A stretch of DNA of 64,000 nucleotides, taken from Thermovirga lienii DSM 17291. Lineage in GTDB: Bacteria > Synergistota > Synergistia > Synergistales > Thermovirgaceae. The number at the start of each line of letters is the position of its first letter. Positions within the stretch are counted from its first letter, which is position 1. The notes under the pieces were generated by a model, which was not told the origin of the DNA, made no database searches, and was given only the letters and a program-made list of their open reading frames with translations. Shown piece by piece: positions 1 to 64,000 of this stretch. Location: contig CP003096.1 of the NCBI GenBank assembly GCA_000233775.1, forward strand, positions 1,390,501 to 1,454,500, given 5' to 3'. The position numbers were made by a program, and so were the translations under genes.

Positions 1-1105
1 CCCTTGAAAGCTGAGAAAGGGCTATCACCGGCATGTCCAGTTCTCTGGCTACAGCTTTCAGCGAACGAGATATCTCGGCTACCTCCTGCTGCTTACTCTC
101 TATTCTCCTGGGTAAGTGCATCAACTGGAGGTAGTCCACTATTATCAAACCCAAGCCGTCCTTTGCGTACTGGGATTTGAAACGACGGCTACGGGCCCTA
201 AGCTCTAGCGTTGAAAGAACGGAGCTGTCATCTATGAAAATGGGTGCGCTCGAAAGCTCTCCCGCTGCCTCTGCTAGGTCATGCCAACTGTTCTCATGAA
301 AGACTCCAGTCTTCAAATCATGTATGTTTATCCTGGCTCTTGATCCCAGCATCCTTAAAACTAGCTGCTCGGCACTCATCTCAAGACTAAATATCAAAAC
401 AGGAATGGAGTGCTCCACTGCAGCATTAAGGGCTATACCAAGGGCAAAAGCCGTTTTTCCCATGGAAGGCCTTGCCGCCAAAATATTAAGGCTTCCAGGC
501 TGAAAGCCTCCAGTTATCCTCTCAAAGTCGTCAAATCCTGAAGGAACACCGTTTACTTTTGCAGCAGGAGAATGAAAACGTTCCTCTATATCCTTGAAGG
601 TAGGAGCAAGAACGTCACTGATCTTTCTGAAAAAGGCCTTATTACCACTTTGGGTGACCTCAAAAACGGCCCTCTCCGCATCGTCCAAGATCTCCTCTAA
701 CTCCTTATCCTCTGCATACCCCATCTTGGCAATTTCCGTTCCTACCTGAATAAGCCTTCTGTGAACTGCCTTATCTTTCACGATTCGTATGTGGTGTTCC
801 ACATTCGCAGTTGTAGGTACGGCATCGACCAGTTCCGCTATGAAGGCCTGCCCTCCTACTGATTCCAGAAGACCTTTTTTGGACAATTCCTCCATGACAG
901 TCAAGGGGTCCACTGCCTTGGACTTGGACGACATCTCACAAATAATCTCGAAAATCAATCTGTGAACTGCATCGTAGAAATCGTCGCTCCTCAGAGAATC
1001 GACTGCCAAAGTGAGGGCATCAGCATCCAGCAAGCAGTCGCCCAAAACCGCCCTTTCCGCTTCGAGATTATGCGGGGGGACCTTCTCAAAGAGTTTATCC
1101 GACAA
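1..1105 (-). CDS. dnaB: Replicative DNA helicase DnaB (3' part cut by window edge)
   Basis: This is the ring-shaped helicase that unwinds DNA ahead of the replisome. About 368 codons are visible and the C-terminal end lies outside the window. The start is a TTG at 1103-1105, preceded by GGAGG that lies inside the end of rplI. The protein begins with the family's VPPHNLEAE signature. After the helical N-terminal domain come a RecA-like domain with Walker A RPSMGKTAF near residue 210, Walker B LIIVDYLQLM near 320, and the ALSQLSR motif at the edge. It is translationally coupled to rplI (3 bp downstream), the standard rpsF-ssb-rpsR-rplI-dnaB order. A non-ATG start could cause automatic annotation to miss it. 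Confidence 0.95.
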   Translation of the reverse strand, partial: MSDKLFEKVPPHNLEAERAVLGDCLLDADALTLAVDSLRSDDFYDAVHRLIFEIICEMSSKSKAVDPLTVMEELSKKGLLESVGGQAFIAELVDAVPTTANVEHHIRIVKDKAVHRRLIQVGTEIAKMGYAEDKELEEILDDAERAVFEVTQSGNKAFFRKISDVLAPTFKDIEERFHSPAAKVNGVPSGFDDFERITGGFQPGSLNILAARPSMGKTAFALGIALNAAVEHSIPVLIFSLEMSAEQLVLRMLGSRARINIHDLKTGVFHENSWHDLAEAAGELSSAPIFIDDSSVLSTLELRARSRRFKSQYAKDGLGLIIVDYLQLMHLPRRIESKQQEVAEISRSLKAVARELDMPVIALSQLSR

Positions 1106-1106
1106 C

Positions 1107-1553
1107 TTATTCAGCCTCCACAAGCATGGTCATTTGAGCTTCCACTCCGGGATAAAGTTTAACCACAAAGGGATGCTCTCCAGTTTCTTTTACCGCTCCC
1201 TCGATCTTTATATCTTTTTTGCTTATCTTGACACCCAATTGTTCTTCCAAAGCCTTTGCCAAATGAGCTGTTGTAACACTGCCAAACAACTTGCCCCTTT
1301 CTCCAGCACTTAAAGCAATCTTTACAACCTTGCCGTTCAGCTTTTTCTGAAGGGCAAGGGCCTCTTCTTTGAGCTTTTTTTCCCTTATCTCCATGGATTT
1401 TTGCTTTTGTTTCCACTCTGCCAGTTTCGCGGGAGTTGCCTCTTCGGCGAGGCCCCTAGGTATCAAATAGTTCCTGGCGTAACCATCAGAAACCTCTATA
1501 AGCTCTCCTTTTTTTCCCAACTTTGAAACATCTGACAACAAGATGCACTTCAT
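1107..1553 (-). CDS. rplI: 50S ribosomal protein L9
   Basis: L9 binds 23S rRNA at the base of the L1 stalk. At 148 aa it has the usual length. It opens with the conserved N-terminal domain ([20 protein letters not shown], residues 13-32), followed by the long connecting helix rich in Lys and Glu and a C-terminal domain. Its last codons overlap the ribosome binding site of dnaB, so the two are probably co-translated. It is part of the rpsF operon. Confidence 0.97.
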
Positions 1554-1560
1554 AGCACCT

Positions 1561-2511
1561 CTACCTCCCTATTCTAGATCTCAAATCAAGCCACATATCT
1601 ATAATACCCAAAATTAGGGCTATTTGAGTCAATAACGGAAACAACATTACCATTCCAACAAGAATCCACCTTATAACCTTCTTGACATTCTTGTAGGAAA
1701 GATAAAACCAAAAAACCGACAACCCCTGCAGCATTAAAAGGCCACTGGAAAGGAGCCTCAGGTTTAACCCTATCCGCAAAAAAATCTCCGGGAAAGTGCC
1801 ACTTAGTCCCATAAAACTCAAAACACCAGAAAGTATAAAAACCCAAAAAACGCTCTTGGGGAAGGACCATCTTGCAAACGGCCTTATAGGAGGCAGTTCA
1901 TTGCTGCCCAACCTGTATAGCACCGTCCTGCTTATGACATAACTCAAAAAACAGTCCACTGCCGAAGCCATTATTAGTAAAGCAGGAAATATTTTGGGGA
2001 TCATTGATATAGTCGCTTCCATCTGGGATCTTGCCGTATTCAAGGTCTCTTTAGACATCCCCATCTCCTTATAAATGGAAGCCACTTTATCTATTACAGC
2101 CATCATTTCATCAGGGCGCACATCAAAGGGATTAACACCCGTCAACTTGGCCAAGATGACCATTAGTACAAGTTTGCCTCCAAGAGATATCAAAACTCCG
2201 TACAAAATTATCTCAATGGAATTTTTGTATCGTCTGGATAGGTAACCTAATCCCACACCCAAAATACCGAAACTTAAGACAAAAAACAAAGCGCCGCTTA
2301 TGCCAGCAAATAGGGTAACGAGGATTGAAGCAACCCCCAAGCCAAGAAAGGCTCTGGTCAAGCTGTGGCGCAAACCTAAAACCACCAAAGGTGCTGGACA
2401 TAAAAAAGCAAAGACCATACCAACTACTGGAAGGACATAGCTTGCCAAAAAAAGAGCCACGGCAAGGGCAACAAGCAAAGCAGACTCTACAATTTCTCTA
2501 GGTTTATTCAT
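1561..2511 (-). CDS. YybS-like DUF2232 membrane protein
   Basis: This is an integral membrane protein of 316 aa with roughly eight hydrophobic segments, beginning with a segment right after the short N-terminus ([20 protein letters not shown]). Length, topology and the position between rpsR and rplI match the DUF2232/YybS family, which occupies this slot in many Gram-positive-like ribosomal operons. The function is not established. A strong AAGGGGATGAG ribosome binding site precedes ATG 2511. I see no catalytic motif. The assignment rests on synteny and on the general hydrophobic pattern. Confidence 0.75.
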
Positions 2512-2560
2512 GACTCATCCCCTTGATAATTTCTACATTGACTTTTAATACACAACTACA

Positions 2561-2593
2561 ATCAAGGGGAGAAGCTTGGCTCCCCCCCTTGAT
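2561..2593 (-). terminator. Hairpin between rpsR and yybS
   Basis: The arms ATCAAGGGG and CCCCTTGAT pair around a roughly 14-base loop in the 132-bp gap between rpsR and the DUF2232 gene. No clear run of T follows on the minus strand. It may be an attenuator or mRNA-processing hairpin that lowers expression of the distal genes rather than a full terminator. Confidence 0.5.
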
Positions 2594-2643
2594 AACATAC
2601 AGCTATTCAATCTCTACGCATATACAGCTTTCACGAATCACAA

Positions 2644-2883
2644 CTAATCAGCTATGTAGGGCAAAAGCGCCATGAACCTTGCACGTTTTATAGCAGTGGT
2701 AACCTGTCTCTGATGTTTGGCGCAGGTTCCCGTAACCCTACGGGGGATAATCTTACCCCTGTCGCTCATGTACTTTCTCAGCTTATCAACATCTTTATAA
2801 TCGACCTTTTCTACTTTGTCCACACAAAAGAAACATACCTTAGGTCGCTTCCGTCTCCTTTTATTACCTTGAGGATAGGCCAT
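2644..2883 (-). CDS. rpsR: 30S ribosomal protein S18
   Basis: S18 forms a heterodimer with S6 on the platform of the small subunit. The 79-aa protein contains the conserved core [21 protein letters not shown] (near residues 29-49) and [10 protein letters not shown], then the basic C-terminal segment [13 protein letters not shown]. An N-terminal CFFC pair (Cys17, Cys20) and Cys54 suggest the zinc-type variant of S18, although I see only three cysteines. It lies 33 bp downstream of ssb in the rpsF operon. Confidence 0.97.
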
Positions 2884-2916
2884 GATGAACCTCCTTTACC
2901 CAAAAAATCAATCCAC

Positions 2917-3408
2917 CTAGAAGGGGATGTCTATCTCTCCTTCTTCATCTGCATCCGGAGAGACTTCCGAGAAATCCATCGGGAACTCGTCACCAAAATC
3001 CTTCTCCCTCAGGCTTCCTACTCTTTTTTTGTCAACTGAAGAGACAGCCACATCATCCAAATCGGAATTATCCCTTCTACTTCCTAAAAAGGTAACCGAT
3101 TGAGCCACCACTTCTGTTACCCATCTTCTCTCGCCGCTTCCGGTCTCATAGCTTCTCACTTGAAGTCTACCTTCCACCAGAACCGGGCGTCCCTTCCTGA
3201 GGTACCGTTCGCAGTTTTCCGCCTGGCTTCCAAAAACAACCACCGGGATGAAATCCACCTGTTCCAAAACTTCGCCATCCTTACCGCGGCTCACCCTGTT
3301 CACAGCAACGGACAACTTCGCAACGGCCTGGTTTGACGTGGTGTATCTAACCTCTGGATCTCTCGCAAGATTACCCATCAAAATAACTTTATTGAACCCT
3401 CGAGCCAA
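2917..3408 (-). CDS. ssb: Single-stranded DNA-binding protein
   Basis: SSB coats single-stranded DNA during replication and repair. The OB fold (residues 1-110) carries NKVILMGNLARDPEVRYT and the strand motif RPVLVEGRLQVR. An acidic linker leads to the C-terminal tip DIPF, which recruits partner proteins. A longer GTG-started frame begins at 3417, but that GTG lies inside the Shine-Dalgarno AAGGAG. TTG at 3406-3408, seven bases after it, gives the canonical start MARGFNKV and 163 aa. The gene starts about 12 bp after rpsF. Confidence 0.95.
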   Translation of the reverse strand: MARGFNKVILMGNLARDPEVRYTTSNQAVAKLSVAVNRVSRGKDGEVLEQVDFIPVVVFGSQAENCERYLRKGRPVLVEGRLQVRSYETGSGERRWVTEVVAQSVTFLGSRRDNSDLDDVAVSSVDKKRVGSLREKDFGDEFPMDFSEVSPDADEEGEIDIPF

Positions 3409-3420
3409 ATATATCACTCC

Positions 3421-3711
3421 TTAGTTCTCATTGAGAACAACCATATGGCGCATAACCTGAGACCGGAGTTTCATGAGCCTATCAAGCTCCGCCACCTGTG
3501 AGGGATCCAATTTAAACTGGAAAACAGCATAGAAACCTTCTGTTTTCTTCTTAATGGGATAGGCCAAGGTCCTTTTGCCCCAGACATCAACCTTGCCTAT
3601 CTCTCCTCCCAGGTTCCGTACGACCTCTTGCAACTCCTCAACAAGGGCCTTGTGGTCTTCGACCTCAGGCTCAAGAATAACCATCATTTCATATGGTCGC
3701 ACGCCATTCAC
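3421..3711 (-). CDS. rpsF: 30S ribosomal protein S6
   Basis: S6 binds S18 in the small-subunit platform. The 96-aa protein shows the conserved start RPYEMMVILEPE and the central motif WGKRTLAYPIKKKTEGFYAV. It is the first gene of the rpsF-ssb-rpsR-yybS-rplI-dnaB operon and is preceded by an upstream promoter and a leader hairpin. The ribosome binding site GGGAGGAGGTGA lies just before the start codon. Confidence 0.97.
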   Translation of the reverse strand: MNGVRPYEMMVILEPEVEDHKALVEELQEVVRNLGGEIGKVDVWGKRTLAYPIKKKTEGFYAVFQFKLDPSQVAELDRLMKLRSQVMRHMVVLNEN

Positions 3712-3730
3712 CTCCTCCCTTTGGACTTAG

Positions 3731-3748
3731 GTCTCTCTACGGAGAGAC
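3731..3748 (-). promoter_or_regulatory. rpsF leader hairpin, possible S6:S18 autoregulatory site
   Basis: On the minus strand a 7-bp stem (GTCTCTC/GAGAGAC) closes a CGTA loop, so CCG lies at the top of the stem. It lies between the rpsF promoter and the rpsF start. Known S6:S18 leader motifs present a CCG triplet near a stem and bind the S6:S18 dimer for feedback control. The match here is by position and the CCG triplet only. Confidence 0.5.
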
Positions 3749-3766
3749 AGGGAAATGCGAGTATGT

Positions 3767-3795
3767 ATTATACGCTATGGGTTATCATTGGACAA
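3767..3795 (-). promoter_or_regulatory. Sigma-70 type promoter of the rpsF operon
   Basis: On the minus strand TTGTCC (3790-3795) is followed after exactly 17 bp by TATAAT (3767-3772). The promoter overlaps the last codons of the upstream ftsL/divIC-like gene and reads into the rpsF leader. Confidence 0.75.
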
Positions 3796-4080
3796 CCCAT
3801 CAGATGAAACTATTTCTATCTCGTAAAACTTTTCGCCAGGAAACGTCATGTTGAACTGTTCTCTCGCCAGCCTGGCTATTCCCTCCGGAGTACTATAAAA
3901 TTTAAGCTTCTCCTCCATCTTTTGGTTTCTTCTGGTTAATTCGATCAAATAATTCATCCTAGAATCAAGTAACTCCGAAAGTCTTCTGACCTTCCTTATC
4001 TCCATGAAATACGCTGTTCCCATTATGGCAACTAGACATAAAACTGACGCAACCAAAAGGACCCAGCGTAATCTCACCAT
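3775..4080 (-). CDS. FtsL/DivIC-type septum formation protein
   Basis: This is a small single-pass membrane protein of about 101 aa. A short basic N-terminus (MVRLRW) precedes one membrane helix (VLLVASVLCLVAIMGTAYFM). A coiled coil follows (residues about 33-65), then the motif STPEGIARLAREQFNMTFPGE, which resembles the C-terminal region of DivIC/FtsB proteins (typically EARRLGMVKPGE-like). These proteins form the FtsQ-FtsB-FtsL divisome subcomplex. An upstream in-frame start exists at 4161, but it would overlap argS by 79 bp. ATG 4080, two bases after the argS stop, is preferred. Confidence 0.7.
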   Translation of the reverse strand: MVRLRWVLLVASVLCLVAIMGTAYFMEIRKVRRLSELLDSRMNYLIELTRRNQKMEEKLKFYSTPEGIARLAREQFNMTFPGEKFYEIEIVSSDGLSNDNP

Positions 4081-4082
4081 GA

Positions 4083-5762
4083 CTACATCTTCTCCGGGGC
4101 TGACACTCCTAAAAGTTTTAAAGAGTTGGCTATCACTACCCTCGCAGCCTCCACCAAACACAATCGAGCTTTCTCAAGTTCCGGCTCTACTCCTAAAACC
4201 CTATGGGCGTTATAGAAGCTGTGGAAAACGCTGGCCACATCGTACAGGTAGAACGTAACCCTGTGCGGGGCAAGTTCCTCAGCTGCTTTGGCAATCTCCT
4301 CAGGAAACACACTTATCTTCCTTATCAAAGATAGCTCCTCCGGGGAAGTCAACAAAGAAAAGTCGACCTCTTCCAAATTCTCTGGGAGAAAGACGCCTCT
4401 GGTCTTTGCCTCCCTGAATATGCTGTGGATTCTGGCATGAGCGTACTGTACGTAAAAAACTGGGTTCTCGTTAGTGCTACTTTTGGCCAGATCCAGATCG
4501 AAATCCAAATGACTGTCAGATCTTCGCATAACAAAGAAATATCTTGCTGCGTCCACACCTACTTCATCCATTACCTCCCTCAGGGTGACAAATTCCCCCG
4601 AACGGGTAGACATGGATACTTGTTTACCACCCCTCAAGAGGTTTACGAACTGAATGAGAAGAATTTGCAGATCTTCTGGGGATCTTCCCAATGCCTGCAC
4701 GGCAGCCTTCATCCTTGGGATATATCCATGGTGATCTGCTCCCCAAACATCTATGACCATATCAAAGCCCCTATCAAACTTGTTCTTGTGATAGACAATA
4801 TCAGACATGAAATAGGTTGGAGCTCCATTGCTCCTGATGAGGACCCTATCCTTATCATCGGAAAAGGCCGTTGCCTTGAACCACGTTGCTCCATCAGCAT
4901 CGTAAGCGTAGCCATTTTTCTTCAGCGTCTCCAGCGTCTTTTGAACCAAATCACCTTCGTATAAAGATTTCTCGGAAAACCACATATCAAAATTGACGCC
5001 GAAGTCCTCCAAGTCTTTCTTGATACCATCAAGTATCACCTTGCAGGCATAATCCTTGAAATACGGTAGAGACTCTTCTGGTGGTTCTTCCAAGAAACGA
5101 CGGCCTTCCTTTTCGACTATCTGTTGGGCTAGCTCATATATGTAAGCCCCTTTGTAGCCGTCTTCTGGGAAGGGGACCCGGCTAGGCTCTCCACATATCT
5201 CGAAATACCTAGCTTGAGTGGATTTTCCTAAAAGGTCCATCTGCAAGCCGGCATCATTTATGTAATACTCCCTTTGTACGTTCCACCCAGCAAAGGCAAG
5301 TATGTTAGCGCAAACATCCCCCACGGCAGCGCCCCTTCCGTGCCCTACGTGAAGAGGACCAGTAGGATTAGCACTTACGAATTCAACTTGTACTTTTCTC
5401 CCCTTGCCCAAGTCCAATCTGCCATAATCAGAACCTTTCTTTATGGCGTCACTTAGAAGTTCTCCTATCCATTTGCTAGAGAGCGTGAAGTTAATGAATC
5501 CAGGACCAGCGACCTCTGCCTTCTCAATATATGGATTGGCACCTAGTTTGCTAACGATACCCAAGGCCAAATCCCTCGGCTTTTCTCCAAAAACCTTAGC
5601 GCACTGCAATGCAATGTTCGTTGCCCAGTCTCCATGTTCTTCTCTTTTGGGTCTTTCCACTTCAACTTCTATATCTTTTTGAATCTCAATTCCCTTCTCT
5701 TCGGCCAACTCAAGCACTGCATTTTTTATTAGCTCCCGTAAAACCTCTGATGGTCCCATCAT
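4083..5762 (-). CDS. argS: Arginyl-tRNA synthetase
   Basis: ArgRS charges tRNA-Arg with arginine. The protein is 559 aa, as expected. It has the N-terminal Add-1 domain (residues 1-100), the class I HIGH motif as HVGH in NPTGPLHVGHGRG near residue 139, and a degenerate KMSKS (KQVSMSTRSGEF). The C-terminal DALR anticodon-binding domain includes YVQYAHARIHSI. The stop lies two bases before the ftsL/divIC-like gene and the start 17 bp after the upstream secreted-protein gene. Confidence 0.97.
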   Translation of the reverse strand: MMGPSEVLRELIKNAVLELAEEKGIEIQKDIEVEVERPKREEHGDWATNIALQCAKVFGEKPRDLALGIVSKLGANPYIEKAEVAGPGFINFTLSSKWIGELLSDAIKKGSDYGRLDLGKGRKVQVEFVSANPTGPLHVGHGRGAAVGDVCANILAFAGWNVQREYYINDAGLQMDLLGKSTQARYFEICGEPSRVPFPEDGYKGAYIYELAQQIVEKEGRRFLEEPPEESLPYFKDYACKVILDGIKKDLEDFGVNFDMWFSEKSLYEGDLVQKTLETLKKNGYAYDADGATWFKATAFSDDKDRVLIRSNGAPTYFMSDIVYHKNKFDRGFDMVIDVWGADHHGYIPRMKAAVQALGRSPEDLQILLIQFVNLLRGGKQVSMSTRSGEFVTLREVMDEVGVDAARYFFVMRRSDSHLDFDLDLAKSSTNENPVFYVQYAHARIHSIFREAKTRGVFLPENLEEVDFSLLTSPEELSLIRKISVFPEEIAKAAEELAPHRVTFYLYDVASVFHSFYNAHRVLGVEPELEKARLCLVEAARVVIANSLKLLGVSAPEKM

Positions 5763-5779
5763 TTATATCCTCACCCCAC

Positions 5780-7633
5780 TTAAGGTTTTTTCTGGAGGGG
5801 GACGGTAACGTCCTTCCACCTCATAAGCCTTGTCATTAATGCCTTCAATATATCAAGTTTTTCTCCCGACAGGGAAGACCCCGCAGCGACCAATTTAGTC
5901 TCTCCTTCAAGTACCTTTCCCTTGCCACGAATCCTGACATCCTCAAGAAGGCTAACACCCTCTTTTTCATATGATCCTGTCGTCGGTAAAACTAACACTT
6001 TATAGCCATCTGGCAAACGCAACTTTAGTTTTTGCTGGAACACGAAAGGATGTCTAATCTTAGCGCTCTCTGTTTCATCAAGCACTTCCTCTTGCCACGG
6101 CATGAAAACCGTTGGCCATCGAACCAACAGATTATCTTGTCCCACTATTCCAAGATTGGTATCCACCGGTAATGTAACGGTGAACGCCGATCCCTTGTAG
6201 TCTATCTCGGCATCCCGCAAAGACACCCCTGAAACGTTCTGGAACCTGAGGGCACCCATAAACTTTCGTACCCCTTCTTTTCCATTCTGCCCCTCTTCCA
6301 AAAGGTCTGAGATCCACGCGCCCGAGGCCTTCATATACAAAAAGCCTTCAGCTTTGCCTTCCGAACTCAAGGACAGATCCCATTGTAATTCAAGAAGATG
6401 TTTTTGGGCTGGTTGAGCACTGACAGTTTCTCTGGTTACCTCCCCCTCCTTAAGTCCCAACATGGTTCTCCCATAAAGCCCTGAAGCTACAGCTCCTGGC
6501 TTCTCAATCTGGCCAAACTTGTAGAAAAAACCTTCTCCACTTGGCGGTTTGACATAAACCACAGGGGCCTCCCACAAAGCCAAAGACCCAGGAACCTTAC
6601 CTTCCGTTTCTACAGCAGGCAAAAAGAAAAGGTCTGTCTCCCATCCCATCCTTCCTAGAAGCCTCCATGCCAACGCAGCAGATTCCCACTGAGTTAAAAG
6701 CCCTTTTCCTTTTAAGGTATCAGCCCCTGCTGGTAGTGTTCCCGAAAGATCCAGAGGATGGAATGTTTTAGCATTTAATTCGCTCAGCAGGTCAAATCCC
6801 CTTTTTGTCTTGTTAGCACCATTTATCTTATTTTCTTTGACGTACACCGGCTCCAATATATCTGCAAGATACTGAATATACTCATAACCTGCTTCCAAAG
6901 ATCTCTTCAAGCCTTCTCGCATACTAAAGGCGATGACAGGTTCGTTATGAACGAAAATGGAATTCCACCTTTTGGGTCTTACGTTAATTGAAGTCCATTC
7001 ATATTTATCTTTCAAATTTCCCCTTTCCATAACTGGAGGATCCATACCCTCAGTCTTCCAATAAAAATCGCTTCCTTTAGGTACTTCAACTATTATTCTC
7101 TGTTCCCATTGAGGCAAAGACAATGAAACAGCCACCCTGTCCTCGACGTTTACTCTTCCGGGCCAAGTCTGCTTAAACCCTAAAACCATCACGTTGCCGT
7201 CCAAACTGCTAGGAACTCGTACAGATACAGGCGTGCTGCGAACTCCAAAGGCTGATTCAGGGAGTAGTGGCAACGTCCTTCTTAAAGTATCCCTTCCAAA
7301 AACAGCAGCCTCCAGTATCTCCAACTTTCCACCTTCAGGCGGGGCAATTTCAACTTCTGGCAAAACATCAACGAGACGGCTTACTTCCTCAAAAACCAAA
7401 AACGTGGTACGCTCCATTGATCCATCAGCGGTCAAACTGTACTTTATTTCCCTTAACAGAATCAGGCCATTGGACCCCTCGAACAATTCCGAGGAAGGTG
7501 CCTCAGTAAGTAACCTCTGCAAGTCCTGTTCGACGTCGAAGGCACCAGCACAAGGGGCCAAAAGCAAAGCCGCTGACAGCATTATCCCTACCAACAAACA
7601 AGGGCGTAGCTTAGAGGGAAACAACCTTTTCAT
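5780..7633 (-). CDS. Secreted protein of unknown function (DUF3857-like?)
   Basis: This is a 617-aa exported protein. The N-terminus is basic (MKRLFPSKLRP), then hydrophobic (CLLVGIMLSAALLLAP), ending at a plausible AGA cleavage site near residue 31. The N-terminal half has the feel of DUF3857-type proteins: beta-rich, with a stretch about ILLREIKYSLTADGSMERTT. I see no transglutaminase Cys-His-Asp triad. A segment near residues 320-370 (WRLLGRMGWETDLFFLPAV) resembles the alpha-beta core of a degenerate transglutaminase fold. The family assignment is weak. It lies between secA and argS on the same strand. Confidence 0.45.
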   Translation of the reverse strand: MKRLFPSKLRPCLLVGIMLSAALLLAPCAGAFDVEQDLQRLLTEAPSSELFEGSNGLILLREIKYSLTADGSMERTTFLVFEEVSRLVDVLPEVEIAPPEGGKLEILEAAVFGRDTLRRTLPLLPESAFGVRSTPVSVRVPSSLDGNVMVLGFKQTWPGRVNVEDRVAVSLSLPQWEQRIIVEVPKGSDFYWKTEGMDPPVMERGNLKDKYEWTSINVRPKRWNSIFVHNEPVIAFSMREGLKRSLEAGYEYIQYLADILEPVYVKENKINGANKTKRGFDLLSELNAKTFHPLDLSGTLPAGADTLKGKGLLTQWESAALAWRLLGRMGWETDLFFLPAVETEGKVPGSLALWEAPVVYVKPPSGEGFFYKFGQIEKPGAVASGLYGRTMLGLKEGEVTRETVSAQPAQKHLLELQWDLSLSSEGKAEGFLYMKASGAWISDLLEEGQNGKEGVRKFMGALRFQNVSGVSLRDAEIDYKGSAFTVTLPVDTNLGIVGQDNLLVRWPTVFMPWQEEVLDETESAKIRHPFVFQQKLKLRLPDGYKVLVLPTTGSYEKEGVSLLEDVRIRGKGKVLEGETKLVAAGSSLSGEKLDILKALMTRLMRWKDVTVPLQKKP

Positions 7634-7663
7634 TGAGCACCTATCCTTTCCAGACTAAGCCTT

Positions 7664-10351
7664 CTAATTTTTCCCACAACAGTGCTTGTACTTTTTACCA
7701 CTACCACATGGGCAAGGATCGTTTCTTCCTACTTTGGGCCCCTTGCGTATGGGCTCTCTCCTGCCAACCTGGTCTCCAGCAGCTGTTTGTGTCCCTCTCT
7801 GATCGGGAACAGACATGCCTATGGGCAGTAAATCCCTACTTTCTCTTACCCTACTATCATCGCCTTTTTGAAGCTCTTCATCCTTTACCACCGAGACCCT
7901 AAACAAGTATTCAGCTATGTTGAGCCTTACCCTCTCCATCATTTCACTGAACAAATTGAAAGACTCAAACTGATATTCCAAAAGAGGATCTTTCTGTCCT
8001 ATTGCCCTCAGTCCTATACCCCTTCTAAGCTCGTCCATTGCCAACAAATGCTCCTTCCACGCGCTATCCAGCACATGGAGGAAGACAAACCTTATGATCT
8101 CGTTTGCCGTTTCATCTCCCATTTCAGCTATCTTCTTTCTGAATCTCTCCCTCAAAAGATCTATTATCTTCTCAGAGGCTTCTTCGAGATCCCTGGGATC
8201 CTCCACATCCAAAAGGGGCCTTTCCACGCCAGGACCGAAAATGCCCTTGAGTTTTATGGATACCGCCTCCAGTTGTGGTTCTCCTTCCTCTGAAAAAGCA
8301 CTCGAAAGAACACTCTTGACAGCGTCTTCTATTATTTGTAGCGCCCTTTCTATAAGGTTGTTCCCTGTAAGGATGCTTCGTCTCTCTTCATATACAGCTT
8401 CCCGTTGCTGATTCATCACGTTGTCATACAGTAAAAGTTGGCGCCGTATATCAAAGTGATACTGCTCCACCTTTTTCTGAGCTGACTCTATGGCTTTCGA
8501 TATTAGGCCGTGTTCTATGGACTCACCTTCCTCCATCCCCAACTTTTGCATCAGTCCATCAATTCGCTCCGAACCAAACAGACGGAGCAAATCATCTTCC
8601 AGAGAAAGATAGAACCTGCTACAGCCTGGATCCCCCTGTCTTCCACTTCTCCCTCGGAGCTGATTATCAATTCGGCGAGACTCGTGCCGTTCGGTACCTA
8701 TGACTTTCAAACCACCTAGAGCAACGACCTTTTCATGTTCCTTTTGGCATTCTTCTTTTTTCTCTTTCAATATCCTCTCGTATTCATCTTTGTGTTCTGT
8801 CCAATCTAGTCCAGCTTTCGCCATCTCCTCTCGGGCAAGGAACTCCGGGTTGCCTCCAAGGATTATGTCAGTACCTCGACCTGCCATGTTAGTGGCGACC
8901 GTCACAGCGTGCAATCTACCCGCCTGAGCCACTATCTGGGCTTCTTTTTCGTGATATTTTGCATTAAGGACGTGATGAGGGATCTTTCGGGCTTTCAGAA
9001 TCTTGCTTAAACGCTCCGAATTCTCTATGGAGGTGGTTCCTACCAAGACTGGCTGCCCCGACTTGTAGGTTTCCTCTATCTCGTCGGCAACAGCAGCGAA
9101 TTTCTCCTTTTTAGTCCTCAATATGACGTCAGGATAATCCTGGCGTATCATGGGCTTATTGGTGGGAATGACTACAACCTCAAGCCCATATATCTCTTTA
9201 AACTCTTCTTCCTCCGTAGCAGCGGTACCCGTCATACCTGCTATTTTGCGATACATCCTGACATAATTTTGCAGGGTTATAGTGGCAAGGGTCTGGTTTT
9301 CCCTGCCTATGGGCACCCTCTCCTTGGCCTCTATGGCCTGATGCAGACCGTCGGAATATCTACGCCCGAACATTAATCTTCCGGTGAACTCGTCAACTAT
9401 AACTATTTCGTTGTCCTTCACAACATAATGGACATCCTTCTCGAAAAGGTAATGAGCTTTCAAGGCCTGAACTACTCTGTGTCCTAGCTCTGAATTATGA
9501 TATTCTCCGAACAAGTTCTCCACGCCAAGAAGCTTTTCACATTCAGCTATGCCCTCTTCTGTAAGAGCCACATTTCGTTCCTTTTCGTCTATTTCAAAAT
9601 GAACTTGGGGTTTGAGACGTAGGGCAACATCATTAGCTCTCTTATATATTTCAACATTATCCTCTGAAGGCCCTGATATGATAAGCGGCGTTCGTGCCTC
9701 GTCGATTAATATTGAATCCACCTCATCAAGGATGATGTACTCATGTCCCCTTTGGACCAACTGTGATGAATGTAGAGCCATGTTGTCCCGCAGGTAGTCG
9801 AATCCAAACTCCGTGTTAGTGCCATAAGTTATGTCCGCTTGGTAGGCTTCCTTCCTCTTCTGGTTGTCCATGAAAGCATAAATTACCCCTACACTTAGAC
9901 CAAAGAAGTTATAGATAGGCCTCATCCACTCGGCATCCCTCTTGGCCAAATAGTCGTTGACTGTAACGACATGAACTCCCTTTCCAGAAAGAGCATTCAA
10001 AACAACCGGTAAAGTGGCGACCAAAGTCTTTCCCTCACCGGTTTTCATCTCTGCTATCTTGCCTTCATGAAGAGCGATACCGCCCATAAGCTGGACATCG
10101 AAATGTCTTAGCCCCAAAACTCTCTTGGATACCTCTCTTACAGCCGCGAAAACCTCAGAAAGTAGGGAATCTAGACTCTCGCCTCTCAAAATCCTTTCTC
10201 TATATTTGGCTCCCAAATTGGAAAGTTCTTCATCAGACAGCTTCTCCATTTCCGGTTCCAAGCTATTTATAGCTTCCACTATTTTCCTGTATCTTTTCAA
10301 ATGTCTTTCGTTCTTATCGAGCCCTAACTTCTTCTTTAACCCTTCAAACAT
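7664..10351 (-). CDS. secA: Protein translocase ATPase SecA
   Basis: SecA drives preproteins through SecYEG using ATP. The protein is about 895 aa. Walker A MKTGEGKT lies near residue 104 and Walker [17 protein letters not shown] near 205. The helicase motif [10 protein letters not shown] lies in the second nucleotide-binding domain. The C-terminus is the zinc-binding SEC-C tail with [14 protein letters not shown] start at 10381 is possible, but ATG 10351 is preceded by AGAGGTGA at good spacing and begins with the usual [10 protein letters not shown]. It ends 30 bp before the secreted-protein gene. Confidence 0.97.
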
Positions 10352-10427
10352 TCCATTCACCTCTGCGAAAATAAAAAACAAATCTTTACATCAGATTCCC
10401 ATTATAGTGTTCCCTCAAAGTCCAGTC

Positions 10428-10460
10428 AAAAAAGCGGAGCTTGCAAGCTCCGCTTTTTCT
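10428..10460 (-). terminator. Intrinsic terminator after the tryptophanase gene
   Basis: This is a perfect palindrome with arms AGCGGAGCTTG/CAAGCTCCGCT flanked by A and T runs, 29 bp after the tryptophanase stop. The T run follows on the minus strand, and T-rich sequence on the plus side makes it potentially bidirectional. It separates the tryptophanase from secA. Confidence 0.9.
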
Positions 10461-10488
10461 TTTTGGGTTATTTATTTTTGTGAATTTG

Positions 10489-11883
10489 TTACAGGTTGAA
10501 GGGCTCCAAATGGGCTAAGAAGTGGTGTATCCCCTCTACCGGAGGTGCGTATTTCACTTTTAGGCCGTACCTTACCTGGTCCCTTCTCTTGTACACATCT
10601 ATTATTTTCTTAGCCACATACTCGAGATGGCTGTTTGTGTACGTCCTTCTGTTTATGGCGAGCCTGTAAAGCTCAAGCTTGGGCAACTTTAATTCCCCTG
10701 TTTTCTCGTCCTTGGTTCCGAAGGCCAAGGCTCCTAGCCCTATACCTCTTATAGCTCCTTCCCTATAAACCTCTATGGACAAAACGTCCGCCGGGAAGTA
10801 CTCCTGAGGAATATGTGGGAAAAACGCTGCGGCGTCTATAAATATAGCGTGCCCTCCCGTGGGTTTGACGAAGGGAACCCCTCCTTCTTCAAGGAGCTCA
10901 CCAAGGTATCTAACCTGAGCAATCCTGTGGGCCATATACTGTTCATCGGTCATCTCTCTTAGTCCCACAGCAAGGGCTTCCAAGTCCCTACCTGCAAGTC
11001 CACCATAAGTGGCGAACCCTTCAAACAGAATCACCCTGGGCAAAAGGGTGTGGTACATCTCCTCGGTCCTGCAGCATATCATTCCTCCGATATTGACCAA
11101 TGGATCCTTCTTACATGAAACAGAAATCCCATCAGCAGTGTCCATCATTGCCTTGAGGATATCTGCCAAACTCCAAGAGGCATATTCCTTTTCCCTCATC
11201 TTTATAAAGTAAGCGTTCTCTGCCATCCTAGCAGCATCGATAAAGAACGGGATATTGTATTTCTTGGCCACTGCAGAAACTTCTTGTAAATTCTTCAAAC
11301 TAACTGGTTGTCCGCCACCGGAGTTGTTTGTCACGGTAACCATTATGAGAGGAATGGAATCCCTATGCTCAATTATAACCTTCTCAAGTTTGTTGATATC
11401 CACGTTACCCTTGAAAGGATGATCACTTTCCGGATCAAAAGCTTCATCTATGACGCAGTCTACAGGCGTAGCACCGTTATTGAATATGTGTGCTCTGGTG
11501 GTATCAAAAGGCATATTGAAGGGGACGATATCACCTTTCTTGACAAGGGTCCCAAAAATAACATTTTCAGCAGCTCTCCCCTGGTGCGTTGGAATTACGT
11601 AATCGAACCCCAAAACATCCTTTACAGCTTCCTTGAGTGCAAAGAAGCTGTCAGCTCCAGCGTAAGCCTCATCGCCACACATCAAGGCTGCCCACTGATA
11701 TTTGCTCATCGCACCTGTTCCAGAGTCGGTCAAAAGGTCGATGTAGATATCCTTTGAAGCCAACCCGAACATGTTGTAATGAGCCTTCTTGAGTGCTTCT
11801 TCCCTCTCTTCCTCGTTCGGAACCCTTACAGGTTCCACCATCCTTATTCTGAAAGGCTCTGGTTGAATCGGAGAAACCATCAC
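10489..11883 (-). CDS. Tryptophanase-type beta-eliminating lyase
   Basis: This PLP enzyme cleaves an aromatic amino acid to the ring compound, pyruvate and ammonia. The 464-aa protein is clearly of the tryptophanase/tyrosine phenol-lyase family: DIYIDLLTDSGTGAMS, PTHQGRAAEN and the PLP lysine in SCKKD (Lys259). Two positions favour tryptophanase. The C-terminal HHFLA places His454 where TnaA has His463 and tyrosine phenol-lyase has Phe. The segment IRGIGLG lacks the Met and Arg of the phenol-lyase tyrosine pocket. The gene has its own -10 box (TATAAT, 11964-11969) and terminator, so it is probably a single-gene unit. I see no TnaC-type leader peptide with Trp. Indole formation is inferred. 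Confidence 0.88.
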   Translation of the reverse strand: MMVSPIQPEPFRIRMVEPVRVPNEEEREEALKKAHYNMFGLASKDIYIDLLTDSGTGAMSKYQWAALMCGDEAYAGADSFFALKEAVKDVLGFDYVIPTHQGRAAENVIFGTLVKKGDIVPFNMPFDTTRAHIFNNGATPVDCVIDEAFDPESDHPFKGNVDINKLEKVIIEHRDSIPLIMVTVTNNSGGGQPVSLKNLQEVSAVAKKYNIPFFIDAARMAENAYFIKMREKEYASWSLADILKAMMDTADGISVSCKKDPLVNIGGMICCRTEEMYHTLLPRVILFEGFATYGGLAGRDLEALAVGLREMTDEQYMAHRIAQVRYLGELLEEGGVPFVKPTGGHAIFIDAAAFFPHIPQEYFPADVLSIEVYREGAIRGIGLGALAFGTKDEKTGELKLPKLELYRLAINRRTYTNSHLEYVAKKIIDVYKRRDQVRYGLKVKYAPPVEGIHHFLAHLEPFNL

Positions 11884-11963
11884 AAAAACCCTCCTACACG
11901 CTTCTCATCTTCAGCTCTTCTGGAGGTCTAACTGGTCTCTCTCCGCTTTCTTGGCTGTCTTAC

Positions 11964-11969
11964 ATTATA
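11964..11969 (-). promoter_or_regulatory. -10 box of the tryptophanase gene
   Basis: TATAAT on the minus strand lies 80 bp before the tryptophanase start. The base sequence at the -35 position (TTATTT) is poor. The 75-base leader contains only a 4-codon ATG-AGA-AGC-GTG-stop frame and no Trp codon. Confidence 0.55.
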
Positions 11970-11992
11970 GCACCTTGCCACCCACAAAATAA

Positions 11993-12022
11993 GAGGCAAC
12001 ATTTTCTCGTTTCTGTTGCCTC
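11993..12022 (-). terminator. Terminator after pgsA
   Basis: Arms GAGGCAAC and GTTGCCTC with a 14-base loop are followed on the minus strand by TTATTTTG. It lies 20 bp after the pgsA stop and just upstream of the tryptophanase promoter. Confidence 0.75.
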
Positions 12023-12041
12023 ATGAAGCATTAAAAGCTCT

Positions 12042-12581
12042 CTAGAAAATGTCCTTCAATTTCCAGAAATAATCCACCCCGGATGCTACTGTAATTATCA
12101 TCGCCAGTATCATTGCCAAAAAACCACCTGGAAGGTTGAAAATGACGACTAGTATGGCGATGATCTGTATAATGGTTTTCGCCTTACCCCACTTAGAAGC
12201 AGCTACCACTCGCCCCTCCGATATTGCCACCATTCTAAGCCCAGTAACGAAAAATTCCCTTGAAACTATGACCACAACTATCCAAGCAGGCAAGCGCTGC
12301 AACTCTACCAAGGCTATTAAAACAGCGGTCACCAATATTTTGTCCGCAAGGGGGTCCACCAGCTTGCCAAAGTTTGTTACTAATCCTTTTTTTCTGGCTA
12401 TGTACCCGTCCAATGTATCTGTCAGGGCAGCTATTATAAAAATGACCCCTGCTAACAGATCACCGTAAGGTAACCCGAAGAAATCTCCCCACTGAATTCG
12501 TAAAGTCAAAATTACCATAATGAGTGGAGCCAAAAAAACCCTTAGCAGGCTTATCGTATTGGGTAAGTTAAGCGTCGTCAT
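12042..12581 (-). CDS. pgsA: CDP-diacylglycerol-glycerol-3-phosphate 3-phosphatidyltransferase
   Basis: PgsA makes phosphatidylglycerophosphate, the first step to phosphatidylglycerol and cardiolipin, in the membrane. The 179-aa protein carries the complete CDP-alcohol phosphotransferase motif: Asp55, Asp58-Gly59, Ala62-Arg63, Gly72, Asp76 and Asp80. Several membrane helices are present, starting with LRVFLAPLIMVILTL. An upstream in-frame start exists at 12623, but ATG 12581 has GGGAGGAAG directly before it and yields the canonical start LNLPNTISLLR. It is separated from livF by a strong hairpin. Confidence 0.93.
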   Translation of the reverse strand: MTTLNLPNTISLLRVFLAPLIMVILTLRIQWGDFFGLPYGDLLAGVIFIIAALTDTLDGYIARKKGLVTNFGKLVDPLADKILVTAVLIALVELQRLPAWIVVVIVSREFFVTGLRMVAISEGRVVAASKWGKAKTIIQIIAILVVIFNLPGGFLAMILAMIITVASGVDYFWKLKDIF

Positions 12582-12610
12582 ATCTTCCTCCCAAACAAGA
12601 ACAGATAACC

Positions 12611-12638
12611 GAGGGGGCCGCAAGAAAGCGGCCCCCTC
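12611..12638 (-). terminator. GC-rich hairpin closing the liv operon
   Basis: An 11-bp perfect stem (GAGGGGGCCGC/GCGGCCCCCTC) with an AAGAAA loop (plus-strand reading) lies 25 bp after the livF stop. The tail is not T-rich, so it may act as a partial terminator or mRNA stabiliser between livF and pgsA. Confidence 0.65.
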
Positions 12639-12662
12639 GCAACGTTGGCATCTAATAATTTG

Positions 12663-13367
12663 CTACCCTCCCAGGTACGCTTCTTTGACCTTTTCGTTCT
12701 CCAATAACTCTTGGCCGGGGCCCTCAAGCACTATTTTACCAACTTCGAGGACATAAGCATAGTGAGCCACCTTAAGCGCTGCAAAGGCATTCTGTTCGAC
12801 CAACAAGACAGTCTTCCCTTGAGCATTGATGGCCTCTATTATCTCAAATACCTCTTTGACCAACAATGGAGCTAGTCCCAGCGAAGGTTCATCTAGCATG
12901 ACCACATCTGGCCGGCTCATAAGAGCTCTACCAAGTGCTAGCATCTGCTGTTCTCCACCAGAGAGGGTACCCCCCTTTTGCCAAGTCCTCTCCTTCAATC
13001 TGGGGAACAGTTCGTAGACCCACTCAAGATCCTTCTCTATGCCTTCTTTATCGTTTCTCGTATACGCCCCGAGCATCAAGTTCTCCAAAACCGTAAGGTG
13101 CGGGAATATTCTTCTACCTTCTGGAGACAAGACTATTCCTGCTTTCACTATATCTTCCGGTGGCAAACTATCAATTCTCTGACCTTTGTACGATATGGAG
13201 CCTTTAGCCTTCTTGACCAAGCCTGCTATTGACCTAAGGGTGGTACTTTTGCCAGCCCCATTTGCACCTATCAACGTTACTATCTTGCCCTCAGGCACCT
13301 CAAAGGATATTCCTTTAAGAGCGTGAATGCCGCCATAGTAAACATGCAAATCCTGAATGCTAAGCAT
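12663..13367 (-). CDS. livF: Branched-chain amino acid ABC transporter ATPase LivF
   Basis: LivF is one of the two ATPases powering high-affinity uptake of leucine, isoleucine and valine. The protein is about 234 aa, with Walker A GANGAGKST, signature LSGGEQQML and Walker B DVVMLDEPSLGLAP. ATG 13367 overlaps the livG stop by 8 bp (ATGCTTAG) and is preceded by GAGGAG. A start at 13388 is less likely. It is the last gene of livKHMGF. Confidence 0.95.
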   Translation of the reverse strand: MLSIQDLHVYYGGIHALKGISFEVPEGKIVTLIGANGAGKSTTLRSIAGLVKKAKGSISYKGQRIDSLPPEDIVKAGIVLSPEGRRIFPHLTVLENLMLGAYTRNDKEGIEKDLEWVYELFPRLKERTWQKGGTLSGGEQQMLALGRALMSRPDVVMLDEPSLGLAPLLVKEVFEIIEAINAQGKTVLLVEQNAFAALKVAHYAYVLEVGKIVLEGPGQELLENEKVKEAYLGG

Positions 13368-14154
13368 TTTGCACGTACTCCTCTCCAAGATAAGCCTCTA
13401 TAACTTTTGGGTTAGACTGGATCTCTTTTGGAGTTCCCTGGGCGATGGTGACGCCATAGTCGAGAACCCATATCTTCTCACATATACCCATTACCACCTT
13501 CATGTCGTGCTCGATCAAAAGTATGGTGAGGTCAAACTGTTCTCGTATGTCCCTAATAAAACCCATCAGCTCCTGAGTCTCCTGGGGATTCATTCCTGCA
13601 GCTGGCTCATCCAAGAGAATGAAGGTAGGCTCAGTTGCCAAAGCTCTAGCTATCTCAAGCCGCCTTTGGGCTCCATAGGGTAAGCTATCTGCTCTCTCTG
13701 CTGCATATTCCCGCAATCCAACGGCCTCCAACAATTCCAAGGCCTTATGACGTATAGCCTTTTCTTCGGCAAAATACGAGGGCAAACTGAGCAACGCATG
13801 CCACCATGTGGTTTTTTGTCTCAAATGACCACCTATCATGACATTCTGCAGGACCGTTTCGTTGGAAAACAGCCTTATGTTTTGGAACGTCCTCGCTATA
13901 CCAAGCTGACATACTTTATAGGGTGGAAACCCGGTAATATCCATGCCCCTGTAGAATATGTGACCTTCCGTAGGAGTATAAAACCCAGTTATCATGTTGA
14001 AGCAGGTAGTCTTACCTGCTCCGTTGGGGCCTATTAGTCCGTAAATCTTACCCTTTTCTATTTGGATGTTGAAATCCGACACGGCTGTGAGACCGCCAAA
14101 CCGCATGGTTACGTTTTTCGTCTCAAGAACTATATCTTGGGATGTGGACATCAT
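13360..14154 (-). CDS. livG: Branched-chain amino acid ABC transporter ATPase LivG
   Basis: LivG is the second ATPase of the LIV transporter. The protein is 264 aa with Walker A GPNGAGKTT, a LivG-type signature LPYGAQRRLEIARAL, Walker B FILLDEPAAGMNP, and the C-terminal LivG/LivF extension ending in VIEAYLGEE. Its start overlaps the livM stop (ATGA). Confidence 0.95.
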   Translation of the reverse strand: MMSTSQDIVLETKNVTMRFGGLTAVSDFNIQIEKGKIYGLIGPNGAGKTTCFNMITGFYTPTEGHIFYRGMDITGFPPYKVCQLGIARTFQNIRLFSNETVLQNVMIGGHLRQKTTWWHALLSLPSYFAEEKAIRHKALELLEAVGLREYAAERADSLPYGAQRRLEIARALATEPTFILLDEPAAGMNPQETQELMGFIRDIREQFDLTILLIEHDMKVVMGICEKIWVLDYGVTIAQGTPKEIQSNPKVIEAYLGEEYVQNA

Positions 14155-15203
14155 CCTCTTCCACCCCTCTTTCTAAAAAACCCTAACACGCTATCCCACG
14201 TTATCTCTCTCATTCCCATTATGCCTTGTCGTCTGAAAAGGATAATAAACAAAAGAGCCAACGAGAAAACAAGCATCCTCATACCAGGGATCCCTGGGAT
14301 GGACAGAGAACCTATGTTGATAGGATTCTCAACGAACCTGAGCCACTCAAGAAGTACCGTTATTATTACTCCTCCTATTACGGAACCAGATATGGAGCCA
14401 AGACCTCCTGCAACGACTATCATTAGGACGTTGAACGTAAGTATGAAGAGGAACATCTTTGGATCTATGGTGGTCAGGAGACTGGCAAGCAGGGCACCAC
14501 CAACTCCTGCAAAGAACGACCCTATCGTGAAAGACGTAAGTTTGTATTTAAAGGTATTTATCCCCATGGCCTTCGCTGCAATCTCATCGTCCCTTATAGC
14601 TTTGAGGGCGTTACCGAAATTGCTGTTCACCAACCTCACTATAACGAACAGCGTGACGAAACACCAGCCATAGTTCCACCAAAGATTAGCATAGCCTGGA
14701 ATACCCTTTAAGCCTAGCGCTCCATTGGTCACCCTGGGCAAGTTGTTCGCCAATACTCGTATTATCTCAGCAAAACCCAAAGTAGCTATCCCTAAGTAGT
14801 CTCCTCCCAGTCTTAGGACAGGAAGTCCTATCAATATACCAAACAAAGCAGCCATTAGACCACCTGCCAAAACTGCCACGAGGAAAGGTGCATGCATTAC
14901 GGAGAAAGGCCACATAGCAGGTTCCAATATGAAGAGCATCTCCTTTTGCATGGGCGGAAGGATCAAAAGGGCACATGTGTAAGCACCTATAGCCATGAAA
15001 CCTGCGTGCCCCAAGGAGAACAAGCCAGTAAAACCATATATGAGGTTCAAACTTAGGGCCAATATTATATTGACTGCTATAAGGTTAAGTATCTGTATTT
15101 TATAGCCATCCAAGTGATTTTCTGCCCAATAGAGAAACAATGCCAAACAACCCAACGCTAAGGTATTCAAAATGTAGTCTCTTTTTTTGATCACTTCCAT
15201 CAT
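14151..15203 (-). CDS. livM: Branched-chain amino acid ABC transporter permease LivM
   Basis: LivM is a membrane subunit of the LIV transporter. The 350-aa protein has about nine to ten hydrophobic segments and the conserved stretches NLIYGFTGLFSLGHAGFMAIGAY and RDDEIAAKAMGIN, which contacts the ATPase. The start overlaps livH (ATGA) and the stop overlaps livG, so the operon is translationally coupled. Confidence 0.94.
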   Translation of the reverse strand: MMEVIKKRDYILNTLALGCLALFLYWAENHLDGYKIQILNLIAVNIILALSLNLIYGFTGLFSLGHAGFMAIGAYTCALLILPPMQKEMLFILEPAMWPFSVMHAPFLVAVLAGGLMAALFGILIGLPVLRLGGDYLGIATLGFAEIIRVLANNLPRVTNGALGLKGIPGYANLWWNYGWCFVTLFVIVRLVNSNFGNALKAIRDDEIAAKAMGINTFKYKLTSFTIGSFFAGVGGALLASLLTTIDPKMFLFILTFNVLMIVVAGGLGSISGSVIGGVIITVLLEWLRFVENPINIGSLSIPGIPGMRMLVFSLALLFIILFRRQGIMGMREITWDSVLGFFRKRGGRG

Positions 15204-16093
15204 ACTTTATCCTCCAGCTTCTCTCCAAGAAGTCCAGTGGGCTTGAAGAGTAATATTATTATGAGGAGAACAAAAGCAAAAGCATCTCTATAACCTGCAA
15301 GCGACGGCATAAAAGCCACTATCATTATCTCTATGAAACCCAATATAAGGCCTCCAATAACGGCTCCCTGGATAGATCCGATGCCCCCAAAGACCGCAGC
15401 GATAAAGGCCTTGAAACCGGGTATCACTCCCATTATCGGTTGCAGCTGGGGATATCGAAGAGCCCACATTATCCCCGATGCAGCGGCTAAAGCAGAGCCC
15501 ATACCAAAGGTGAGAGCAATTACTTTGTTTACCGGGACTCCCATTAGCCTGCTGGTCTCTATATCCTTGGATATAGCTCGCATGCCCAACCCTGGCTTCG
15601 TTTTATAAACGACAAACAGCAAAGCCAGCATCAAAACAAAGGAAAGGGCAGGAACTACCAAAGTAAGAGGCAAAAGCCTAACCTTCCCCAACACTATGAC
15701 ATTAACAAGCCAATCTGGCCTTTGAACTTCTCTAGGTATCGCAGAGAAAACGACTATCGCAAAATTCTGCAAGAAAAAAGAAACACCAATGGAACTGATT
15801 AGAGCTGAAATACGAGGGGCTTCCCTCAATGGTCTGTAGGCAACCCTGTCGACCATTATTCCTGCAAAAGACGTAACTATGATCGAAACGATAACTGCCA
15901 CAAACCAAGGCAAATGGAAAAGAGTTACTCCCCAAAAAACAAAATACGCACCCAGCATAAATATCTCGCCATGAGCGAAGTTAATGAGGCGCAGTATACC
16001 ATAGACCATGGTGTAACCTATGGCTATCAAGGCATACAAGCTACCCAAAGTAAGGCCATTTAACAAATGTTGAATAAACATTGCTAAGCTCAT
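15200..16093 (-). CDS. livH: Branched-chain amino acid ABC transporter permease LivH
   Basis: LivH is the partner permease of LivM. The 297-aa protein has conserved N-terminal motifs LNGLTLGSLYALIAIGYTMVYG and LINFAHGEIFMLGAY, and the coupling segment SKDIETSRLMGVPVNK. It lies 80 bp downstream of the disrupted livK, with a hairpin in between. Because livK is interrupted by an insertion sequence, expression of livHMGF may be reduced by polarity. Confidence 0.94.
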   Translation of the reverse strand: MSLAMFIQHLLNGLTLGSLYALIAIGYTMVYGILRLINFAHGEIFMLGAYFVFWGVTLFHLPWFVAVIVSIIVTSFAGIMVDRVAYRPLREAPRISALISSIGVSFFLQNFAIVVFSAIPREVQRPDWLVNVIVLGKVRLLPLTLVVPALSFVLMLALLFVVYKTKPGLGMRAISKDIETSRLMGVPVNKVIALTFGMGSALAAASGIMWALRYPQLQPIMGVIPGFKAFIAAVFGGIGSIQGAVIGGLILGFIEIMIVAFMPSLAGYRDAFAFVLLIIILLFKPTGLLGEKLEDKV

Positions 16094-16121
16094 TTGAGCT
16101 CCTCCTTGCTTTCAAAGAGAT

Positions 16122-16148
16122 GGGGGAGGCTATATCCACTCCTCCCCC
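16122..16148 (-). terminator. Attenuator-like hairpin between livK and livH
   Basis: Arms GGGGGAGG/CCTCCCCC with an 11-base loop lie in the livK-livH gap. The T run is on the plus-strand side, so in the direction of the operon it is at best a partial terminator. Such hairpins often allow more binding protein than permease to be made. Confidence 0.5.
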
Positions 16149-16173
16149 CTTTTTTGTTTTGAATATGTGGAAC

Positions 16174-16676
16174 TTACAGTTCAGGTTCTATAGTGGCAAC
16201 ATACTGTTTTTTGCCGTTTACTATCTTAACTATTCCAACGGGCTTCTCCGCGTCGTGAGTCTCGTTAATGGTAGTGACGCCAGTTACTCCAACGAATCCT
16301 TTTGTCTCAGCCAAAGCCTTGGTGATGGCTTCGGGATCTGCGCTTCCAGCACGCTTAATGGCATCTATCAAGATCATGTATGCATCATATCCAAGTGCTG
16401 CGTTAACATTGGGATCTTCGTCGGGATGAAGCTTCTTCCAGTTTTCTGTAAACTCCTTAGCCACTGGATTCATATCCTTCATGGAAGGATCATAGGGGAA
16501 TGTTGTGTGGATGAATCCTTCAACTGCGCTGCCACCTATCTCCGCAATCTTCGGGTTGTCCATGGCATCTCCACCCATGATCTGGAAGTTGGCTCCCAGC
16601 TCCTGAGCCTGCTTCATTATTATAGCGCCCTCTGCAAAGTACGATGGAATAAACAGGACATCAGGTTTTTTGCTTA
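16174..16676 (-). pseudogene. livK: livK, C-terminal part of a disrupted LIV-binding protein
   Basis: This is the C-terminal third of the periplasmic branched-chain amino acid binding protein (type I periplasmic-binding fold), separated from its N-terminal part by the IS256-type element. It contains PDVLFIPSYFAEGAIIMKQA and ends in KKQYVATIEPEL. An open frame runs from 16827 through about 50 codons of antisense IS sequence into this segment, but there is no signal peptide, so a functional product is unlikely. Joining to 18073-18729 after removing one copy of the 8-bp duplication restores ...EIISKKPDVLF... in frame (383 aa in total). Confidence 0.92.
16669..16676. repeat. 8-bp target site duplication, left side of IS copy 1
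   Basis: TTTGCTTA occurs here and again at 18073-18080, immediately flanking the 1396-bp element. Both copies belong to livK. Confidence 0.93.
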
Positions 16677-16785
16677 AGTAGTGTCCATTATGATGGTGTA
16701 AAATTGATGGCTTGAAGCAGGAGAGCCACCCCTCCCTCTGGTAGATAAGAAGTAGCTTAATCTTAATCATCAGGAGGGAGAAAAG

Positions 16786-18018
16786 ATGGCTCACTACCAG
16801 GTTACCGTAGACTGTGATCTCTTGCAAGGATTATTTATTCGGGATGATGGATTGGCTCGGTTGGTGGAGAACATCGTGAATCAGATACTCGATGCTCAGG
16901 CTACCGAACAACTCAGGGCCAAGCCATACGAACGTACCGAAGAGCGGCAGGGGTACCGCAACGGGTATCGGGATAAGCTGCTCAAGTCTCGCGTAGGAGA
17001 ACTTACGCTTATGGTTCCCCGTCTCCGGAGCGGGCACTTCTCCACGGAGCTTTTCGAGCGGTACCAGCGGAGCGAGCAGGCGCTCTTGCTGGCCATGGTC
17101 GAGATGGTCGTGAACGGCGTATCCACCAGGAAGGTAAGGGCGGTTGTTGATGAACTATGCGGCACGGAGTTCTCCAAATCCACCGTATCCAGCCTGTGCA
17201 AAAGACTGGACGACATCGTAAAGGAGTGGAACGAGCGAGATTTGAGCAGCCAGGAATACCCATTTCTCCTGGTAGATGCCATTGTCATCCGGGTGCGTAA
17301 AGGCGGCCGGGTACGGCTTTCAAGCGTACTTCTCGCTACAGGGATCAACCGGGAGGGATACCGGGAGATTTTAGGGCTTATGCTCGGGGATAGCGAATCA
17401 GAGGCTGCTTGGTCGGAGTTCTTCGGCCGGCTCAAGGAGCGCGGTCTCAAGGGAGTGGACTTGGTTGTTTCGGATGATCACAAGGGCTTGATCAATGCGA
17501 TAGAAACCCACTTCCAAGGAGCGACATGGCAGCGGTGCCAGACCCACTTTATCCGGAACATCCTGGACGCCTGTCCTAAGAGCCTCCAGGGCGACCTGCA
17601 CGGGCGACTGCGGTTGATCTTCGACGCGCCGGATATGGAGACGGCCAGGCGGTTGCTGAACGAAACGATAGAGGCCTTTGGCGCCCGGGCGCCAAAGGCG
17701 GTAGAGCGACTTGAAGCTGGTTTCGAGGACGCAATGGCGGTGATGGCACTACCAGGGCGCTACCGGAAGCGGCTGCGCACCACCAATGGAGTCGAGCGGC
17801 TCAACCAGGAGATCCGCCGGCGGGAGCGGGTGATCCGAATCTTCCCTAACGAGGAGTCGGCTGTGAGACTGATCGGAGCAGTGCTTGTAGAGATCGACGA
17901 GGTGTGGACCACAGGAAAGCGCTACTTTGATATGGCAGAGTATTGGGAGTGGAAGGCTAACACAGAAAAACAGCAGAAGGAGGTGAATAATGCCGATACC
18001 CAGGTAAATGTAGCTTAA
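16786..18018 (+). CDS. IS256-family (mutator-type) transposase, copy 1
   Basis: This DDE transposase moves the element by cut-and-copy through a circular intermediate, as known for IS256. The 410-aa protein shows the family landmarks: the first Asp in FLLVDAIVIRVRKGG, the second in DLVVSDDHKGLINAI, the CQTHFIRN motif, and the catalytic Glu in RTTNGVERLNQEIRRRERV. The start has AGGAGGGAGAAAAG before ATG. The protein is identical to that encoded at 59750-60982. A 26-bp perfect palindrome lies inside the gene at 17674-17699. Confidence 0.96.
   Translation: MAHYQVTVDCDLLQGLFIRDDGLARLVENIVNQILDAQATEQLRAKPYERTEERQGYRNGYRDKLLKSRVGELTLMVPRLRSGHFSTELFERYQRSEQALLLAMVEMVVNGVSTRKVRAVVDELCGTEFSKSTVSSLCKRLDDIVKEWNERDLSSQEYPFLLVDAIVIRVRKGGRVRLSSVLLATGINREGYREILGLMLGDSESEAAWSEFFGRLKERGLKGVDLVVSDDHKGLINAIETHFQGATWQRCQTHFIRNILDACPKSLQGDLHGRLRLIFDAPDMETARRLLNETIEAFGARAPKAVERLEAGFEDAMAVMALPGRYRKRLRTTNGVERLNQEIRRRERVIRIFPNEESAVRLIGAVLVEIDEVWTTGKRYFDMAEYWEWKANTEKQQKEVNNADTQVNVA
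17674..17699. repeat. 26-bp perfect palindrome inside the transposase gene
   Basis: The arms GCCTTTGGCGCCC and GGGCGCCAAAGGC join without a spacer. It encodes part of EAFGARAPKAVE in the transposase. The same palindrome is at 60069-60094 in the second copy. Its role, if any, is unknown; it could form a strong RNA hairpin in the transposase message. Confidence 0.85.
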
Positions 18019-18048
18019 AACGGGGTGATCTTATCTGCCAGAGGGAAT

Positions 18049-18729
18049 TTACACACAAATTTGGACTTGACCTTTGCTTATAATCTCTGTAAGCTGTGCA
18101 GTAAAGTCCTGATCACCTGAATTGTACTTGAGCTTGGCAACTATCTCGCCGCCCATCTTCTTGAATGATTTTTCAAAGAAGCCTGCAAGTCCTACAGAGT
18201 AGTCATTGGCAACGTCCACAAGCAGAGCTGCTTTCTTTAGGCCAAGAACCCTGTAAGCATAAGTCGCTGCACCCGCTCCCTGGTACGGATCTATGAAGCA
18301 CACCCTGAAAATGTACTTCTTGCCCTGGGTTACCAAGGGGTTAGTGCAGGATGTTCCCACCATAGGGATGCCAGCTTTCTCTGCCACTTCTCCGCCAGCC
18401 ATGGCAAGGGAAGAACCGTAAGTGCCTATGATTGCTACGACCTTGTCCTTGTTGATCAAACGTTTTACGGCATTTGCGGACTCCACTTTGTCAGATTTGT
18501 TGTCCACGACGAAGAGCTCTACCTTCTTACCCAAGACCTCCGGTGCTTCTTGATGGGCCATCTTGACTCCATCAAGCTCCAGCTGTCCTCCGAAGGCATT
18601 CTGACCAGTCAGCGGAAGATAGACACCAATCTTAATGGTATCCTCTGCCATGACGGCACCCGCGCTGGCAAGCAATAACCCCAGCACTAAAACAGCAGAC
18701 AAAAAGCTACACAATAAACCTTTTCTCAC
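18049..18729 (-). pseudogene. livK: livK, N-terminal part of a disrupted LIV-binding protein
   Basis: This is the first 219 codons of the LIV-binding protein plus a few codons from the insertion sequence (ending QVQICV). A GTG start at 18729 follows GGGGGTGAAGG. The signal peptide is clear (basic MRKG, hydrophobic LLCSFLSAVLVLGLLLA, cleavage near VMA-ED), and the mature start DTIKIGVYLPLTGQNAFGG is typical. Without the C-terminal lobe the protein cannot close on its ligand, so the gene is judged inactive. True livK sequence ends at 18073. Confidence 0.92.
18073..18080. repeat. 8-bp target site duplication, right side of IS copy 1
   Basis: TTTGCTTA, identical to 16669-16676. It marks the right boundary of the element. 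Confidence 0.93.
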
Positions 18730-18822
18730 GCACCTTCACCCCCACTTTTAGTATGTTTCTGTAAAAATTCTACACGAAAAAATATTTTTTTGAAACCCTT
18801 TGAGGATGGCCAGTATATGCAA

Positions 18823-20016
18823 CTAGCCAATTATCCCTAACTCCTTACCTGCCTCGGCGAAGGCGGAAACAGCGTAATCCAAGTCATCTCTAGTGTGAGA
18901 AGCTGAAACCATAACCCTTATGCGCGCCTTACCTTTAGGAACCGTTGGGAAAGCTATTGCCTGGGCAAAAACGTTCCTCTCGAATAGTTTCATGCTCAAC
19001 TCTTTGGCCAGTGTAGCCTCGCCGACCATTACAGGGGTTATAGGGGTTTGAGTATGTCCTGTATCGAAACCTAGCTCTCCCATCCTAGCCCTGAAGTAAA
19101 AGGCGTTATCCCAAAGTTTCTCCACGAGCTCGCCGCTCTCCTGCAAGATCTCGACTGCCGCAATGTTCGCCGCTACATCAGGAACGGTTAAGGCGCTGCT
19201 GAATAGGTTGGGCCTCGCTTTCTGCCTGAGATACTCTATAAGCTCGCTCTTGCCGGCCACAAACCCTCCCATGACTCCAAAGGCTTTTGACAGTGTGCCC
19301 ACCTCCACGTCCACTCTGCCATGAAGGTCAAAATGGTCCACTATTCCTCTGCCTCTCCGGCCAAGGACTCCTTCTCCATGGGCATCATCCACCATTATCA
19401 TTGCACCATACTTTTCCGCTACCTCGACCAGCTCAGGCAAGGGGGCTATGTCGCCATCCATGGAAAAGACTCCATCGGTTACCACAAGTTTTCTACAATT
19501 TGTTCCTTCTTTTTCCTTAAGCGCTCTTTCCAAATCATCTGGATCGTTGTGTTTGTACCTTACTATCTCGGCCCTACTTAGGCGACAACCATCTATTATG
19601 GAGGCATGATTCAGCTCATCACTGAAAATGAGGTCTCCCTTGCCAACTAAGGCAGGTATAGCTGAAAGGTTTGCGCAAAAACCGGACTGAACCAGCATTG
19701 CTGCCTCTGTTCCCTTAAATGCAGCCAATTTTTTCTCTAGCTCTATGTGAACTGACATGGTGCCAGCTATCGTCCTTACGGCACCTGGGCCGACTCCGTA
19801 TTGATCAATGTACTTCTTTGCTTTGTCCTTTAGTCTTTCCTCGTTGCACAACCCCAAGTAATTATTAGAACACAGGTTCAATACTTTGCGTCCCTCAATC
19901 ACGACCCACGGCCCTTGAGGGCTTTCTATCGTCCTTATGTAAGTATATAAGCCCTCGTCTTTGAGCCTCTTTAATTCCTCTGTTACGAAATCCATCCTAA
20001 CGGCCACTTTCATCAC
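18823..20016 (-). CDS. kbl: Glycine C-acetyltransferase (2-amino-3-ketobutyrate CoA ligase)
   Basis: This is a PLP enzyme of the alpha-oxoamine synthase family. The likely reaction is 2-amino-3-ketobutyrate plus CoA to glycine plus acetyl-CoA, used in threonine breakdown. The 397-aa protein has [36 protein letters not shown] and the PLP lysine in [12 protein letters not shown]. Close paralogues make aminooxononanoate (BioF) or aminolevulinate, and no biotin genes are nearby. No threonine dehydrogenase lies in the window. Either GTG 20016 or ATG 20013 could be the start, after AGAAGGAAG. Confidence 0.85.
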
Positions 20017-20057
20017 TTCCTTCTGTTAAGATTTTTGGTCACCCTATATGTTATTTA

Positions 20058-20750
20058 TTATAAATCAATCCCTACGACAGGAACGTCCGGTAAAAATTCT
20101 TTCACATCCAAAGGAGACGGTTCTGCATAATAGAGATACTCCTCGTCGAGGGTTTTTCTGGAGGAGAAAAGCTGAATCCTCCAAGATCGATCGTGGGAAA
20201 GTTGCTTTTGGACTTCCTTTAAGTCTTCCAAAGACATAAGATGAGGAACGTATGTGGTTCGCAATACGTACTCCAAATTGGAACGACGTAAAACATTCAA
20301 AGAGGCCTTAACCAACTCTACCGACACATTACTGCGGGTAATATGCTGATATTTGTCCCATGGCCCTTTCATATCCATAGCCACACAGGATATCAGCTTT
20401 TCATGAATAAGAGTCTTGAGCATGTCTGGGTTAGAACCGTTAGTATCAAGCTTTACGGGCAAACCCGTTGCTTTTTTAAGCTCCCTTATGAAACAAGGCA
20501 ACCCTTCATGTACAGTCGGTTCTCCACCAGAGATCACTATACCATCAAGGAAATCCTTCCTGCACTTTATTTCTTCAATAACCCATTCTTGACTTAAAAG
20601 ATCAACCTCACCCAATACGAGCTCCCTGTTATGGCAATAAGGACAGTGAAAATTACAACCTTGAGTAAAAATCACAGAGACAACTCTGCCATCCCAATCC
20701 AAAAAAGAGACGGGCAAAAGCCCGCCTATCGGTATATTCCCATCACTCAT
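20058..20750 (-). CDS. nrdG: Anaerobic ribonucleotide reductase activating protein
   Basis: NrdG is a radical SAM enzyme that installs the glycyl radical on NrdD. The 230-aa protein carries Cys32, Cys36 and Cys39 in CNFHCPYC, which bind the 4Fe-4S cluster, followed by the SAM-binding GGEPT segment (ISGGEPTVHEG). It starts 4 bp after nrdD. The family also includes other glycyl-radical activases, but the position after nrdD settles the role. Confidence 0.93.
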   Translation of the reverse strand: MSDGNIPIGGLLPVSFLDWDGRVVSVIFTQGCNFHCPYCHNRELVLGEVDLLSQEWVIEEIKCRKDFLDGIVISGGEPTVHEGLPCFIRELKKATGLPVKLDTNGSNPDMLKTLIHEKLISCVAMDMKGPWDKYQHITRSNVSVELVKASLNVLRRSNLEYVLRTTYVPHLMSLEDLKEVQKQLSHDRSWRIQLFSSRKTLDEEYLYYAEPSPLDVKEFLPDVPVVGIDL

Positions 20751-20754
20751 AACA

Positions 20755-22911
20755 TCAATTCACCCCTACCCTGATCCTGTCCTTAAGCTCCCCTCTTTTA
20801 CCAGCGTTCCAGGAAGAAGTCTTGGTGAAGTAACCTGTTATGCGGGTTATACCGTCTACGTTCTTGCTACCGCAAAAAACACAAGCCTCTTTGAGCCCTC
20901 TGCTGATCTTCCCACAATCGTTGCACACGGTAAACTCGGGGCTGAAGGTAATCTGAGCATTTTCACTATGCAAATAGGTTTTGCGCACGAAGGAAGCCAA
21001 TGCTCGAGGATCTGGCCTCTTCTCCCCTAGCCAAATGTGAGTTATGGCCCCTGCCTTTATCATGGGATGGAACCGGCCCTCTTCTATGACCCTAGTGATT
21101 GGATCAACCGGAGCGTCATACGCAAAATGGGTGCTGTTGGTGTAATAAACTTCTCCAGTTTTTATATTCCCCTTTACATAACGAGGAGCCAGCTCTGGGA
21201 AATTTCGAAGGTCCAGCTTAGCAAACCTGTAAGCCGTACTCTCCGCAGGAGTCTGCTCTATAACCATTTTCAAGTTGTGTTTTTCAGCAAGCTCCTGACA
21301 CTTCAATTCCATGTACTTGATAACCGCAAGCCCCAAATCCATAGCCTCTTTGCTTTCATGAAGGGAGCTGCCCACCAAACAGCTCACCATTTCCTCTAAT
21401 CCCAGCACGCCCACTAAGAAACTAGCCTTTCTCAATCTAAGATACGCCTCGCCATCATGTTTAACGCAAAGGGCAGAGAGAGGGCCGTTTTCCCCTAAGG
21501 ATAAAATCTCCTCCAAGAAGCGTTTCTTGCATTTATGAGCCTTTGCGGCAAGCTCCATGGCTTCATCCAACAAAGCAAACGCAGTATCCACATCGCCCAT
21601 GCTTCTGTAAGCAATTCTGGGCAAATTGATGGTGACATTTTGCAAAGCACTGTAGCGCATCTTCCAAGGAGTAGCAGCCTCCTTCAAATCTTCGTCAGTC
21701 AATTCAAAACTCAACCTGCAACACTCACTCAACTTTGCCACTCCGCCTCTGTCAAAGACGAAATAAGTATTGCCCTTTTCTGAGGCCACCTTACATGCGA
21801 GGGCAAGGCACTCCTCCCACCCGGGTTCCTTGAAGAAATCATCAGTTATATGAAGCAAAGGTTTGGGGAAGAAAAATGGCTGTCCTCTTTCGTCTCCCTC
21901 TAAATAGACCTCAAAAAGAGCCTTCAAAAACAGCTTTGCTTCATGAGAATACTCAGAATAGGTTTTGCCCGTAGGAACGCCGCCCGGCCCTAAGGCCTCA
22001 ACGTCTCTAAAGTGCCTTGGGATTTCAAAATACAGATTTATATCAGTAAAAGCCACTTGACCCCCACGGCCACCTGCAAGCTGGTTGAATTCAAAGATCA
22101 TCATTTGAGCCAACTGCTTGATATGCTGATAATCCAATCCAACCAAATACGGGGCAAAGAACATGTTCACCGCATCCCAACCAATGGCACCTGCAAAATT
22201 ATTCTGAAGGACTGAAGTCATCTTGGACATGTGAGCTATAAGGACCTCAGGGTGCTTCGCTGGCGATGAAACGCTTGTGATGGAGGGCAAATTTATCCCG
22301 TACTTGATGACATAAGCCAAACTTTGTCCAGAGCAGTAAGGCCTATTTACCATACCAAGATCGTGTAAGTGAATATCCCCTGCAAGATGAGCCCTGGCAA
22401 CATCGGAAGGAAAAATCTTCTTGAGAGCATACTCCTTGAGTATCCTCTCTGCAATGGATAAGTTTATTGACTCTGGATTGTGAGTGGTGTTGCTGTTTTC
22501 TTTATTAGGAGCCAACAGCAGCCTTTCCAGATCGTAAAGAGGTAACCCCAACCTTGAATGATCTTTCAGTTTGGCATCCAGTCCTCGCTGAAAAAGCTTT
22601 ACGTTGACTATCTCCCTTATCAAATCTGTGGTCACCCTACTTCTTCCATAACGAGATATTTCATCTTCAACTTCAATAGCAATTTCCTCTGCTAGAGAGG
22701 GTTCCACTCCTGCTTCTCTTATCATGGCGTCTCTTATTTTGGTTAGATCCCATGGAGCTTGTTCCTCACCACTTAGGGCCTCTACCATCAACAACAAATC
22801 AGTGGACTCTTGAGCGTTTACTATATCACCTGAGGATGTGAAAAACACTCCCTGTTTTCTTTTATGAGTCTTCGTGCCTTCCCCAAAAGTTTTATCTGCT
22901 CCACTACTCAT
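20755..22911 (-). CDS. nrdD: Anaerobic ribonucleoside-triphosphate reductase
   Basis: NrdD reduces ribonucleoside triphosphates to deoxy forms without oxygen. The 718-aa protein has an N-terminal ATP-cone (residues about 50-110), the catalytic ten-stranded barrel, a zinc site (CNDC and CVFC pairs near residues 662-680), and the C-terminal glycyl-radical motif RITGYF with Gly693, followed by SSWNAGKRGELKDR. It follows nrdR by 4 bp and precedes nrdG by 4 bp. No aerobic ribonucleotide reductase is seen in the window. Confidence 0.95.
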   Translation of the reverse strand: MSSGADKTFGEGTKTHKRKQGVFFTSSGDIVNAQESTDLLLMVEALSGEEQAPWDLTKIRDAMIREAGVEPSLAEEIAIEVEDEISRYGRSRVTTDLIREIVNVKLFQRGLDAKLKDHSRLGLPLYDLERLLLAPNKENSNTTHNPESINLSIAERILKEYALKKIFPSDVARAHLAGDIHLHDLGMVNRPYCSGQSLAYVIKYGINLPSITSVSSPAKHPEVLIAHMSKMTSVLQNNFAGAIGWDAVNMFFAPYLVGLDYQHIKQLAQMMIFEFNQLAGGRGGQVAFTDINLYFEIPRHFRDVEALGPGGVPTGKTYSEYSHEAKLFLKALFEVYLEGDERGQPFFFPKPLLHITDDFFKEPGWEECLALACKVASEKGNTYFVFDRGGVAKLSECCRLSFELTDEDLKEAATPWKMRYSALQNVTINLPRIAYRSMGDVDTAFALLDEAMELAAKAHKCKKRFLEEILSLGENGPLSALCVKHDGEAYLRLRKASFLVGVLGLEEMVSCLVGSSLHESKEAMDLGLAVIKYMELKCQELAEKHNLKMVIEQTPAESTAYRFAKLDLRNFPELAPRYVKGNIKTGEVYYTNSTHFAYDAPVDPITRVIEEGRFHPMIKAGAITHIWLGEKRPDPRALASFVRKTYLHSENAQITFSPEFTVCNDCGKISRGLKEACVFCGSKNVDGITRITGYFTKTSSWNAGKRGELKDRIRVGVN

Positions 22912-22915
22912 GGCT

Positions 22916-23407
22916 TCAATCTGCCTCCCCTCTCTTCATTCCATCGGTAATGTGCCTTATCTCCTCTATGAAACTGGCCACATCTGTGAATTCTCTGTAA
23001 ACAGACGCAAAACGCACATAGGCAACTTTATTGATCCCCCTAAGCTCTTCCATGGCCATTTCTCCTATCATTTGGCTTGGAATTTCATTTTGCCCGCACC
23101 TTCGGAGGTTGTTTTCAATCCTAGTTACAGCTTCCTCAAGCACATCCAACGGGATCGAAAGCTTTTCACAGGCTCTCGCCATTCCTTTCAACAATTTATC
23201 TCTATCGAAAGCCTCCCTTTGGCCACCCTTCTTGACCACCCACAGCACATGGGCCTCCTCAAAACGCTCATAGGTCGTAAAGCGATTTTGGCAACTTGGA
23301 CATTCCCTTCTCCTCCTTACTACCCTTCCCTCGCTGACTGTCCTCGTCTCTAGGACCCGAGTCTCCCATGCATCGCATTTGGGACATCTCAATCCAACCA
23401 CCACCAT
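22916..23407 (-). CDS. nrdR: Transcriptional repressor NrdR
   Basis: NrdR represses ribonucleotide reductase genes when dATP is abundant. The 163-aa protein has an N-terminal zinc ribbon (Cys8, Cys11, Cys36, Cys39) and an ATP-cone domain (residues about 49-139, starting WVVKKGGQREAFDRDKLLKG). It is first in the nrdR-nrdD-nrdG operon. Its start codon overlaps an NrdR-box-like sequence, so it probably controls itself and the two downstream genes. Confidence 0.96.
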   Translation of the reverse strand: MVVVGLRCPKCDAWETRVLETRTVSEGRVVRRRRECPSCQNRFTTYERFEEAHVLWVVKKGGQREAFDRDKLLKGMARACEKLSIPLDVLEEAVTRIENNLRRCGQNEIPSQMIGEMAMEELRGINKVAYVRFASVYREFTDVASFIEEIRHITDGMKRGEAD

Positions 23408-23447
23408 ATATAATGTCTAGATCAAATTATAACACTATATTTAAGGT
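23401..23447 (-). promoter_or_regulatory. Two NrdR-box-like sites around the nrdR -10 box
   Basis: On the minus strand ACCTTAAATATAGTGT (23432-23447) matches the NrdR box consensus ACACWATATATWGTGT at 13 of 16 positions, and ACATTATATATGGTGG (23401-23416) at 12 of 16. They start exactly 31 bp apart, the spacing typical of paired NrdR boxes. A TATAAT -10 box lies between them, and the second box covers the ATG. Confidence 0.75.
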
Positions 23448-23478
23448 CTGAGTAGCAAGATAATATTCTTACAATTAA

Positions 23479-23510
23479 TAAAAAAACGGACCTCCCAATT
23501 AGAAGGTCCG
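23479..23510 (-). terminator. Intrinsic terminator after yqeY
   Basis: Stem CGGACCT/AGGTCCG with a 10-base loop, followed on the minus strand by seven T. It ends the hinT-rpsU-yqeY unit and precedes the nrdR promoter. Confidence 0.88.
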
Positions 23511-23571
23511 CCCATACTCCGAAACACTCACTTAGTGCCAAATCAACGCTTTTTTCACTAAAAGCAATAAG

Positions 23572-24030
23572 CTAGTTCTGCTTGAGCAACTTCTCCACAA
23601 CGCTTCTTACTGCTGCGCCATCAGCTTTGCCTCTTATCTTGGGCATAAGCTTGCCCATCACCTTACCTATATCCGAGCTGCTTTGAGCTCTTATTTCCTC
23701 TATTGTCTCTTGTGCCATCCTTAATATCTCTTCTTCAGATAACTGCTCCGGTAAGTACTTCTCAAGGATACCAATCTCTAATCTCTCTGCCTCCGCTCTA
23801 TCTTTGGCTCCAACGCCCTCATACTGCTCTGCGGCTTCTCTGCGTTGTTTTATCATTTGCCTCAGCAATGCCACGTAATCAGATTCGCCTAGGCAAGAAT
23901 CCTTACCTTTCTCTACCTTTTTGTTCTGTACTGAGGCTTTAAGCATTCTAAGCACATTTACAGCCTTGTCGTCTCCCCTTTTAAGCGCATCTACGAGGTC
24001 TTGTTGGATCCTTTCTTCAAAATCCTTCAA
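23572..24030 (-). CDS. GatB/YqeY domain protein
   Basis: This is a 152-aa helical protein of the YqeY family, related to the tail domain of the amidotransferase subunit GatB. It shows the conserved AMKRGD-like start (DLVDALKRGDDKAVNVLRMLKASVQN) and the C-terminal GKVMGKLMPKIRGKADGAAV. The family may contact tRNA, but its cell role is not settled. It lies 4 bp after rpsU, the usual neighbourhood. Confidence 0.9.
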   Translation of the reverse strand: MKDFEERIQQDLVDALKRGDDKAVNVLRMLKASVQNKKVEKGKDSCLGESDYVALLRQMIKQRREAAEQYEGVGAKDRAEAERLEIGILEKYLPEQLSEEEILRMAQETIEEIRAQSSSDIGKVMGKLMPKIRGKADGAAVRSVVEKLLKQN

Positions 24031-24034
24031 GTTG

Positions 24035-24211
24035 CTACCTCCTCTTCTTTCTCCTGGCAGCCTCTCGCTTCCTTTTCTTTTCCTCGCTTGGTTTTTCGTA
24101 ATGCTGACGCCTTCTGGCTTCCCTCAGGACACCTCCCTTGGAAACCTCTCTTTTGAAGCGCCTTAATGCATCTTCGAGAGATTCGTTTTCTCTACGTACT
24201 ACTTCGGTCAT
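24035..24211 (-). CDS. rpsU: 30S ribosomal protein S21
   Basis: S21 is a small basic protein of the ribosome platform involved in initiation. The 58-aa protein starts [21 protein letters not shown] and ends in a Lys/Arg-rich tail. A longer frame reaches 24322 but overlaps hinT. ATG 24211 has a six-G Shine-Dalgarno sequence before it and gives the family length. Confidence 0.94.
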
Positions 24212-24239
24212 TGCTCTTCCCCCCTTTCTAACGCCCACA

Positions 24240-24584
24240 CTAACCTGGGGGCCATCGGAAAAACCGACCTGACAACACATGAACATGAAGGTGATAAATC
24301 GTTTGTCCAGCTCGGTCTCCACAGTTTAACACAACACGATAACCATCCTCGACTAACCCAAGATCCTTTGCCACCTTGGTAGCCACTCCCATTACTTGGG
24401 ACCAAAGGGAAGGATCCTCTACTTTGTCAGCCGAGGGCACGTGTTCTCTTGGAATAACTAGCAAATGAGTAGGCGCCTGGGGGTTAATATCCCTGATGAC
24501 TACTACTTTCTCATCTTTATACACAAACTGTGCCGGCAGTTCCCCTTTTATTATCCGGCAAAAGATACAATCATCGCTCACCAA
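24240..24584 (-). CDS. HIT-family nucleotide-binding hydrolase (HinT-like)
   Basis: HIT proteins of this group hydrolyse adenosine phosphoramidates. The 114-aa protein has the histidine triad His98, His100, His102 in [10 protein letters not shown], the N-terminal [13 protein letters not shown] with two of the cysteines common in this group, and the C-terminal WPPG. It is the first gene of hinT-rpsU-yqeY, behind a likely promoter at 24609-24637. Confidence 0.93.
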
Positions 24585-24608
24585 AGGCCACCTCTCTTGC
24601 GTTCCTCT

Positions 24609-24637
24609 ATTTTAGAAAAGGTTCGCCTTTTAGACAA
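24609..24637 (-). promoter_or_regulatory. Probable promoter of hinT-rpsU-yqeY
   Basis: On the minus strand TTGTCT (24632-24637) and TAAAAT (24609-24614) are exactly 17 bp apart. A small AAAAGG-CGAA-CCTTTT hairpin fills the spacer and could also act as a weak terminator of the upstream operon. Confidence 0.55.
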
Positions 24638-24658
24638 CCACTGTTTCAAAAACTGCCC

Positions 24659-25729
24659 CTAGACAGTAGAGCTTTCTGCGTCGTTGTAAATATCTGAATC
24701 TGTCAAATCCTCATTACTCACAGGTATCTCATTCACCACTTCTACTCTGAAGATAGAGGAATAATACCAGTTCTCAGTCGGTTTGACTTTAACTGGGGCC
24801 AATTTCCAAGCCAACATTTCCTCTGCATAGCCCCAATTAACATATTCGTTAAAATTACGAATTATATCAGTTATCACTAAGCCCTTATCTAGGAGGACCT
24901 GCTCTAAACGCCTCCATTTAGCAAAAGAGCTCTCACTGCTAGTCAAACCAAAATAACCAGCTCCACCCATCCCTCTAAGGGTAGCCACACCTCGTCCGAC
25001 AAAGGCAGCCAACGCTGCTACCGTCTCCGGTGGATCACAGAAGAACACGTCAAATTGTCCAAGAAGATCTTCCGGCAAGGGCTTCCTCAAATCATGCCTT
25101 CTTACCTCCAAGTTGGAAAGTCCCAGTTCCTTCGCTTTTCTTCTTTGAAAATCCACTATTCTTTCGTCTATCTCAAGCATCACTATCCTACGAGGAAGCC
25201 GGGTGATAGCCAAAGCTAGGGCCACCATATCGTCATCCCCCAAAACTATGACATCTTTATTTCTTATATCTCCTCTGCTATCGGCCAAGGCTATCCTTGA
25301 GAAAGTAGTTTCAGGGGTTACGTATGCTTGGTCGTATTGCCTTATGGCTTCAGGTCTCTCTACATGCAATTCTAGAAACTTATCATAAGGCTCCTTCAAT
25401 GACTCATCCAAGATGACAGTTCTACCACTACAAGTGGGGCACGAGTGGATATGAAGAGGTTCTATTCCCTCATCTTTGCACAAAGCCTTTCCGTCATCAG
25501 TAAATTTTATTTGGTCCCCCTCTATCGCAACAAATCCGTCTCTTTCCATGATTTTGATTAGCTCAGCCACCACCGGAACTGGCTCCTCTGAAAGCTGCAC
25601 GATCTTCCAGAAGTTGGAATTGTTCATTATCGCGGACAGAATTCTTTCCACGTCCCTCTTCCTTACTTCAATCTTTGTATTCAAAGCCACTTCTTCTGCG
25701 TAAGCCTTTGTTTTGCTACGTGCGTTCAA
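24659..25729 (-). CDS. bpsA: N4-bis(aminopropyl)spermidine synthase family protein (BpsA, DUF43)
   Basis: Members of this family add aminopropyl groups from decarboxylated S-adenosylmethionine to spermidine, giving quaternary branched polyamines that protect nucleic acids at high temperature. A winged-helix-like N-terminal domain contains the CPTCSGRT pair of cysteines near residue 100. A Rossmann domain follows, with VIVLGDDDMVALALA, LEIDERIVDF and the acidic motif FFCDPPET. A frame from 25792 overlaps mtaB. TTG 25729, nine bases after GGGAGG, gives 356 aa, close to the known archaeal enzyme. The C-terminal tail is acidic. The family assignment is strong; the exact product is inferred. Confidence 0.87.
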   Translation of the reverse strand: MNARSKTKAYAEEVALNTKIEVRKRDVERILSAIMNNSNFWKIVQLSEEPVPVVAELIKIMERDGFVAIEGDQIKFTDDGKALCKDEGIEPLHIHSCPTCSGRTVILDESLKEPYDKFLELHVERPEAIRQYDQAYVTPETTFSRIALADSRGDIRNKDVIVLGDDDMVALALAITRLPRRIVMLEIDERIVDFQRRKAKELGLSNLEVRRHDLRKPLPEDLLGQFDVFFCDPPETVAALAAFVGRGVATLRGMGGAGYFGLTSSESSFAKWRRLEQVLLDKGLVITDIIRNFNEYVNWGYAEEMLAWKLAPVKVKPTENWYYSSIFRVEVVNEIPVSNEDLTDSDIYNDAESSTV

Positions 25730-25754
25730 GGTATCATCCCTCCCAAGAATCAGT

Positions 25755-27083
25755 TTATTTATTTTTGACGATCCTGCCGAAAAGATCTCCATCTTTCGTC
25801 CCCTCTATAAAGACCCGGGCGACCTCATTGTTCACCACTAAGGCTTCAGACCTTAATTTTACCCTTAAAAAATGAGGTGTCAGACCTTCTGCCACTCCGC
25901 TAGAGATCTCCTCTACCAAGACAGGAACGTTCTTACCCACCCATTTTCTTGCGTACTTATCAAGCAGTCTATTAGCCAGCGAGATCGCTTCCCTTACCCT
26001 CACACGTACCTCTTCTTTCGTCAAACTGCTTTTCATGCTATATGCCTTGGTTCCTTCCCTTCCTGAATAAGGAAATACGTGAAGTCTGCCAAGTTCTAAC
26101 CTTTCCACAAAAAGGAGAGACCTATTAAACATATCCTCCGTCTCCCCGGGAAACCCCACCATTATATCGGTCCCTATATGAACGTCCGCTCCAAAAGCTT
26201 CCCTAAACCAACTAACAACCTTTGCAAAATCAGAAGAGTTATATCCCCTATTCATTGCCTCTAGCACCTGGTCATCGCCGCTTTGCAGAGGCAGATGAAA
26301 GTGAGGACACAATTTACTAAAGGAAGCAAGCCTGAAAATCAAGTCTCTACTCAACCCAAAAGGCTCCAAAGAACCGAACCTTATACGTTCTATCCCCTTT
26401 ATTCCCGATAAAGCCTCCACTAAATTTGCCAAATTAGATCCTATATCCTTGCCGTAAAAGCCCAGCTGGATCCCCGTCAGAACCACTTCCTTGCATCCGT
26501 TGAGTGCAAGACTTTGAACTTCCTCTACTACGTTCTCCAATGGCCTACTGACAGACTTTCCTCTAACGCTGGGTATGATGCAGTAAGAGCAATTTCTGGA
26601 GCATCCATCCTGGACTTTCACAAAGGCCCTTGTGTGAAAATGAGGCCTAGATAGAAACAAATCGTCCCATTCCCCACAGCTTTGAAGCGAGTGCCTTTTA
26701 ACTATAAGTTCTTCTTGCGTTTCTTTAAACAGAGAAGCTAGTATCTGAGGAATTAGATTCTTTTTCCTGTTCCCTACAAGGGCCCTTACTCCAAGGGCTT
26801 TAGCCTCCCTTTCTTCCACTTTTTGCGCCCAACACCCGCAGACTATTACCTGCCCTTCGGGAGAAAGCCTTTTCAATCTCCTGATCAACTGCCTACACTT
26901 GCGATCCGCCTCCTGAGTCACAGTACAGCTGTTTATGATTGCAACATCATACGGAGGGCACTCGACAATCTCAGCTCCTAGGGCCTCCAGAGCCGAGGCA
27001 ATAGCCTCAGATTCGTATAAATTGCTTCTGCATCCAAGAGTCTCTATGATAATTTTCTTACCCTTCAAGCGATCATAAGGCAA
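25755..27083 (-). CDS. mtaB: tRNA t6A methylthiotransferase MtaB (MiaB-like)
   Basis: This radical SAM enzyme adds a methylthio group to t6A37 of tRNA. The 442-aa protein has an N-terminal MTTase domain with three cluster cysteines (Cys18 in LGCRSN, Cys53 in NSCTV, Cys84 in VCGC), the radical SAM triad Cys161, Cys165, Cys168 in CSRNCSYC, and a C-terminal TRAM domain. The LGCRSN form and NSCTVT fit the MtaB/YqeV branch better than MiaB. It sits between rsmE and bpsA in the stress cluster. Confidence 0.9.
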   Translation of the reverse strand: MPYDRLKGKKIIIETLGCRSNLYESEAIASALEALGAEIVECPPYDVAIINSCTVTQEADRKCRQLIRRLKRLSPEGQVIVCGCWAQKVEEREAKALGVRALVGNRKKNLIPQILASLFKETQEELIVKRHSLQSCGEWDDLFLSRPHFHTRAFVKVQDGCSRNCSYCIIPSVRGKSVSRPLENVVEEVQSLALNGCKEVVLTGIQLGFYGKDIGSNLANLVEALSGIKGIERIRFGSLEPFGLSRDLIFRLASFSKLCPHFHLPLQSGDDQVLEAMNRGYNSSDFAKVVSWFREAFGADVHIGTDIMVGFPGETEDMFNRSLLFVERLELGRLHVFPYSGREGTKAYSMKSSLTKEEVRVRVREAISLANRLLDKYARKWVGKNVPVLVEEISSGVAEGLTPHFLRVKLRSEALVVNNEVARVFIEGTKDGDLFGRIVKNK

Positions 27084-27088
27084 TTAAA

Positions 27089-27808
27089 TCAACCCTTTTC
27101 CAAAAGCATAGACAAAACGGCAGTTCCTACTGCTGCTGCCGTGGGCGCCCTCATTATCCTTGCACCCAAACTAACTGGTTTGAAGTCAAACTCTACAAGC
27201 ATCTTCTTTTCTTCATCGGACCAGTCTCCCTCTGGGCCTATGGCTATCGCGGCCTCGTCTTTAGGCCTGCAACTCAACAACTCTACGCTTCCTTCGTCCA
27301 AAAAGGCTCCATACTTAAAAGCAGGTAAAGCCAAAGTAGTTATGTCTTTTACCTGCACTAAAGGAAAAAGCTTGGGAACCCGAAAGGCTCTGGCCTGCTT
27401 GGTTGCCTCTTTTAATATGCTGTTCCACCTTGCCATCTTTGCTGCTTCTTTCTTTTCATCAATTCTTACTACACTTCTCTCACAACGTAGGGGCACAATG
27501 ACCGTAGCCCCGCACTCGGTCACCTGTCTTAATGCTAGCTCGAAAGCTTCCGCCTTGGTAAGCCCCAGCAAGACCCAGAGGCTCCTTTCGGGAGGACATT
27601 CTTCCTCCCACTCCACATGCCCCAATAGCTTATCATCTCTAACTTCCAATCGGAGAACAACCAGCCTATCCCCAAGCAAGCCTTCAACCTTCTGCCCCTC
27701 TTTGCATCTTCTAACATGGAGCAGGTGGTGAGCTTCCGAAGGCTCTATCAGCCAGACATTATTGTCTATTTTACTGCTGTCCTCCAGACGTATTCTGGGC
27801 AAAGACAC
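27089..27808 (-). CDS. rsmE: 16S rRNA m3U1498 methyltransferase
   Basis: RsmE methylates U1498 of 16S rRNA. The 239-aa protein has an N-terminal PUA-like domain and a SPOUT fold with the deep-knot motifs AIGPEGDWSDEE and VSLGARIMRAPTAAAVG. In the latter, Pro replaces the more usual Glu of RxETA. Its start (GTG 27808 or TTG 27802) overlaps the end of prmA by about 35 bp, so the genes are coupled. Confidence 0.92.
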   Translation of the reverse strand: MSLPRIRLEDSSKIDNNVWLIEPSEAHHLLHVRRCKEGQKVEGLLGDRLVVLRLEVRDDKLLGHVEWEEECPPERSLWVLLGLTKAEAFELALRQVTECGATVIVPLRCERSVVRIDEKKEAAKMARWNSILKEATKQARAFRVPKLFPLVQVKDITTLALPAFKYGAFLDEGSVELLSCRPKDEAAIAIGPEGDWSDEEKKMLVEFDFKPVSLGARIMRAPTAAAVGTAVLSMLLEKG

Positions 27809-28658
27809 CCCACCAATCCCCTTTCGAAGCCTCCTCCTTTATTTCGAAACCTATTTCCTTCAAAGCAGAGATGAAGGAGTCCCTTTCTTTTCTAACCAAA
27901 CCAGAGAAAACTGCCCTTCCTCCCTTTTTTAGTTTAGCAGGCAAAGAAGGAAGAAGTTTCATGAGTGGCTCGAAAACGATATTCGCCGTCACCAAGTCCA
28001 CCATGTTATTAAATCCATCAAGCAAATTACCTTGTTCAACCTCGACCAGACCTTCGGAGATTTGATTCAGTCTCAGGTTGGATTTAACCTCATCCAAAAC
28101 AGCTGGATCCAAGTCCCTAGCAAAAACTTTCTTTGCCCCAAGTTTAATTGCCGCGATGGCTAAAATACCGGAGCCAGTGCCCACATCTACTACAGTGTCG
28201 CCTTTTTCCATACACTTTTCCAAAAGTTCCAAAGCTATCTGCGTGCTTTCGTGATAACCCGTTCCAAAGGCTGTACCAGGATAAACCAGAAGAACATTCT
28301 TTTCCTTTTCGGACTTATATGAATTTTTATGCCACGGGGCCATCACAACCAACGTCTTGCCTATCTCTATCGGAGGAAACGCCTCTTTCCATACGGTATG
28401 CCACCGCTGGTTTTCTATCTTTCCTGCGTCTATTATTTTCAATTCAGGCCACGGCTTAAGTACTTCGTTGATCCTGCTTATCCAATATTCCAAGCTGTGG
28501 GAAGACCTGTAATAAGCCTTCACTGCCATCTTATCTTGAGTTTCCACCAACTCAGAACCTATGCTGCCTGAAAGATCCACTAAAGAACTGAGGACCTCTT
28601 CGTCCATTCCCCTGGATTCTATGGTTACATACCACCAAAAACTCCCTTTTTCTTCCAT
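27771..28658 (-). CDS. prmA: Ribosomal protein L11 methyltransferase
   Basis: PrmA trimethylates ribosomal protein L11. The 295-aa protein has the N-terminal substrate domain, GTAFGTGYHESTQIALE, and the SAM-binding VVDVGTGSGILAIAAIKLGA, followed by DLDPAVLDEVKSN. It follows dnaJ in the common dnaJ-prmA-rsmE order, with no terminator between. Confidence 0.94.
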   Translation of the reverse strand: MEEKGSFWWYVTIESRGMDEEVLSSLVDLSGSIGSELVETQDKMAVKAYYRSSHSLEYWISRINEVLKPWPELKIIDAGKIENQRWHTVWKEAFPPIEIGKTLVVMAPWHKNSYKSEKEKNVLLVYPGTAFGTGYHESTQIALELLEKCMEKGDTVVDVGTGSGILAIAAIKLGAKKVFARDLDPAVLDEVKSNLRLNQISEGLVEVEQGNLLDGFNNMVDLVTANIVFEPLMKLLPSLPAKLKKGGRAVFSGLVRKERDSFISALKEIGFEIKEEASKGDWWGVFAQNTSGGQQ

Positions 28659-28701
28659 GAGAGATCTTTCCCCCTTCTGCCCCGTCCTTTTATCCAGGCA
28701 G

Positions 28702-29820
28702 CTACAGTAAATTTTTCAGCTTTTCTATGAATCCTCCTGATTTAACCTCTACGTTCATTTCCTTAGCGAGGGCTTCTATCAATCCTCGCTGTTTATCTGT
28801 GAGTTTCTTGGGGACATCAACTATTACATGGACAAGACAATCTCCTCGTCCCATATGCCTGAGCTTGGGCATCCCCCTCCCCTTGATCTTGAACACATGG
28901 CCATTCTGCACTCCTTGGGGAACCTCAAGCTTATACGTCCCATCAAGAAGCTCAAGCTCTTTTTCGCACCCCAAAGCAGCCTCGGGGAAGGAAAGATGCA
29001 GAAACATGTGCAGATCATCACCTTCCCGCTTAAATACGCCATGAGGGATAAGATTCACGACCAAAAAAAGATCTCCTGGGGGGCCACCCCTCAGTCCATC
29101 CATTCCCTCTCCCTGGATTCTGAGCCTGACTCCTGTATCTACACCTTTAGGCACGTTAACCTTTACCTTTTTGTATACCCTTGTCTTACCCCTTCCTCCG
29201 CACTCGCTACAAGGCTTCTCTATTTTCTTGCCCGTACCTTCGCACTCTGGACAAACCGTAACGCTCACAAAGGAGCCGAAGGGAGTGCGCCTATGCTGTT
29301 CTACCTGACCCGAACCGCCACACACGGGGCATACTCTTGTTCCATATCCAGGCTCCGCCCCTGAACCTTTGCACCTTTTACAAGACTCCCATCGAGGTAC
29401 GGAGATCTCCTTGGAGACCCCCGTAAGAGCTTCCTCCAAAGATACATCAAGGCGCATCTCAATGTCCTGTCCTTTCACAGGCCCTTGGGAAGTACCCCCA
29501 AAATTTCCAAATATAGAGTCAAATATGTCGCCAAAGATGTCACCAAACCCTCCAAAACCGCCGAAGGGTCCTGAACTACCAGGGGTACCATCCAAGGTCC
29601 CAAACTGATCATACTGCTGCCTTCTCTGAGGATCACTCAAAACCTCGTATGCGGCATTGATCTCCTTGAATCGCTGCTCAGCTTCCTTGTCCCCTGGGTT
29701 AACATCAGGATGATACTTTCTGGCTAGGCGCCTGTAAGCTTTCTTGATTTCATCTTGAGTGGCGCTTCTTGATACTCCCAATATTTCGTAAAGATCTTTA
29801 TGTTCTCCGAAGGCGCCCAC
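28702..29820 (-). CDS. dnaJ: Chaperone DnaJ
   Basis: DnaJ is the Hsp40 partner that loads clients on DnaK and stimulates its ATPase. The 372-aa protein has the J domain with the HPD motif (KYHPDVNPG), a Gly/Phe-rich linker ([18 protein letters not shown]), four CxxCxGxG zinc repeats starting CKRCKGSG, and the C-terminal client domains. It lies 18 bp after dnaK. Confidence 0.97.
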
Positions 29821-29838
29821 TATTCGTCACCTCTCGTC

Positions 29839-32328
<2,490 letters not shown>

Positions 32329-32332
<4 letters not shown>

Positions 32333-33357
32333 TTATCCCCCTCCTCTTCCACATCTGTTGATATACCACCCAAAATAGTTTCCAAAACAGATATGGAATG
32401 CTCATAATCCATCCGAACTGGACCAATCAACCCAAGAACGGTCTTTTTGCCATCCTTCACATTGGAAGCCATTATCACCGAACAATCCTCTATAGGGAAG
32501 GCTGGATCCTCCTTACCTATCATGACGGAGAGTCCCCTATCCGGAGAGAACTTCTGCACAAGCTCAACGATAGATGATTCTTCCTCTAAAAGAGTCATTA
32601 TAACCTGAAGCCTACTTAAATCAGCGAAATCAGGAACACTCAATATATTATATTTCCCACCCGTGAAGAGGTGGTACGAATCCTTTAAAAGTAGTATATC
32701 CACCTCTTTGAGGGCTGCTTTGCAGTTTTCTGCGTAAGATTGAAGCCCATGCAATACATATTGAAGCAAAGCATCCCTTACTTTCCTCCACGGTTTTCCC
32801 GAAGCTACTGTGGTTATCCTATGGGATAATTCATCAAGAATCTCCTGATCCATATCCTGAGGAAGCTGAATCACCTTATGATGCAAAAGCCCACCTTTCA
32901 ATATAACGATCAAGAGGGCAGTCCGCTCAGCCACCTTTACGAATTCCACCTTTTGAAGAACTGCCTCATCTGCTGGCCCCACAGCCGCTACTCCTACACA
33001 CTTTGTCAGGTCTCCGAGAAGCTTTGTGGCATATCTCAGAGCCGACTCAAGGTCATCCCTTTTCTTTTTGAGCTCCTGAACCCAGTATTTATATTCCTCA
33101 CCAGGGTTTCTTTGCCTTCTCAATATGGCATCCACATACACCCTGAATGCTTTGGGGGTAGGAAGTCGCCCCGCAGACGTGTGAGGTTGATACAGAAAAT
33201 CCATCTCCTCCAAATCTGCCATCTCATTCCTTATGGTTGCAGCGCTGCGCCCTCTGAGATACCGTTTCGCCAAAGTTCTAGAACCCACAGGCTCTCCGGT
33301 TTTTATGTACTCATATACAACAGCAAGCACTATTTCTAGCTGTCGTTCTGTAAGCAT
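32329..33357 (-). CDS. hrcA: Heat-shock repressor HrcA
   Basis: HrcA binds CIRCE operators and represses chaperone operons until GroEL becomes limiting. The 342-aa protein starts with the winged-helix domain (TERQLEIVLAVVYEYIKTGEPVGSRTL, residues 2-28) and the conserved SAATIRNEMADLEEMDFLYQPHTSAGR. ATG 33357 follows GGGGGTGA. It is first in the hrcA-grpE-dnaK-dnaJ operon, with a perfect CIRCE in its leader, so it controls its own operon. Confidence 0.96.
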
Positions 33358-33389
33358 AGTTTGTCACCCCCGTCTTCACTTTTGCATTA

Positions 33390-33416
33390 TTAGCACTCCC
33401 TTTTAGTGAGTGCTAA
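33390..33416 (-). promoter_or_regulatory. CIRCE operator of the heat-shock operon
   Basis: This is a perfect TTAGCACTC-N9-GAGTGCTAA inverted repeat, the HrcA binding site. It lies between the promoter (-10 at 33438-33443) and hrcA, in the transcribed leader. Confidence 0.98.
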
Positions 33417-33437
33417 ATAGGGCCTCCACCGAAACGT

Positions 33438-33466
33438 AGATTATCAACGAGCACAATCGTTGTCAA
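33438..33466 (-). promoter_or_regulatory. Sigma-70 type promoter of hrcA
   Basis: On the minus strand TTGACA (33461-33466) and TAATCT (33438-33443) are separated by 17 bp. The target duplication of the adjacent insertion sequence begins at the last base of the -35 box, so everything upstream of the core promoter now belongs to the duplication and the element. Confidence 0.8.
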
Positions 33467-33483
33467 CTATATTTTAAGTACAA
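33466..33483. repeat. 17-18 bp target site duplication, left
   Basis: ACTATATTTTAAGTACAA occurs here and at 35061-35078, flanking the insertion sequence. The first base may belong to the element's end, so the true length is 17 or 18 bp. Confidence 0.9.
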
Positions 33484-35061
33484 TGTTACCGGACAGTGAT
33501 ATTGTCACCCTGTAAGGGGACAGAGAAAATGTCACCATGAGTAGGGGTGACGTATATTTGAGCGAGAAGGAATCCAGGCGTGTATATGTTATGGAGCGGT
33601 TGATGGAGGGCGTTGTGACGGTGAAGGAGGCGTCGTGTGTATTAGGGTTGAGTGAGCGCCAAATAAAGAGGCTGAAGTCAGGAGTGAAGGAAAGAGGTAT
33701 AGCAGCGCTGGCGCATGGCAACAGGGGGAGGAAGCCTAAACACGCTACGCCGAAGGAGGTAAAAGAGGCCATAGTTGGTTTTGCAGTGGGTAAATACCAT
33801 GGAGCCAGCTACCAACACATGTCGGAGCTAATGAAAGAGCACGATGGAATATTTGTGTCGGCCAAGACTGTAGGTCGAATTCTCAGGGAGGCATCAATAC
33901 CCAACAAGCACACTCACAAGGCTCCGAGGAGGAGGCGTACTAGGAATCGAATGTCCATGGAGGGCATGTTGGTACAATGCGATGCTAGTCCCCATGATTG
34001 GCTTGAAGGAAGGTGCTCCAAGCTATGTCTTCATGGAGCCATAGATGACGCCACGGGGAAGGTTTTTGGCCTTTATTTCAGGCCCAATGAAGATTTATTG
34101 GGGTATCTGCATGTTTTGAAGCAGATGGTGGAAGATTACGGGGTTCCCAGGAGTATTTACAGTGACGGTCATTCTATATTCTTTTCTCCTAAAGGAGACA
34201 AGCTCTCCATAGAGGAAGAGCTTAAAGGAGAAAGAGTTAAGCTTACTCAGTTTGGAGAGGTGTTAAATCAGCTGGGCATAACCCATATAAAGGCCCGCTC
34301 ACCTCAAGCGAAGGGGCGTATAGAGCGTCTTTGGGAGACCCTGCAGAGTCGGTTGATTGTAGAGCTTAGGATAGCAAATATTTCCAGTATGGATGATGCC
34401 AATGATTTTCTGTGTGGGTTCAAAAAGAGGTTTAATAGACGTTTCGCTGTAAAGGCAGAAGATAAAGAGCAGGCATTCAGAGCAAGTCCTGGGGTAGACT
34501 CTTTGCATAAAATCATATGTATAAAGAGCTATAGAAAAGCTTCCAATGGCTCCACCATATCTTATGAGGGCAATACATATCAATTGTTGGATTGTAGAGG
34601 TCGAGTGGTACCATTGAAGCCCAAAAGTACTGTCTGTGTCACAAGACATCTCGATGGATCCCTTGGAGCTTTGTACAGTGGCGATTACTTCAAACTGAAG
34701 GCCATCTCAAATGATACTGACAAAAAAGCCATCCAGGGAGAAGATATAGAAAACAAGGCAAAACCAAGAGGAAAATACAAACCACCCACGGACCACCCAT
34801 GGCGCAGGAGCATAAATAACACCATTAGATATTATAAAAACAAGAAAAGCTATCCCATGAATGATGAATTGAGGGAAACGTATACCCCATAGTAATGACT
34901 ACCACAAACCCAGAAAAACCAGCCCTGTCCTAAACTGCAAAAAACACGAAAAACCACATAGGACAGGGCTAATATCTATACACTTAAACAATATCTAAAG
35001 GTGACATTTTCACTGTCCCGTTAAAGACATTTTAGGGTGACATTTTCACTGTCCGTTGACA
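33484..35061 (+). mobile_element. IS1202/ISNCY-type insertion sequence
   Basis: The element is about 1578 bp and holds a single transposase gene. The terminal inverted repeats are TGTTACCGGACAGTGA (left) and TGTCAACGGACAGTGA (right, read inward). Each end holds two copies of a 19-bp motif GGACAGTGAAAATGTCACC (left 33491-33509 and 33518-33536; right 35000-35018 and 35036-35054, inverted). The long 17-18 bp target duplication is characteristic of some subgroups of the IS1202 family. It was placed between hrcA and the histidine-phosphatase gene. Confidence 0.9.
33558..34892 (+). CDS. IS1202/ISNCY-family DDE transposase
   Basis: The protein is about 444 aa. An N-terminal helix-turn-helix (VTVKEASCVLGLSERQIKRL) binds the ends. 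The catalytic triad is Asp in QCDASPHDWLEGR, Asp in IYSDGHSIF and Glu in KGRIERLWETLQSRL, the layout of the IS1202-like ISNCY group. An ATG at 33537 lies directly after the second end repeat and lacks a Shine-Dalgarno sequence. TTG 33558, seven bases after AGGGGTGA, is the better start. Confidence 0.9.
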   Translation: MSEKESRRVYVMERLMEGVVTVKEASCVLGLSERQIKRLKSGVKERGIAALAHGNRGRKPKHATPKEVKEAIVGFAVGKYHGASYQHMSELMKEHDGIFVSAKTVGRILREASIPNKHTHKAPRRRRTRNRMSMEGMLVQCDASPHDWLEGRCSKLCLHGAIDDATGKVFGLYFRPNEDLLGYLHVLKQMVEDYGVPRSIYSDGHSIFFSPKGDKLSIEEELKGERVKLTQFGEVLNQLGITHIKARSPQAKGRIERLWETLQSRLIVELRIANISSMDDANDFLCGFKKRFNRRFAVKAEDKEQAFRASPGVDSLHKIICIKSYRKASNGSTISYEGNTYQLLDCRGRVVPLKPKSTVCVTRHLDGSLGALYSGDYFKLKAISNDTDKKAIQGEDIENKAKPRGKYKPPTDHPWRRSINNTIRYYKNKKSYPMNDELRETYTP

Positions 35062-35078
35062 CTATATTTTAAGTACAA
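35061..35078. repeat. 17-18 bp target site duplication, right
   Basis: Second copy of ACTATATTTTAAGTACAA. Together with 33466-33483 it brackets the insertion sequence. Confidence 0.9.
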
Positions 35079-35125
35079 GTGATATATTATTCTTAATTGA
35101 CTGCAAAGAGAAAGGAAGGTTAAAG

Positions 35126-35776
35126 ATGGGATCAGATCACTACAAAACCACCGTCATTCTCATAAGGCATGGCGAATGCAAGGGCAATAGAGAGGGCTTA
35201 TTCAGGGGAAGATATGATTTTCCTTTGAACGATAACGGGAAATCTCAGGCCAAGGCCATAGCACATGAGATTGCCCAAAACTTCAAGCTGGATAAGATAT
35301 ATTCCAGCCCCCTGTCCAGGGCATTGGAAACAGCTCAAACCATATCATCAGTTACCAACATCCCTACAGAGATAAGAAATGGCTTCAATAATATTTCACT
35401 GGGTCCGTGGGAGGGAAGACCCAAAAGAGAGATAAAAGAAGAATTCCCCGAGGAATGGAATTTATGGCTTAGAAATCCAGAACGCCTTAGGCTACAGGGT
35501 GCAGAAACCATCTCGGACGTACAGAGAAGGGCCTTCGCCAACCTCAACCATTTAATAAAGGTCCACCGAGGTTCTACGTTCGCAATAGTTACCCATCGGG
35601 CAGTGCTAAAGCCCCTAATAGCGGGAGCATTAGGGATTCCAGAACCCTATTTTTGGAAGATTCACGTGGATACCGCTTCCTACTCAGTTCTTACCCATGA
35701 TCCACAAAAAGGTTACTGTCTAATCTTGCTAAACCAAACACGACATTTAAAGAACTTCATCAGCGAATGGGAATAA
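35126..35776 (+). CDS. Histidine phosphatase family protein
   Basis: This is a 216-aa member of the phosphoglycerate-mutase-like superfamily. The catalytic motif is LIRHGECKGN (His14 near the N-terminus, adjacent to Arg13), with YSSPLSRALETAQTI as the second conserved block and THRAVLKPL carrying the second His. The substrate is not predictable: candidates include alpha-ribazole phosphate, phosphoglycerate or other small phosphoesters. AAAGGAAGG precedes the start. The insertion sequence ends 64 bp upstream, so its original control region may have changed. Confidence 0.85.
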   Translation: MGSDHYKTTVILIRHGECKGNREGLFRGRYDFPLNDNGKSQAKAIAHEIAQNFKLDKIYSSPLSRALETAQTISSVTNIPTEIRNGFNNISLGPWEGRPKREIKEEFPEEWNLWLRNPERLRLQGAETISDVQRRAFANLNHLIKVHRGSTFAIVTHRAVLKPLIAGALGIPEPYFWKIHVDTASYSVLTHDPQKGYCLILLNQTRHLKNFISEWE

Positions 35777-35786
35777 TCCCCTTGAC

Positions 35787-35806
35787 TTATACCTTTAGGG
35801 GTATAA
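35787..35806 (+). promoter_or_regulatory. CsoR/CstR-like palindromic operator in a promoter
   Basis: The arms TTATACC and GGTATAA are separated by TTTAGG, so the centre reads ACC...GGGGT. This resembles operators of the CsoR/CstR repressor family (copper or sulfane-sulfur sensing). A TTGACT at 35782-35787 with AATAAT 17 bp later, or TATAAT 14 bp later, would place the palindrome within the promoter. No CsoR-family gene is seen in this window. Confidence 0.6.
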
Positions 35807-35845
35807 TAATTACACCAAAGTATTGCTAACGAGGGGGAATTTATA

Positions 35846-37288
35846 GTGGAAACAACCAAAAAAGTAGAAACTCTGATAATAGGAGGAGGACCTGGAGGAA
35901 GGACTGCTTATGCTGCCTTACATCGCTTGGGCAAAAAAAAATCAATGCTAGTAATGAACCTGGAACCAACCGTAGTCTGCAGCCTTCCATACGGAGTGGG
36001 AAGACGACTGATACCCGGAGGACCGGAAGATGCAGTTGTAGATATTTCAAAATCTCCAAGGCTGCCAAGGGATATAGTGCAAAACACAATAATCGGTAGT
36101 GTAATATCCATTAACACGGAGGAAAAAGTTGCTACTATCAAGACGCAAGCATCTGAGTATATGTACGTATCCTACGATAACGTCATACTAGCTACAGGTG
36201 CTGTACCATGGATCCCACCAATAGAGGGCGTCCTTATGTCTTGTGACCATCGAAGTGATAACGAAGACTTTTCTGGAGAAGTGGTATGCGTTGGGAATCA
36301 ATTTGCCCCTAAAGCATCCTTAGCCAAAGGCATTTATGTAATGAGAACTGCCAATGATGCAAGGGCATTAGATAAGTTTGCCCAAGAGGCTCAAAGCGCA
36401 ATCATTATAGGAAGTGGAGCTATTGGCCTTGAAGTTGCGGAGGCTCTAGCAGACCGAGGCCTAACAGTAACTATAATTGAAGCTTTACCTCACCTCACAC
36501 CTGCCCTGGATAAAGATATGGCAAAGTTGCTAGAGAAAAGGATAGAAGAAAGAGGAATAAAGGTTATAACAGAGAAACAAGCCACATCATATCATAACGG
36601 TTCTTTAACCTTGAACGACGGAACAACGCTTGAGGCTTCTGGAGTTGTTTTTGCCACAGGAGTAAGACCAGATACTAGGTTGGCAGCAAAGATAGGTATA
36701 AAAGTAGAAAAAGGCATAGTGGTAAACAAATATATGCAAACTAACATCCCCAATATTTATGCCATCGGAGACGCAACCCAAATAGAAAATACCGTCAGCA
36801 GAAAAACATATTTACCTCTAATAGGCACTTTAGCCATGAGGCAAGCCCTAATAGCTGCTCTCAATATAGCCGGCAAACCCACAGAGCACCCACCTGCAAC
36901 TTCTTGGGGCGTATCTACCATCTTTGACCTTCACTGGGGAAGTGTAGGCCTAACGGAGGAATTAGCAGCATCTTTAGGCATGAAAGCGGCAGCCATAGTT
37001 ATGCCAGTAAGGACAAGAGAACCCGCTATGCCAGAAGGCAAGAGCGGACAATGGAAAATCATCTTCTCCACTGAGCCCGCAGATTCCATCAAGAAGGGAC
37101 AAATCCTCGGTTTTCAAATAATCCTTGATGGAGAAAGCCCTTTATCCACAGTGGAAAGATTCCTAGACATGATTGTAAGACACGAAACCATACCAGAGCT
37201 TATAGGGCATTTCCATATCCACAGCCCCTCTCATAATCCACCTGATGATCCCTACATGGGAATTATGTTTCGTTATGGAATAAATTGA
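35846..37288 (+). CDS. CoA-disulfide-reductase-like flavoprotein
   Basis: This is a 480-aa FAD/NAD(P)-dependent pyridine nucleotide-disulfide oxidoreductase. The FAD motif IIGGGPGGRTA lies at residues 11-21, and the single redox cysteine Cys45 in VCSLPYG corresponds to Cys43 of CoA disulfide reductase. The NAD motif IIIGSGAIGLEVAEAL lies near residue 187, and NIYAIGDAT near 305. The C-terminal dimerisation domain ends with an unusual His-rich HFHIHSPSHNPPDDPYMG, in place of the usual YAPPxxSAKDP-like motif. Likely substrates are CoA disulfide, persulfides or polysulfide. GTG start after GAGGGGG. It is probably controlled by the palindrome just upstream. Confidence 0.8.
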   Translation: METTKKVETLIIGGGPGGRTAYAALHRLGKKKSMLVMNLEPTVVCSLPYGVGRRLIPGGPEDAVVDISKSPRLPRDIVQNTIIGSVISINTEEKVATIKTQASEYMYVSYDNVILATGAVPWIPPIEGVLMSCDHRSDNEDFSGEVVCVGNQFAPKASLAKGIYVMRTANDARALDKFAQEAQSAIIIGSGAIGLEVAEALADRGLTVTIIEALPHLTPALDKDMAKLLEKRIEERGIKVITEKQATSYHNGSLTLNDGTTLEASGVVFATGVRPDTRLAAKIGIKVEKGIVVNKYMQTNIPNIYAIGDATQIENTVSRKTYLPLIGTLAMRQALIAALNIAGKPTEHPPATSWGVSTIFDLHWGSVGLTEELAASLGMKAAAIVMPVRTREPAMPEGKSGQWKIIFSTEPADSIKKGQILGFQIILDGESPLSTVERFLDMIVRHETIPELIGHFHIHSPSHNPPDDPYMGIMFRYGIN

Positions 37289-37303
37289 TTAATATCACGC
37301 TTT

Positions 37304-37340
37304 CAAGGAAGGGGACAAGTTTTTCCTATCCCCTTCCTTG
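37304..37340 (+). terminator. Hairpin after the flavoprotein gene
   Basis: Arms CAAGGAAGGGGA/TCCCCTTCCTTG with a 13-base loop lie 15 bp after the stop. No T run follows; the arm instead merges with the next promoter. Confidence 0.55.
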
Positions 37341-37366
37341 ACTACACTTCTCGCCTACCATATCAT
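37338..37366 (+). promoter_or_regulatory. Promoter of folP-folK
   Basis: TTGACT (37338-37343) and TATCAT (37361-37366) are 17 bp apart, 34 bp before the folP start. Confidence 0.65.
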
Positions 37367-37400
37367 TCATTAAGAATGAACTAACATGGGGGGATTCGCA

Positions 37401-38612
37401 GTGCTTCCATACTTGATCAACATAAGATCCGACAAAGACCTCGTAGATATCCTAGAAAAAATCAACGCAGACAAAAGGTCTTTTCCCTATTTCCGCGCAA
37501 AAAAGGACACCTATGCCATTTTTTTGAGGGACGTAGATTACAGGGCTGCCAATGCGTTAAAACAGGAGATGCTGTCCCGGGGCGGAGACGCCATCGTTCA
37601 CAGGAACGTAATACAAGGAACCATCGATAAAAGCGACGTAGTACTTTTGGGAACAATAAGCTCCCTGGAAAAACTGGCGAAAAAGCTGGAGGCCATGCCA
37701 TATTGGGGACTTGAGAAAATCAAGGGCGAGCTTGAAAAATTTTTTCAGAATTTAGCGATTAAGGGTTGGAACATCGTCTTGGGTAGCGGGAAGAGCATAG
37801 AACTGAACGACAATACCCAGATCATGGGTATACTTAACATTACACCGGACTCCTTCTACTCCACTAGCCGTGCGATGGAGCTGGATGAATGCGTAAAAAG
37901 AGCATTTGAAATGAAGGAGCAAGGAGCCATAATCCTTGACATAGGGGCAGAATCATCCCGCCCCGGTTCTGAACCAGTACCAGCGGAAACGGAGAAAGAA
38001 AGGCTTCTACCTGTCATACAAAGACTCCGTAAGGAAGGTTTCGACCTGCCCATATCCGTAGATACAACAAAATCCGAGATAGCAAAAGCTGCACTCGGAG
38101 AAGGAGCGGACATAATCAACGATATCTCGGCAGGCATCTTGGACCCTGAGATCCTGCGCGTTGCAGCCCAGGAAAAGGCGCCGATAATTCTTATGCATAT
38201 GAAGGGTACTCCCAAAACTATGCAGCTTAATCCTCACTACAATAACCTTCTTGGCGAACTCCTTGACTTCTTCAAGGAACGAATGGACGCAGCTCACAAA
38301 GCAGGTGTAGATACCAACAAAATAATATTAGATCCTGGGCTGGGCTTTGGTAAAACAAAAGATCATAATTTAATGATATTAAAAAACTTAAAGGCTTTTG
38401 CTGGTTTAGGTCGTCCCATACTCATAGGCCACTCCCGAAAAAGCACCATAGGTGCAGTACTGAAAAAAGACGATCCCAAAGACCGTCTACAAGGCACATT
38501 GGCGATAACTGCCCTATGTGCTTGGCAGGATGTGCCTATCGTTAGGGTCCACGACGTTAGGGAAAACTACGACGTCGTAAGAATGATAAACGCAATAAAG
38601 GAGGTCAAATAG
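37401..38612 (+). CDS. folP: Dihydropteroate synthase with N-terminal extension
   Basis: FolP condenses p-aminobenzoate with dihydropterin pyrophosphate in folate synthesis. The catalytic barrel starts near residue 140: MGILNITPDSFY, GAIILDIGAESSRPG, DVTKS-like SVDTTKSEIA, and the C-terminal LIGHSRKS. About 135 residues precede it, an alpha/beta extension also seen in some archaeal and anaerobe enzymes; its role is unknown. A start at 37386 is possible, but GTG 37401 lies six bases after GGGGGA. It runs directly into folK. Confidence 0.92.
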   Translation: MLPYLINIRSDKDLVDILEKINADKRSFPYFRAKKDTYAIFLRDVDYRAANALKQEMLSRGGDAIVHRNVIQGTIDKSDVVLLGTISSLEKLAKKLEAMPYWGLEKIKGELEKFFQNLAIKGWNIVLGSGKSIELNDNTQIMGILNITPDSFYSTSRAMELDECVKRAFEMKEQGAIILDIGAESSRPGSEPVPAETEKERLLPVIQRLRKEGFDLPISVDTTKSEIAKAALGEGADIINDISAGILDPEILRVAAQEKAPIILMHMKGTPKTMQLNPHYNNLLGELLDFFKERMDAAHKAGVDTNKIILDPGLGFGKTKDHNLMILKNLKAFAGLGRPILIGHSRKSTIGAVLKKDDPKDRLQGTLAITALCAWQDVPIVRVHDVRENYDVVRMINAIKEVK

Positions 38613-39098
38613 GTGAGCCTCGTAGCCATAAGCATGGGTAGCAATCTAGGGAACAGGCTAAGTTCACTGAGGAAAGCCGTTTTACTTATAAAAAGTGAAG
38701 GGATCAATATTATAAAGACTAGCGATGTTTTTGAAACTCCTCCTTTCGGGGTTACCAACCAGCCTAGGTTCCTCAACGCCTGTATACTAATTGAGACGGA
38801 CATATCACCCCTCACCCTTTTAGAAAAACTTAAAAGAATAGAAAAACAGATAGGTAGAATTCAAAGATTCAAATGGGGGCCCAGAGAGATAGATTTAGAT
38901 ATCGTCTTTTACGACGAACAGATTATCAACGAACCTAGTTTAAAAATACCTCATCCCCACATGCACGAAAGGCCTTTCGTGTTGATACCACTAAATCAAA
39001 TATCCCCCAAATGGACACACCCCACTTTAAAAAAGACGGTAGAAGAAATGTCCAGCGAGTCTAATAATAGCGGCATTTTGAGGATAACAGAGCTATGA
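38613..39098 (+). CDS. folK: 6-hydroxymethyldihydropterin pyrophosphokinase
   Basis: FolK supplies the pyrophosphorylated pterin that FolP uses. The 161-aa protein has SMGSNLGNRLSSLRKAV, the loop ETPPFGVTNQPRFLNA and the signature KWGPREIDLDIVFYD. The GTG start follows the folP stop immediately, and a GGAGG within the folP end serves as ribosome binding site. Confidence 0.95.
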   Translation: MSLVAISMGSNLGNRLSSLRKAVLLIKSEGINIIKTSDVFETPPFGVTNQPRFLNACILIETDISPLTLLEKLKRIEKQIGRIQRFKWGPREIDLDIVFYDEQIINEPSLKIPHPHMHERPFVLIPLNQISPKWTHPTLKKTVEEMSSESNNSGILRITEL

Positions 39099-39125
39099 CT
39101 TTTTAAGATTACTAGGAGAGTTAAA

Positions 39126-39875
39126 ATGCGTATTGCCATCAAGAAAGGGTTTATTATTTTTATAATATTCATGTTGCTTTTTGCTTTAAAAAGTTCTCCG
39201 GTTATGGCCTACACGAAAATACTATCTGTCCCTAGCTCTCCCTTTTTCATCGTGGCAAAGTTTTCAAGGGGACTAGTAGAATCTGCCCACCTGCGAAGTC
39301 CTGCAGGAATCCAAAAACTCCTTCCCTTAGAGGGAAGCCTATTGGTAGGCCAAAGATACACAAGGTTTGATATGGACAAAGATATGATAAAAGATATCCT
39401 TTGGGTACTGACTTTCAGGAATCCCAACAACAAACAGAGAGGACTTCAGATGTGGGTCGGATACTCAAGTCGTCAGAAAACTATATGGGTAGATATTTGC
39501 CCTGTAGCAAGCACCCTTTGGGACACCTTGCCGGTAAGCTTAAATCTCCCAGAAGGTGTCCTCCCCTACATTCTGCCCCAATTACCCGGATATGATGGAT
39601 TGCCTCCTTTTGGAGGAGCTAAAACCCTGACTTTCATCTGCACCATCAAGCTAACCAATAACGGCCCCAAGTTCGTACCCCAACCTGAGGCCTACAGACA
39701 AATACTTAAAATAGCTGAACTAGTGGCAAATTCTGAACAATACCCGAAGCGTAGAGAAGCGTATTCCTACTTGATCAATGATTTCAAAAACCTCGCTTCA
39801 GGTATGCCACCAACCAGAGAAGCTCTCCAAAGCATCCAGTGGAAGCGAATCCTTACATTACATTGGAACAACTGA
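39126..39875 (+). CDS. Secreted protein of unknown function
   Basis: This is a 249-aa protein with a clear signal peptide (MRIAIKKG, hydrophobic FIIFIIFMLLFAL, cleavage near VMA-YT, residue 28). The mature part has no motif I recognise. It contains two stretches rich in Trp and Pro (KTIWVDICPVASTLWDTLP and PEGVLPYILPQLPGYDGLPP) and is likely beta-rich and globular. It lies 27 bp after folK and ends convergently with copZ. Confidence 0.6.
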   Translation: MRIAIKKGFIIFIIFMLLFALKSSPVMAYTKILSVPSSPFFIVAKFSRGLVESAHLRSPAGIQKLLPLEGSLLVGQRYTRFDMDKDMIKDILWVLTFRNPNNKQRGLQMWVGYSSRQKTIWVDICPVASTLWDTLPVSLNLPEGVLPYILPQLPGYDGLPPFGGAKTLTFICTIKLTNNGPKFVPQPEAYRQILKIAELVANSEQYPKRREAYSYLINDFKNLASGMPPTREALQSIQWKRILTLHWNN

Positions 39876-39893
39876 CAAAACTACACTTTCCCC

Positions 39894-40094
39894 CTAACCT
39901 TTTATGCTTGCTGGATAACCAGCATCCTCCAAGATCTCCATTACTTCCTCTGGCTTGTCGGTTGACACCTTTACTAACTTCTCCGATAGCAAAACCTCTA
40001 CGTCCCCGTAGCCAGCATCACTGAGGACCTGTGTAATGCGCCTAACGCAGTGCTCGCAGGACATGTCTGGAACAACAAAAACCGTCTTAGTCAT
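39894..40094 (-). CDS. copZ: Copper chaperone CopZ-like (HMA domain)
   Basis: This 66-aa heavy-metal-associated domain shuttles Cu(I) to the ATPase. The metal site is MSCEHC (Cys13, Cys16) in VVPDMSCEHCVRRITQVL. The start overlaps the copA stop by 8 bp (ATGACTAA), so both are made together. The GMTCxxC glycine is replaced by Asp (PDMSC). Confidence 0.88.
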   Translation of the reverse strand: MTKTVFVVPDMSCEHCVRRITQVLSDAGYGDVEVLLSEKLVKVSTDKPEEVMEILEDAGYPASIKG

Positions 40095-42294
40095 ATCTTC
40101 CTTCCCCCTTTATTCTCAACGAATTAATAACCACAGAGATGGAACTCAAGGCCATGGCTGCCTCAGCAATTGCTGGGTGAAGCAAACCTGCCATCGCCAT
40201 GGGGATGGCTATTGTATTATATAAAAATGCCCAGAAAAGATTTTGCCCTATTATTTTAAATGTACTTCTAGAGAGCAAAATTGCCTTTGCAACTTTAGAC
40301 AAACCGCCCTTCACTATGACAATATCAGCGTTGTCTATGGCAAGATCGGTTCCAGAACCTATAGCCACACCTACATCCGCTCCCTTCAGGGCGGCCGCAT
40401 CGTTCATTCCATCTCCTACCATCATTACCTTTTTCCCCGTTCTTTGCCAGGACCTAATTATATCTAGCTTTTCCTTGGGATGAACTCCAGCTTTAACTTC
40501 TCTTATGCCAAGTTTACTAGCAACAGCTTGAGCTGTTACGGGGTTATCTCCTGTTGCCATAACTATGGTTATACCCTCATCCAAAAGTTTCTTCACTGCT
40601 TGCCTTGAGTCTTCCCTTATCGGATCTTCTATCACCATGAAACCTATCAGGTTGCCGTTTTTATGGACCTCTACAACAGTTTTCCCTTCTTTTAGAAATT
40701 TTGTGTAACTATCAGCATCCTCAGGCTTACCCACTCTGTAGCTACTTCCTTCGTATTCGAAAAATATCCCCTCTCCCGCTTTTTCCTCCAAATTTTCCAA
40801 CTTAACGTCTCTTTCCCCTAGAGCAGCGATGGCTTTAGCCAATGGATGGTTAGACTGTTTTTCTGCAGATGCCACCACATCTATCTCTTCTTCTGGCACA
40901 GTGTGATATGTAACCGCAGGCCTTCCCTCCGTAAGGGTCCCCGTTTTGTCGAGCACCACCACTCCAACATCCTTAGTAGTCTGTATGGCCTCAGCGTTCC
41001 TTATTATAAGCCCCAATTTATAAGCCTCGCCTGCCGACGCCACCAATGCCATAGGAGTAGCAAGTCCCAGGGCACAAGGACAAGCTATAACCAGCGTAGC
41101 GACCAGCACAAAGACAGCAGAGGACATAGGGTCCTTAGGCACAGCAATCCAAGGAAAAACATGGCTTAACCTGGAAACATGTGCATATAAGGTATCGACG
41201 TTAAAGTACCAAATAAAAGACGCCAACAAAGCCAAAAAAACGATCGTGGGAACAAAAAACAAAGTTATTCTATCGGCCAGCGCCTGGAGAGGAATTTTCG
41301 CACCCTGGGCATCCTGAACGAGTTCTATCATCTTTGACAAGAACGTGTCCTCCCCCACTTTCGTAACCACTACCTTTATTGGACCGGTAAGATTGAAGCT
41401 CCCACCTGTCACAGATGAGCCTTTGGTCTTGGGGACAGGAATTGGTTCGCCAGTTATCATCGATTCATCTACAGAGGTGACTCCTTCTTCTATGATACCA
41501 TCCACCGGGATCCGCTCCCCAGGTTTAACCAGAACAACGAACCCCTCCTTAACTGCGTCCATAGGTACCATTACTTCTTCTCCATCCACTATAACCCTAG
41601 CTTCCCTTGCTTGAAGCTTCATTAGGGCACGAATCTCCTTGGTAGCCTTATCACGCAGTCTGGATTCTATGTATCGCCCCGTAATATGGAGGGCAACTAT
41701 CATGGCTCCAATGGCACCAAAAGAAACTATAGGAACACCTATCATTGCTAATGCAGAGGTAATCCATGAAGCTGTGGCCCCTAGGAAAATCAGCACATCC
41801 ATATTGGTATGGAAATGAGAAAGAGCGATCCACGCTCCTTTTATAGTGCCTCTTCCAGCATAGAATATGACTACACCACCAGCTAGGAACTCTATAACCT
41901 CAAAACGGGAGATATGAAAACCTAACATATGGAATATCATAGCTACAGAAAGGGGCAAAGTGATAGCTAAAGACCAAAAAAGAGCCCTGCGCGTCTCAAG
42001 ATAGCGTTTTTGTTCCACATTCTCCGAAGATTCTTGAGTGGCATCATAACCGACCTTTACTACAGCCCCTTTTATTGCTTCAAAGGTTACACCTTCTTCT
42101 GCGACGACAAAAGCAGTCTCAGTGGCTAGATTGACTGCAGCAAAATGAACACCCTCTACCTTTTTCAGCGCCCTCTCTACGTTCTTGGCGCAGGTAGCAC
42201 AAGTCATACCTAAAACTTTAAAAGAAAGTTTCACTTCTTTCGGCTCTTTCTTATTTGAAACCCCATTTATAGAATTCATAGAAGCATCATCCAT
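40087..42294 (-). CDS. copA: Copper-exporting P1B-type ATPase
   Basis: CopA pumps Cu(I) out of the cytoplasm. The 735-aa protein has one N-terminal HMA domain (Cys32, Cys35 in GMTCATC), eight membrane segments with the CPC metal motif in IACPCALGLATPMALV, the phosphorylation site DKTGTLTEG, the HP motif SNHPLAKAI and the hinge GDGMNDAAALKGADVGVAIG. It is followed by copZ. It is read divergently from the ArsF-like gene across a 104-bp region with a palindromic operator. Confidence 0.95.
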   Translation of the reverse strand: MDDASMNSINGVSNKKEPKEVKLSFKVLGMTCATCAKNVERALKKVEGVHFAAVNLATETAFVVAEEGVTFEAIKGAVVKVGYDATQESSENVEQKRYLETRRALFWSLAITLPLSVAMIFHMLGFHISRFEVIEFLAGGVVIFYAGRGTIKGAWIALSHFHTNMDVLIFLGATASWITSALAMIGVPIVSFGAIGAMIVALHITGRYIESRLRDKATKEIRALMKLQAREARVIVDGEEVMVPMDAVKEGFVVLVKPGERIPVDGIIEEGVTSVDESMITGEPIPVPKTKGSSVTGGSFNLTGPIKVVVTKVGEDTFLSKMIELVQDAQGAKIPLQALADRITLFFVPTIVFLALLASFIWYFNVDTLYAHVSRLSHVFPWIAVPKDPMSSAVFVLVATLVIACPCALGLATPMALVASAGEAYKLGLIIRNAEAIQTTKDVGVVVLDKTGTLTEGRPAVTYHTVPEEEIDVVASAEKQSNHPLAKAIAALGERDVKLENLEEKAGEGIFFEYEGSSYRVGKPEDADSYTKFLKEGKTVVEVHKNGNLIGFMVIEDPIREDSRQAVKKLLDEGITIVMATGDNPVTAQAVASKLGIREVKAGVHPKEKLDIIRSWQRTGKKVMMVGDGMNDAAALKGADVGVAIGSGTDLAIDNADIVIVKGGLSKVAKAILLSRSTFKIIGQNLFWAFLYNTIAIPMAMAGLLHPAIAEAAMALSSISVVINSLRIKGEGRYD

Positions 42295-42343
42295 CTAAGA
42301 CACCCTCCACAAAAGCTTGAGAATAAGCCTATAATCAAGTATG

Positions 42344-42372
42344 ATGATACCATGAATGGTATTATCACTCAA
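42344..42372 (-). promoter_or_regulatory. copA promoter overlapped by a palindromic operator
   Basis: On the minus strand TTGAGT (42367-42372) and TATCAT (42344-42349) have a 17-bp spacer. A perfect palindrome with arms ATACCAT and ATGGTAT and a 2-base centre (42347-42362) covers the -10 box and most of the spacer, a layout for repressor occlusion. It lies 37 bp upstream of the divergent ArsF-like gene and may control both directions. The regulator is not in the window. Confidence 0.7.
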
Positions 42373-42398
42373 ATTAGATAAGAATAGGTGATGACTTC

Positions 42399-42887
42399 AT
42401 GAACATAAAAAGATCAACGGGTTTGGTTTTAGTTTTATTCGCTCTGTTCTGCATGTTTAATGCAGGAATAGACTTATACAACTCTCTCTACAATGGAAGT
42501 GATACCACCACAAAAATGAGTTCCTCCTTTGATCATCTGCAAGAAAATATTGGCCCTTCGGCAAAAATATATTTCTTTTACGGCAATGGCAAATGTCCCA
42601 CCTGCGATGTAATAAAGGCATCAGCCATTGAAGCCATCAACGAAATCAAAAAAACATGCCCCAACAACTTAAACATTGTATGGGAAGAAATCAACATTGA
42701 AGAGGGCGAAAACGCAAAGTATATCACTCAATACGGCCTTTTTTCGACAACTGTGGTCCTTCAAAATCCGTCAGACCTGCAAGACTGGAGGCGCCTCGAC
42801 GATGTATGGGAACTTGCGTCGAACAGAGAACATTTAAAAAAATACATAAAAAATCAAATTATTGAGTTCTTAGGAGGGTGTTCATAA
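42399..42887 (+). CDS. ArsF-family thioredoxin-like protein
   Basis: This 162-aa protein has an N-terminal membrane anchor or signal (VLVLFALFCMFNAGIDLY) and a thioredoxin-like domain. The redox pair Cys66-Cys69 lies in FFYGNGKCPTCDVIKASAIEAI, the pattern of proteins named after Geobacter ArsF. The C-terminus ends with a lone Cys (GGCS). It overlaps the next gene by one base. In this context it could pass electrons to or from the CcdA-like partner. Arsenic involvement is not shown by the sequence, because no arsR or arsB is present. Confidence 0.75.
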   Translation: MNIKRSTGLVLVLFALFCMFNAGIDLYNSLYNGSDTTTKMSSSFDHLQENIGPSAKIYFFYGNGKCPTCDVIKASAIEAINEIKKTCPNNLNIVWEEINIEEGENAKYITQYGLFSTTVVLQNPSDLQDWRRLDDVWELASNREHLKKYIKNQIIEFLGGCS

Positions 42888-43573
42888 TGGAGGGCATAGT
42901 TCAGGTATTTTCTGCTTTGTGGCTAGGTATATTGGCATCCATAAGCCCCTGCCCTTTTGCCTCCAATCTTGCCGCCTTCTCGTTCATTGAGAAAGATTGC
43001 ACTAACCACAGAGAAGTTCTAAAGGCAGGTCTATCCTATACCCTAGGCAGGATAGCGACCTTCACTTTTTTGGGCTTCCTGATATCCCAAGGTACTTCTC
43101 ATATATCCATAATCTCCATGGCTTTACAAAAACATGGGAACATGTTTCTAGGTCCGATTCTGGTAATCGTAGGGGTTTTTGTTCTTGACCTCCTTGAAAT
43201 TCCTCCCTTGAAGATCACCTCTAGGATGCGAGCGTACAAATTCTATGTTGGAGGGCCAAAAAGCGCTTTCCTAATGGGCATTTTGTTTGCTTTGGCTTTG
43301 TGTCCTGTATCGGCAGCTTTATTCTTTGGCGGGTTGGTACCCTTAGCAGTGAGAGCGAAAAGTTATCTATTACTTCCGGCCACATTCGGTCTAGGAAGTG
43401 CTTTGCCAGTGAGCATAATGGCCCTCTCTTTGTCCATAGGTATATCGGCCTTCATAAAATCAGAGCAACAACTTCAGAGAATCCAAACCTGGGCAAAAAC
43501 GGTTACAGGATCTGCGATGATAATCATAGGCCTTTATTTTTGCTTTGCTTACAATCTAAAGATCATAACGTGA
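42887..43573 (+). CDS. ArsG/CcdA-like membrane protein
   Basis: This 228-aa integral membrane protein has about six helices. The first helix pair contains ISPCPFASNLAAFSF, and the fourth region has ALCPVSAALFFGG. These paired Pro-Cys-Pro and Cys-Pro sites resemble the DsbD/CcdA family, which carries electrons across the membrane, and the ArsG branch, described as an efflux permease. ATG 42887 is preceded by GGAGGG and overlaps the ArsF-like stop. It is probably one functional unit with the thioredoxin-like partner. Confidence 0.78.
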   Translation: MEGIVQVFSALWLGILASISPCPFASNLAAFSFIEKDCTNHREVLKAGLSYTLGRIATFTFLGFLISQGTSHISIISMALQKHGNMFLGPILVIVGVFVLDLLEIPPLKITSRMRAYKFYVGGPKSAFLMGILFALALCPVSAALFFGGLVPLAVRAKSYLLLPATFGLGSALPVSIMALSLSIGISAFIKSEQQLQRIQTWAKTVTGSAMIIIGLYFCFAYNLKIIT

Positions 43574-43675
43574 ATACGAACGAACTTACTTACGAAGAAA
43601 ATTTTTATTATAATATCTACGGTTAGCTTAGCTGTTTAGTTAAACACCACTGAGGACAATGGAGGTGTTGGATCC

Positions 43676-43846
43676 ATGAAAAAATTCAGATGTCTCCATT
43701 GCGGTCACGAGTTTGAAGTAGAAAGTGTATCGACAGGTCTCAAATGCCCCAAGTGCTTGAACAGGTTTGTAGAACTCGTGGAGGGGGAACCACTCAAAGG
43801 AAAACCTTGGGGCAGTAAAAGCTTCAGCGTTCCAAAAATAAAATAA
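43676..43846 (+). CDS. Small zinc-ribbon protein (56 aa)
   Basis: This small gene starts at ATG 43676 after GGAGG and ends TAA 43846. The product begins MKKFRCLHCGHEFEV and has a second pair in LKCPKCLNRFVEL, so four cysteines (CxxC...CxxC) form a zinc ribbon or rubredoxin-like metal site. The C-terminus is short and basic. It lies 102 bp after the ArsG-like gene with no terminator between, and a strong terminator follows. The function is unknown. Confidence 0.75.
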   Translation: MKKFRCLHCGHEFEVESVSTGLKCPKCLNRFVELVEGEPLKGKPWGSKSFSVPKIK

Positions 43847-43883
43847 GTCCAAAAGACAACGGACAATAGAATCTTGAAACAAT

Positions 43884-43915
43884 AATGGGCTGGTTGAAAC
43901 TTCAACCAGCCCATT
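43884..43915. terminator. Bidirectional terminator, zinc-ribbon gene and cstA
   Basis: A 15-bp perfect stem (AATGGGCTGGTTGAA/TTCAACCAGCCCATT) with a 2-base loop lies between convergent genes. The flanks are A/T-rich, but there is no long T run. Confidence 0.85.
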
Positions 43916-43937
43916 TATAGTCTCAGTATGTACTTAA

Positions 43938-45557
43938 CTATTCCGCCGCGCCACTTTCATTTGCGCTTGGTCCGTGACCTGACAGTGCGTCTTTCGCCTC
44001 CTTGACCAGCATTACAGCCAGTATAATCAGCAGTATGGATATCCCTGATAGAAGGGGATTCTTAATGTTGGCCTTTATCAAGAACAAAAGAGCCGCCATC
44101 GTGGTCGCAATCATGAAGAAGAAAGGATACATGGCGAAGGCGTTGTTCTTCTTAAGACCCAACTTGACCCAGACCGCCAGAGCCAAAAGGGCCAACGCCG
44201 CAACCAGCTGGTTGGAGGCTCCGAATACGGGCCAAATAAGCTTCCACGCAGGAACCCCACCGGTTTTGTAGTATAGAAGGGCCAAAGCAAAAACGACTCC
44301 CACCGCTGTAGCAACATAGCGGTTCACCTTCATATCGAAAAACTCCTGGAACTGATATCTCGCAAGTCTTGTAGCCGTATCCAACGAGGTCAAAAGGAAG
44401 GAATTGAGCGCCAAAAGACCAAGGGACGTTCCAACCTTCGGATTTATGCCTATCAATGAGGCGAATTGTCCAAGGCCCTTCCCGTAAGTAACGGTGGGTC
44501 CCCCCTTCAAAATGCCCCCCGCCATCATTACCGTGCCGATAGCTATAACCGCCACAACCCCTTCAAGAAGCATTGAGCCATACCCTACCAGCTTGGCATC
44601 CGTTTCCCTACGAAGCTGCTTAGAGGTGGTACCACTTCCCACAAGGGAGTGGAAGCCCGAGATAGCGCCGCAGGCCACAATAACGAAAAGCATGGGCCAA
44701 AGGTAAACACCTTCAGCGGGATTCACCCCCTTGAAGGCAGGAAGGTTAACTTCAAATTTGCTTCCAAATATCATACCTATGGCGCCCAGCAAGACAGAAA
44801 AATAAAGCATGTAGGAAGCTAGGTAATCCCTAGGCTGGAGAAGAAGCCACACAGGAAGAACTGAAGCAAAGAATATGTAGACTGTAAGAATGAGCCTCCA
44901 CGTGTTTTTGGAGAGAGCAAATGTGGTCTGAACCCATTCATTACCACTGGCAAAGAATACTGCACCTATGACTACAGGTACCATGACAACGGTCACGACG
45001 CTCAAGGATACTCCTCTTTTATATATCAGCACTCCAAAGAGCATGGCCATGAAAATGTAGAGGGTTCCAGAAAAAGCAACGGCAGGATCTGCAGCAAAGG
45101 TGCTTGCAGAAAGCTCCAAGAAAACCGCGACCACCAAAACCAAGGCAAGCCAAGTAAAGGTTAAGAACAATCTTTTGCCTTTCCGCCCTATCCACTTGTC
45201 CACAACTTCACCTACAGATAAGCCCTTGTGGCGCATGGAGGACACCAATGCTCCCATATCGTGAACTCCGCCCAAGAAAGCCGATCCAATCAAACACCAC
45301 AGGTAAGTAGGCAACCATCCAAAAAGGTTAGCTGCAGCTATGGGACCAACGATGGGGCCCGCTCCTGCAATGGACGCAAAGTGATGCCCCAAAAGTACCG
45401 CTGGGTGAGCCGGAACATAATCGACTCCATCGAAGAACAACTCGGATGGCGGCTTGTTGTCGTCGCTTAGGCCATAAACACGCGCCTGAAACCTTCCGTA
45501 AAAAACGTAACATAGAGCAAAAAAGACCACCGCTCCTATAAAAAGGCCAGCATACAT
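43938..45557 (-). CDS. cstA: Carbon starvation protein CstA family transporter
   Basis: CstA-type proteins import peptides or pyruvate. The 539-aa polytopic protein (about 15 hydrophobic segments) starts with the conserved LCYVFYGRFQARVYGL and contains HPAVLLGHHFASIAGAGPIVGPI and GSGTTSKQLRRETDAKLVGYG. It is shorter than E. coli CstA (about 700 aa) but typical of the short branch. It appears to be a single-gene unit. Confidence 0.93.
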   Translation of the reverse strand: MYAGLFIGAVVFFALCYVFYGRFQARVYGLSDDNKPPSELFFDGVDYVPAHPAVLLGHHFASIAGAGPIVGPIAAANLFGWLPTYLWCLIGSAFLGGVHDMGALVSSMRHKGLSVGEVVDKWIGRKGKRLFLTFTWLALVLVVAVFLELSASTFAADPAVAFSGTLYIFMAMLFGVLIYKRGVSLSVVTVVMVPVVIGAVFFASGNEWVQTTFALSKNTWRLILTVYIFFASVLPVWLLLQPRDYLASYMLYFSVLLGAIGMIFGSKFEVNLPAFKGVNPAEGVYLWPMLFVIVACGAISGFHSLVGSGTTSKQLRRETDAKLVGYGSMLLEGVVAVIAIGTVMMAGGILKGGPTVTYGKGLGQFASLIGINPKVGTSLGLLALNSFLLTSLDTATRLARYQFQEFFDMKVNRYVATAVGVVFALALLYYKTGGVPAWKLIWPVFGASNQLVAALALLALAVWVKLGLKKNNAFAMYPFFFMIATTMAALLFLIKANIKNPLLSGISILLIILAVMLVKEAKDALSGHGPSANESGAAE

Positions 45558-45611
45558 AATTTACACCTCCCGAAATTTGATATTAGCAAATTCCTGTTTA
45601 AAACCCCTTCT

Positions 45612-46082
45612 TTACTGGACATTCCCCCCTTCTACCTGAGATGTCACCTTATTGTAGATTTTAAAAGCGTTTCTCACAAGAACAGCCAGATCCGAAAATT
45701 TACGATGCACGTCATCTCCCTCAGGGCAGTAAAAAGAAACATCTATCCATCCTCTAAAGCCAAACAAGAAACTTTTGTGCAAAATCTTTTGATGACCATG
45801 TAATGGGTCGTTCACTACCATGAGCACCCTTTGGGTCATTACGTCGGGGATGGGCTTCCACTGACTTAGAATCTTCTGAGCAGAAGACAAACCGTTATGA
45901 GTGAAAACTACGTAATCATCAGCGTAATACCTCGCAATTTCTCCCATTAGCGAATCCTTCTTGAAGGTCACCCTGCGGTAAACCCCCCCAAGCTCTTGCC
46001 ACTGCCACGTTGAAAAACCATATTCCTCCCAAAAAAATTTTGTTTTCTCTAGTATCTCAATGAAAGACAACCTGCACTCCAC
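45612..46082 (-). CDS. Hypothetical protein, 156 aa
   Basis: This is a soluble protein with no signal peptide or membrane helix. It is rich in aromatic residues (FFWEEYGFSTWQWQELGG; ARYYADDYVVFTHNG). I recognise no family. It lies 54 bp upstream of cstA on the same strand, and the tRNA-Val is divergent on its 5' side. Codon use looks like that of its neighbours. Confidence 0.55.
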   Translation of the reverse strand: MECRLSFIEILEKTKFFWEEYGFSTWQWQELGGVYRRVTFKKDSLMGEIARYYADDYVVFTHNGLSSAQKILSQWKPIPDVMTQRVLMVVNDPLHGHQKILHKSFLFGFRGWIDVSFYCPEGDDVHRKFSDLAVLVRNAFKIYNKVTSQVEGGNVQ

Positions 46083-46191
46083 CCCCCCATTTAATATACA
46101 TTATACATTCATCCTTAAAATCATCAACAGCAAACTTAGATGCAAGGTGCATTTTAATTTTAATAATTATTCTGACTTCTCCGATGCCAAG

Positions 46192-46220
46192 TTGCAAAAA
46201 CGCCCTTTGCCGTATATAAT
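46192..46220 (+). promoter_or_regulatory. Promoter of tRNA-Val
   Basis: TTGCAA (46192-46197) and TATAAT (46215-46220) are separated by 17 bp and end 10 bp before the tRNA. Confidence 0.85.
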
Positions 46221-46230
46221 GTCCCACGAA

Positions 46231-46305
46231 GGGCGACTAGCTCAGTGGGAGAGCGCTTCCTTCACACGGAAGAGGTCACAGGTTCGAACCCTGTGTCGCC
46301 CACCA
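46231..46305 (+). tRNA. tRNA-Val (anticodon CAC)
   Basis: The 75-nt cloverleaf includes an encoded CCA end. The acceptor stem is GGGCGAC/GTCGCCC. The D arm is GCTC-AGTGGGA-GAGC, the anticodon stem CTTCC/GGAAG with loop TTCACAC, and the T arm ACAGG-TTCGAAC-CCTGT. Anticodon CAC reads GTG valine codons. Confidence 0.97.
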
Positions 46306-46315
46306 TTTAGAGATT

Positions 46316-46347
46316 AAAAGGAGAGGGGAAATCCCCTCTCCTTTTTT
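46316..46347. terminator. Terminator of tRNA-Val and of purA
   Basis: Arms AAAAGGAGAGGGG/CCCCTCTCCTTTT with a 4-base loop and a T run on the plus strand. The A run on the other side makes it usable for purA on the minus strand as well. Confidence 0.9.
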
Positions 46348-46378
46348 ATATTTTTGATCCTCTCGACTTAAATTTGTC

Positions 46379-47665
46379 TTATAACCCTCTTTTTATTACT
46401 TGCTCTCTTTCCGCTCCTACACCTATCAGCGTAATAGGAATACCTATCACTTCTTCTATGAACTCCACGTATTTTCTGGCTTCCTTGGGTAGCGACTCGA
46501 AGGTCCTACATTCTCCTAGATCCTCCTGCCACCCTGGCAATTCCTCATATACTGGCTTAGCCTGTTCAAGAAAGGCACTACCTCCGGAGAAGTTCTCCGT
46601 CTTTCCCTTCTCTGTAATATAGGAAGTGCACACGTAGATTTTCTCCAGACCGGATAAAACATCGAGCTTTGTAAGGGCCAACATGGTCATACTGTTCACT
46701 CTGACAGCATATCGCAGAGCAACCAGGTCAAGCCAACCGCACCGCCTTGGCCTGCCAGTGGTTGCACCATACTCGCCACCACGATCCCTCAGCCAATTGG
46801 CAGTTTCCTCGTCGGCTTCGCTAGGGAAAGGGCCAGAGCCCACTCGGGTGCAATAAGCCTTGGCAACGCCTATGACGTTGGCAATAGAAGAGGGGCCGAT
46901 CCCTAAGCCCGTTAATCCCCCTCCTATGGTTGCGTTGGAACTGGTGACATAAGGATATGTTCCATGATCAATGTCCAAAAGGGTTCCTTGCGCACCCTCC
47001 AGCAAAACCGTTTTCCCCTGTTGTAGCGCCCTTTCTATCTCCAATGAGCAGTCTCCAACAAAGGGAGATAGCTTCTCACCCCATTCTCTAGCCTGTTCAA
47101 ATAGCTTTCCAAAGGACAAAGGTTCTTCGTTGTATACTTTCGAAAGTATTACATTCTTCAACTCTAGGTTATAAGCCAGCTTTTCCCGCAGCACGTCCTC
47201 GTTCAACAAATCCTCCACCCTGATACCACATCTACTGATCTTGTCGACATAACAGGGTCCTATGCCCCTTTTCGTAGTTCCTATGCGCCTACCTACACCT
47301 CGAAACCTTTCCTCCATCCCGTCGAGGAGTTTATGGTAAGGCATCACCACATGGGCAGCCCCGCTTATTATCAATCGAGCCCTGTCTTTATGCTTTCTCT
47401 GAAGCTCACCAAGTTCTTCCAATAGCTGGTCAGGATCCACGACTACACCGTTACCGATTATGCACGTCTTGCCCGGGAACAAAATACCTGAAGGCAAAAG
47501 GTGAAATATATGCTTCTCGCCTTCAGCTATAACTGTATGACCAGCGTTAGCTCCTCCTTGAAACCTTGCGACGACATCGACCCTTGATGCAATGGCATCT
47601 ACAACCCTTCCCTTTCCTTCGTCGCCCCATTGGGCTCCTAATAAGGCTTCAATCTTTCCTCTCAC
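46379..47665 (-). CDS. purA: Adenylosuccinate synthetase
   Basis: PurA makes adenylosuccinate from IMP, aspartate and GTP on the AMP branch of purine synthesis. The 428-aa protein starts with the P-loop-like GAQWGDEGKGRVVD and contains GGANAGHTV, GTTKRGIGPCYVDK and the IMP segment EGAQGTLLDIDHGTYPYVTSSN. It lies 2 bp after the deacetylase gene at the 3' end of the long cell-envelope operon. Confidence 0.96.
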   Translation of the reverse strand: MRGKIEALLGAQWGDEGKGRVVDAIASRVDVVARFQGGANAGHTVIAEGEKHIFHLLPSGILFPGKTCIIGNGVVVDPDQLLEELGELQRKHKDRARLIISGAAHVVMPYHKLLDGMEERFRGVGRRIGTTKRGIGPCYVDKISRCGIRVEDLLNEDVLREKLAYNLELKNVILSKVYNEEPLSFGKLFEQAREWGEKLSPFVGDCSLEIERALQQGKTVLLEGAQGTLLDIDHGTYPYVTSSNATIGGGLTGLGIGPSSIANVIGVAKAYCTRVGSGPFPSEADEETANWLRDRGGEYGATTGRPRRCGWLDLVALRYAVRVNSMTMLALTKLDVLSGLEKIYVCTSYITEKGKTENFSGGSAFLEQAKPVYEELPGWQEDLGECRTFESLPKEARKYVEFIEEVIGIPITLIGVGAEREQVIKRGL

Positions 47666-47667
47666 GA

Positions 47668-48441
47668 CTATTCCTCCTCTATGCCCAGAGGGTAATTCTC
47701 CAGATATTCAGGCACAGTGACAAATTCTACATCAGAATGGGCACTTTTGTATATAGTCTCCAAAAACTCAATAGTGTTTTCCCTCACATGACAAATTCCT
47801 ATAGCTCCGCCTCTCTTTATGGCTATGCTCTTAAGTTGAGCAAACCGCTCCTGCATAACATCCATGTCGGGATCTCCATCAATAAACACTCTGTTTCTGG
47901 CGCTTGGAACCCCAGCACTCTTTGCTACATCAAACGCCACAGATTTGGAACTTGTCCGGCTATCCAAAAACAATAGGCCTTCCGCTTTTACTTCATCTAT
48001 CACCGCTGTCATGACCCTTCTATCTGAAGTGGCCCTTGAACCCCTGTGATTGTTCAATCCCCAACTACCTGGCAAAGACCATATGGCATTTCTGACGACC
48101 TGGCGAATCCTTGTATAGGGCATGTTCACCCCTACGAGAAAAGGCCCATTATCAGAATCCGAATAAGCCTGCATAGGTAAATGAACGATAAAAGGAATCC
48201 CTCGTTTTCTAGCCATATCCGCTATCGCAGCACTGTGAGTTTTATATGGAATTATTGCCCACGTCAAAGGCAAATCTATGTTAGCGATTCTCCTTGCCTG
48301 AAGCAAAGAATAACCAAAGTCATCTACGACGATGGCCACCTTTGGCTTATCACTGGCATACACTATCCTACCACTACTAAACAATAAACAAATAATGGAA
48401 GAAACTAATAAAATTAGACTGTATCTACTCCGAAAGCTTAT
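47668..48441 (-). CDS. Divergent polysaccharide deacetylase family protein (start uncertain)
   Basis: The protein resembles the YibQ/DUF610 divergent polysaccharide deacetylases: VAIVVDDFGYSLLQARRI, LPLTWAIIPYKTHS, FIVHLPMQAYSDSD, the GLNNHRGSRAT block and FLDSRTSSKSVAFDVAKS. TTG 48384 is the first usual start codon but has no Shine-Dalgarno sequence and cuts off the export signal. The frame stays open upstream to 48459 and encodes a good signal peptide (ISFRSRY, then SLILLVSSIICLLF, cleavage near VYA-SD). AGAAGG precedes CTG 48450 and ATA 48441. A non-standard start or a sequencing error is implied. The 5' end given here is the ATA. Confidence 0.7.
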   Translation of the reverse strand: MSFRSRYSLILLVSSIICLLFSSGRIVYASDKPKVAIVVDDFGYSLLQARRIANIDLPLTWAIIPYKTHSAAIADMARKRGIPFIVHLPMQAYSDSDNGPFLVGVNMPYTRIRQVVRNAIWSLPGSWGLNNHRGSRATSDRRVMTAVIDEVKAEGLLFLDSRTSSKSVAFDVAKSAGVPSARNRVFIDGDPDMDVMQERFAQLKSIAIKRGGAIGICHVRENTIEFLETIYKSAHSDVEFVTVPEYLENYPLGIEEE

Positions 48442-48462
48442 AAGAACCAGCCTTCTTTCTAT

Positions 48463-49677
48463 TTAATTGGTTTTAACTCCCTGGCCAACGGCAAGCTTGT
48501 TAAGCTCCTCTATAGCCCTTTTAAGCTGTACATCTTTGTCGTGATCCTTCTCAAACTCCCCTTCGACGACTATATTGGGCTCAAGGCCTATTTTGTCTAT
48601 AACTGTCCCGTTAGGCGTGTAGTATTTCGCTATTGTAACAAAAATTCCAGATGCATCCGGCAAATAAAACAAGGTCTGCACTGATCCCTTACCAAAGGTC
48701 TTTTTCCCCATAACTATGGCCCTTTTGTGATCCTTCAAAGCACCAGACAATATTTCTGATGCACTAGCGCTACCTTCGTTCACTAAAACGACGATCGGAA
48801 GATCCGTCATTTTGCCTGGCGTGGCATAATAGACCTCATTAGCCCGTTCGAAACGCCCCCTGGTGCTAACTATTATTCCGTCATCTATGAGCATGTCTGC
48901 TACGCTTATACAGGCATCCAAAAGCCCTCCGGGGTTGTTCCTCAAATCCAAAACAATCCCTTTTGCACCTTTTTCTATAACATCATTGAGGGCGCTGGAA
49001 AATTCGCTTTTAGTCCTTTGATTGAACTGTATAATCCTTATGTATCCATAATCGTCCAGCATTTCGTGCCTTACAGTATGTATCTGGATCAGTTCCCTGG
49101 TTATATCAAACTTTATGAGATCCTCATGCCCCTCTCTTCTTACCCATATAGTGACTTTCGTCCCAGGCTCTCCTCTAAGGTTTTTTACAACCTTGTCCTG
49201 ATCCCAACCGTAAATAACTTCATCGCCAATCTTTACGATCTCATCCATGGGCTTCACTCCTGCTCTTTCAGCAGGAGTTCCTTCTATTGGACTTATGATC
49301 AACGTCCTACCATCCCTCTGAGCTATGTATATTCCTAATCCTCCATATTCTCCCTCCATCTCTATTTCTTCGTTTTCTAGTTCCTTGGGATCCACGAAAC
49401 GGCTGTATGGGTCTCCCCAAGACTTGATCATTCCCCTTATGGCTCCATAGAGAATCTCTTCTTCTTTTATCTTCTCCGGGGGTTCAACAAAGTAAGTTTC
49501 CATTATTATCCTGGCTTGCTTTATTAGCCACAATTCAGAAGGACTGAACGGCAAGAGTTCACTTATCTCGGAACTTTTCGATATCTTACCCTCTCCCGCA
49601 AAAGTTATCAGGACCCCACCTGCAAGAATGGCGCCAATGATTATTCCAGCTGTGATATCTCGCAATCTCTTCCACAT
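48463..49677 (-). CDS. Carboxyl-terminal processing protease (S41, CtpA-like)
   Basis: This is an exported serine protease that trims C-termini of envelope proteins. The 404-aa protein has an N-terminal signal anchor (ITAGIIIGAILAGGVLITFAG), a PDZ domain (GGLGIYIAQRDGRTLIISPIEGTPA onward, residues about 95-180), and the Ser/Lys dyad in NEGSASASEIL (Ser near 302) and GKKTFGKGSVQTLF (Lys near 327). It follows the EnvC-like gene and may act on cell-wall enzymes. Confidence 0.94.
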   Translation of the reverse strand: MWKRLRDITAGIIIGAILAGGVLITFAGEGKISKSSEISELLPFSPSELWLIKQARIIMETYFVEPPEKIKEEEILYGAIRGMIKSWGDPYSRFVDPKELENEEIEMEGEYGGLGIYIAQRDGRTLIISPIEGTPAERAGVKPMDEIVKIGDEVIYGWDQDKVVKNLRGEPGTKVTIWVRREGHEDLIKFDITRELIQIHTVRHEMLDDYGYIRIIQFNQRTKSEFSSALNDVIEKGAKGIVLDLRNNPGGLLDACISVADMLIDDGIIVSTRGRFERANEVYYATPGKMTDLPIVVLVNEGSASASEILSGALKDHKRAIVMGKKTFGKGSVQTLFYLPDASGIFVTIAKYYTPNGTVIDKIGLEPNIVVEGEFEKDHDKDVQLKRAIEELNKLAVGQGVKTN

Positions 49678-49716
49678 CTTCTATGTTCACCTCTCTGAGA
49701 ATCCCGTTCCCTAACT

Positions 49717-50922
49717 CTATCTTCTTAAATACTTCATCGGATCAACGGCTTTACCGTCCACTCTTACTTCGAAATGAAGGTGAGCTCCTGTAGTCAAACC
49801 AGTTTTACCCACATTCCCGATCACTTGGCCAGATTTTACCTTGCTGCCTTCTGTTACCGAAACTCTAGAAAGGTGGGCATAAACCGTAGTCAAGTCGCTC
49901 CCATGATCCAAGACAATTATTTGACCATATCCATTGAGCCATCCCGTGAACAAAACCTCCCCTTCGGCTGCAGCCCTTACAGGCGTACCTTCCCTTGCTT
50001 GTATGTCCAAACCAGTATGTGCTGTTTTAGTCTTGAACACAGGATGTACCCTTACCCCAAAGGTGCTGGTAACTTTACCTCTCACCGGCCATCTAAGCTT
50101 TCCTCCCTTGTAAGTGAGGACTTGAGAACTCCTGGCCGCAAGTTGTCTCTTCTTCAATATCAAATTTCTTATCTTGTTTTCAAGCTCCTTCTGCGCATCC
50201 TGTAATTCCTTGGCCGCCTTCAGGTGCAGCTCCTTGCGATTGGAGATTCTCTTGAGTAACTGTTCACGCTGGGCCTGAGCCGTCCTTAGGGCCCTTCTTT
50301 TAGCTTCCAGCTCGGCCTTTTGTTTGACCAAAAGCGCTTTTTGATTTTCTAATTCTTTTTTGGATTTCTCAAGGCGCCTTGAAGAGTCCAAAAGTCCCAA
50401 TATATATCTTTCATCCTGCTCGGAAATACGCTTGAGTATAAAAACGTCGTTCAAAACTTCATGGACATTTGAAGCCGACAAGAGAAGATTGAACTGTGCC
50501 ACATTGCCATATTTATATAAAGCCACCAACCTTCTTGCCACTATCTCCTTGCCTTTGTCTATGTTTCCGTTAGTCTTGGATATTTCCTTCGTCAGTTCTT
50601 CAATCTTCATTTGTGTACGTTCTTCTCTCAAATTCAAAAGCCTTATCTGTTGCTCCAGCAAAACTATTTTTTGGCCTATCTGCGAAAGGTCCTTTAAAAT
50701 ATTTTTCTCTCTCTTGCTGACCTGGATAACCTGACGTTCGTGGTAGCTTATCTGCTTTTTTATCCTTTCAAGACGCTGCTCTTCGGCCTTTATTGAAGTG
50801 TCTAAATCAGCAATAGCGGAGCTGCCTGCAAAGACAGCCTTTGGCGTTATACCCATCAAAGGTAAAAGCAGCAAAAAAGTTATTAAGAGCAATAAAGCCA
50901 CATGGCTTATTCTTTTACTCAT
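49717..50922 (-). CDS. EnvC-like M23 peptidase with coiled coil
   Basis: This exported protein of about 401 aa has a signal peptide (VALLLLITFLLLLPLMG), a long coiled coil (residues about 45-250), and a C-terminal LytM/M23 domain. The zinc ligands appear intact: AHTGLDIQA supplies His and Asp, and GAHLHFEVRVDG supplies HxH. E. coli EnvC has a degenerate site, so this one may cut peptidoglycan itself. It directly follows ftsX, as in other bacteria where FtsEX controls a wall hydrolase. ATG 50922 is preferred over the TTG at 50940. Confidence 0.9.
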   Translation of the reverse strand: MSKRISHVALLLLITFLLLLPLMGITPKAVFAGSSAIADLDTSIKAEEQRLERIKKQISYHERQVIQVSKREKNILKDLSQIGQKIVLLEQQIRLLNLREERTQMKIEELTKEISKTNGNIDKGKEIVARRLVALYKYGNVAQFNLLLSASNVHEVLNDVFILKRISEQDERYILGLLDSSRRLEKSKKELENQKALLVKQKAELEAKRRALRTAQAQREQLLKRISNRKELHLKAAKELQDAQKELENKIRNLILKKRQLAARSSQVLTYKGGKLRWPVRGKVTSTFGVRVHPVFKTKTAHTGLDIQAREGTPVRAAAEGEVLFTGWLNGYGQIIVLDHGSDLTTVYAHLSRVSVTEGSKVKSGQVIGNVGKTGLTTGAHLHFEVRVDGKAVDPMKYLRR

Positions 50923-50940
50923 CTTCCAAGATCTCCCCAA

Positions 50941-51828
50941 CTACCGAGGCTTCATAGCGCGCCTAACAAACTTGGAAACGGCCAGCCAACTGCAAATCCA
51001 TCCCACGGTCAAACCTCCACCGACCAATAAAAACCATAAATCCATAACTACAGATTGGTCAGTCATAAAATTTAAAAAGGGCATGCTTGCCATCAACGCA
51101 CTAACAACTCGCTCGTATGAAAAATACACACCTGCTCCTGCCAGTAAAGCCCCAAAAGAGCTTATAAGGGATCCATGTAGAACGAAAGGGAATGCCACAA
51201 AACCCGGGGTTGCACCTATTAGCAGCATGATTTCGATTTCCTCTCTCCTCGCATATACCCCTATTCTTATAGTATTGAAAACGACCAACGCCCCCACGGC
51301 CAAGGCGATAACAAGCACCCCAAAGGAAAACCTTGACACGAACGCAGACAGAGTCTCCAACCTTCTTGCCAACTCTCCTGCGTACACTATGTCCTCAACC
51401 TCCTCCATCGATAATAGCTCTCTGGCCACAACAGGAACGGCACCGGCATCTTTCAGCCTTATTTCTACGCTCGGAGGAAGGGGATTGTCGTCTAGCAAGG
51501 TCACAACATCGGCTTGGTTGCCCAACCTGGCTCTAAGTTCTTCAAGAGCTTTATCAGGAGTAACTATCTTTACTGAATCGACGCATTCCAAATTGCCAAT
51601 TTTTTCCGCCACGGCCTGTGCAGAAGATTTGTCTTTGGTAACATAGGCAGTAATCATGAGGTTATTCTCTATACCCGCCACAATGTTTCTAATGTTCATC
51701 ACAAACAAGATGCTGCAGCTGACCAAGAAAAAAACTGCCACCGTCGTAACCAGAGTCAAAAAACTCAAAGTAACGTTTCTCGTCATAAGTCGGAACGCAT
51801 CTCGGAGAATGTATTTAAAAGTCGTCAT
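50941..51828 (-). CDS. ftsX: Cell division ABC transporter permease FtsX
   Basis: FtsX, with FtsE, transmits ATP hydrolysis across the membrane to a peptidoglycan hydrolase. The 295-aa protein has one N-terminal helix (LTLVTTVAVFFLVSCSILFV), an extracytoplasmic domain (residues about 45-160), and three C-terminal helices with the conserved RREEIEIMLLIGATPGFVAFPFVLHG. It overlaps ftsE by 14 bp and abuts the EnvC-like gene. Confidence 0.94.
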   Translation of the reverse strand: MTTFKYILRDAFRLMTRNVTLSFLTLVTTVAVFFLVSCSILFVMNIRNIVAGIENNLMITAYVTKDKSSAQAVAEKIGNLECVDSVKIVTPDKALEELRARLGNQADVVTLLDDNPLPPSVEIRLKDAGAVPVVARELLSMEEVEDIVYAGELARRLETLSAFVSRFSFGVLVIALAVGALVVFNTIRIGVYARREEIEIMLLIGATPGFVAFPFVLHGSLISSFGALLAGAGVYFSYERVVSALMASMPFLNFMTDQSVVMDLWFLLVGGGLTVGWICSWLAVSKFVRRAMKPR

Positions 51829-52510
51829 CTATCTCGAACCTTCCTTTTCTCTCATCTCTTATAATGCGCCCACCTCTCAAACTAATGACCCTCTGCCTGA
51901 ATTCATCCACGATATATTGGTTATGGGTAGCCACCACCAGGGTGGTGCCCGTAGCGTTTATGGATAACAATATTTTCATTATTTCCTCGGCAGTCTGCAA
52001 ATCCAGGTTACCAGTAGGTTCATCGGCCAATAATATGCTTGGACAATTTATAGTAGCTCTAGCTATGGCAAGCCTTTGTTGCTCCCCTCCAGAAAGTTGT
52101 TCAGGGTATAGAAAGCGCCTACGCCACAGGCCCATTTTATCCAAAATCTCGTTCGTCCTCTCCTCGATGAGGTCTCTGGGCATTCCTATGGCTTCTTGGA
52201 CAAAAGTGAGGTTCTCGTATACGGTAAGGTGGGGCAACAAACGAAAATCTTGGAACACTACTCCTATCTCTCTCCTATAGTACGCAAGATCCGTCATGCC
52301 CAATTTTCTCAGGTCCGTTCCTCCAACCAGGACCCTACCCTTGGTGGGCACGACCTCCCTGGTTATTAGGCGCATCAGCGTAGTCTTTCCCGAACCTGTT
52401 GGCCCTACCAAGTAAACAAAATCTCCTTGGGGAATTGTGATGGTTATATTCCTAAGGGCCAGTATATCAGGAGGAAACTGCTTGACCACGCCTTCTATTT
52501 TTATCTCCAT
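51815..52510 (-). CDS. ftsE: Cell division ATP-binding protein FtsE
   Basis: This is the ATPase partner of FtsX. The protein is about 231 aa, with Walker A GPTGSGKTT, signature LSGGEQQRLAIARA and Walker B ILLADEPTGNLD. A start at 52534 would overlap the transketolase gene. ATG 52510 follows GAAGGAGG at ideal spacing. Confidence 0.95.
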   Translation of the reverse strand: MEIKIEGVVKQFPPDILALRNITITIPQGDFVYLVGPTGSGKTTLMRLITREVVPTKGRVLVGGTDLRKLGMTDLAYYRREIGVVFQDFRLLPHLTVYENLTFVQEAIGMPRDLIEERTNEILDKMGLWRRRFLYPEQLSGGEQQRLAIARATINCPSILLADEPTGNLDLQTAEEIMKILLSINATGTTLVVATHNQYIVDEFRQRVISLRGGRIIRDERKGRFEIDDDF

Positions 52511-52512
52511 GC

Positions 52513-53457
52513 TTACCTCCTTCTCAAAGCCCAAACTTGCGCAGCGGCTCCTACTATCTCTCTGTAAGTCAGCCCATAATACTCCTGGAGCTCCCTTGCC
52601 GTACCACTTTGCCCATATCTATCGGACACTCCGACCAATCTTATAGGTACCGGATATTCCTCACTTACAACCCTTGCAACGGCTTCACCTAATCCTCCAA
52701 TAATGTTGTGTTCCTCTGCGATCACACAACACCCTGTCCTCCTTATAGAGGCCAGAATTTGTTGTTTAGGAAGGGGTTTAATGCAGTAACAATCCATAAC
52801 CTCTGCGTTTATGCCCTGACTGCCAAGGATCTCCGCTGCTTTTAGCGCCTCGGGGACCATGATGCCACAGGCACATATGGTTACTCCATCTCCAGGCCTC
52901 AACAGCTTGGCTTCTCCTACGGGGAAATCGTCGTTTCCCGCTTCGTAGATTTTTTGTGTGGGTTCCCGTCCCACCCGCAAATATGCCGGTCCTTCTATTT
53001 CAGCCAAATGAAAAGTCAAAGCCTTCGCTGAGTTGAAATCCGATGCGACAAAAACTTTCATGTTGGGAAGACTCCTCATGAGGGCGATGTCCTCGGTCAT
53101 TTGATGAGTAATGCCATCTTCTCCCACGGTTATACCTCCGTGGGTCCCTACTAACTTGACGTTCAAGTTAGGCATGGCGACACAAGTCCGTATCTGATCG
53201 TACGCTCTGGTAGTAAGGAATGCAGCGAAAGAGCTGACAAAAGGAAGCTCACCACATAAAGCCATTCCGGAAGCAACCAGCACTGCCTCCTGCTCTGCTA
53301 TCCCCACGTTGAAAAACCTCTCGCTGAAAGCTTTTCTGAAACCTTCAGTACGTGTTGAAGTCGCAACATCTGCGTCCACTACAACTACGTCGTCTCTGAT
53401 GCGCCCCAACTCGCATAGGGCTTCGCCGAATCCATCGCGGGTACTCTTCCTATCCAC
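52513..53457 (-). CDS. Transketolase, C-terminal subunit
   Basis: This is the second half of a split transketolase, carrying the pyrimidine-binding and C-terminal domains. The 314-aa protein shows the Glu that activates thiamine diphosphate in NVGIAEQEAVLVASGMAL and the substrate block THGGITVGEDGITHQ. Its start overlaps the N-terminal subunit gene by 8 bp. Together they serve the non-oxidative pentose phosphate pathway. The related DXP synthase is a single chain. Confidence 0.93.
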   Translation of the reverse strand: MDRKSTRDGFGEALCELGRIRDDVVVVDADVATSTRTEGFRKAFSERFFNVGIAEQEAVLVASGMALCGELPFVSSFAAFLTTRAYDQIRTCVAMPNLNVKLVGTHGGITVGEDGITHQMTEDIALMRSLPNMKVFVASDFNSAKALTFHLAEIEGPAYLRVGREPTQKIYEAGNDDFPVGEAKLLRPGDGVTICACGIMVPEALKAAEILGSQGINAEVMDCYCIKPLPKQQILASIRRTGCCVIAEEHNIIGGLGEAVARVVSEEYPVPIRLVGVSDRYGQSGTARELQEYYGLTYREIVGAAAQVWALRRR

Positions 53458-54313
53458 CTTGCTCTTCCCCTTCTCTGAAATAGGTTCTATCCAGCTCCTC
53501 CAATTCCCTGAGGGCCTCCTCCATCAAAAGACGAGACATGGGCTCTGTAGGGCTCAAAACCCCCTCCTCTATCTTCTTCAATCCCTTGCCTGGAATGGTC
53601 CTGGCAAGTATTGCACAGGGTGCTCCCTTACAGGCAAAAACTGCCTTGAAGGCTCTCTCCAATTCCTTCAGGTCATGCCCATCGCATTGGTAGGCTTTCC
53701 ATCCAAATGATTCCAGCTTATCCTGCAACGGCTCCAAATTATTTATACTCTCGGTCTTTCCTTCCATTTGATAACCATTGACATCCACGATCGCAATAAG
53801 GTTGTCGAGCTTGTAGTGGTTTGCGTTCATCACAGACTCCCAAACAGCACCTTCCTGAAATTCTCCATCCCCCAACAAACAAAACACTCTGCTAGTCAAA
53901 CGCCTGAGCCTCAAAGAAAGAGCCATCCCCACAGAGATGCCTAACCCCATACCCAGAGACCCACTAGGAGCATCTATCCCAGGAGTCCTACGGTATTCAG
54001 GGTGCCCCTGAAGCATAGCTCCAAGCCTCCTGTAGCTCCAAAGCTCTTCTCTGTCGAAAAAACCCAACCTCGCCAGGACTGCGTAGAGGGCTGGGCATGC
54101 GTGTCCTTTGCTGAAGACAAAACGATCCCTTTCCTTCCAATAGGGTTTTTGGGGGTTAAACCTCATTACTTCCCAATATAAGTAAACTAGTATCTCCACT
54201 ATGGAAAGAGAGGATGCCAAGTGAGCAGCATTGGCAACTCCTATAGTTCTAACTACGTCCTTTCTGATTTCCAGCGCCGTTTTTTTAAGAAAGTCTTCTC
54301 GTTCTTTTTCCAT
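53450..54313 (-). CDS. Transketolase, N-terminal subunit
   Basis: This is the first half of the split transketolase, binding the diphosphate part of thiamine diphosphate. The 287-aa protein has FVFSKGHACPALYAVLA, GSLGMGLGISVGMAL and the metal motif LGDGEFQEGAVWESVMNANH, with NVDxNGYQ-like IVDVNGYQMEGKT. It starts 6 bp after csaB ends. Confidence 0.94.
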   Translation of the reverse strand: MEKEREDFLKKTALEIRKDVVRTIGVANAAHLASSLSIVEILVYLYWEVMRFNPQKPYWKERDRFVFSKGHACPALYAVLARLGFFDREELWSYRRLGAMLQGHPEYRRTPGIDAPSGSLGMGLGISVGMALSLRLRRLTSRVFCLLGDGEFQEGAVWESVMNANHYKLDNLIAIVDVNGYQMEGKTESINNLEPLQDKLESFGWKAYQCDGHDLKELERAFKAVFACKGAPCAILARTIPGKGLKKIEEGVLSPTEPMSRLLMEEALRELEELDRTYFREGEEQGG

Positions 54314-54319
54314 TCAGAC

Positions 54320-55345
54320 TCACCCTATCATTTGGTTCAGAGCTTTAGTCATTAAAGCTTCGATATTGTCTTTTGCGGACACTAGCTTGTTCCTTATTGT
54401 AGCATCTTCCTTAGGTAAAACTCTAAGAGGTCTTCCTCGTTCCCAAATGGGCAACCCCCATTCTGCGGCAAACTCCCTTACTTTTGGGTCATAAGGTATG
54501 GCAGTAGGGGAAAAACCCGACATAAGAGATAAAACACAAAAGTGAAGACGCATTCCAACTGCCATCTCGCCGGACCCCATAACTTCCAAAACATCATCCA
54601 ACGTAGCAATTCTCTTTATTTCTCGGAAGGCAATGATACCCTCTCTATGGATTTCCTCCATACAAAGCCTATCCTCCTCAGAGAGAGCAACTCCAATTAC
54701 ACTTAAACCTCTTTCTCTAGCAAAGCTACTAACCGCCTCGGCACCCTGCCTTTCCAAAACACCATTCCACGGTCTAAAATTTACCAAAAGCCTATTGTTG
54801 TCAATAGGCATAGAGGCAGTAAGCATACGTTCGTTCCACAAATATATGACAGGATCTGGAATCTTATAACCTACAATGCCCCTATCTCTTATCCACGTCA
54901 AAGCCTTCTGGTCTCTTACAGCCACAAAATCACATGCCTTGTAAGCCCTTGTAGTCAAGTATGCAGATAACTTTCTTTTAAGAGGTCCAATGGAGTTTCC
55001 AAAAGCCCAAACATTGCAACCAGCTAGCTTGGCCATTCTTACCACAGCCCAATAGTACAGGCAAGAACGGAAACTGGTCACATCTTGAAACAATCCACCT
55101 CCGCCCAACAACAAGCTATCGGTACGTCTAAACACGCCCCACAGCGCTGCAGGATCATCTCGTCGTATTGATTTTATACCAAACCTTTTCTCGTAAAGAT
55201 CCGGGGCCGAAGAGAGAATAACTATCTCGCTCCTTGCAACCCCCTGTTTCTCCAAGAGCTTAACCAAGGCCTCCGCAAGTAGTTCATCACCTAAATTTCC
55301 AAAACCGTAATACCCACAAAGGGCAACTTTAAATATCCTTTTCAT
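54320..55345 (-). CDS. csaB: Polysaccharide pyruvyl transferase CsaB
   Basis: CsaB adds a pyruvate ketal to a cell-wall polysaccharide, the anchor for S-layer-homology (SLH) proteins. The protein is about 341 aa and starts with the family signature VALCGYYGFGNLGDELLAEAL. It includes DSLLLGGGGLFQDVTSFRS and the C-terminal GMRLHFCVLSLMSG. A frame from 55438 overlaps the DUF5693 gene; ATG 55345 overlaps its stop (ATGA) and is preferred. Order DUF5693-csaB is common in SLH-bearing bacteria. Confidence 0.92.
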   Translation of the reverse strand: MKRIFKVALCGYYGFGNLGDELLAEALVKLLEKQGVARSEIVILSSAPDLYEKRFGIKSIRRDDPAALWGVFRRTDSLLLGGGGLFQDVTSFRSCLYYWAVVRMAKLAGCNVWAFGNSIGPLKRKLSAYLTTRAYKACDFVAVRDQKALTWIRDRGIVGYKIPDPVIYLWNERMLTASMPIDNNRLLVNFRPWNGVLERQGAEAVSSFARERGLSVIGVALSEEDRLCMEEIHREGIIAFREIKRIATLDDVLEVMGSGEMAVGMRLHFCVLSLMSGFSPTAIPYDPKVREFAAEWGLPIWERGRPLRVLPKEDATIRNKLVSAKDNIEALMTKALNQMIG

Positions 55346-57249
55346 TCTACCAATAAACTTCCCCAACGCTTCCACAAAGGTAACAACAAAAACCTGATGG
55401 CCACAATCGCCAAAATACCTATCAACAGTCCTCCCCATAAACCATTAAAAACCCTCAGTAAAGTAAAAGACAGATGAGTATGGAAGTGACAAAAGGTGTT
55501 TATCATGGAAGCAAATGCCAAAACCGCCCCAAGACGAAATATTTCTCTATACCTGGGCCAAAGATTACATCGCACTGTATAATACCAAATCGCCAAACAA
55601 GGGTATCCCACCAACAACTCTTTCGTCCTAGGTCGCGCGATTAGGACCTTTTCCAAAAGGTCCCTTGTGGCCTTCTCCCAGCCTGGAACCAATGAAACGT
55701 TGCCACTTCTTATGAGCATAACTCCGGCAGCTACCACCAAAAGGGCAAAAAGAACTATCTCTCCCCAAAGAGGTGGCCTGGACATGACTTCTTTCAATGA
55801 TTCGGGGTGAATTCGTCTTCTCAGATCCAAGAGCAAAAGCAAAACAGGCGGGACAAGCAGTGTCAGCTTTACCCCCGAAAAAGCACTCATTCTCAGCATA
55901 TACCATGTATTCCCAAAAACCGAAGCTATCACAAGCCCCACTGCTACTGAAACAAAAAAGCCCCGTAGTATTCTAGTTACAGGCCTGTCCCCTTCCTCCA
56001 AAGCAAGGTAAGCTCCTGCAAAGGCTCCAAAAGCTGCGGCAATTGCCCCATAAACCCTTAAAAGCAAGCCAACCTTGCTTAATGGAAGAGCAGAGATTAG
56101 AGCTAAGATAATGATCAAAAGAGCCGCCCTTCCACTTACGGTCGTACCCTCTATTGCAAAAAACCAAAGTAACAGCTGCCATGAAAGAGCATAAACAACT
56201 AAAGCTAAAGCGAAATATGAAAACAAACCAGTTTTAATCAACGGGTAAGTACTAGGCCAATCTATGCTAATACCCAAGTTCTGTAACCGGTTTTTTATCC
56301 TCTCCATCTCTCCAGCAGTACTGTCCAGGCTGGAGACAGAAAGTAACTCTGGGGGACGAAGGTAGAGCAACCTGACAGATCGCTCTCTTGCAGCCCTAAC
56401 GAACCTATCTATAAGCACATCCCTGGAGAGCCTCCTGCTTATAATCTCCTCCTTTGTAACACTGTGCAGAGGTAAGATCATAGGGAAAAGAGCTCTTTCA
56501 AGTTGACTCGCGCCTATCTGTCTAGAAAACTCTATATCGGCAACAGCAATGGAGTGTTTTCTCAACACTGCGGCTACTGCATCAACGTCAGGAAATCCAG
56601 CTACCACTACTCCTCCTGGTACAATAGCCTTGATACCATGGAACCTATCTAAAAGCCAATCTAATGCTCGAGCCAAGTCATGACTTTTGACCTTTGGGGC
56701 GGAACCGGGCCTGTAAACTATGGGCAGACCTGTCTCTTGAGCCAACAAAAGGCCTGAAAAATCGGGTACTATCCCCGCATCAAAGGCCAAAGTTCTATCA
56801 AAGGGAAGGACCACTACAGTTCCACCTGGCACATCCAAAACTTCTGTCTTTGGGTATTTATTGCGCAAATACTCTAGAATGAGTGCCTTTATCTTTTGGT
56901 CTAACTCTTGGTTCAACATCAGCGCTGCCATTGAGGCCGTAGGGTAACTGAGGTTGGGGACAAAATCCAACGCTGTCCCGTACCCACATAGACTGTATCC
57001 TTGGGTTAAAGCTTCTCCTGTAAGCTCATTAACAGCAATTGCAGAAAGCCCCTTCTCTCTAAGCTCTGAGATCACCTGGGGAAAGGCTTTCCCCGATTCG
57101 TATGCCATCCCCACGATATCCTGGATTTCCAGGACCATACCAGCCGTGTTATGAGTTCTTTCAACGGCCAAGCGATTTTTAAGGCCTGGTACAGCAGCCA
57201 AAACCGATAGAAGAAGCAATAAAGCAAACAACGAAATCCTTTTGTTCAT
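55342..57249 (-). CDS. DUF5693 family membrane protein
   Basis: This is a large envelope protein of about 635 aa. An N-terminal signal anchor (MNKRISLFALLLLLSVLA) precedes a periplasmic domain of about 300 residues containing GLSAIAVNELTGEALTQGY and a Walker-free alpha/beta pattern. At least eight membrane helices follow, ending beside HFHTHLSFTLLRVFNGLWGG. The domain is found beside csaB in many genomes and is thought to act in surface polymer metabolism; its reaction is unknown. ATG 57249 overlaps the maf stop (ATGA) after GGAGG. Confidence 0.85.
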   Translation of the reverse strand: MNKRISLFALLLLLSVLAAVPGLKNRLAVERTHNTAGMVLEIQDIVGMAYESGKAFPQVISELREKGLSAIAVNELTGEALTQGYSLCGYGTALDFVPNLSYPTASMAALMLNQELDQKIKALILEYLRNKYPKTEVLDVPGGTVVVLPFDRTLAFDAGIVPDFSGLLLAQETGLPIVYRPGSAPKVKSHDLARALDWLLDRFHGIKAIVPGGVVVAGFPDVDAVAAVLRKHSIAVADIEFSRQIGASQLERALFPMILPLHSVTKEEIISRRLSRDVLIDRFVRAARERSVRLLYLRPPELLSVSSLDSTAGEMERIKNRLQNLGISIDWPSTYPLIKTGLFSYFALALVVYALSWQLLLWFFAIEGTTVSGRAALLIIILALISALPLSKVGLLLRVYGAIAAAFGAFAGAYLALEEGDRPVTRILRGFFVSVAVGLVIASVFGNTWYMLRMSAFSGVKLTLLVPPVLLLLLDLRRRIHPESLKEVMSRPPLWGEIVLFALLVVAAGVMLIRSGNVSLVPGWEKATRDLLEKVLIARPRTKELLVGYPCLAIWYYTVRCNLWPRYREIFRLGAVLAFASMINTFCHFHTHLSFTLLRVFNGLWGGLLIGILAIVAIRFLLLPLWKRWGSLLVE

Positions 57250-57833
57250 AACCCAGCCCTCCACTGCGCTTCTAAAGAGACACCAAGTTCTTCCAGCATC
57301 TTACTTAACCTAAAGAGAGGCAAACCCATAACGTTATAAAAACAACCTTCTATTCTTTCCACCAGTAATGCTCCTCTATCTTGAATTCCGTAAGCTCCAG
57401 CTTTATCAAAAGATTCTCCTAAGGCAACATAAGATTCTATATCTTCCTTGGTCAGGGAGCGGAACCAGACCTTTGTCCTTTCGGCGTCCACTAGACATCT
57501 GTTCTTGTAACACAAGGCGATGGCCGTCACTACTACGTGCTGCCGCCCAGCAAGTTGACTCAACATAGAGAACGCCTCTTCCCTATTTTGGGGCTTTCCT
57601 AAAACTCTGTTCTCCAAAACCACTACTGTATCCGCTGCTATTACTAAGGCATCAGGGTAATTCCTAGCAACATCCTCGGCTTTTCGTCTGGCGACATCCA
57701 CAGCTCCTTCTTCTGGGGTCATCTCGGGAGGAAAATCTTCAGGTACGTTCGAAGGAACAACAGAGAAGGTCCAACCTAGACCTTGAAGAAGTTCCTTTCT
57801 CCTAGGAGATCCAGAGGCCAACACTATATGCAT
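57246..57833 (-). CDS. maf: Maf-family nucleoside triphosphate pyrophosphatase
   Basis: Maf hydrolyses nucleoside triphosphates such as dTTP and UTP, or modified ones, to monophosphates. The protein is about 195 aa with the N-terminal SGSPRRKELLQGLGW, the conserved IAADTVVVLENRVLGKPQN and SYVALGESFDKAGAYGIQ. ATG 57833 gives the canonical start MHIVLASGSPRR and follows GAGATAAGG. A start at 57854 would overlap DUF4321. Confidence 0.93.
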   Translation of the reverse strand: MHIVLASGSPRRKELLQGLGWTFSVVPSNVPEDFPPEMTPEEGAVDVARRKAEDVARNYPDALVIAADTVVVLENRVLGKPQNREEAFSMLSQLAGRQHVVVTAIALCYKNRCLVDAERTKVWFRSLTKEDIESYVALGESFDKAGAYGIQDRGALLVERIEGCFYNVMGLPLFRLSKMLEELGVSLEAQWRAGL

Positions 57834-57838
57834 ATCCC

Positions 57839-58081
57839 TTATCTCAAGAACCATACGCCCGCCAACGCTCCTATAAAGGTGCCTAAGTTTATCTTGAATG
57901 AGAGCGCAAATCGCAGATTTATAAACAGCAGGTCCAGCGAGCCAGTATCAAAGCCAACATCTACTATATTTTTAAAATACTTGGCAAGCACACCAAACCT
58001 ACTCAGGAAAATGCCCAAAAAAGTCCCCAAAATAACCATCAACAGGAAAATAAGCCAACGGCCAGAACGACCACTCGCCAT
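57839..58081 (-). CDS. DUF4321 small membrane protein
   Basis: This 80-aa protein has an N-terminal helix (WLIFLLMVILGTFLGIFLS) and a C-terminal helix (LGTFIGALAGVWFL). Between them lies the family-like segment DLLFINLRFALSFKINLG. DUF4321 genes often sit next to maf, as here. The function is unknown. A plus-strand overlapping frame can be ignored. Confidence 0.8.
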   Translation of the reverse strand: MASGRSGRWLIFLLMVILGTFLGIFLSRFGVLAKYFKNIVDVGFDTGSLDLLFINLRFALSFKINLGTFIGALAGVWFLR

Positions 58082-58087
58082 ACAGCA

Positions 58088-58891
58088 TCAAACTCCTTTC
58101 ATCCCGACAAAAAGGCTTAAAACACCAACAACAAAACAGTAGACCGAAAAATATCGCCACTTGCCAAATATAACTACCCTTCTTAGAATGGCCAAAGCAA
58201 ACATACCGCAGAGGAAAGCACTCAAAACTCCCCATATCCATCCCTTTGGAAGATTGGAAGCAAAAGCATCTATGGCACCAGCATCCAAGATCTCCAATAT
58301 GACTGCACCACCTATTGCTGGCAGCGAGAGCATAAAAGAAAATCTAAAGGCCTCTTCCAGGGAAAACCCCCTTACTAAAGCCGTTACAATGGTTATTCCG
58401 GATCTGGAAATTCCAGGTATCACAGCTATTCCCTGGGCTAAACCGCACAAAAAGCCAGATTTGAGGTCAGGCTTTATACGTGTTCCCTTCTTGCCGGATC
58501 CGTACCACAAAACCAAGCCCGTTATGATAAGCGCTATACCTACAAATGTAGGGGACTGGAACATATATGCCACCTTGTCTTTCATTAGGAGCGCCACAAA
58601 GACGGTTGCGACGTTGCCAACTATAACCGCCCATCCTGTCTCCCAGCCCCACGAATCCCTAAGGTCCCTCCTTGTAAACCCCCATAGCCATCCCTTCAAG
58701 GCTTCCCAGATGGACTTATAAAAAAAGCACACCGTTGCCAGCATTGTAGCAATATGAAGCAATATATCGAATGGTAAGGGATGTTCAGCAAAGCCGAGGA
58801 GACTCTGCGCCAAAACTAGGTGTCCAGAGCTTGATACTGGCAAAAACTCAGTAAATCCCTGTAGGGCTCCCAGTAAAACGGATTTGATCAT
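58088..58891 (-). CDS. uppP: Undecaprenyl-diphosphatase UppP/BacA
   Basis: UppP recycles the undecaprenyl carrier of cell-wall synthesis by removing one phosphate. The 267-aa membrane protein has the catalytic blocks ALQGFTEFLPVSSSGHLVLAQ (residues about 9-29) and VIPGISRSGITIV. Overproduction of this family raises bacitracin tolerance. It is the first gene of the long envelope operon that runs to purA. Confidence 0.96.
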   Translation of the reverse strand: MIKSVLLGALQGFTEFLPVSSSGHLVLAQSLLGFAEHPLPFDILLHIATMLATVCFFYKSIWEALKGWLWGFTRRDLRDSWGWETGWAVIVGNVATVFVALLMKDKVAYMFQSPTFVGIALIITGLVLWYGSGKKGTRIKPDLKSGFLCGLAQGIAVIPGISRSGITIVTALVRGFSLEEAFRFSFMLSLPAIGGAVILEILDAGAIDAFASNLPKGWIWGVLSAFLCGMFALAILRRVVIFGKWRYFSVYCFVVGVLSLFVGMKGV

Positions 58892-58894
58892 ATT

Positions 58895-59695
58895 TTACTC
58901 CTCGTTCCTGGCCTGCTCTATATCCTTAACCAGCAGCGCGACGTTGTGAGCATGGTCTCCAACCCTTTCCAGGTTGCTAAGTATATCTATGAAAACAACC
59001 GCAGCAGAAGGCTGACATACGCCCTCGTTCAATCTCTCAATGTGGCGTTTCCTCAGGTGCCTTTCCATCTTGTCTATCTCTACTTCCAGCCACAGGACCT
59101 TTTCCACCTTGCTCAAGTCAACGTTTTCAAGGGTTTCAACGGACAGGGTAACGGCATCCAAAACTATTTTCATCATATCCTTGAATTCTTTTATGGCCTG
59201 CTCCGAGAAAACAATTTTGTTTTCAATCTTGTACTCAAAAAGCTCTATCAGGTTCTCGGCGTGGTCACCTATACGCTCTAGATCCCCAATCCCGTTGACG
59301 TAAAAAGACAACGACTTAGACTGCACTGGAGGTAAGGCTTCCTGCATAAGTTCAGTAGAGTAGGCCGTTATTTCTCTAGTGAGCTCGTTAACACATCTTT
59401 CCGCTTGGAGCACCTGATTTATTACCTTGGCATCTTCCTCAATGAATGCCTTGAAGACATCTTGCAACATGTCCTTAACCAAAAGGCCCAACCGTACCAT
59501 TTCCTTCCTCACTGCCTCTACCGCAGCGACGGGAGAAGCAGTTATCAGGTTACGGTCCAAAAAGCGAGGTCCCATCTGCATGACTTCCCCGGTGTCAGGC
59601 ACCACTTTCCTAACAAATTTTTCAAACAACCCTGTGAAAGGCAAAAAGATCATGGTATTCATTACGTTGAACATGGTATGGGCATTAGCTATCTG
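58895..59695 (-). pseudogene. Na+/phosphate cotransporter, C-terminal part (split by IS256-type copy 2)
   Basis: This is the C-terminal half of an NptA/PNaS-type cotransporter. The last membrane repeat begins QIANAHTMFNVMNT, followed by a PhoU-like helical domain (residues about 70-265 of the fragment, with NGIGDLERIGDHAENLIELFE and NLERVGDHAHNVALLV). An in-frame GTG inside the insertion sequence (59743) fuses 16 codons to this piece, so a 282-aa product could be made. It lacks the first transport repeats. Rejoining to 61092-61915 gives a 538-aa intact frame. Confidence 0.92.
59688..59695. repeat. 8-bp target site duplication, left side of IS copy 2
   Basis: GCTATCTG, repeated at 61092-61099. 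It belongs to the cotransporter gene. Confidence 0.93.
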
Positions 59696-59749
59696 GGTCA
59701 AGTCCAAATTTGTGTGTAAATTCCCTCTGGCAGATAAGATCACCCCGTT

Positions 59750-60982
59750 TTAAGCTACATTTACCTGGGTATCGGCATTATTCACCTCCTTCTGCTGTTT
59801 TTCTGTGTTAGCCTTCCACTCCCAATACTCTGCCATATCAAAGTAGCGCTTTCCTGTGGTCCACACCTCGTCGATCTCTACAAGCACTGCTCCGATCAGT
59901 CTCACAGCCGACTCCTCGTTAGGGAAGATTCGGATCACCCGCTCCCGCCGGCGGATCTCCTGGTTGAGCCGCTCGACTCCATTGGTGGTGCGCAGCCGCT
60001 TCCGGTAGCGCCCTGGTAGTGCCATCACCGCCATTGCGTCCTCGAAACCAGCTTCAAGTCGCTCTACCGCCTTTGGCGCCCGGGCGCCAAAGGCCTCTAT
60101 CGTTTCGTTCAGCAACCGCCTGGCCGTCTCCATATCCGGCGCGTCGAAGATCAACCGCAGTCGCCCGTGCAGGTCGCCCTGGAGGCTCTTAGGACAGGCG
60201 TCCAGGATGTTCCGGATAAAGTGGGTCTGGCACCGCTGCCATGTCGCTCCTTGGAAGTGGGTTTCTATCGCATTGATCAAGCCCTTGTGATCATCCGAAA
60301 CAACCAAGTCCACTCCCTTGAGACCGCGCTCCTTGAGCCGGCCGAAGAACTCCGACCAAGCAGCCTCTGATTCGCTATCCCCGAGCATAAGCCCTAAAAT
60401 CTCCCGGTATCCCTCCCGGTTGATCCCTGTAGCGAGAAGTACGCTTGAAAGCCGTACCCGGCCGCCTTTACGCACCCGGATGACAATGGCATCTACCAGG
60501 AGAAATGGGTATTCCTGGCTGCTCAAATCTCGCTCGTTCCACTCCTTTACGATGTCGTCCAGTCTTTTGCACAGGCTGGATACGGTGGATTTGGAGAACT
60601 CCGTGCCGCATAGTTCATCAACAACCGCCCTTACCTTCCTGGTGGATACGCCGTTCACGACCATCTCGACCATGGCCAGCAAGAGCGCCTGCTCGCTCCG
60701 CTGGTACCGCTCGAAAAGCTCCGTGGAGAAGTGCCCGCTCCGGAGACGGGGAACCATAAGCGTAAGTTCTCCTACGCGAGACTTGAGCAGCTTATCCCGA
60801 TACCCGTTGCGGTACCCCTGCCGCTCTTCGGTACGTTCGTATGGCTTGGCCCTGAGTTGTTCGGTAGCCTGAGCATCGAGTATCTGATTCACGATGTTCT
60901 CCACCAACCGAGCCAATCCATCATCCCGAATAAATAATCCTTGCAAGAGATCACAGTCTACGGTAACCTGGTAGTGAGCCAT
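59750..60982 (-). CDS. IS256-family transposase, copy 2
   Basis: This 410-aa protein is identical to that at 16786-18018, with the same DDE landmarks (DAIVIRV, VVSDDHKGL, GVERLNQEIRRR). Identity between copies indicates recent duplication. The start follows the AGGAGGG Shine-Dalgarno sequence. An antisense frame on the plus strand (60318-60872) is an artefact of composition. Confidence 0.96.
   Translation of the reverse strand: MAHYQVTVDCDLLQGLFIRDDGLARLVENIVNQILDAQATEQLRAKPYERTEERQGYRNGYRDKLLKSRVGELTLMVPRLRSGHFSTELFERYQRSEQALLLAMVEMVVNGVSTRKVRAVVDELCGTEFSKSTVSSLCKRLDDIVKEWNERDLSSQEYPFLLVDAIVIRVRKGGRVRLSSVLLATGINREGYREILGLMLGDSESEAAWSEFFGRLKERGLKGVDLVVSDDHKGLINAIETHFQGATWQRCQTHFIRNILDACPKSLQGDLHGRLRLIFDAPDMETARRLLNETIEAFGARAPKAVERLEAGFEDAMAVMALPGRYRKRLRTTNGVERLNQEIRRRERVIRIFPNEESAVRLIGAVLVEIDEVWTTGKRYFDMAEYWEWKANTEKQQKEVNNADTQVNVA
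60069..60094. repeat. 26-bp perfect palindrome in transposase copy 2
   Basis: Same palindrome as 17674-17699, preserved in the second copy. Confidence 0.85.
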
Positions 60983-61091
60983 CTTTTCTCCCTCCTGATG
61001 ATTAAGATTAAGCTACTTCTTATCTACCAGAGGGAGGGGTGGCTCTCCTGCTTCAAGCCATCAATTTTACACCATCATAATGGACACTACT

Positions 61092-61099
61092 GCTATCTG
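61092..61099. repeat. 8-bp target site duplication, right side of IS copy 2
   Basis: GCTATCTG, second copy; the right boundary of the element. Confidence 0.93.
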
Positions 61100-61915
61100 C
61101 CTCGATATATCGTGGGATGACATTGCAACAATCTTAAGGAAGAAAGGTAATATGCTCAAAAATATGACGACACCAATTACTTTGAAGAACACGTGGGCAA
61201 ACGCAGCTTGCTTGGCTGACCTGTTCAATCCCAACGATGCCAATACTGCAGTTATCGTGGTTCCTATGTTATCACCAAAAAGGATGGGAATCGCAGCTTC
61301 CAATGGAAGAAGCCCCTGAGATGCCATGGCCATCGTCAGACCTACAGTAGCAGAGCTAGACTGAACAACCATGGTAAGCGCAGTACCGGCAATAACCCCT
61401 AAGAGAGGATTGTGAGAGAAAGCCAAAAACAACCCTTGATGATCCCTCAAGAAATACATGGCATGCTCCATGGTTTTCATTCCCACGAAAAGCAAACCAA
61501 ACCCTACTATGCCGTTTCCTATATATTTTTGACGTTTCGTCTTACCAAAAACAGCGAAGACCATCCCTACGCCTATAAGCGGCATTGCAAAAGCAGAAAT
61601 CTTGAAGGCGATTATCTGCGCGGTTATGGTAGTTCCTATTGCTGCCCCCATTATCACACCGATGGCCTGCTTAAGGGTCATGAGCCCTGCATGCACGAAG
61701 CTGGTGGCCATGACGGTGGTTGCACTACTGCTTTGAATTAGCATGGTGACCAAGGTACCCACCAAAACTCCTTTGAAAGGAGTGCTGGTCAAAGCTGCTA
61801 TGAGCTTGCGCATCCGATCCCCAGCTAGATCCTGTAGCGCCTCGCCCATAATCTTAATGCCATATAGGAAAAGCCCCAAACCACCAAGCAAGTTGAAAAT
61901 GACACTAGTAGACAA
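61092..61915 (-). pseudogene. Na+/phosphate cotransporter, N-terminal part (split by IS256-type copy 2)
   Basis: This is the N-terminal half of the cotransporter. It has seven or more hydrophobic segments, with the QSSSATTVM repeat (TMLIQSSSATTVMATSF near residue 60) and its partner MVVQSSSATVGLTMA near 185, the hallmark inverted repeats of PNaS proteins. A TTG start at 61915 follows GGAGGAG. A few IS-derived codons (IMMV) end the frame at 61067. The natural protein would be 538 aa with a PhoU-like tail. Phosphate uptake or sodium coupling by this route is probably lost. Confidence 0.92.
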
Positions 61916-61951
61916 AACAATCTCCTCCTGGTTGCTGAATTTAGAAGATAA

Positions 61952-63676
61952 TTACCTTTCCACGACAGAAATTAGTGGCAAAATTACAGGAGAGGACCTT
62001 GCGGCCACACCTAATCTTTTCAAAGACTCTTTTATGCGACTCTTCAGGATTGAGGACAAATAATCTTTATCCCCCGGTCTTTTACCCCTTGCCCTTTCAA
62101 GAGCTATCTTAATGACCTTTAAAAGCTCCTCTCGCAAAACAACGGCGTCCTTTATATGGATGAAGCCCATGGTCTCTATCACAGGATCCGCTAACAATCT
62201 CCCTTTATAATCAAGAACTACGGAGACCACCATCACCCCTTCCTCGGACAAGTCTTTTCTTTCTTTCAACAAACTTCCTTGCATCTCACCTATAGCCATA
62301 CCGTCCACCAGAACACCCTCTGCCGGCGCTGCAGCTTTTTTAAGGCTGGCCTTGTGGGCGGTAATTCTTAAGATATCACCGTTTTGCATCAAAAAAATAT
62401 TTTTCTTAGGTATGCCCATCTCCTGGGCAACATTCGCGTGCCTAACCAAGTGCCTGTACTCACCGTGGACAGGCACAAAATATCTGGGCTTCACAAGGCT
62501 CAACATCATCTTCAGTTCCTCTCTTGATGCGTGACCAGACACATGTACTTGCTGGTCCTTGTCGTAGACCACATCACAACCGCAGGAAAAAAGCTGATTT
62601 ATGGTCCTGCTAACCAGCTTTTCATTTCCCGGAATGGGAGAGGCGAAGACAGCTACCACATCCTTGGAGTTCAACGTTATATGCCTATGTTCGCCCTTAC
62701 TCATCAGCACCAACCCTGAAAAGGGTTCACCTTGGCTTCCTGTGGTGAACACCACCATCTTCTTTGCAGGCATTTTCTCTATGTCCTCGGCTTTCACAAA
62801 AAGGTCATCCTCAGCAGTAATATAGCCAAGCTCCCTTGCCAGCCTAACATTTTGAATCATGCTCCGGCCTACAAGGGCAACCTTCCTGTTGAAGGCCGCT
62901 GCAGCGTTGAAGACCAGTTGGGCCCTGTGCAGGTTGCTGGCGAAGGCTGCTATCACGATCCTTTTGTTCCTGTACTGGCGGAAAAGCCGTTCCAGGGTCG
63001 ACCCTATAACACGCTCTGAAGGAGTAAAACCGCTCCTTTCCACATTAGTGGAATCGGACAGCATCAACAGTACGCCTTTTTTACCCAGCTCGGCAAAGGC
63101 TGCATAATCCGTCTCCTTTCCGTCCACAGGCGTGGGGTCCAGCTTGAAATCTCCTGTGTGTACCACTGTGCCCACAGGGGTTTCTATGGCGAGGCCTACA
63201 CCATCGGGTATGGAATGACACACAGAAATCGTCTTAACTTTAAAGTTTTTACCTAATTTGAACACATCTCCTGCCTTGAACTCGTTCATCTGTAGCGGAT
63301 AATCTGGAGCCACATCCAAGAATTTGTTTGCGACCATCCCCAGCGTTAGCTTTGTCCCGTATATAGGAACATCCAGCTTGGGCAAGATGAACGGCAAAGC
63401 ACCTATGTGATCTTCGTGACCATGAGTCAAGATGAGACCTTTTATCTTTTCCTTCCGTTCAAATAAGTATGAGGCATCAGGAATGACAAAATCTATCCCC
63501 AGCATCTCATCATCAGGGAACATCAAACCGCAATCTACTACCATCATCTCATCCTCATACTCCAGGGCGAACATGTTGCGGCCTATTTGGCCAAGACCTC
63601 CCAATGGGACAAAAAGGAGCTCTCCATCCCTTGCGGTCCTTCGCCTCTTTTTGCCCCTACCGATTTTTTTCGCCAT
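61952..63676 (-). CDS. rnj: Ribonuclease J
   Basis: RNase J is a 5'-3' exonuclease and endonuclease in RNA decay and maturation. The 574-aa protein is a metallo-beta-lactamase of the beta-CASP type: zinc motif LTHGHEDHIGALPF, VVHTGDFKLDPTPVDG, DSTNVERSGFTPSE, and HVSGHASREELKMM, with VPVHGEYRHLVRHA in the catalytic core. The N-terminus is short and strongly basic. ATG 63676 follows CGGAGGTGA. Confidence 0.96.
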   Translation of the reverse strand: MAKKIGRGKKRRRTARDGELLFVPLGGLGQIGRNMFALEYEDEMMVVDCGLMFPDDEMLGIDFVIPDASYLFERKEKIKGLILTHGHEDHIGALPFILPKLDVPIYGTKLTLGMVANKFLDVAPDYPLQMNEFKAGDVFKLGKNFKVKTISVCHSIPDGVGLAIETPVGTVVHTGDFKLDPTPVDGKETDYAAFAELGKKGVLLMLSDSTNVERSGFTPSERVIGSTLERLFRQYRNKRIVIAAFASNLHRAQLVFNAAAAFNRKVALVGRSMIQNVRLARELGYITAEDDLFVKAEDIEKMPAKKMVVFTTGSQGEPFSGLVLMSKGEHRHITLNSKDVVAVFASPIPGNEKLVSRTINQLFSCGCDVVYDKDQQVHVSGHASREELKMMLSLVKPRYFVPVHGEYRHLVRHANVAQEMGIPKKNIFLMQNGDILRITAHKASLKKAAAPAEGVLVDGMAIGEMQGSLLKERKDLSEEGVMVVSVVLDYKGRLLADPVIETMGFIHIKDAVVLREELLKVIKIALERARGKRPGDKDYLSSILKSRIKESLKRLGVAARSSPVILPLISVVER

Positions 63677-63705
63677 TAATTCACCTCCGAAAAAAACGCA
63701 AGAAA

Positions 63706-64000
63706 TTAATCGGAATAATCCTTTCCTTCTAGTTTTCTTCTGTTAGGAGCTTTCTCCTGTGTGTAATCACTTCGATGAGACAGCACCTTCCTGTAGGGAG
63801 CGCAATTATGATCTTGCCTCTCCGACATTATTTCAAGGACCAGTTCTGCTGTTCCTTCGCAATTAAAGCAATCTATAAACCTTTCAGCCCACTCGGCAGT
63901 TTCCTCCACGATGGATTCTTTTACCTTTTCAGGCAAGGACATTATGGCATCATGGAAGGGCTTATTGGCTTTTTTGTAGTTGCCATCGTTTCGAGAGTAC
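63706..64000 (-). CDS. Hypothetical protein, 5' end beyond the window
   Basis: A frame starting ATG 63942 (78 aa) has no Shine-Dalgarno sequence before it. The frame stays open upstream to the window edge (reading ...SRNDGNYKKANKPFHDAI before that Met), so the gene is probably longer and truncated here. The C-terminal part contains CFNCEGTAELVLEIM and a basic tail rich in Arg and Lys. I recognise no family. It lies 29 bp upstream of the RNase J gene and may be co-transcribed. Confidence 0.5.
   Translation of the reverse strand, partial: YSRNDGNYKKANKPFHDAIMSLPEKVKESIVEETAEWAERFIDCFNCEGTAELVLEIMSERQDHNCAPYRKVLSHRSDYTQEKAPNRRKLEGKDYSD

Follow-up and report, generated by a model that had tools for sequence, protein, structure and literature searches.

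Why do two genes that automatic annotation calls an aromatic arsenical nitroreductase and an efflux permease lie head to head with a copper pump in Thermovirga lienii DSM 17291? The window analysed here is the whole stretch of 64,000 nucleotides (G000:C1:1390501-1454500, G000 being this genome, with a chromosome of 1,967,774 bp in an assembly of 1,999,646 bp); a paper search for Thermovirga and copper returned nothing on copper control in Thermovirga. The arrangement itself is real: gene calls and family profiles agree with the original prediction of copA-copZ on the minus strand, divergent from an ArsF-like and an ArsG-like gene on the plus strand (Table 1), across a gap of 104 bp (42295-42398). 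The arsF stop codon and the arsG start overlap by one base. CopA combines the family score of a Cu(I) P1B-type ATPase with the motifs CPC (405-407), YN in TM7 (692) and M-x-x-SS in TM8 (714), and it also has a GMTC-x-x-C metal-binding domain.

Table 1. Features of the copA/arsF locus and of the second operator-like site, in window coordinates.
Feature	Position	Strand	Basis or remark
Second operator-like site ATACCTTTAGGGGTAT in TTGACT/TATAAT-type promoter	35789-35804	+	41 bp before next gene; conserved in sister species G001
FAD/NAD(P) CoA-disulfide-reductase-like oxidoreductase, candidate co-regulated	35846-37288	+	TIGR03385 196 bits, below cut-off 579; site upstream in G000 and G001
copZ-like HMA copper chaperone, MxCxxC	39894-40094	-	ORF; Pfam HMA 36.6 bits
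copA, Cu(I) P1B-type ATPase, 735 aa	40087-42294	-	TIGR01511 510.9 bits vs 397
copA promoter-like site TTGAGT-17-TATCAT, palindrome in spacer and -10	42344-42372	-	Consensus match only
Operator-like palindrome ATACCAT-GA-ATGGTAT; family consensus TATACC-N6-GGTATA	42347-42362		10/10 family genomes, same gap
ArsF-like membrane-anchored thioredoxin-fold protein, Cys66-Pro-Thr-Cys69	42399-42887	+	NF040494 86.9 bits, cut-off 60
ArsG-like DsbD_2/CcdA-type membrane protein, Cys22 + Cys139	42887-43573	+	NF040495 240.4 bits, cut-off 200
56-aa zinc ribbon	43676-43846	+	ORF; 102 bp downstream of arsG

The two plus-strand proteins probably form a thiol relay, a reading well supported by motif: a thioredoxin fold with a CxxC pair on one side and two invariant membrane cysteines on the other, which is the biochemistry that had been predicted. 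In ArsF, both cysteines of the CxxC motif are invariant in an alignment of 47 sequences, and the structural model (pLDDT 88.5) has a single N-terminal membrane helix (3-35) and then a thioredoxin fold whose matches among solved structures are thioredoxin, PDI and Ost6 domains, so that the anchored fold described earlier is borne out; PDB sequence searches with the ArsF and ArsG profiles gave no match. The cis-proline position of thioredoxin appears from sequence and model to be Thr117 in ArsF, and this proline is seemingly absent across the ArsF family, which might permit metal binding at the CxxC. In ArsG, Cys22 and Cys139 are invariant in an alignment of 54 sequences and lie within predicted hydrophobic segments. 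Its first description as a six-helix CcdA-like protein with CP motifs stands for the match to Pfam PF13386 DsbD_2 (43.8 bits, cut-off 24.9) and for the invariant membrane cysteine pair followed by Pro, features shared with the CcdA and DsbD conduits; the six helices are not proven by the AlphaFold model because that model is weak (pLDDT 69), and the predicted helix count and numbering come from the sequence and the Pfam match. Unlike those conduits, the protein carries the NCBI name ArsG rather than CcdA and has as its partner an ArsF-type anchored thioredoxin fold. Two ArsG proteins of family f8 (L030:4950-5582 and L031:9839-10462) have SLCT in place of SPCP, so that both cysteines are kept while the flanking prolines of the first motif are lost.

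The zinc ribbon, which had been counted as the third gene of the plus-strand unit, probably does not belong to the relay. It occurs in 34 of 41 relatives, many of them without the ArsF/ArsG pair, where it often follows a DUF554 gene, and the 102-bp gap upstream of it holds a TATAAT-like box (by eye); what looked like a trio is a pair with, in all probability, an independent neighbour gene that occurs phylum-wide. DUF554, a membrane protein, and the zinc ribbon after it are a pair that recurs in the Synergistota (L142, L141, L138, L143, L145, L210), and the order arsF-arsG-DUF554-zinc ribbon at one of these loci (L210, in G134) suggests that DUF554 was lost in the family of T. lienii.

What might join the two divergent units is the palindrome between them. 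It was predicted as a perfect 7+2+7 repeat over the copA -10 and spacer, and this is precisely where it lies. In the window, ATACC-N6-GGTAT occurs twice against 0.03 expected from shuffles; over the whole T. lienii genome the 10-letter pattern by itself shows no enrichment, with 5 places and 9 for the reversed control. The evidence for an operator is conservation. We compared the ten genomes of the family, reading gene order by tblastn with marker proteins: the copA/arsF gap is only 35% identical on average, and ATACC-N6-GGTAT is its most conserved part. The 18-mer TATACC-N6-GGTATA has 15 places in the ten genomes against 2 for its reversed control, 8 of the 15 falling in the copA/arsF gap, and it is found solely there in G003, G005, G006, G007, G008 and G009. 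Promoter-like hexamers 17-18 bp apart flank the element in both directions in G004, G008, G009, G002, G005 and G007; the clear promoter-like case is on the copA side in T. lienii and on the arsF side in G003 and G006, and in T. lienii and its sister species G001 the best arsF-side promoter match excludes the site. A putative switch shared by copA and arsF-arsG, as proposed at the outset, is thus well supported by its presence in all ten family genomes and by two-way flanking hexamers in at least six.

We hypothesize that an ArsF/ArsG thiol electron relay was recruited into a copper/thiol-stress regulon, where it would work like the Scs (suppressor of copper sensitivity) or CcdA systems, and we give this reading an even chance. 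With Cys22 and Cys139, ArsG would pass reducing equivalents over the inner membrane, presumably outwards to ArsF. The latter, anchored outside, could by means of its CxxC maintain extracytoplasmic thiols in reduced form, or else reduce or handle a soft metal on that side. A Synergistota-specific branch of the pair would have come to lie divergently from copA-copZ in the family of T. lienii, where one operator (TATACC-N6-GGTATA) in overlapping promoters would repress both sides. Since the element also appears to control a few other metal- or thiol-related genes, we propose a joint induction of copper export, chaperone and relay, with copper or a related stress on thiols as the trigger. That copper is the signal is plausible, given copA-copZ and a cysteine-rich peptide described below. 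ScsB, the membrane component of the Scs system, is DsbD-like but large and has periplasmic domains; the ArsG of the window is short, of the DsbD_2 type, and has another partner. The resemblance to ScsB/ScsC, a membrane carrier with an extracytoplasmic thioredoxin-like partner, is a likeness of function and an analogy only; Scs, which combines a membrane electron carrier with such a partner, is associated with copper tolerance (PMC5524982). In a heat-loving anaerobe, the locus would thus provide a test case for the coupling of copper export to the repair of extracytoplasmic thiols, together with a candidate operator and regulator for the Synergistota.

The element recurs at other places, which we collected by following individual matches. 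It precedes a 43-aa cysteine-rich peptide (MGCCNKPKE...) in G002, G003 and G007 (G006 has a near match, G005 a decayed one), and a nitroreductase-like gene, named by eye from its sequence, in G002 and G003; the FAD-disulfide oxidoreductase of Table 1 is a third case, and the element therefore looks like the operator of a regulon. The peptide (L228:9437-9568, L242, L235, L236), whose promoter contains the element in three genomes of the family, is a candidate metallothionein-like peptide. Two sites (G004:C79 and G002:C30:42024) fall within coding ORFs and were judged to be chance matches, and a site upstream of arsF in G015 and G032 (TACCTTTAGGGGGTA) was set aside, as it overlaps a likely ribosome-binding site. 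A bolder proposal, which we offer tentatively and think rather less likely to be right than wrong, is that TATACC-N6-GGTATA defines a previously undescribed regulon of this Synergistota family, probably read by a CsoR-family sensor without the copper-ligand His, that would co-induce the copper pump and chaperone, the ArsF/ArsG relay, the cysteine-rich peptide and disulfide or nitro reductases, a copper-thiol defence using a module otherwise met in arsenic operons.

Which protein would read the element? One CsoR-family gene was found in T. lienii and one in eight of the ten family genomes. Aligned to 4adz and 4m1p, the T. lienii protein keeps both cysteines and has Tyr for the copper-ligand His (Cys-Tyr-Cys); it is the only CsoR-family protein found there, and none with the Cys-His-Cys set of copper ligands turned up. 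Among the Synergistota proteins read, those of the family have Tyr at this position and those of other families Tyr, Ser or Asn; the G036 protein alone has His. Because Tyr replaces a copper ligand, the protein may sense thiol chemistry rather than copper, as CstR does (PMC9918477, PMC5016687). The CsoR-like gene of T. lienii (L158, G000:C1:1242536-1242865) is divergent from rpsB and has a shorter TATACCCTGTAT-like repeat in its promoter.

These residues lend weight to an alternative in which the locus belongs to a reactive-sulfur or general thiol-stress regulon: a CstR-type persulfide or thiol sensor would repress the genes, sulfane sulfur or oxidised thiols would induce copA and ArsFG, with copper as a secondary signal. 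CstR-type proteins do regulate sulfur genes by cysteine chemistry (PMC9918477, PMC10318464), and a CoA-disulfide-reductase-like enzyme carries the site. Yet copA, copZ and the cysteine-rich peptide point to metal, and versions of the element with an N7 spacer accompany copA in other families, before it in G038 and before a csoR beside it in G036, there with a His-bearing CsoR; we therefore consider this alternative unlikely, if worth keeping in mind. Recruitment of the relay into a copper/thiol-stress regulon, which we prefer, has the same residue against it, the only CsoR-like protein found being one without the copper-ligand His, and in this the locus also differs from CsoR-regulated copper operons. 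The element resembles CsoR-family copper operators in being a TAC/GTA inverted repeat over a copZA-type promoter, and differs from them in its short G-tracts and in having eight bases between TAC and GTA instead of the nine of the Streptomyces CsoR consensus ATATACCCCTNAGGGGTATAT (PMC3902906). Other regulators fit less well: CopY/BlaI is absent from nine of the ten family genomes, T. lienii included, and MerR/CueR seems unlikely from spacing, the promoter-like spacers being 16-18 bp and not 19-20.

Across the family the genes usually run copZ-copA and, divergently, arsF-arsG, followed by the zinc ribbon and as a rule by CstA; on the far side of copZ, most genomes have 2-oxoacid:ferredoxin oxidoreductase genes. 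Nine of the ten genomes have copA divergent from the pair, and the tenth (G003) lacks copA only. Conserved adjacency alone is weak evidence, because the family neighbourhood is syntenic over several genes. One could suppose that the divergent units share DNA and not function, ArsFG being a housekeeping extracytoplasmic reductant beside which copA-copZ was inserted. In family f7 the pair indeed diverges from 2-oxoacid:ferredoxin oxidoreductase genes, while cop genes and an operator of this kind are missing, and family f8 keeps the pair with copZ only; together with two loci of family f5, where the pair and the zinc ribbon occur without copA, and with G003, these copies of the relay without copA count against the copper/thiol-stress reading as well. 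What makes the mere sharing of DNA improbable is that the family operator lies inside promoter-like sequence of both directions, as the most conserved part of the gap, and that it persists in G003 after copA was lost. That genome (L029:8900-12961) is a natural deletion, in which copA has disappeared from between the operator and copZ while arsFG, copZ and the operator remain.

There remains the arsenic connection implied by the annotation. The ArsEFG proteins, which Chen, Zhang and Rosen reportedly linked in 2019 to roxarsone and nitarsone resistance, correspond to NCBIfam NF040494, NF040495 and TIGR00412. Our pair resembles them in passing the curated cut-offs for ArsF and ArsG, in the order arsF-arsG and in its conserved cysteines; it is unlike them in lacking arsE, arsR, permease and ACR3 at the locus, in belonging to a Synergistota-specific clade, and in having copA-copZ divergent from it and a different operator. 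An ArsG alignment search gave 346 loci, the best 80 of which, ranked by likeness to the window's ArsG, include 72 from outside the Synergistota; because of that ranking, proportions among them cannot be taken as a census. In 68 of these 72 the pair has one or more of ArsR, ArsE, ArsM, ACR3 and an SO_0444-type permease nearby, and ArsE is directly upstream of ArsF in 39 of them; none of the 72 has the copA arrangement, and a metal ATPase of any kind occurs in just one. An annotated Prevotella plasmid record likewise places relatives of the pair among arsenic-type genes, and a single-protein ArsF scan of the genome contigs gave no match. The P-type ATPase beside ArsF at a Nitrospirae locus (L056) was rejected as a parallel to copA, since its neighbours are ACR3 and ArsR genes and it shares only 34% identity with the window's CopA. 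Whether homologues of the pair lie mostly beside arsenic genes and away from copA, a question raised with the original prediction, is thus answered differently at two scales: they do so outside the phylum and do not in the family of T. lienii.

Within the Synergistota, copies in arsenic operons were found in G017, G026 and G058 and as second copies in G032 and G134, each of which holds both types of pair. In a tree of 61 ArsG rows, all 17 Synergistota copies that lie outside arsenic operons, the window's among them, form one group (support 97/93), and the five arsenic-linked Synergistota copies fall apart from it; the bootstrap of this tree is not fully settled, and two of the arsenic-linked rows have long branches. 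Because the relay elsewhere sits in arsenic-resistance operons, its place here looks like a transfer into a regulon for metal or thiol stress; to judge from its cysteines, its clade of its own and an operator linked to copA, it may rather be a general thiol relay, borrowed by different operons for different soft-metal stresses. A surviving role in arsenic or nitroaromatic/organoarsenical detoxification, with the place by copA merely historical, would accord with the NCBI names, both proteins passing those cut-offs, and with the arsenic-type company that the pair keeps outside the phylum and on the plasmid, and is made improbable by the separate clade, by the two genomes with both types, by an operator unlike the ATATGCGCATAT-like sequence that precedes arsR-led copies, and by the lack of ArsE or any other arsenic gene at the locus while the genome's arsenic operons do without ArsFG. 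No arsenic regulator or efflux gene was found next to the pair in its neighbourhood, as had been noted at first, and the two ArsE-type genes of T. lienii lie at 351 kb and 1851 kb: one operon is arsR-arsE-permease (350.8-352.7 kb), the other an arsR-arsE fusion with an arsC-like gene and ACR3 (1849-1852 kb). The fusion in the latter (L161, G000:C1:1851071-1851685) encodes a 204-aa ArsR-ArsE protein.
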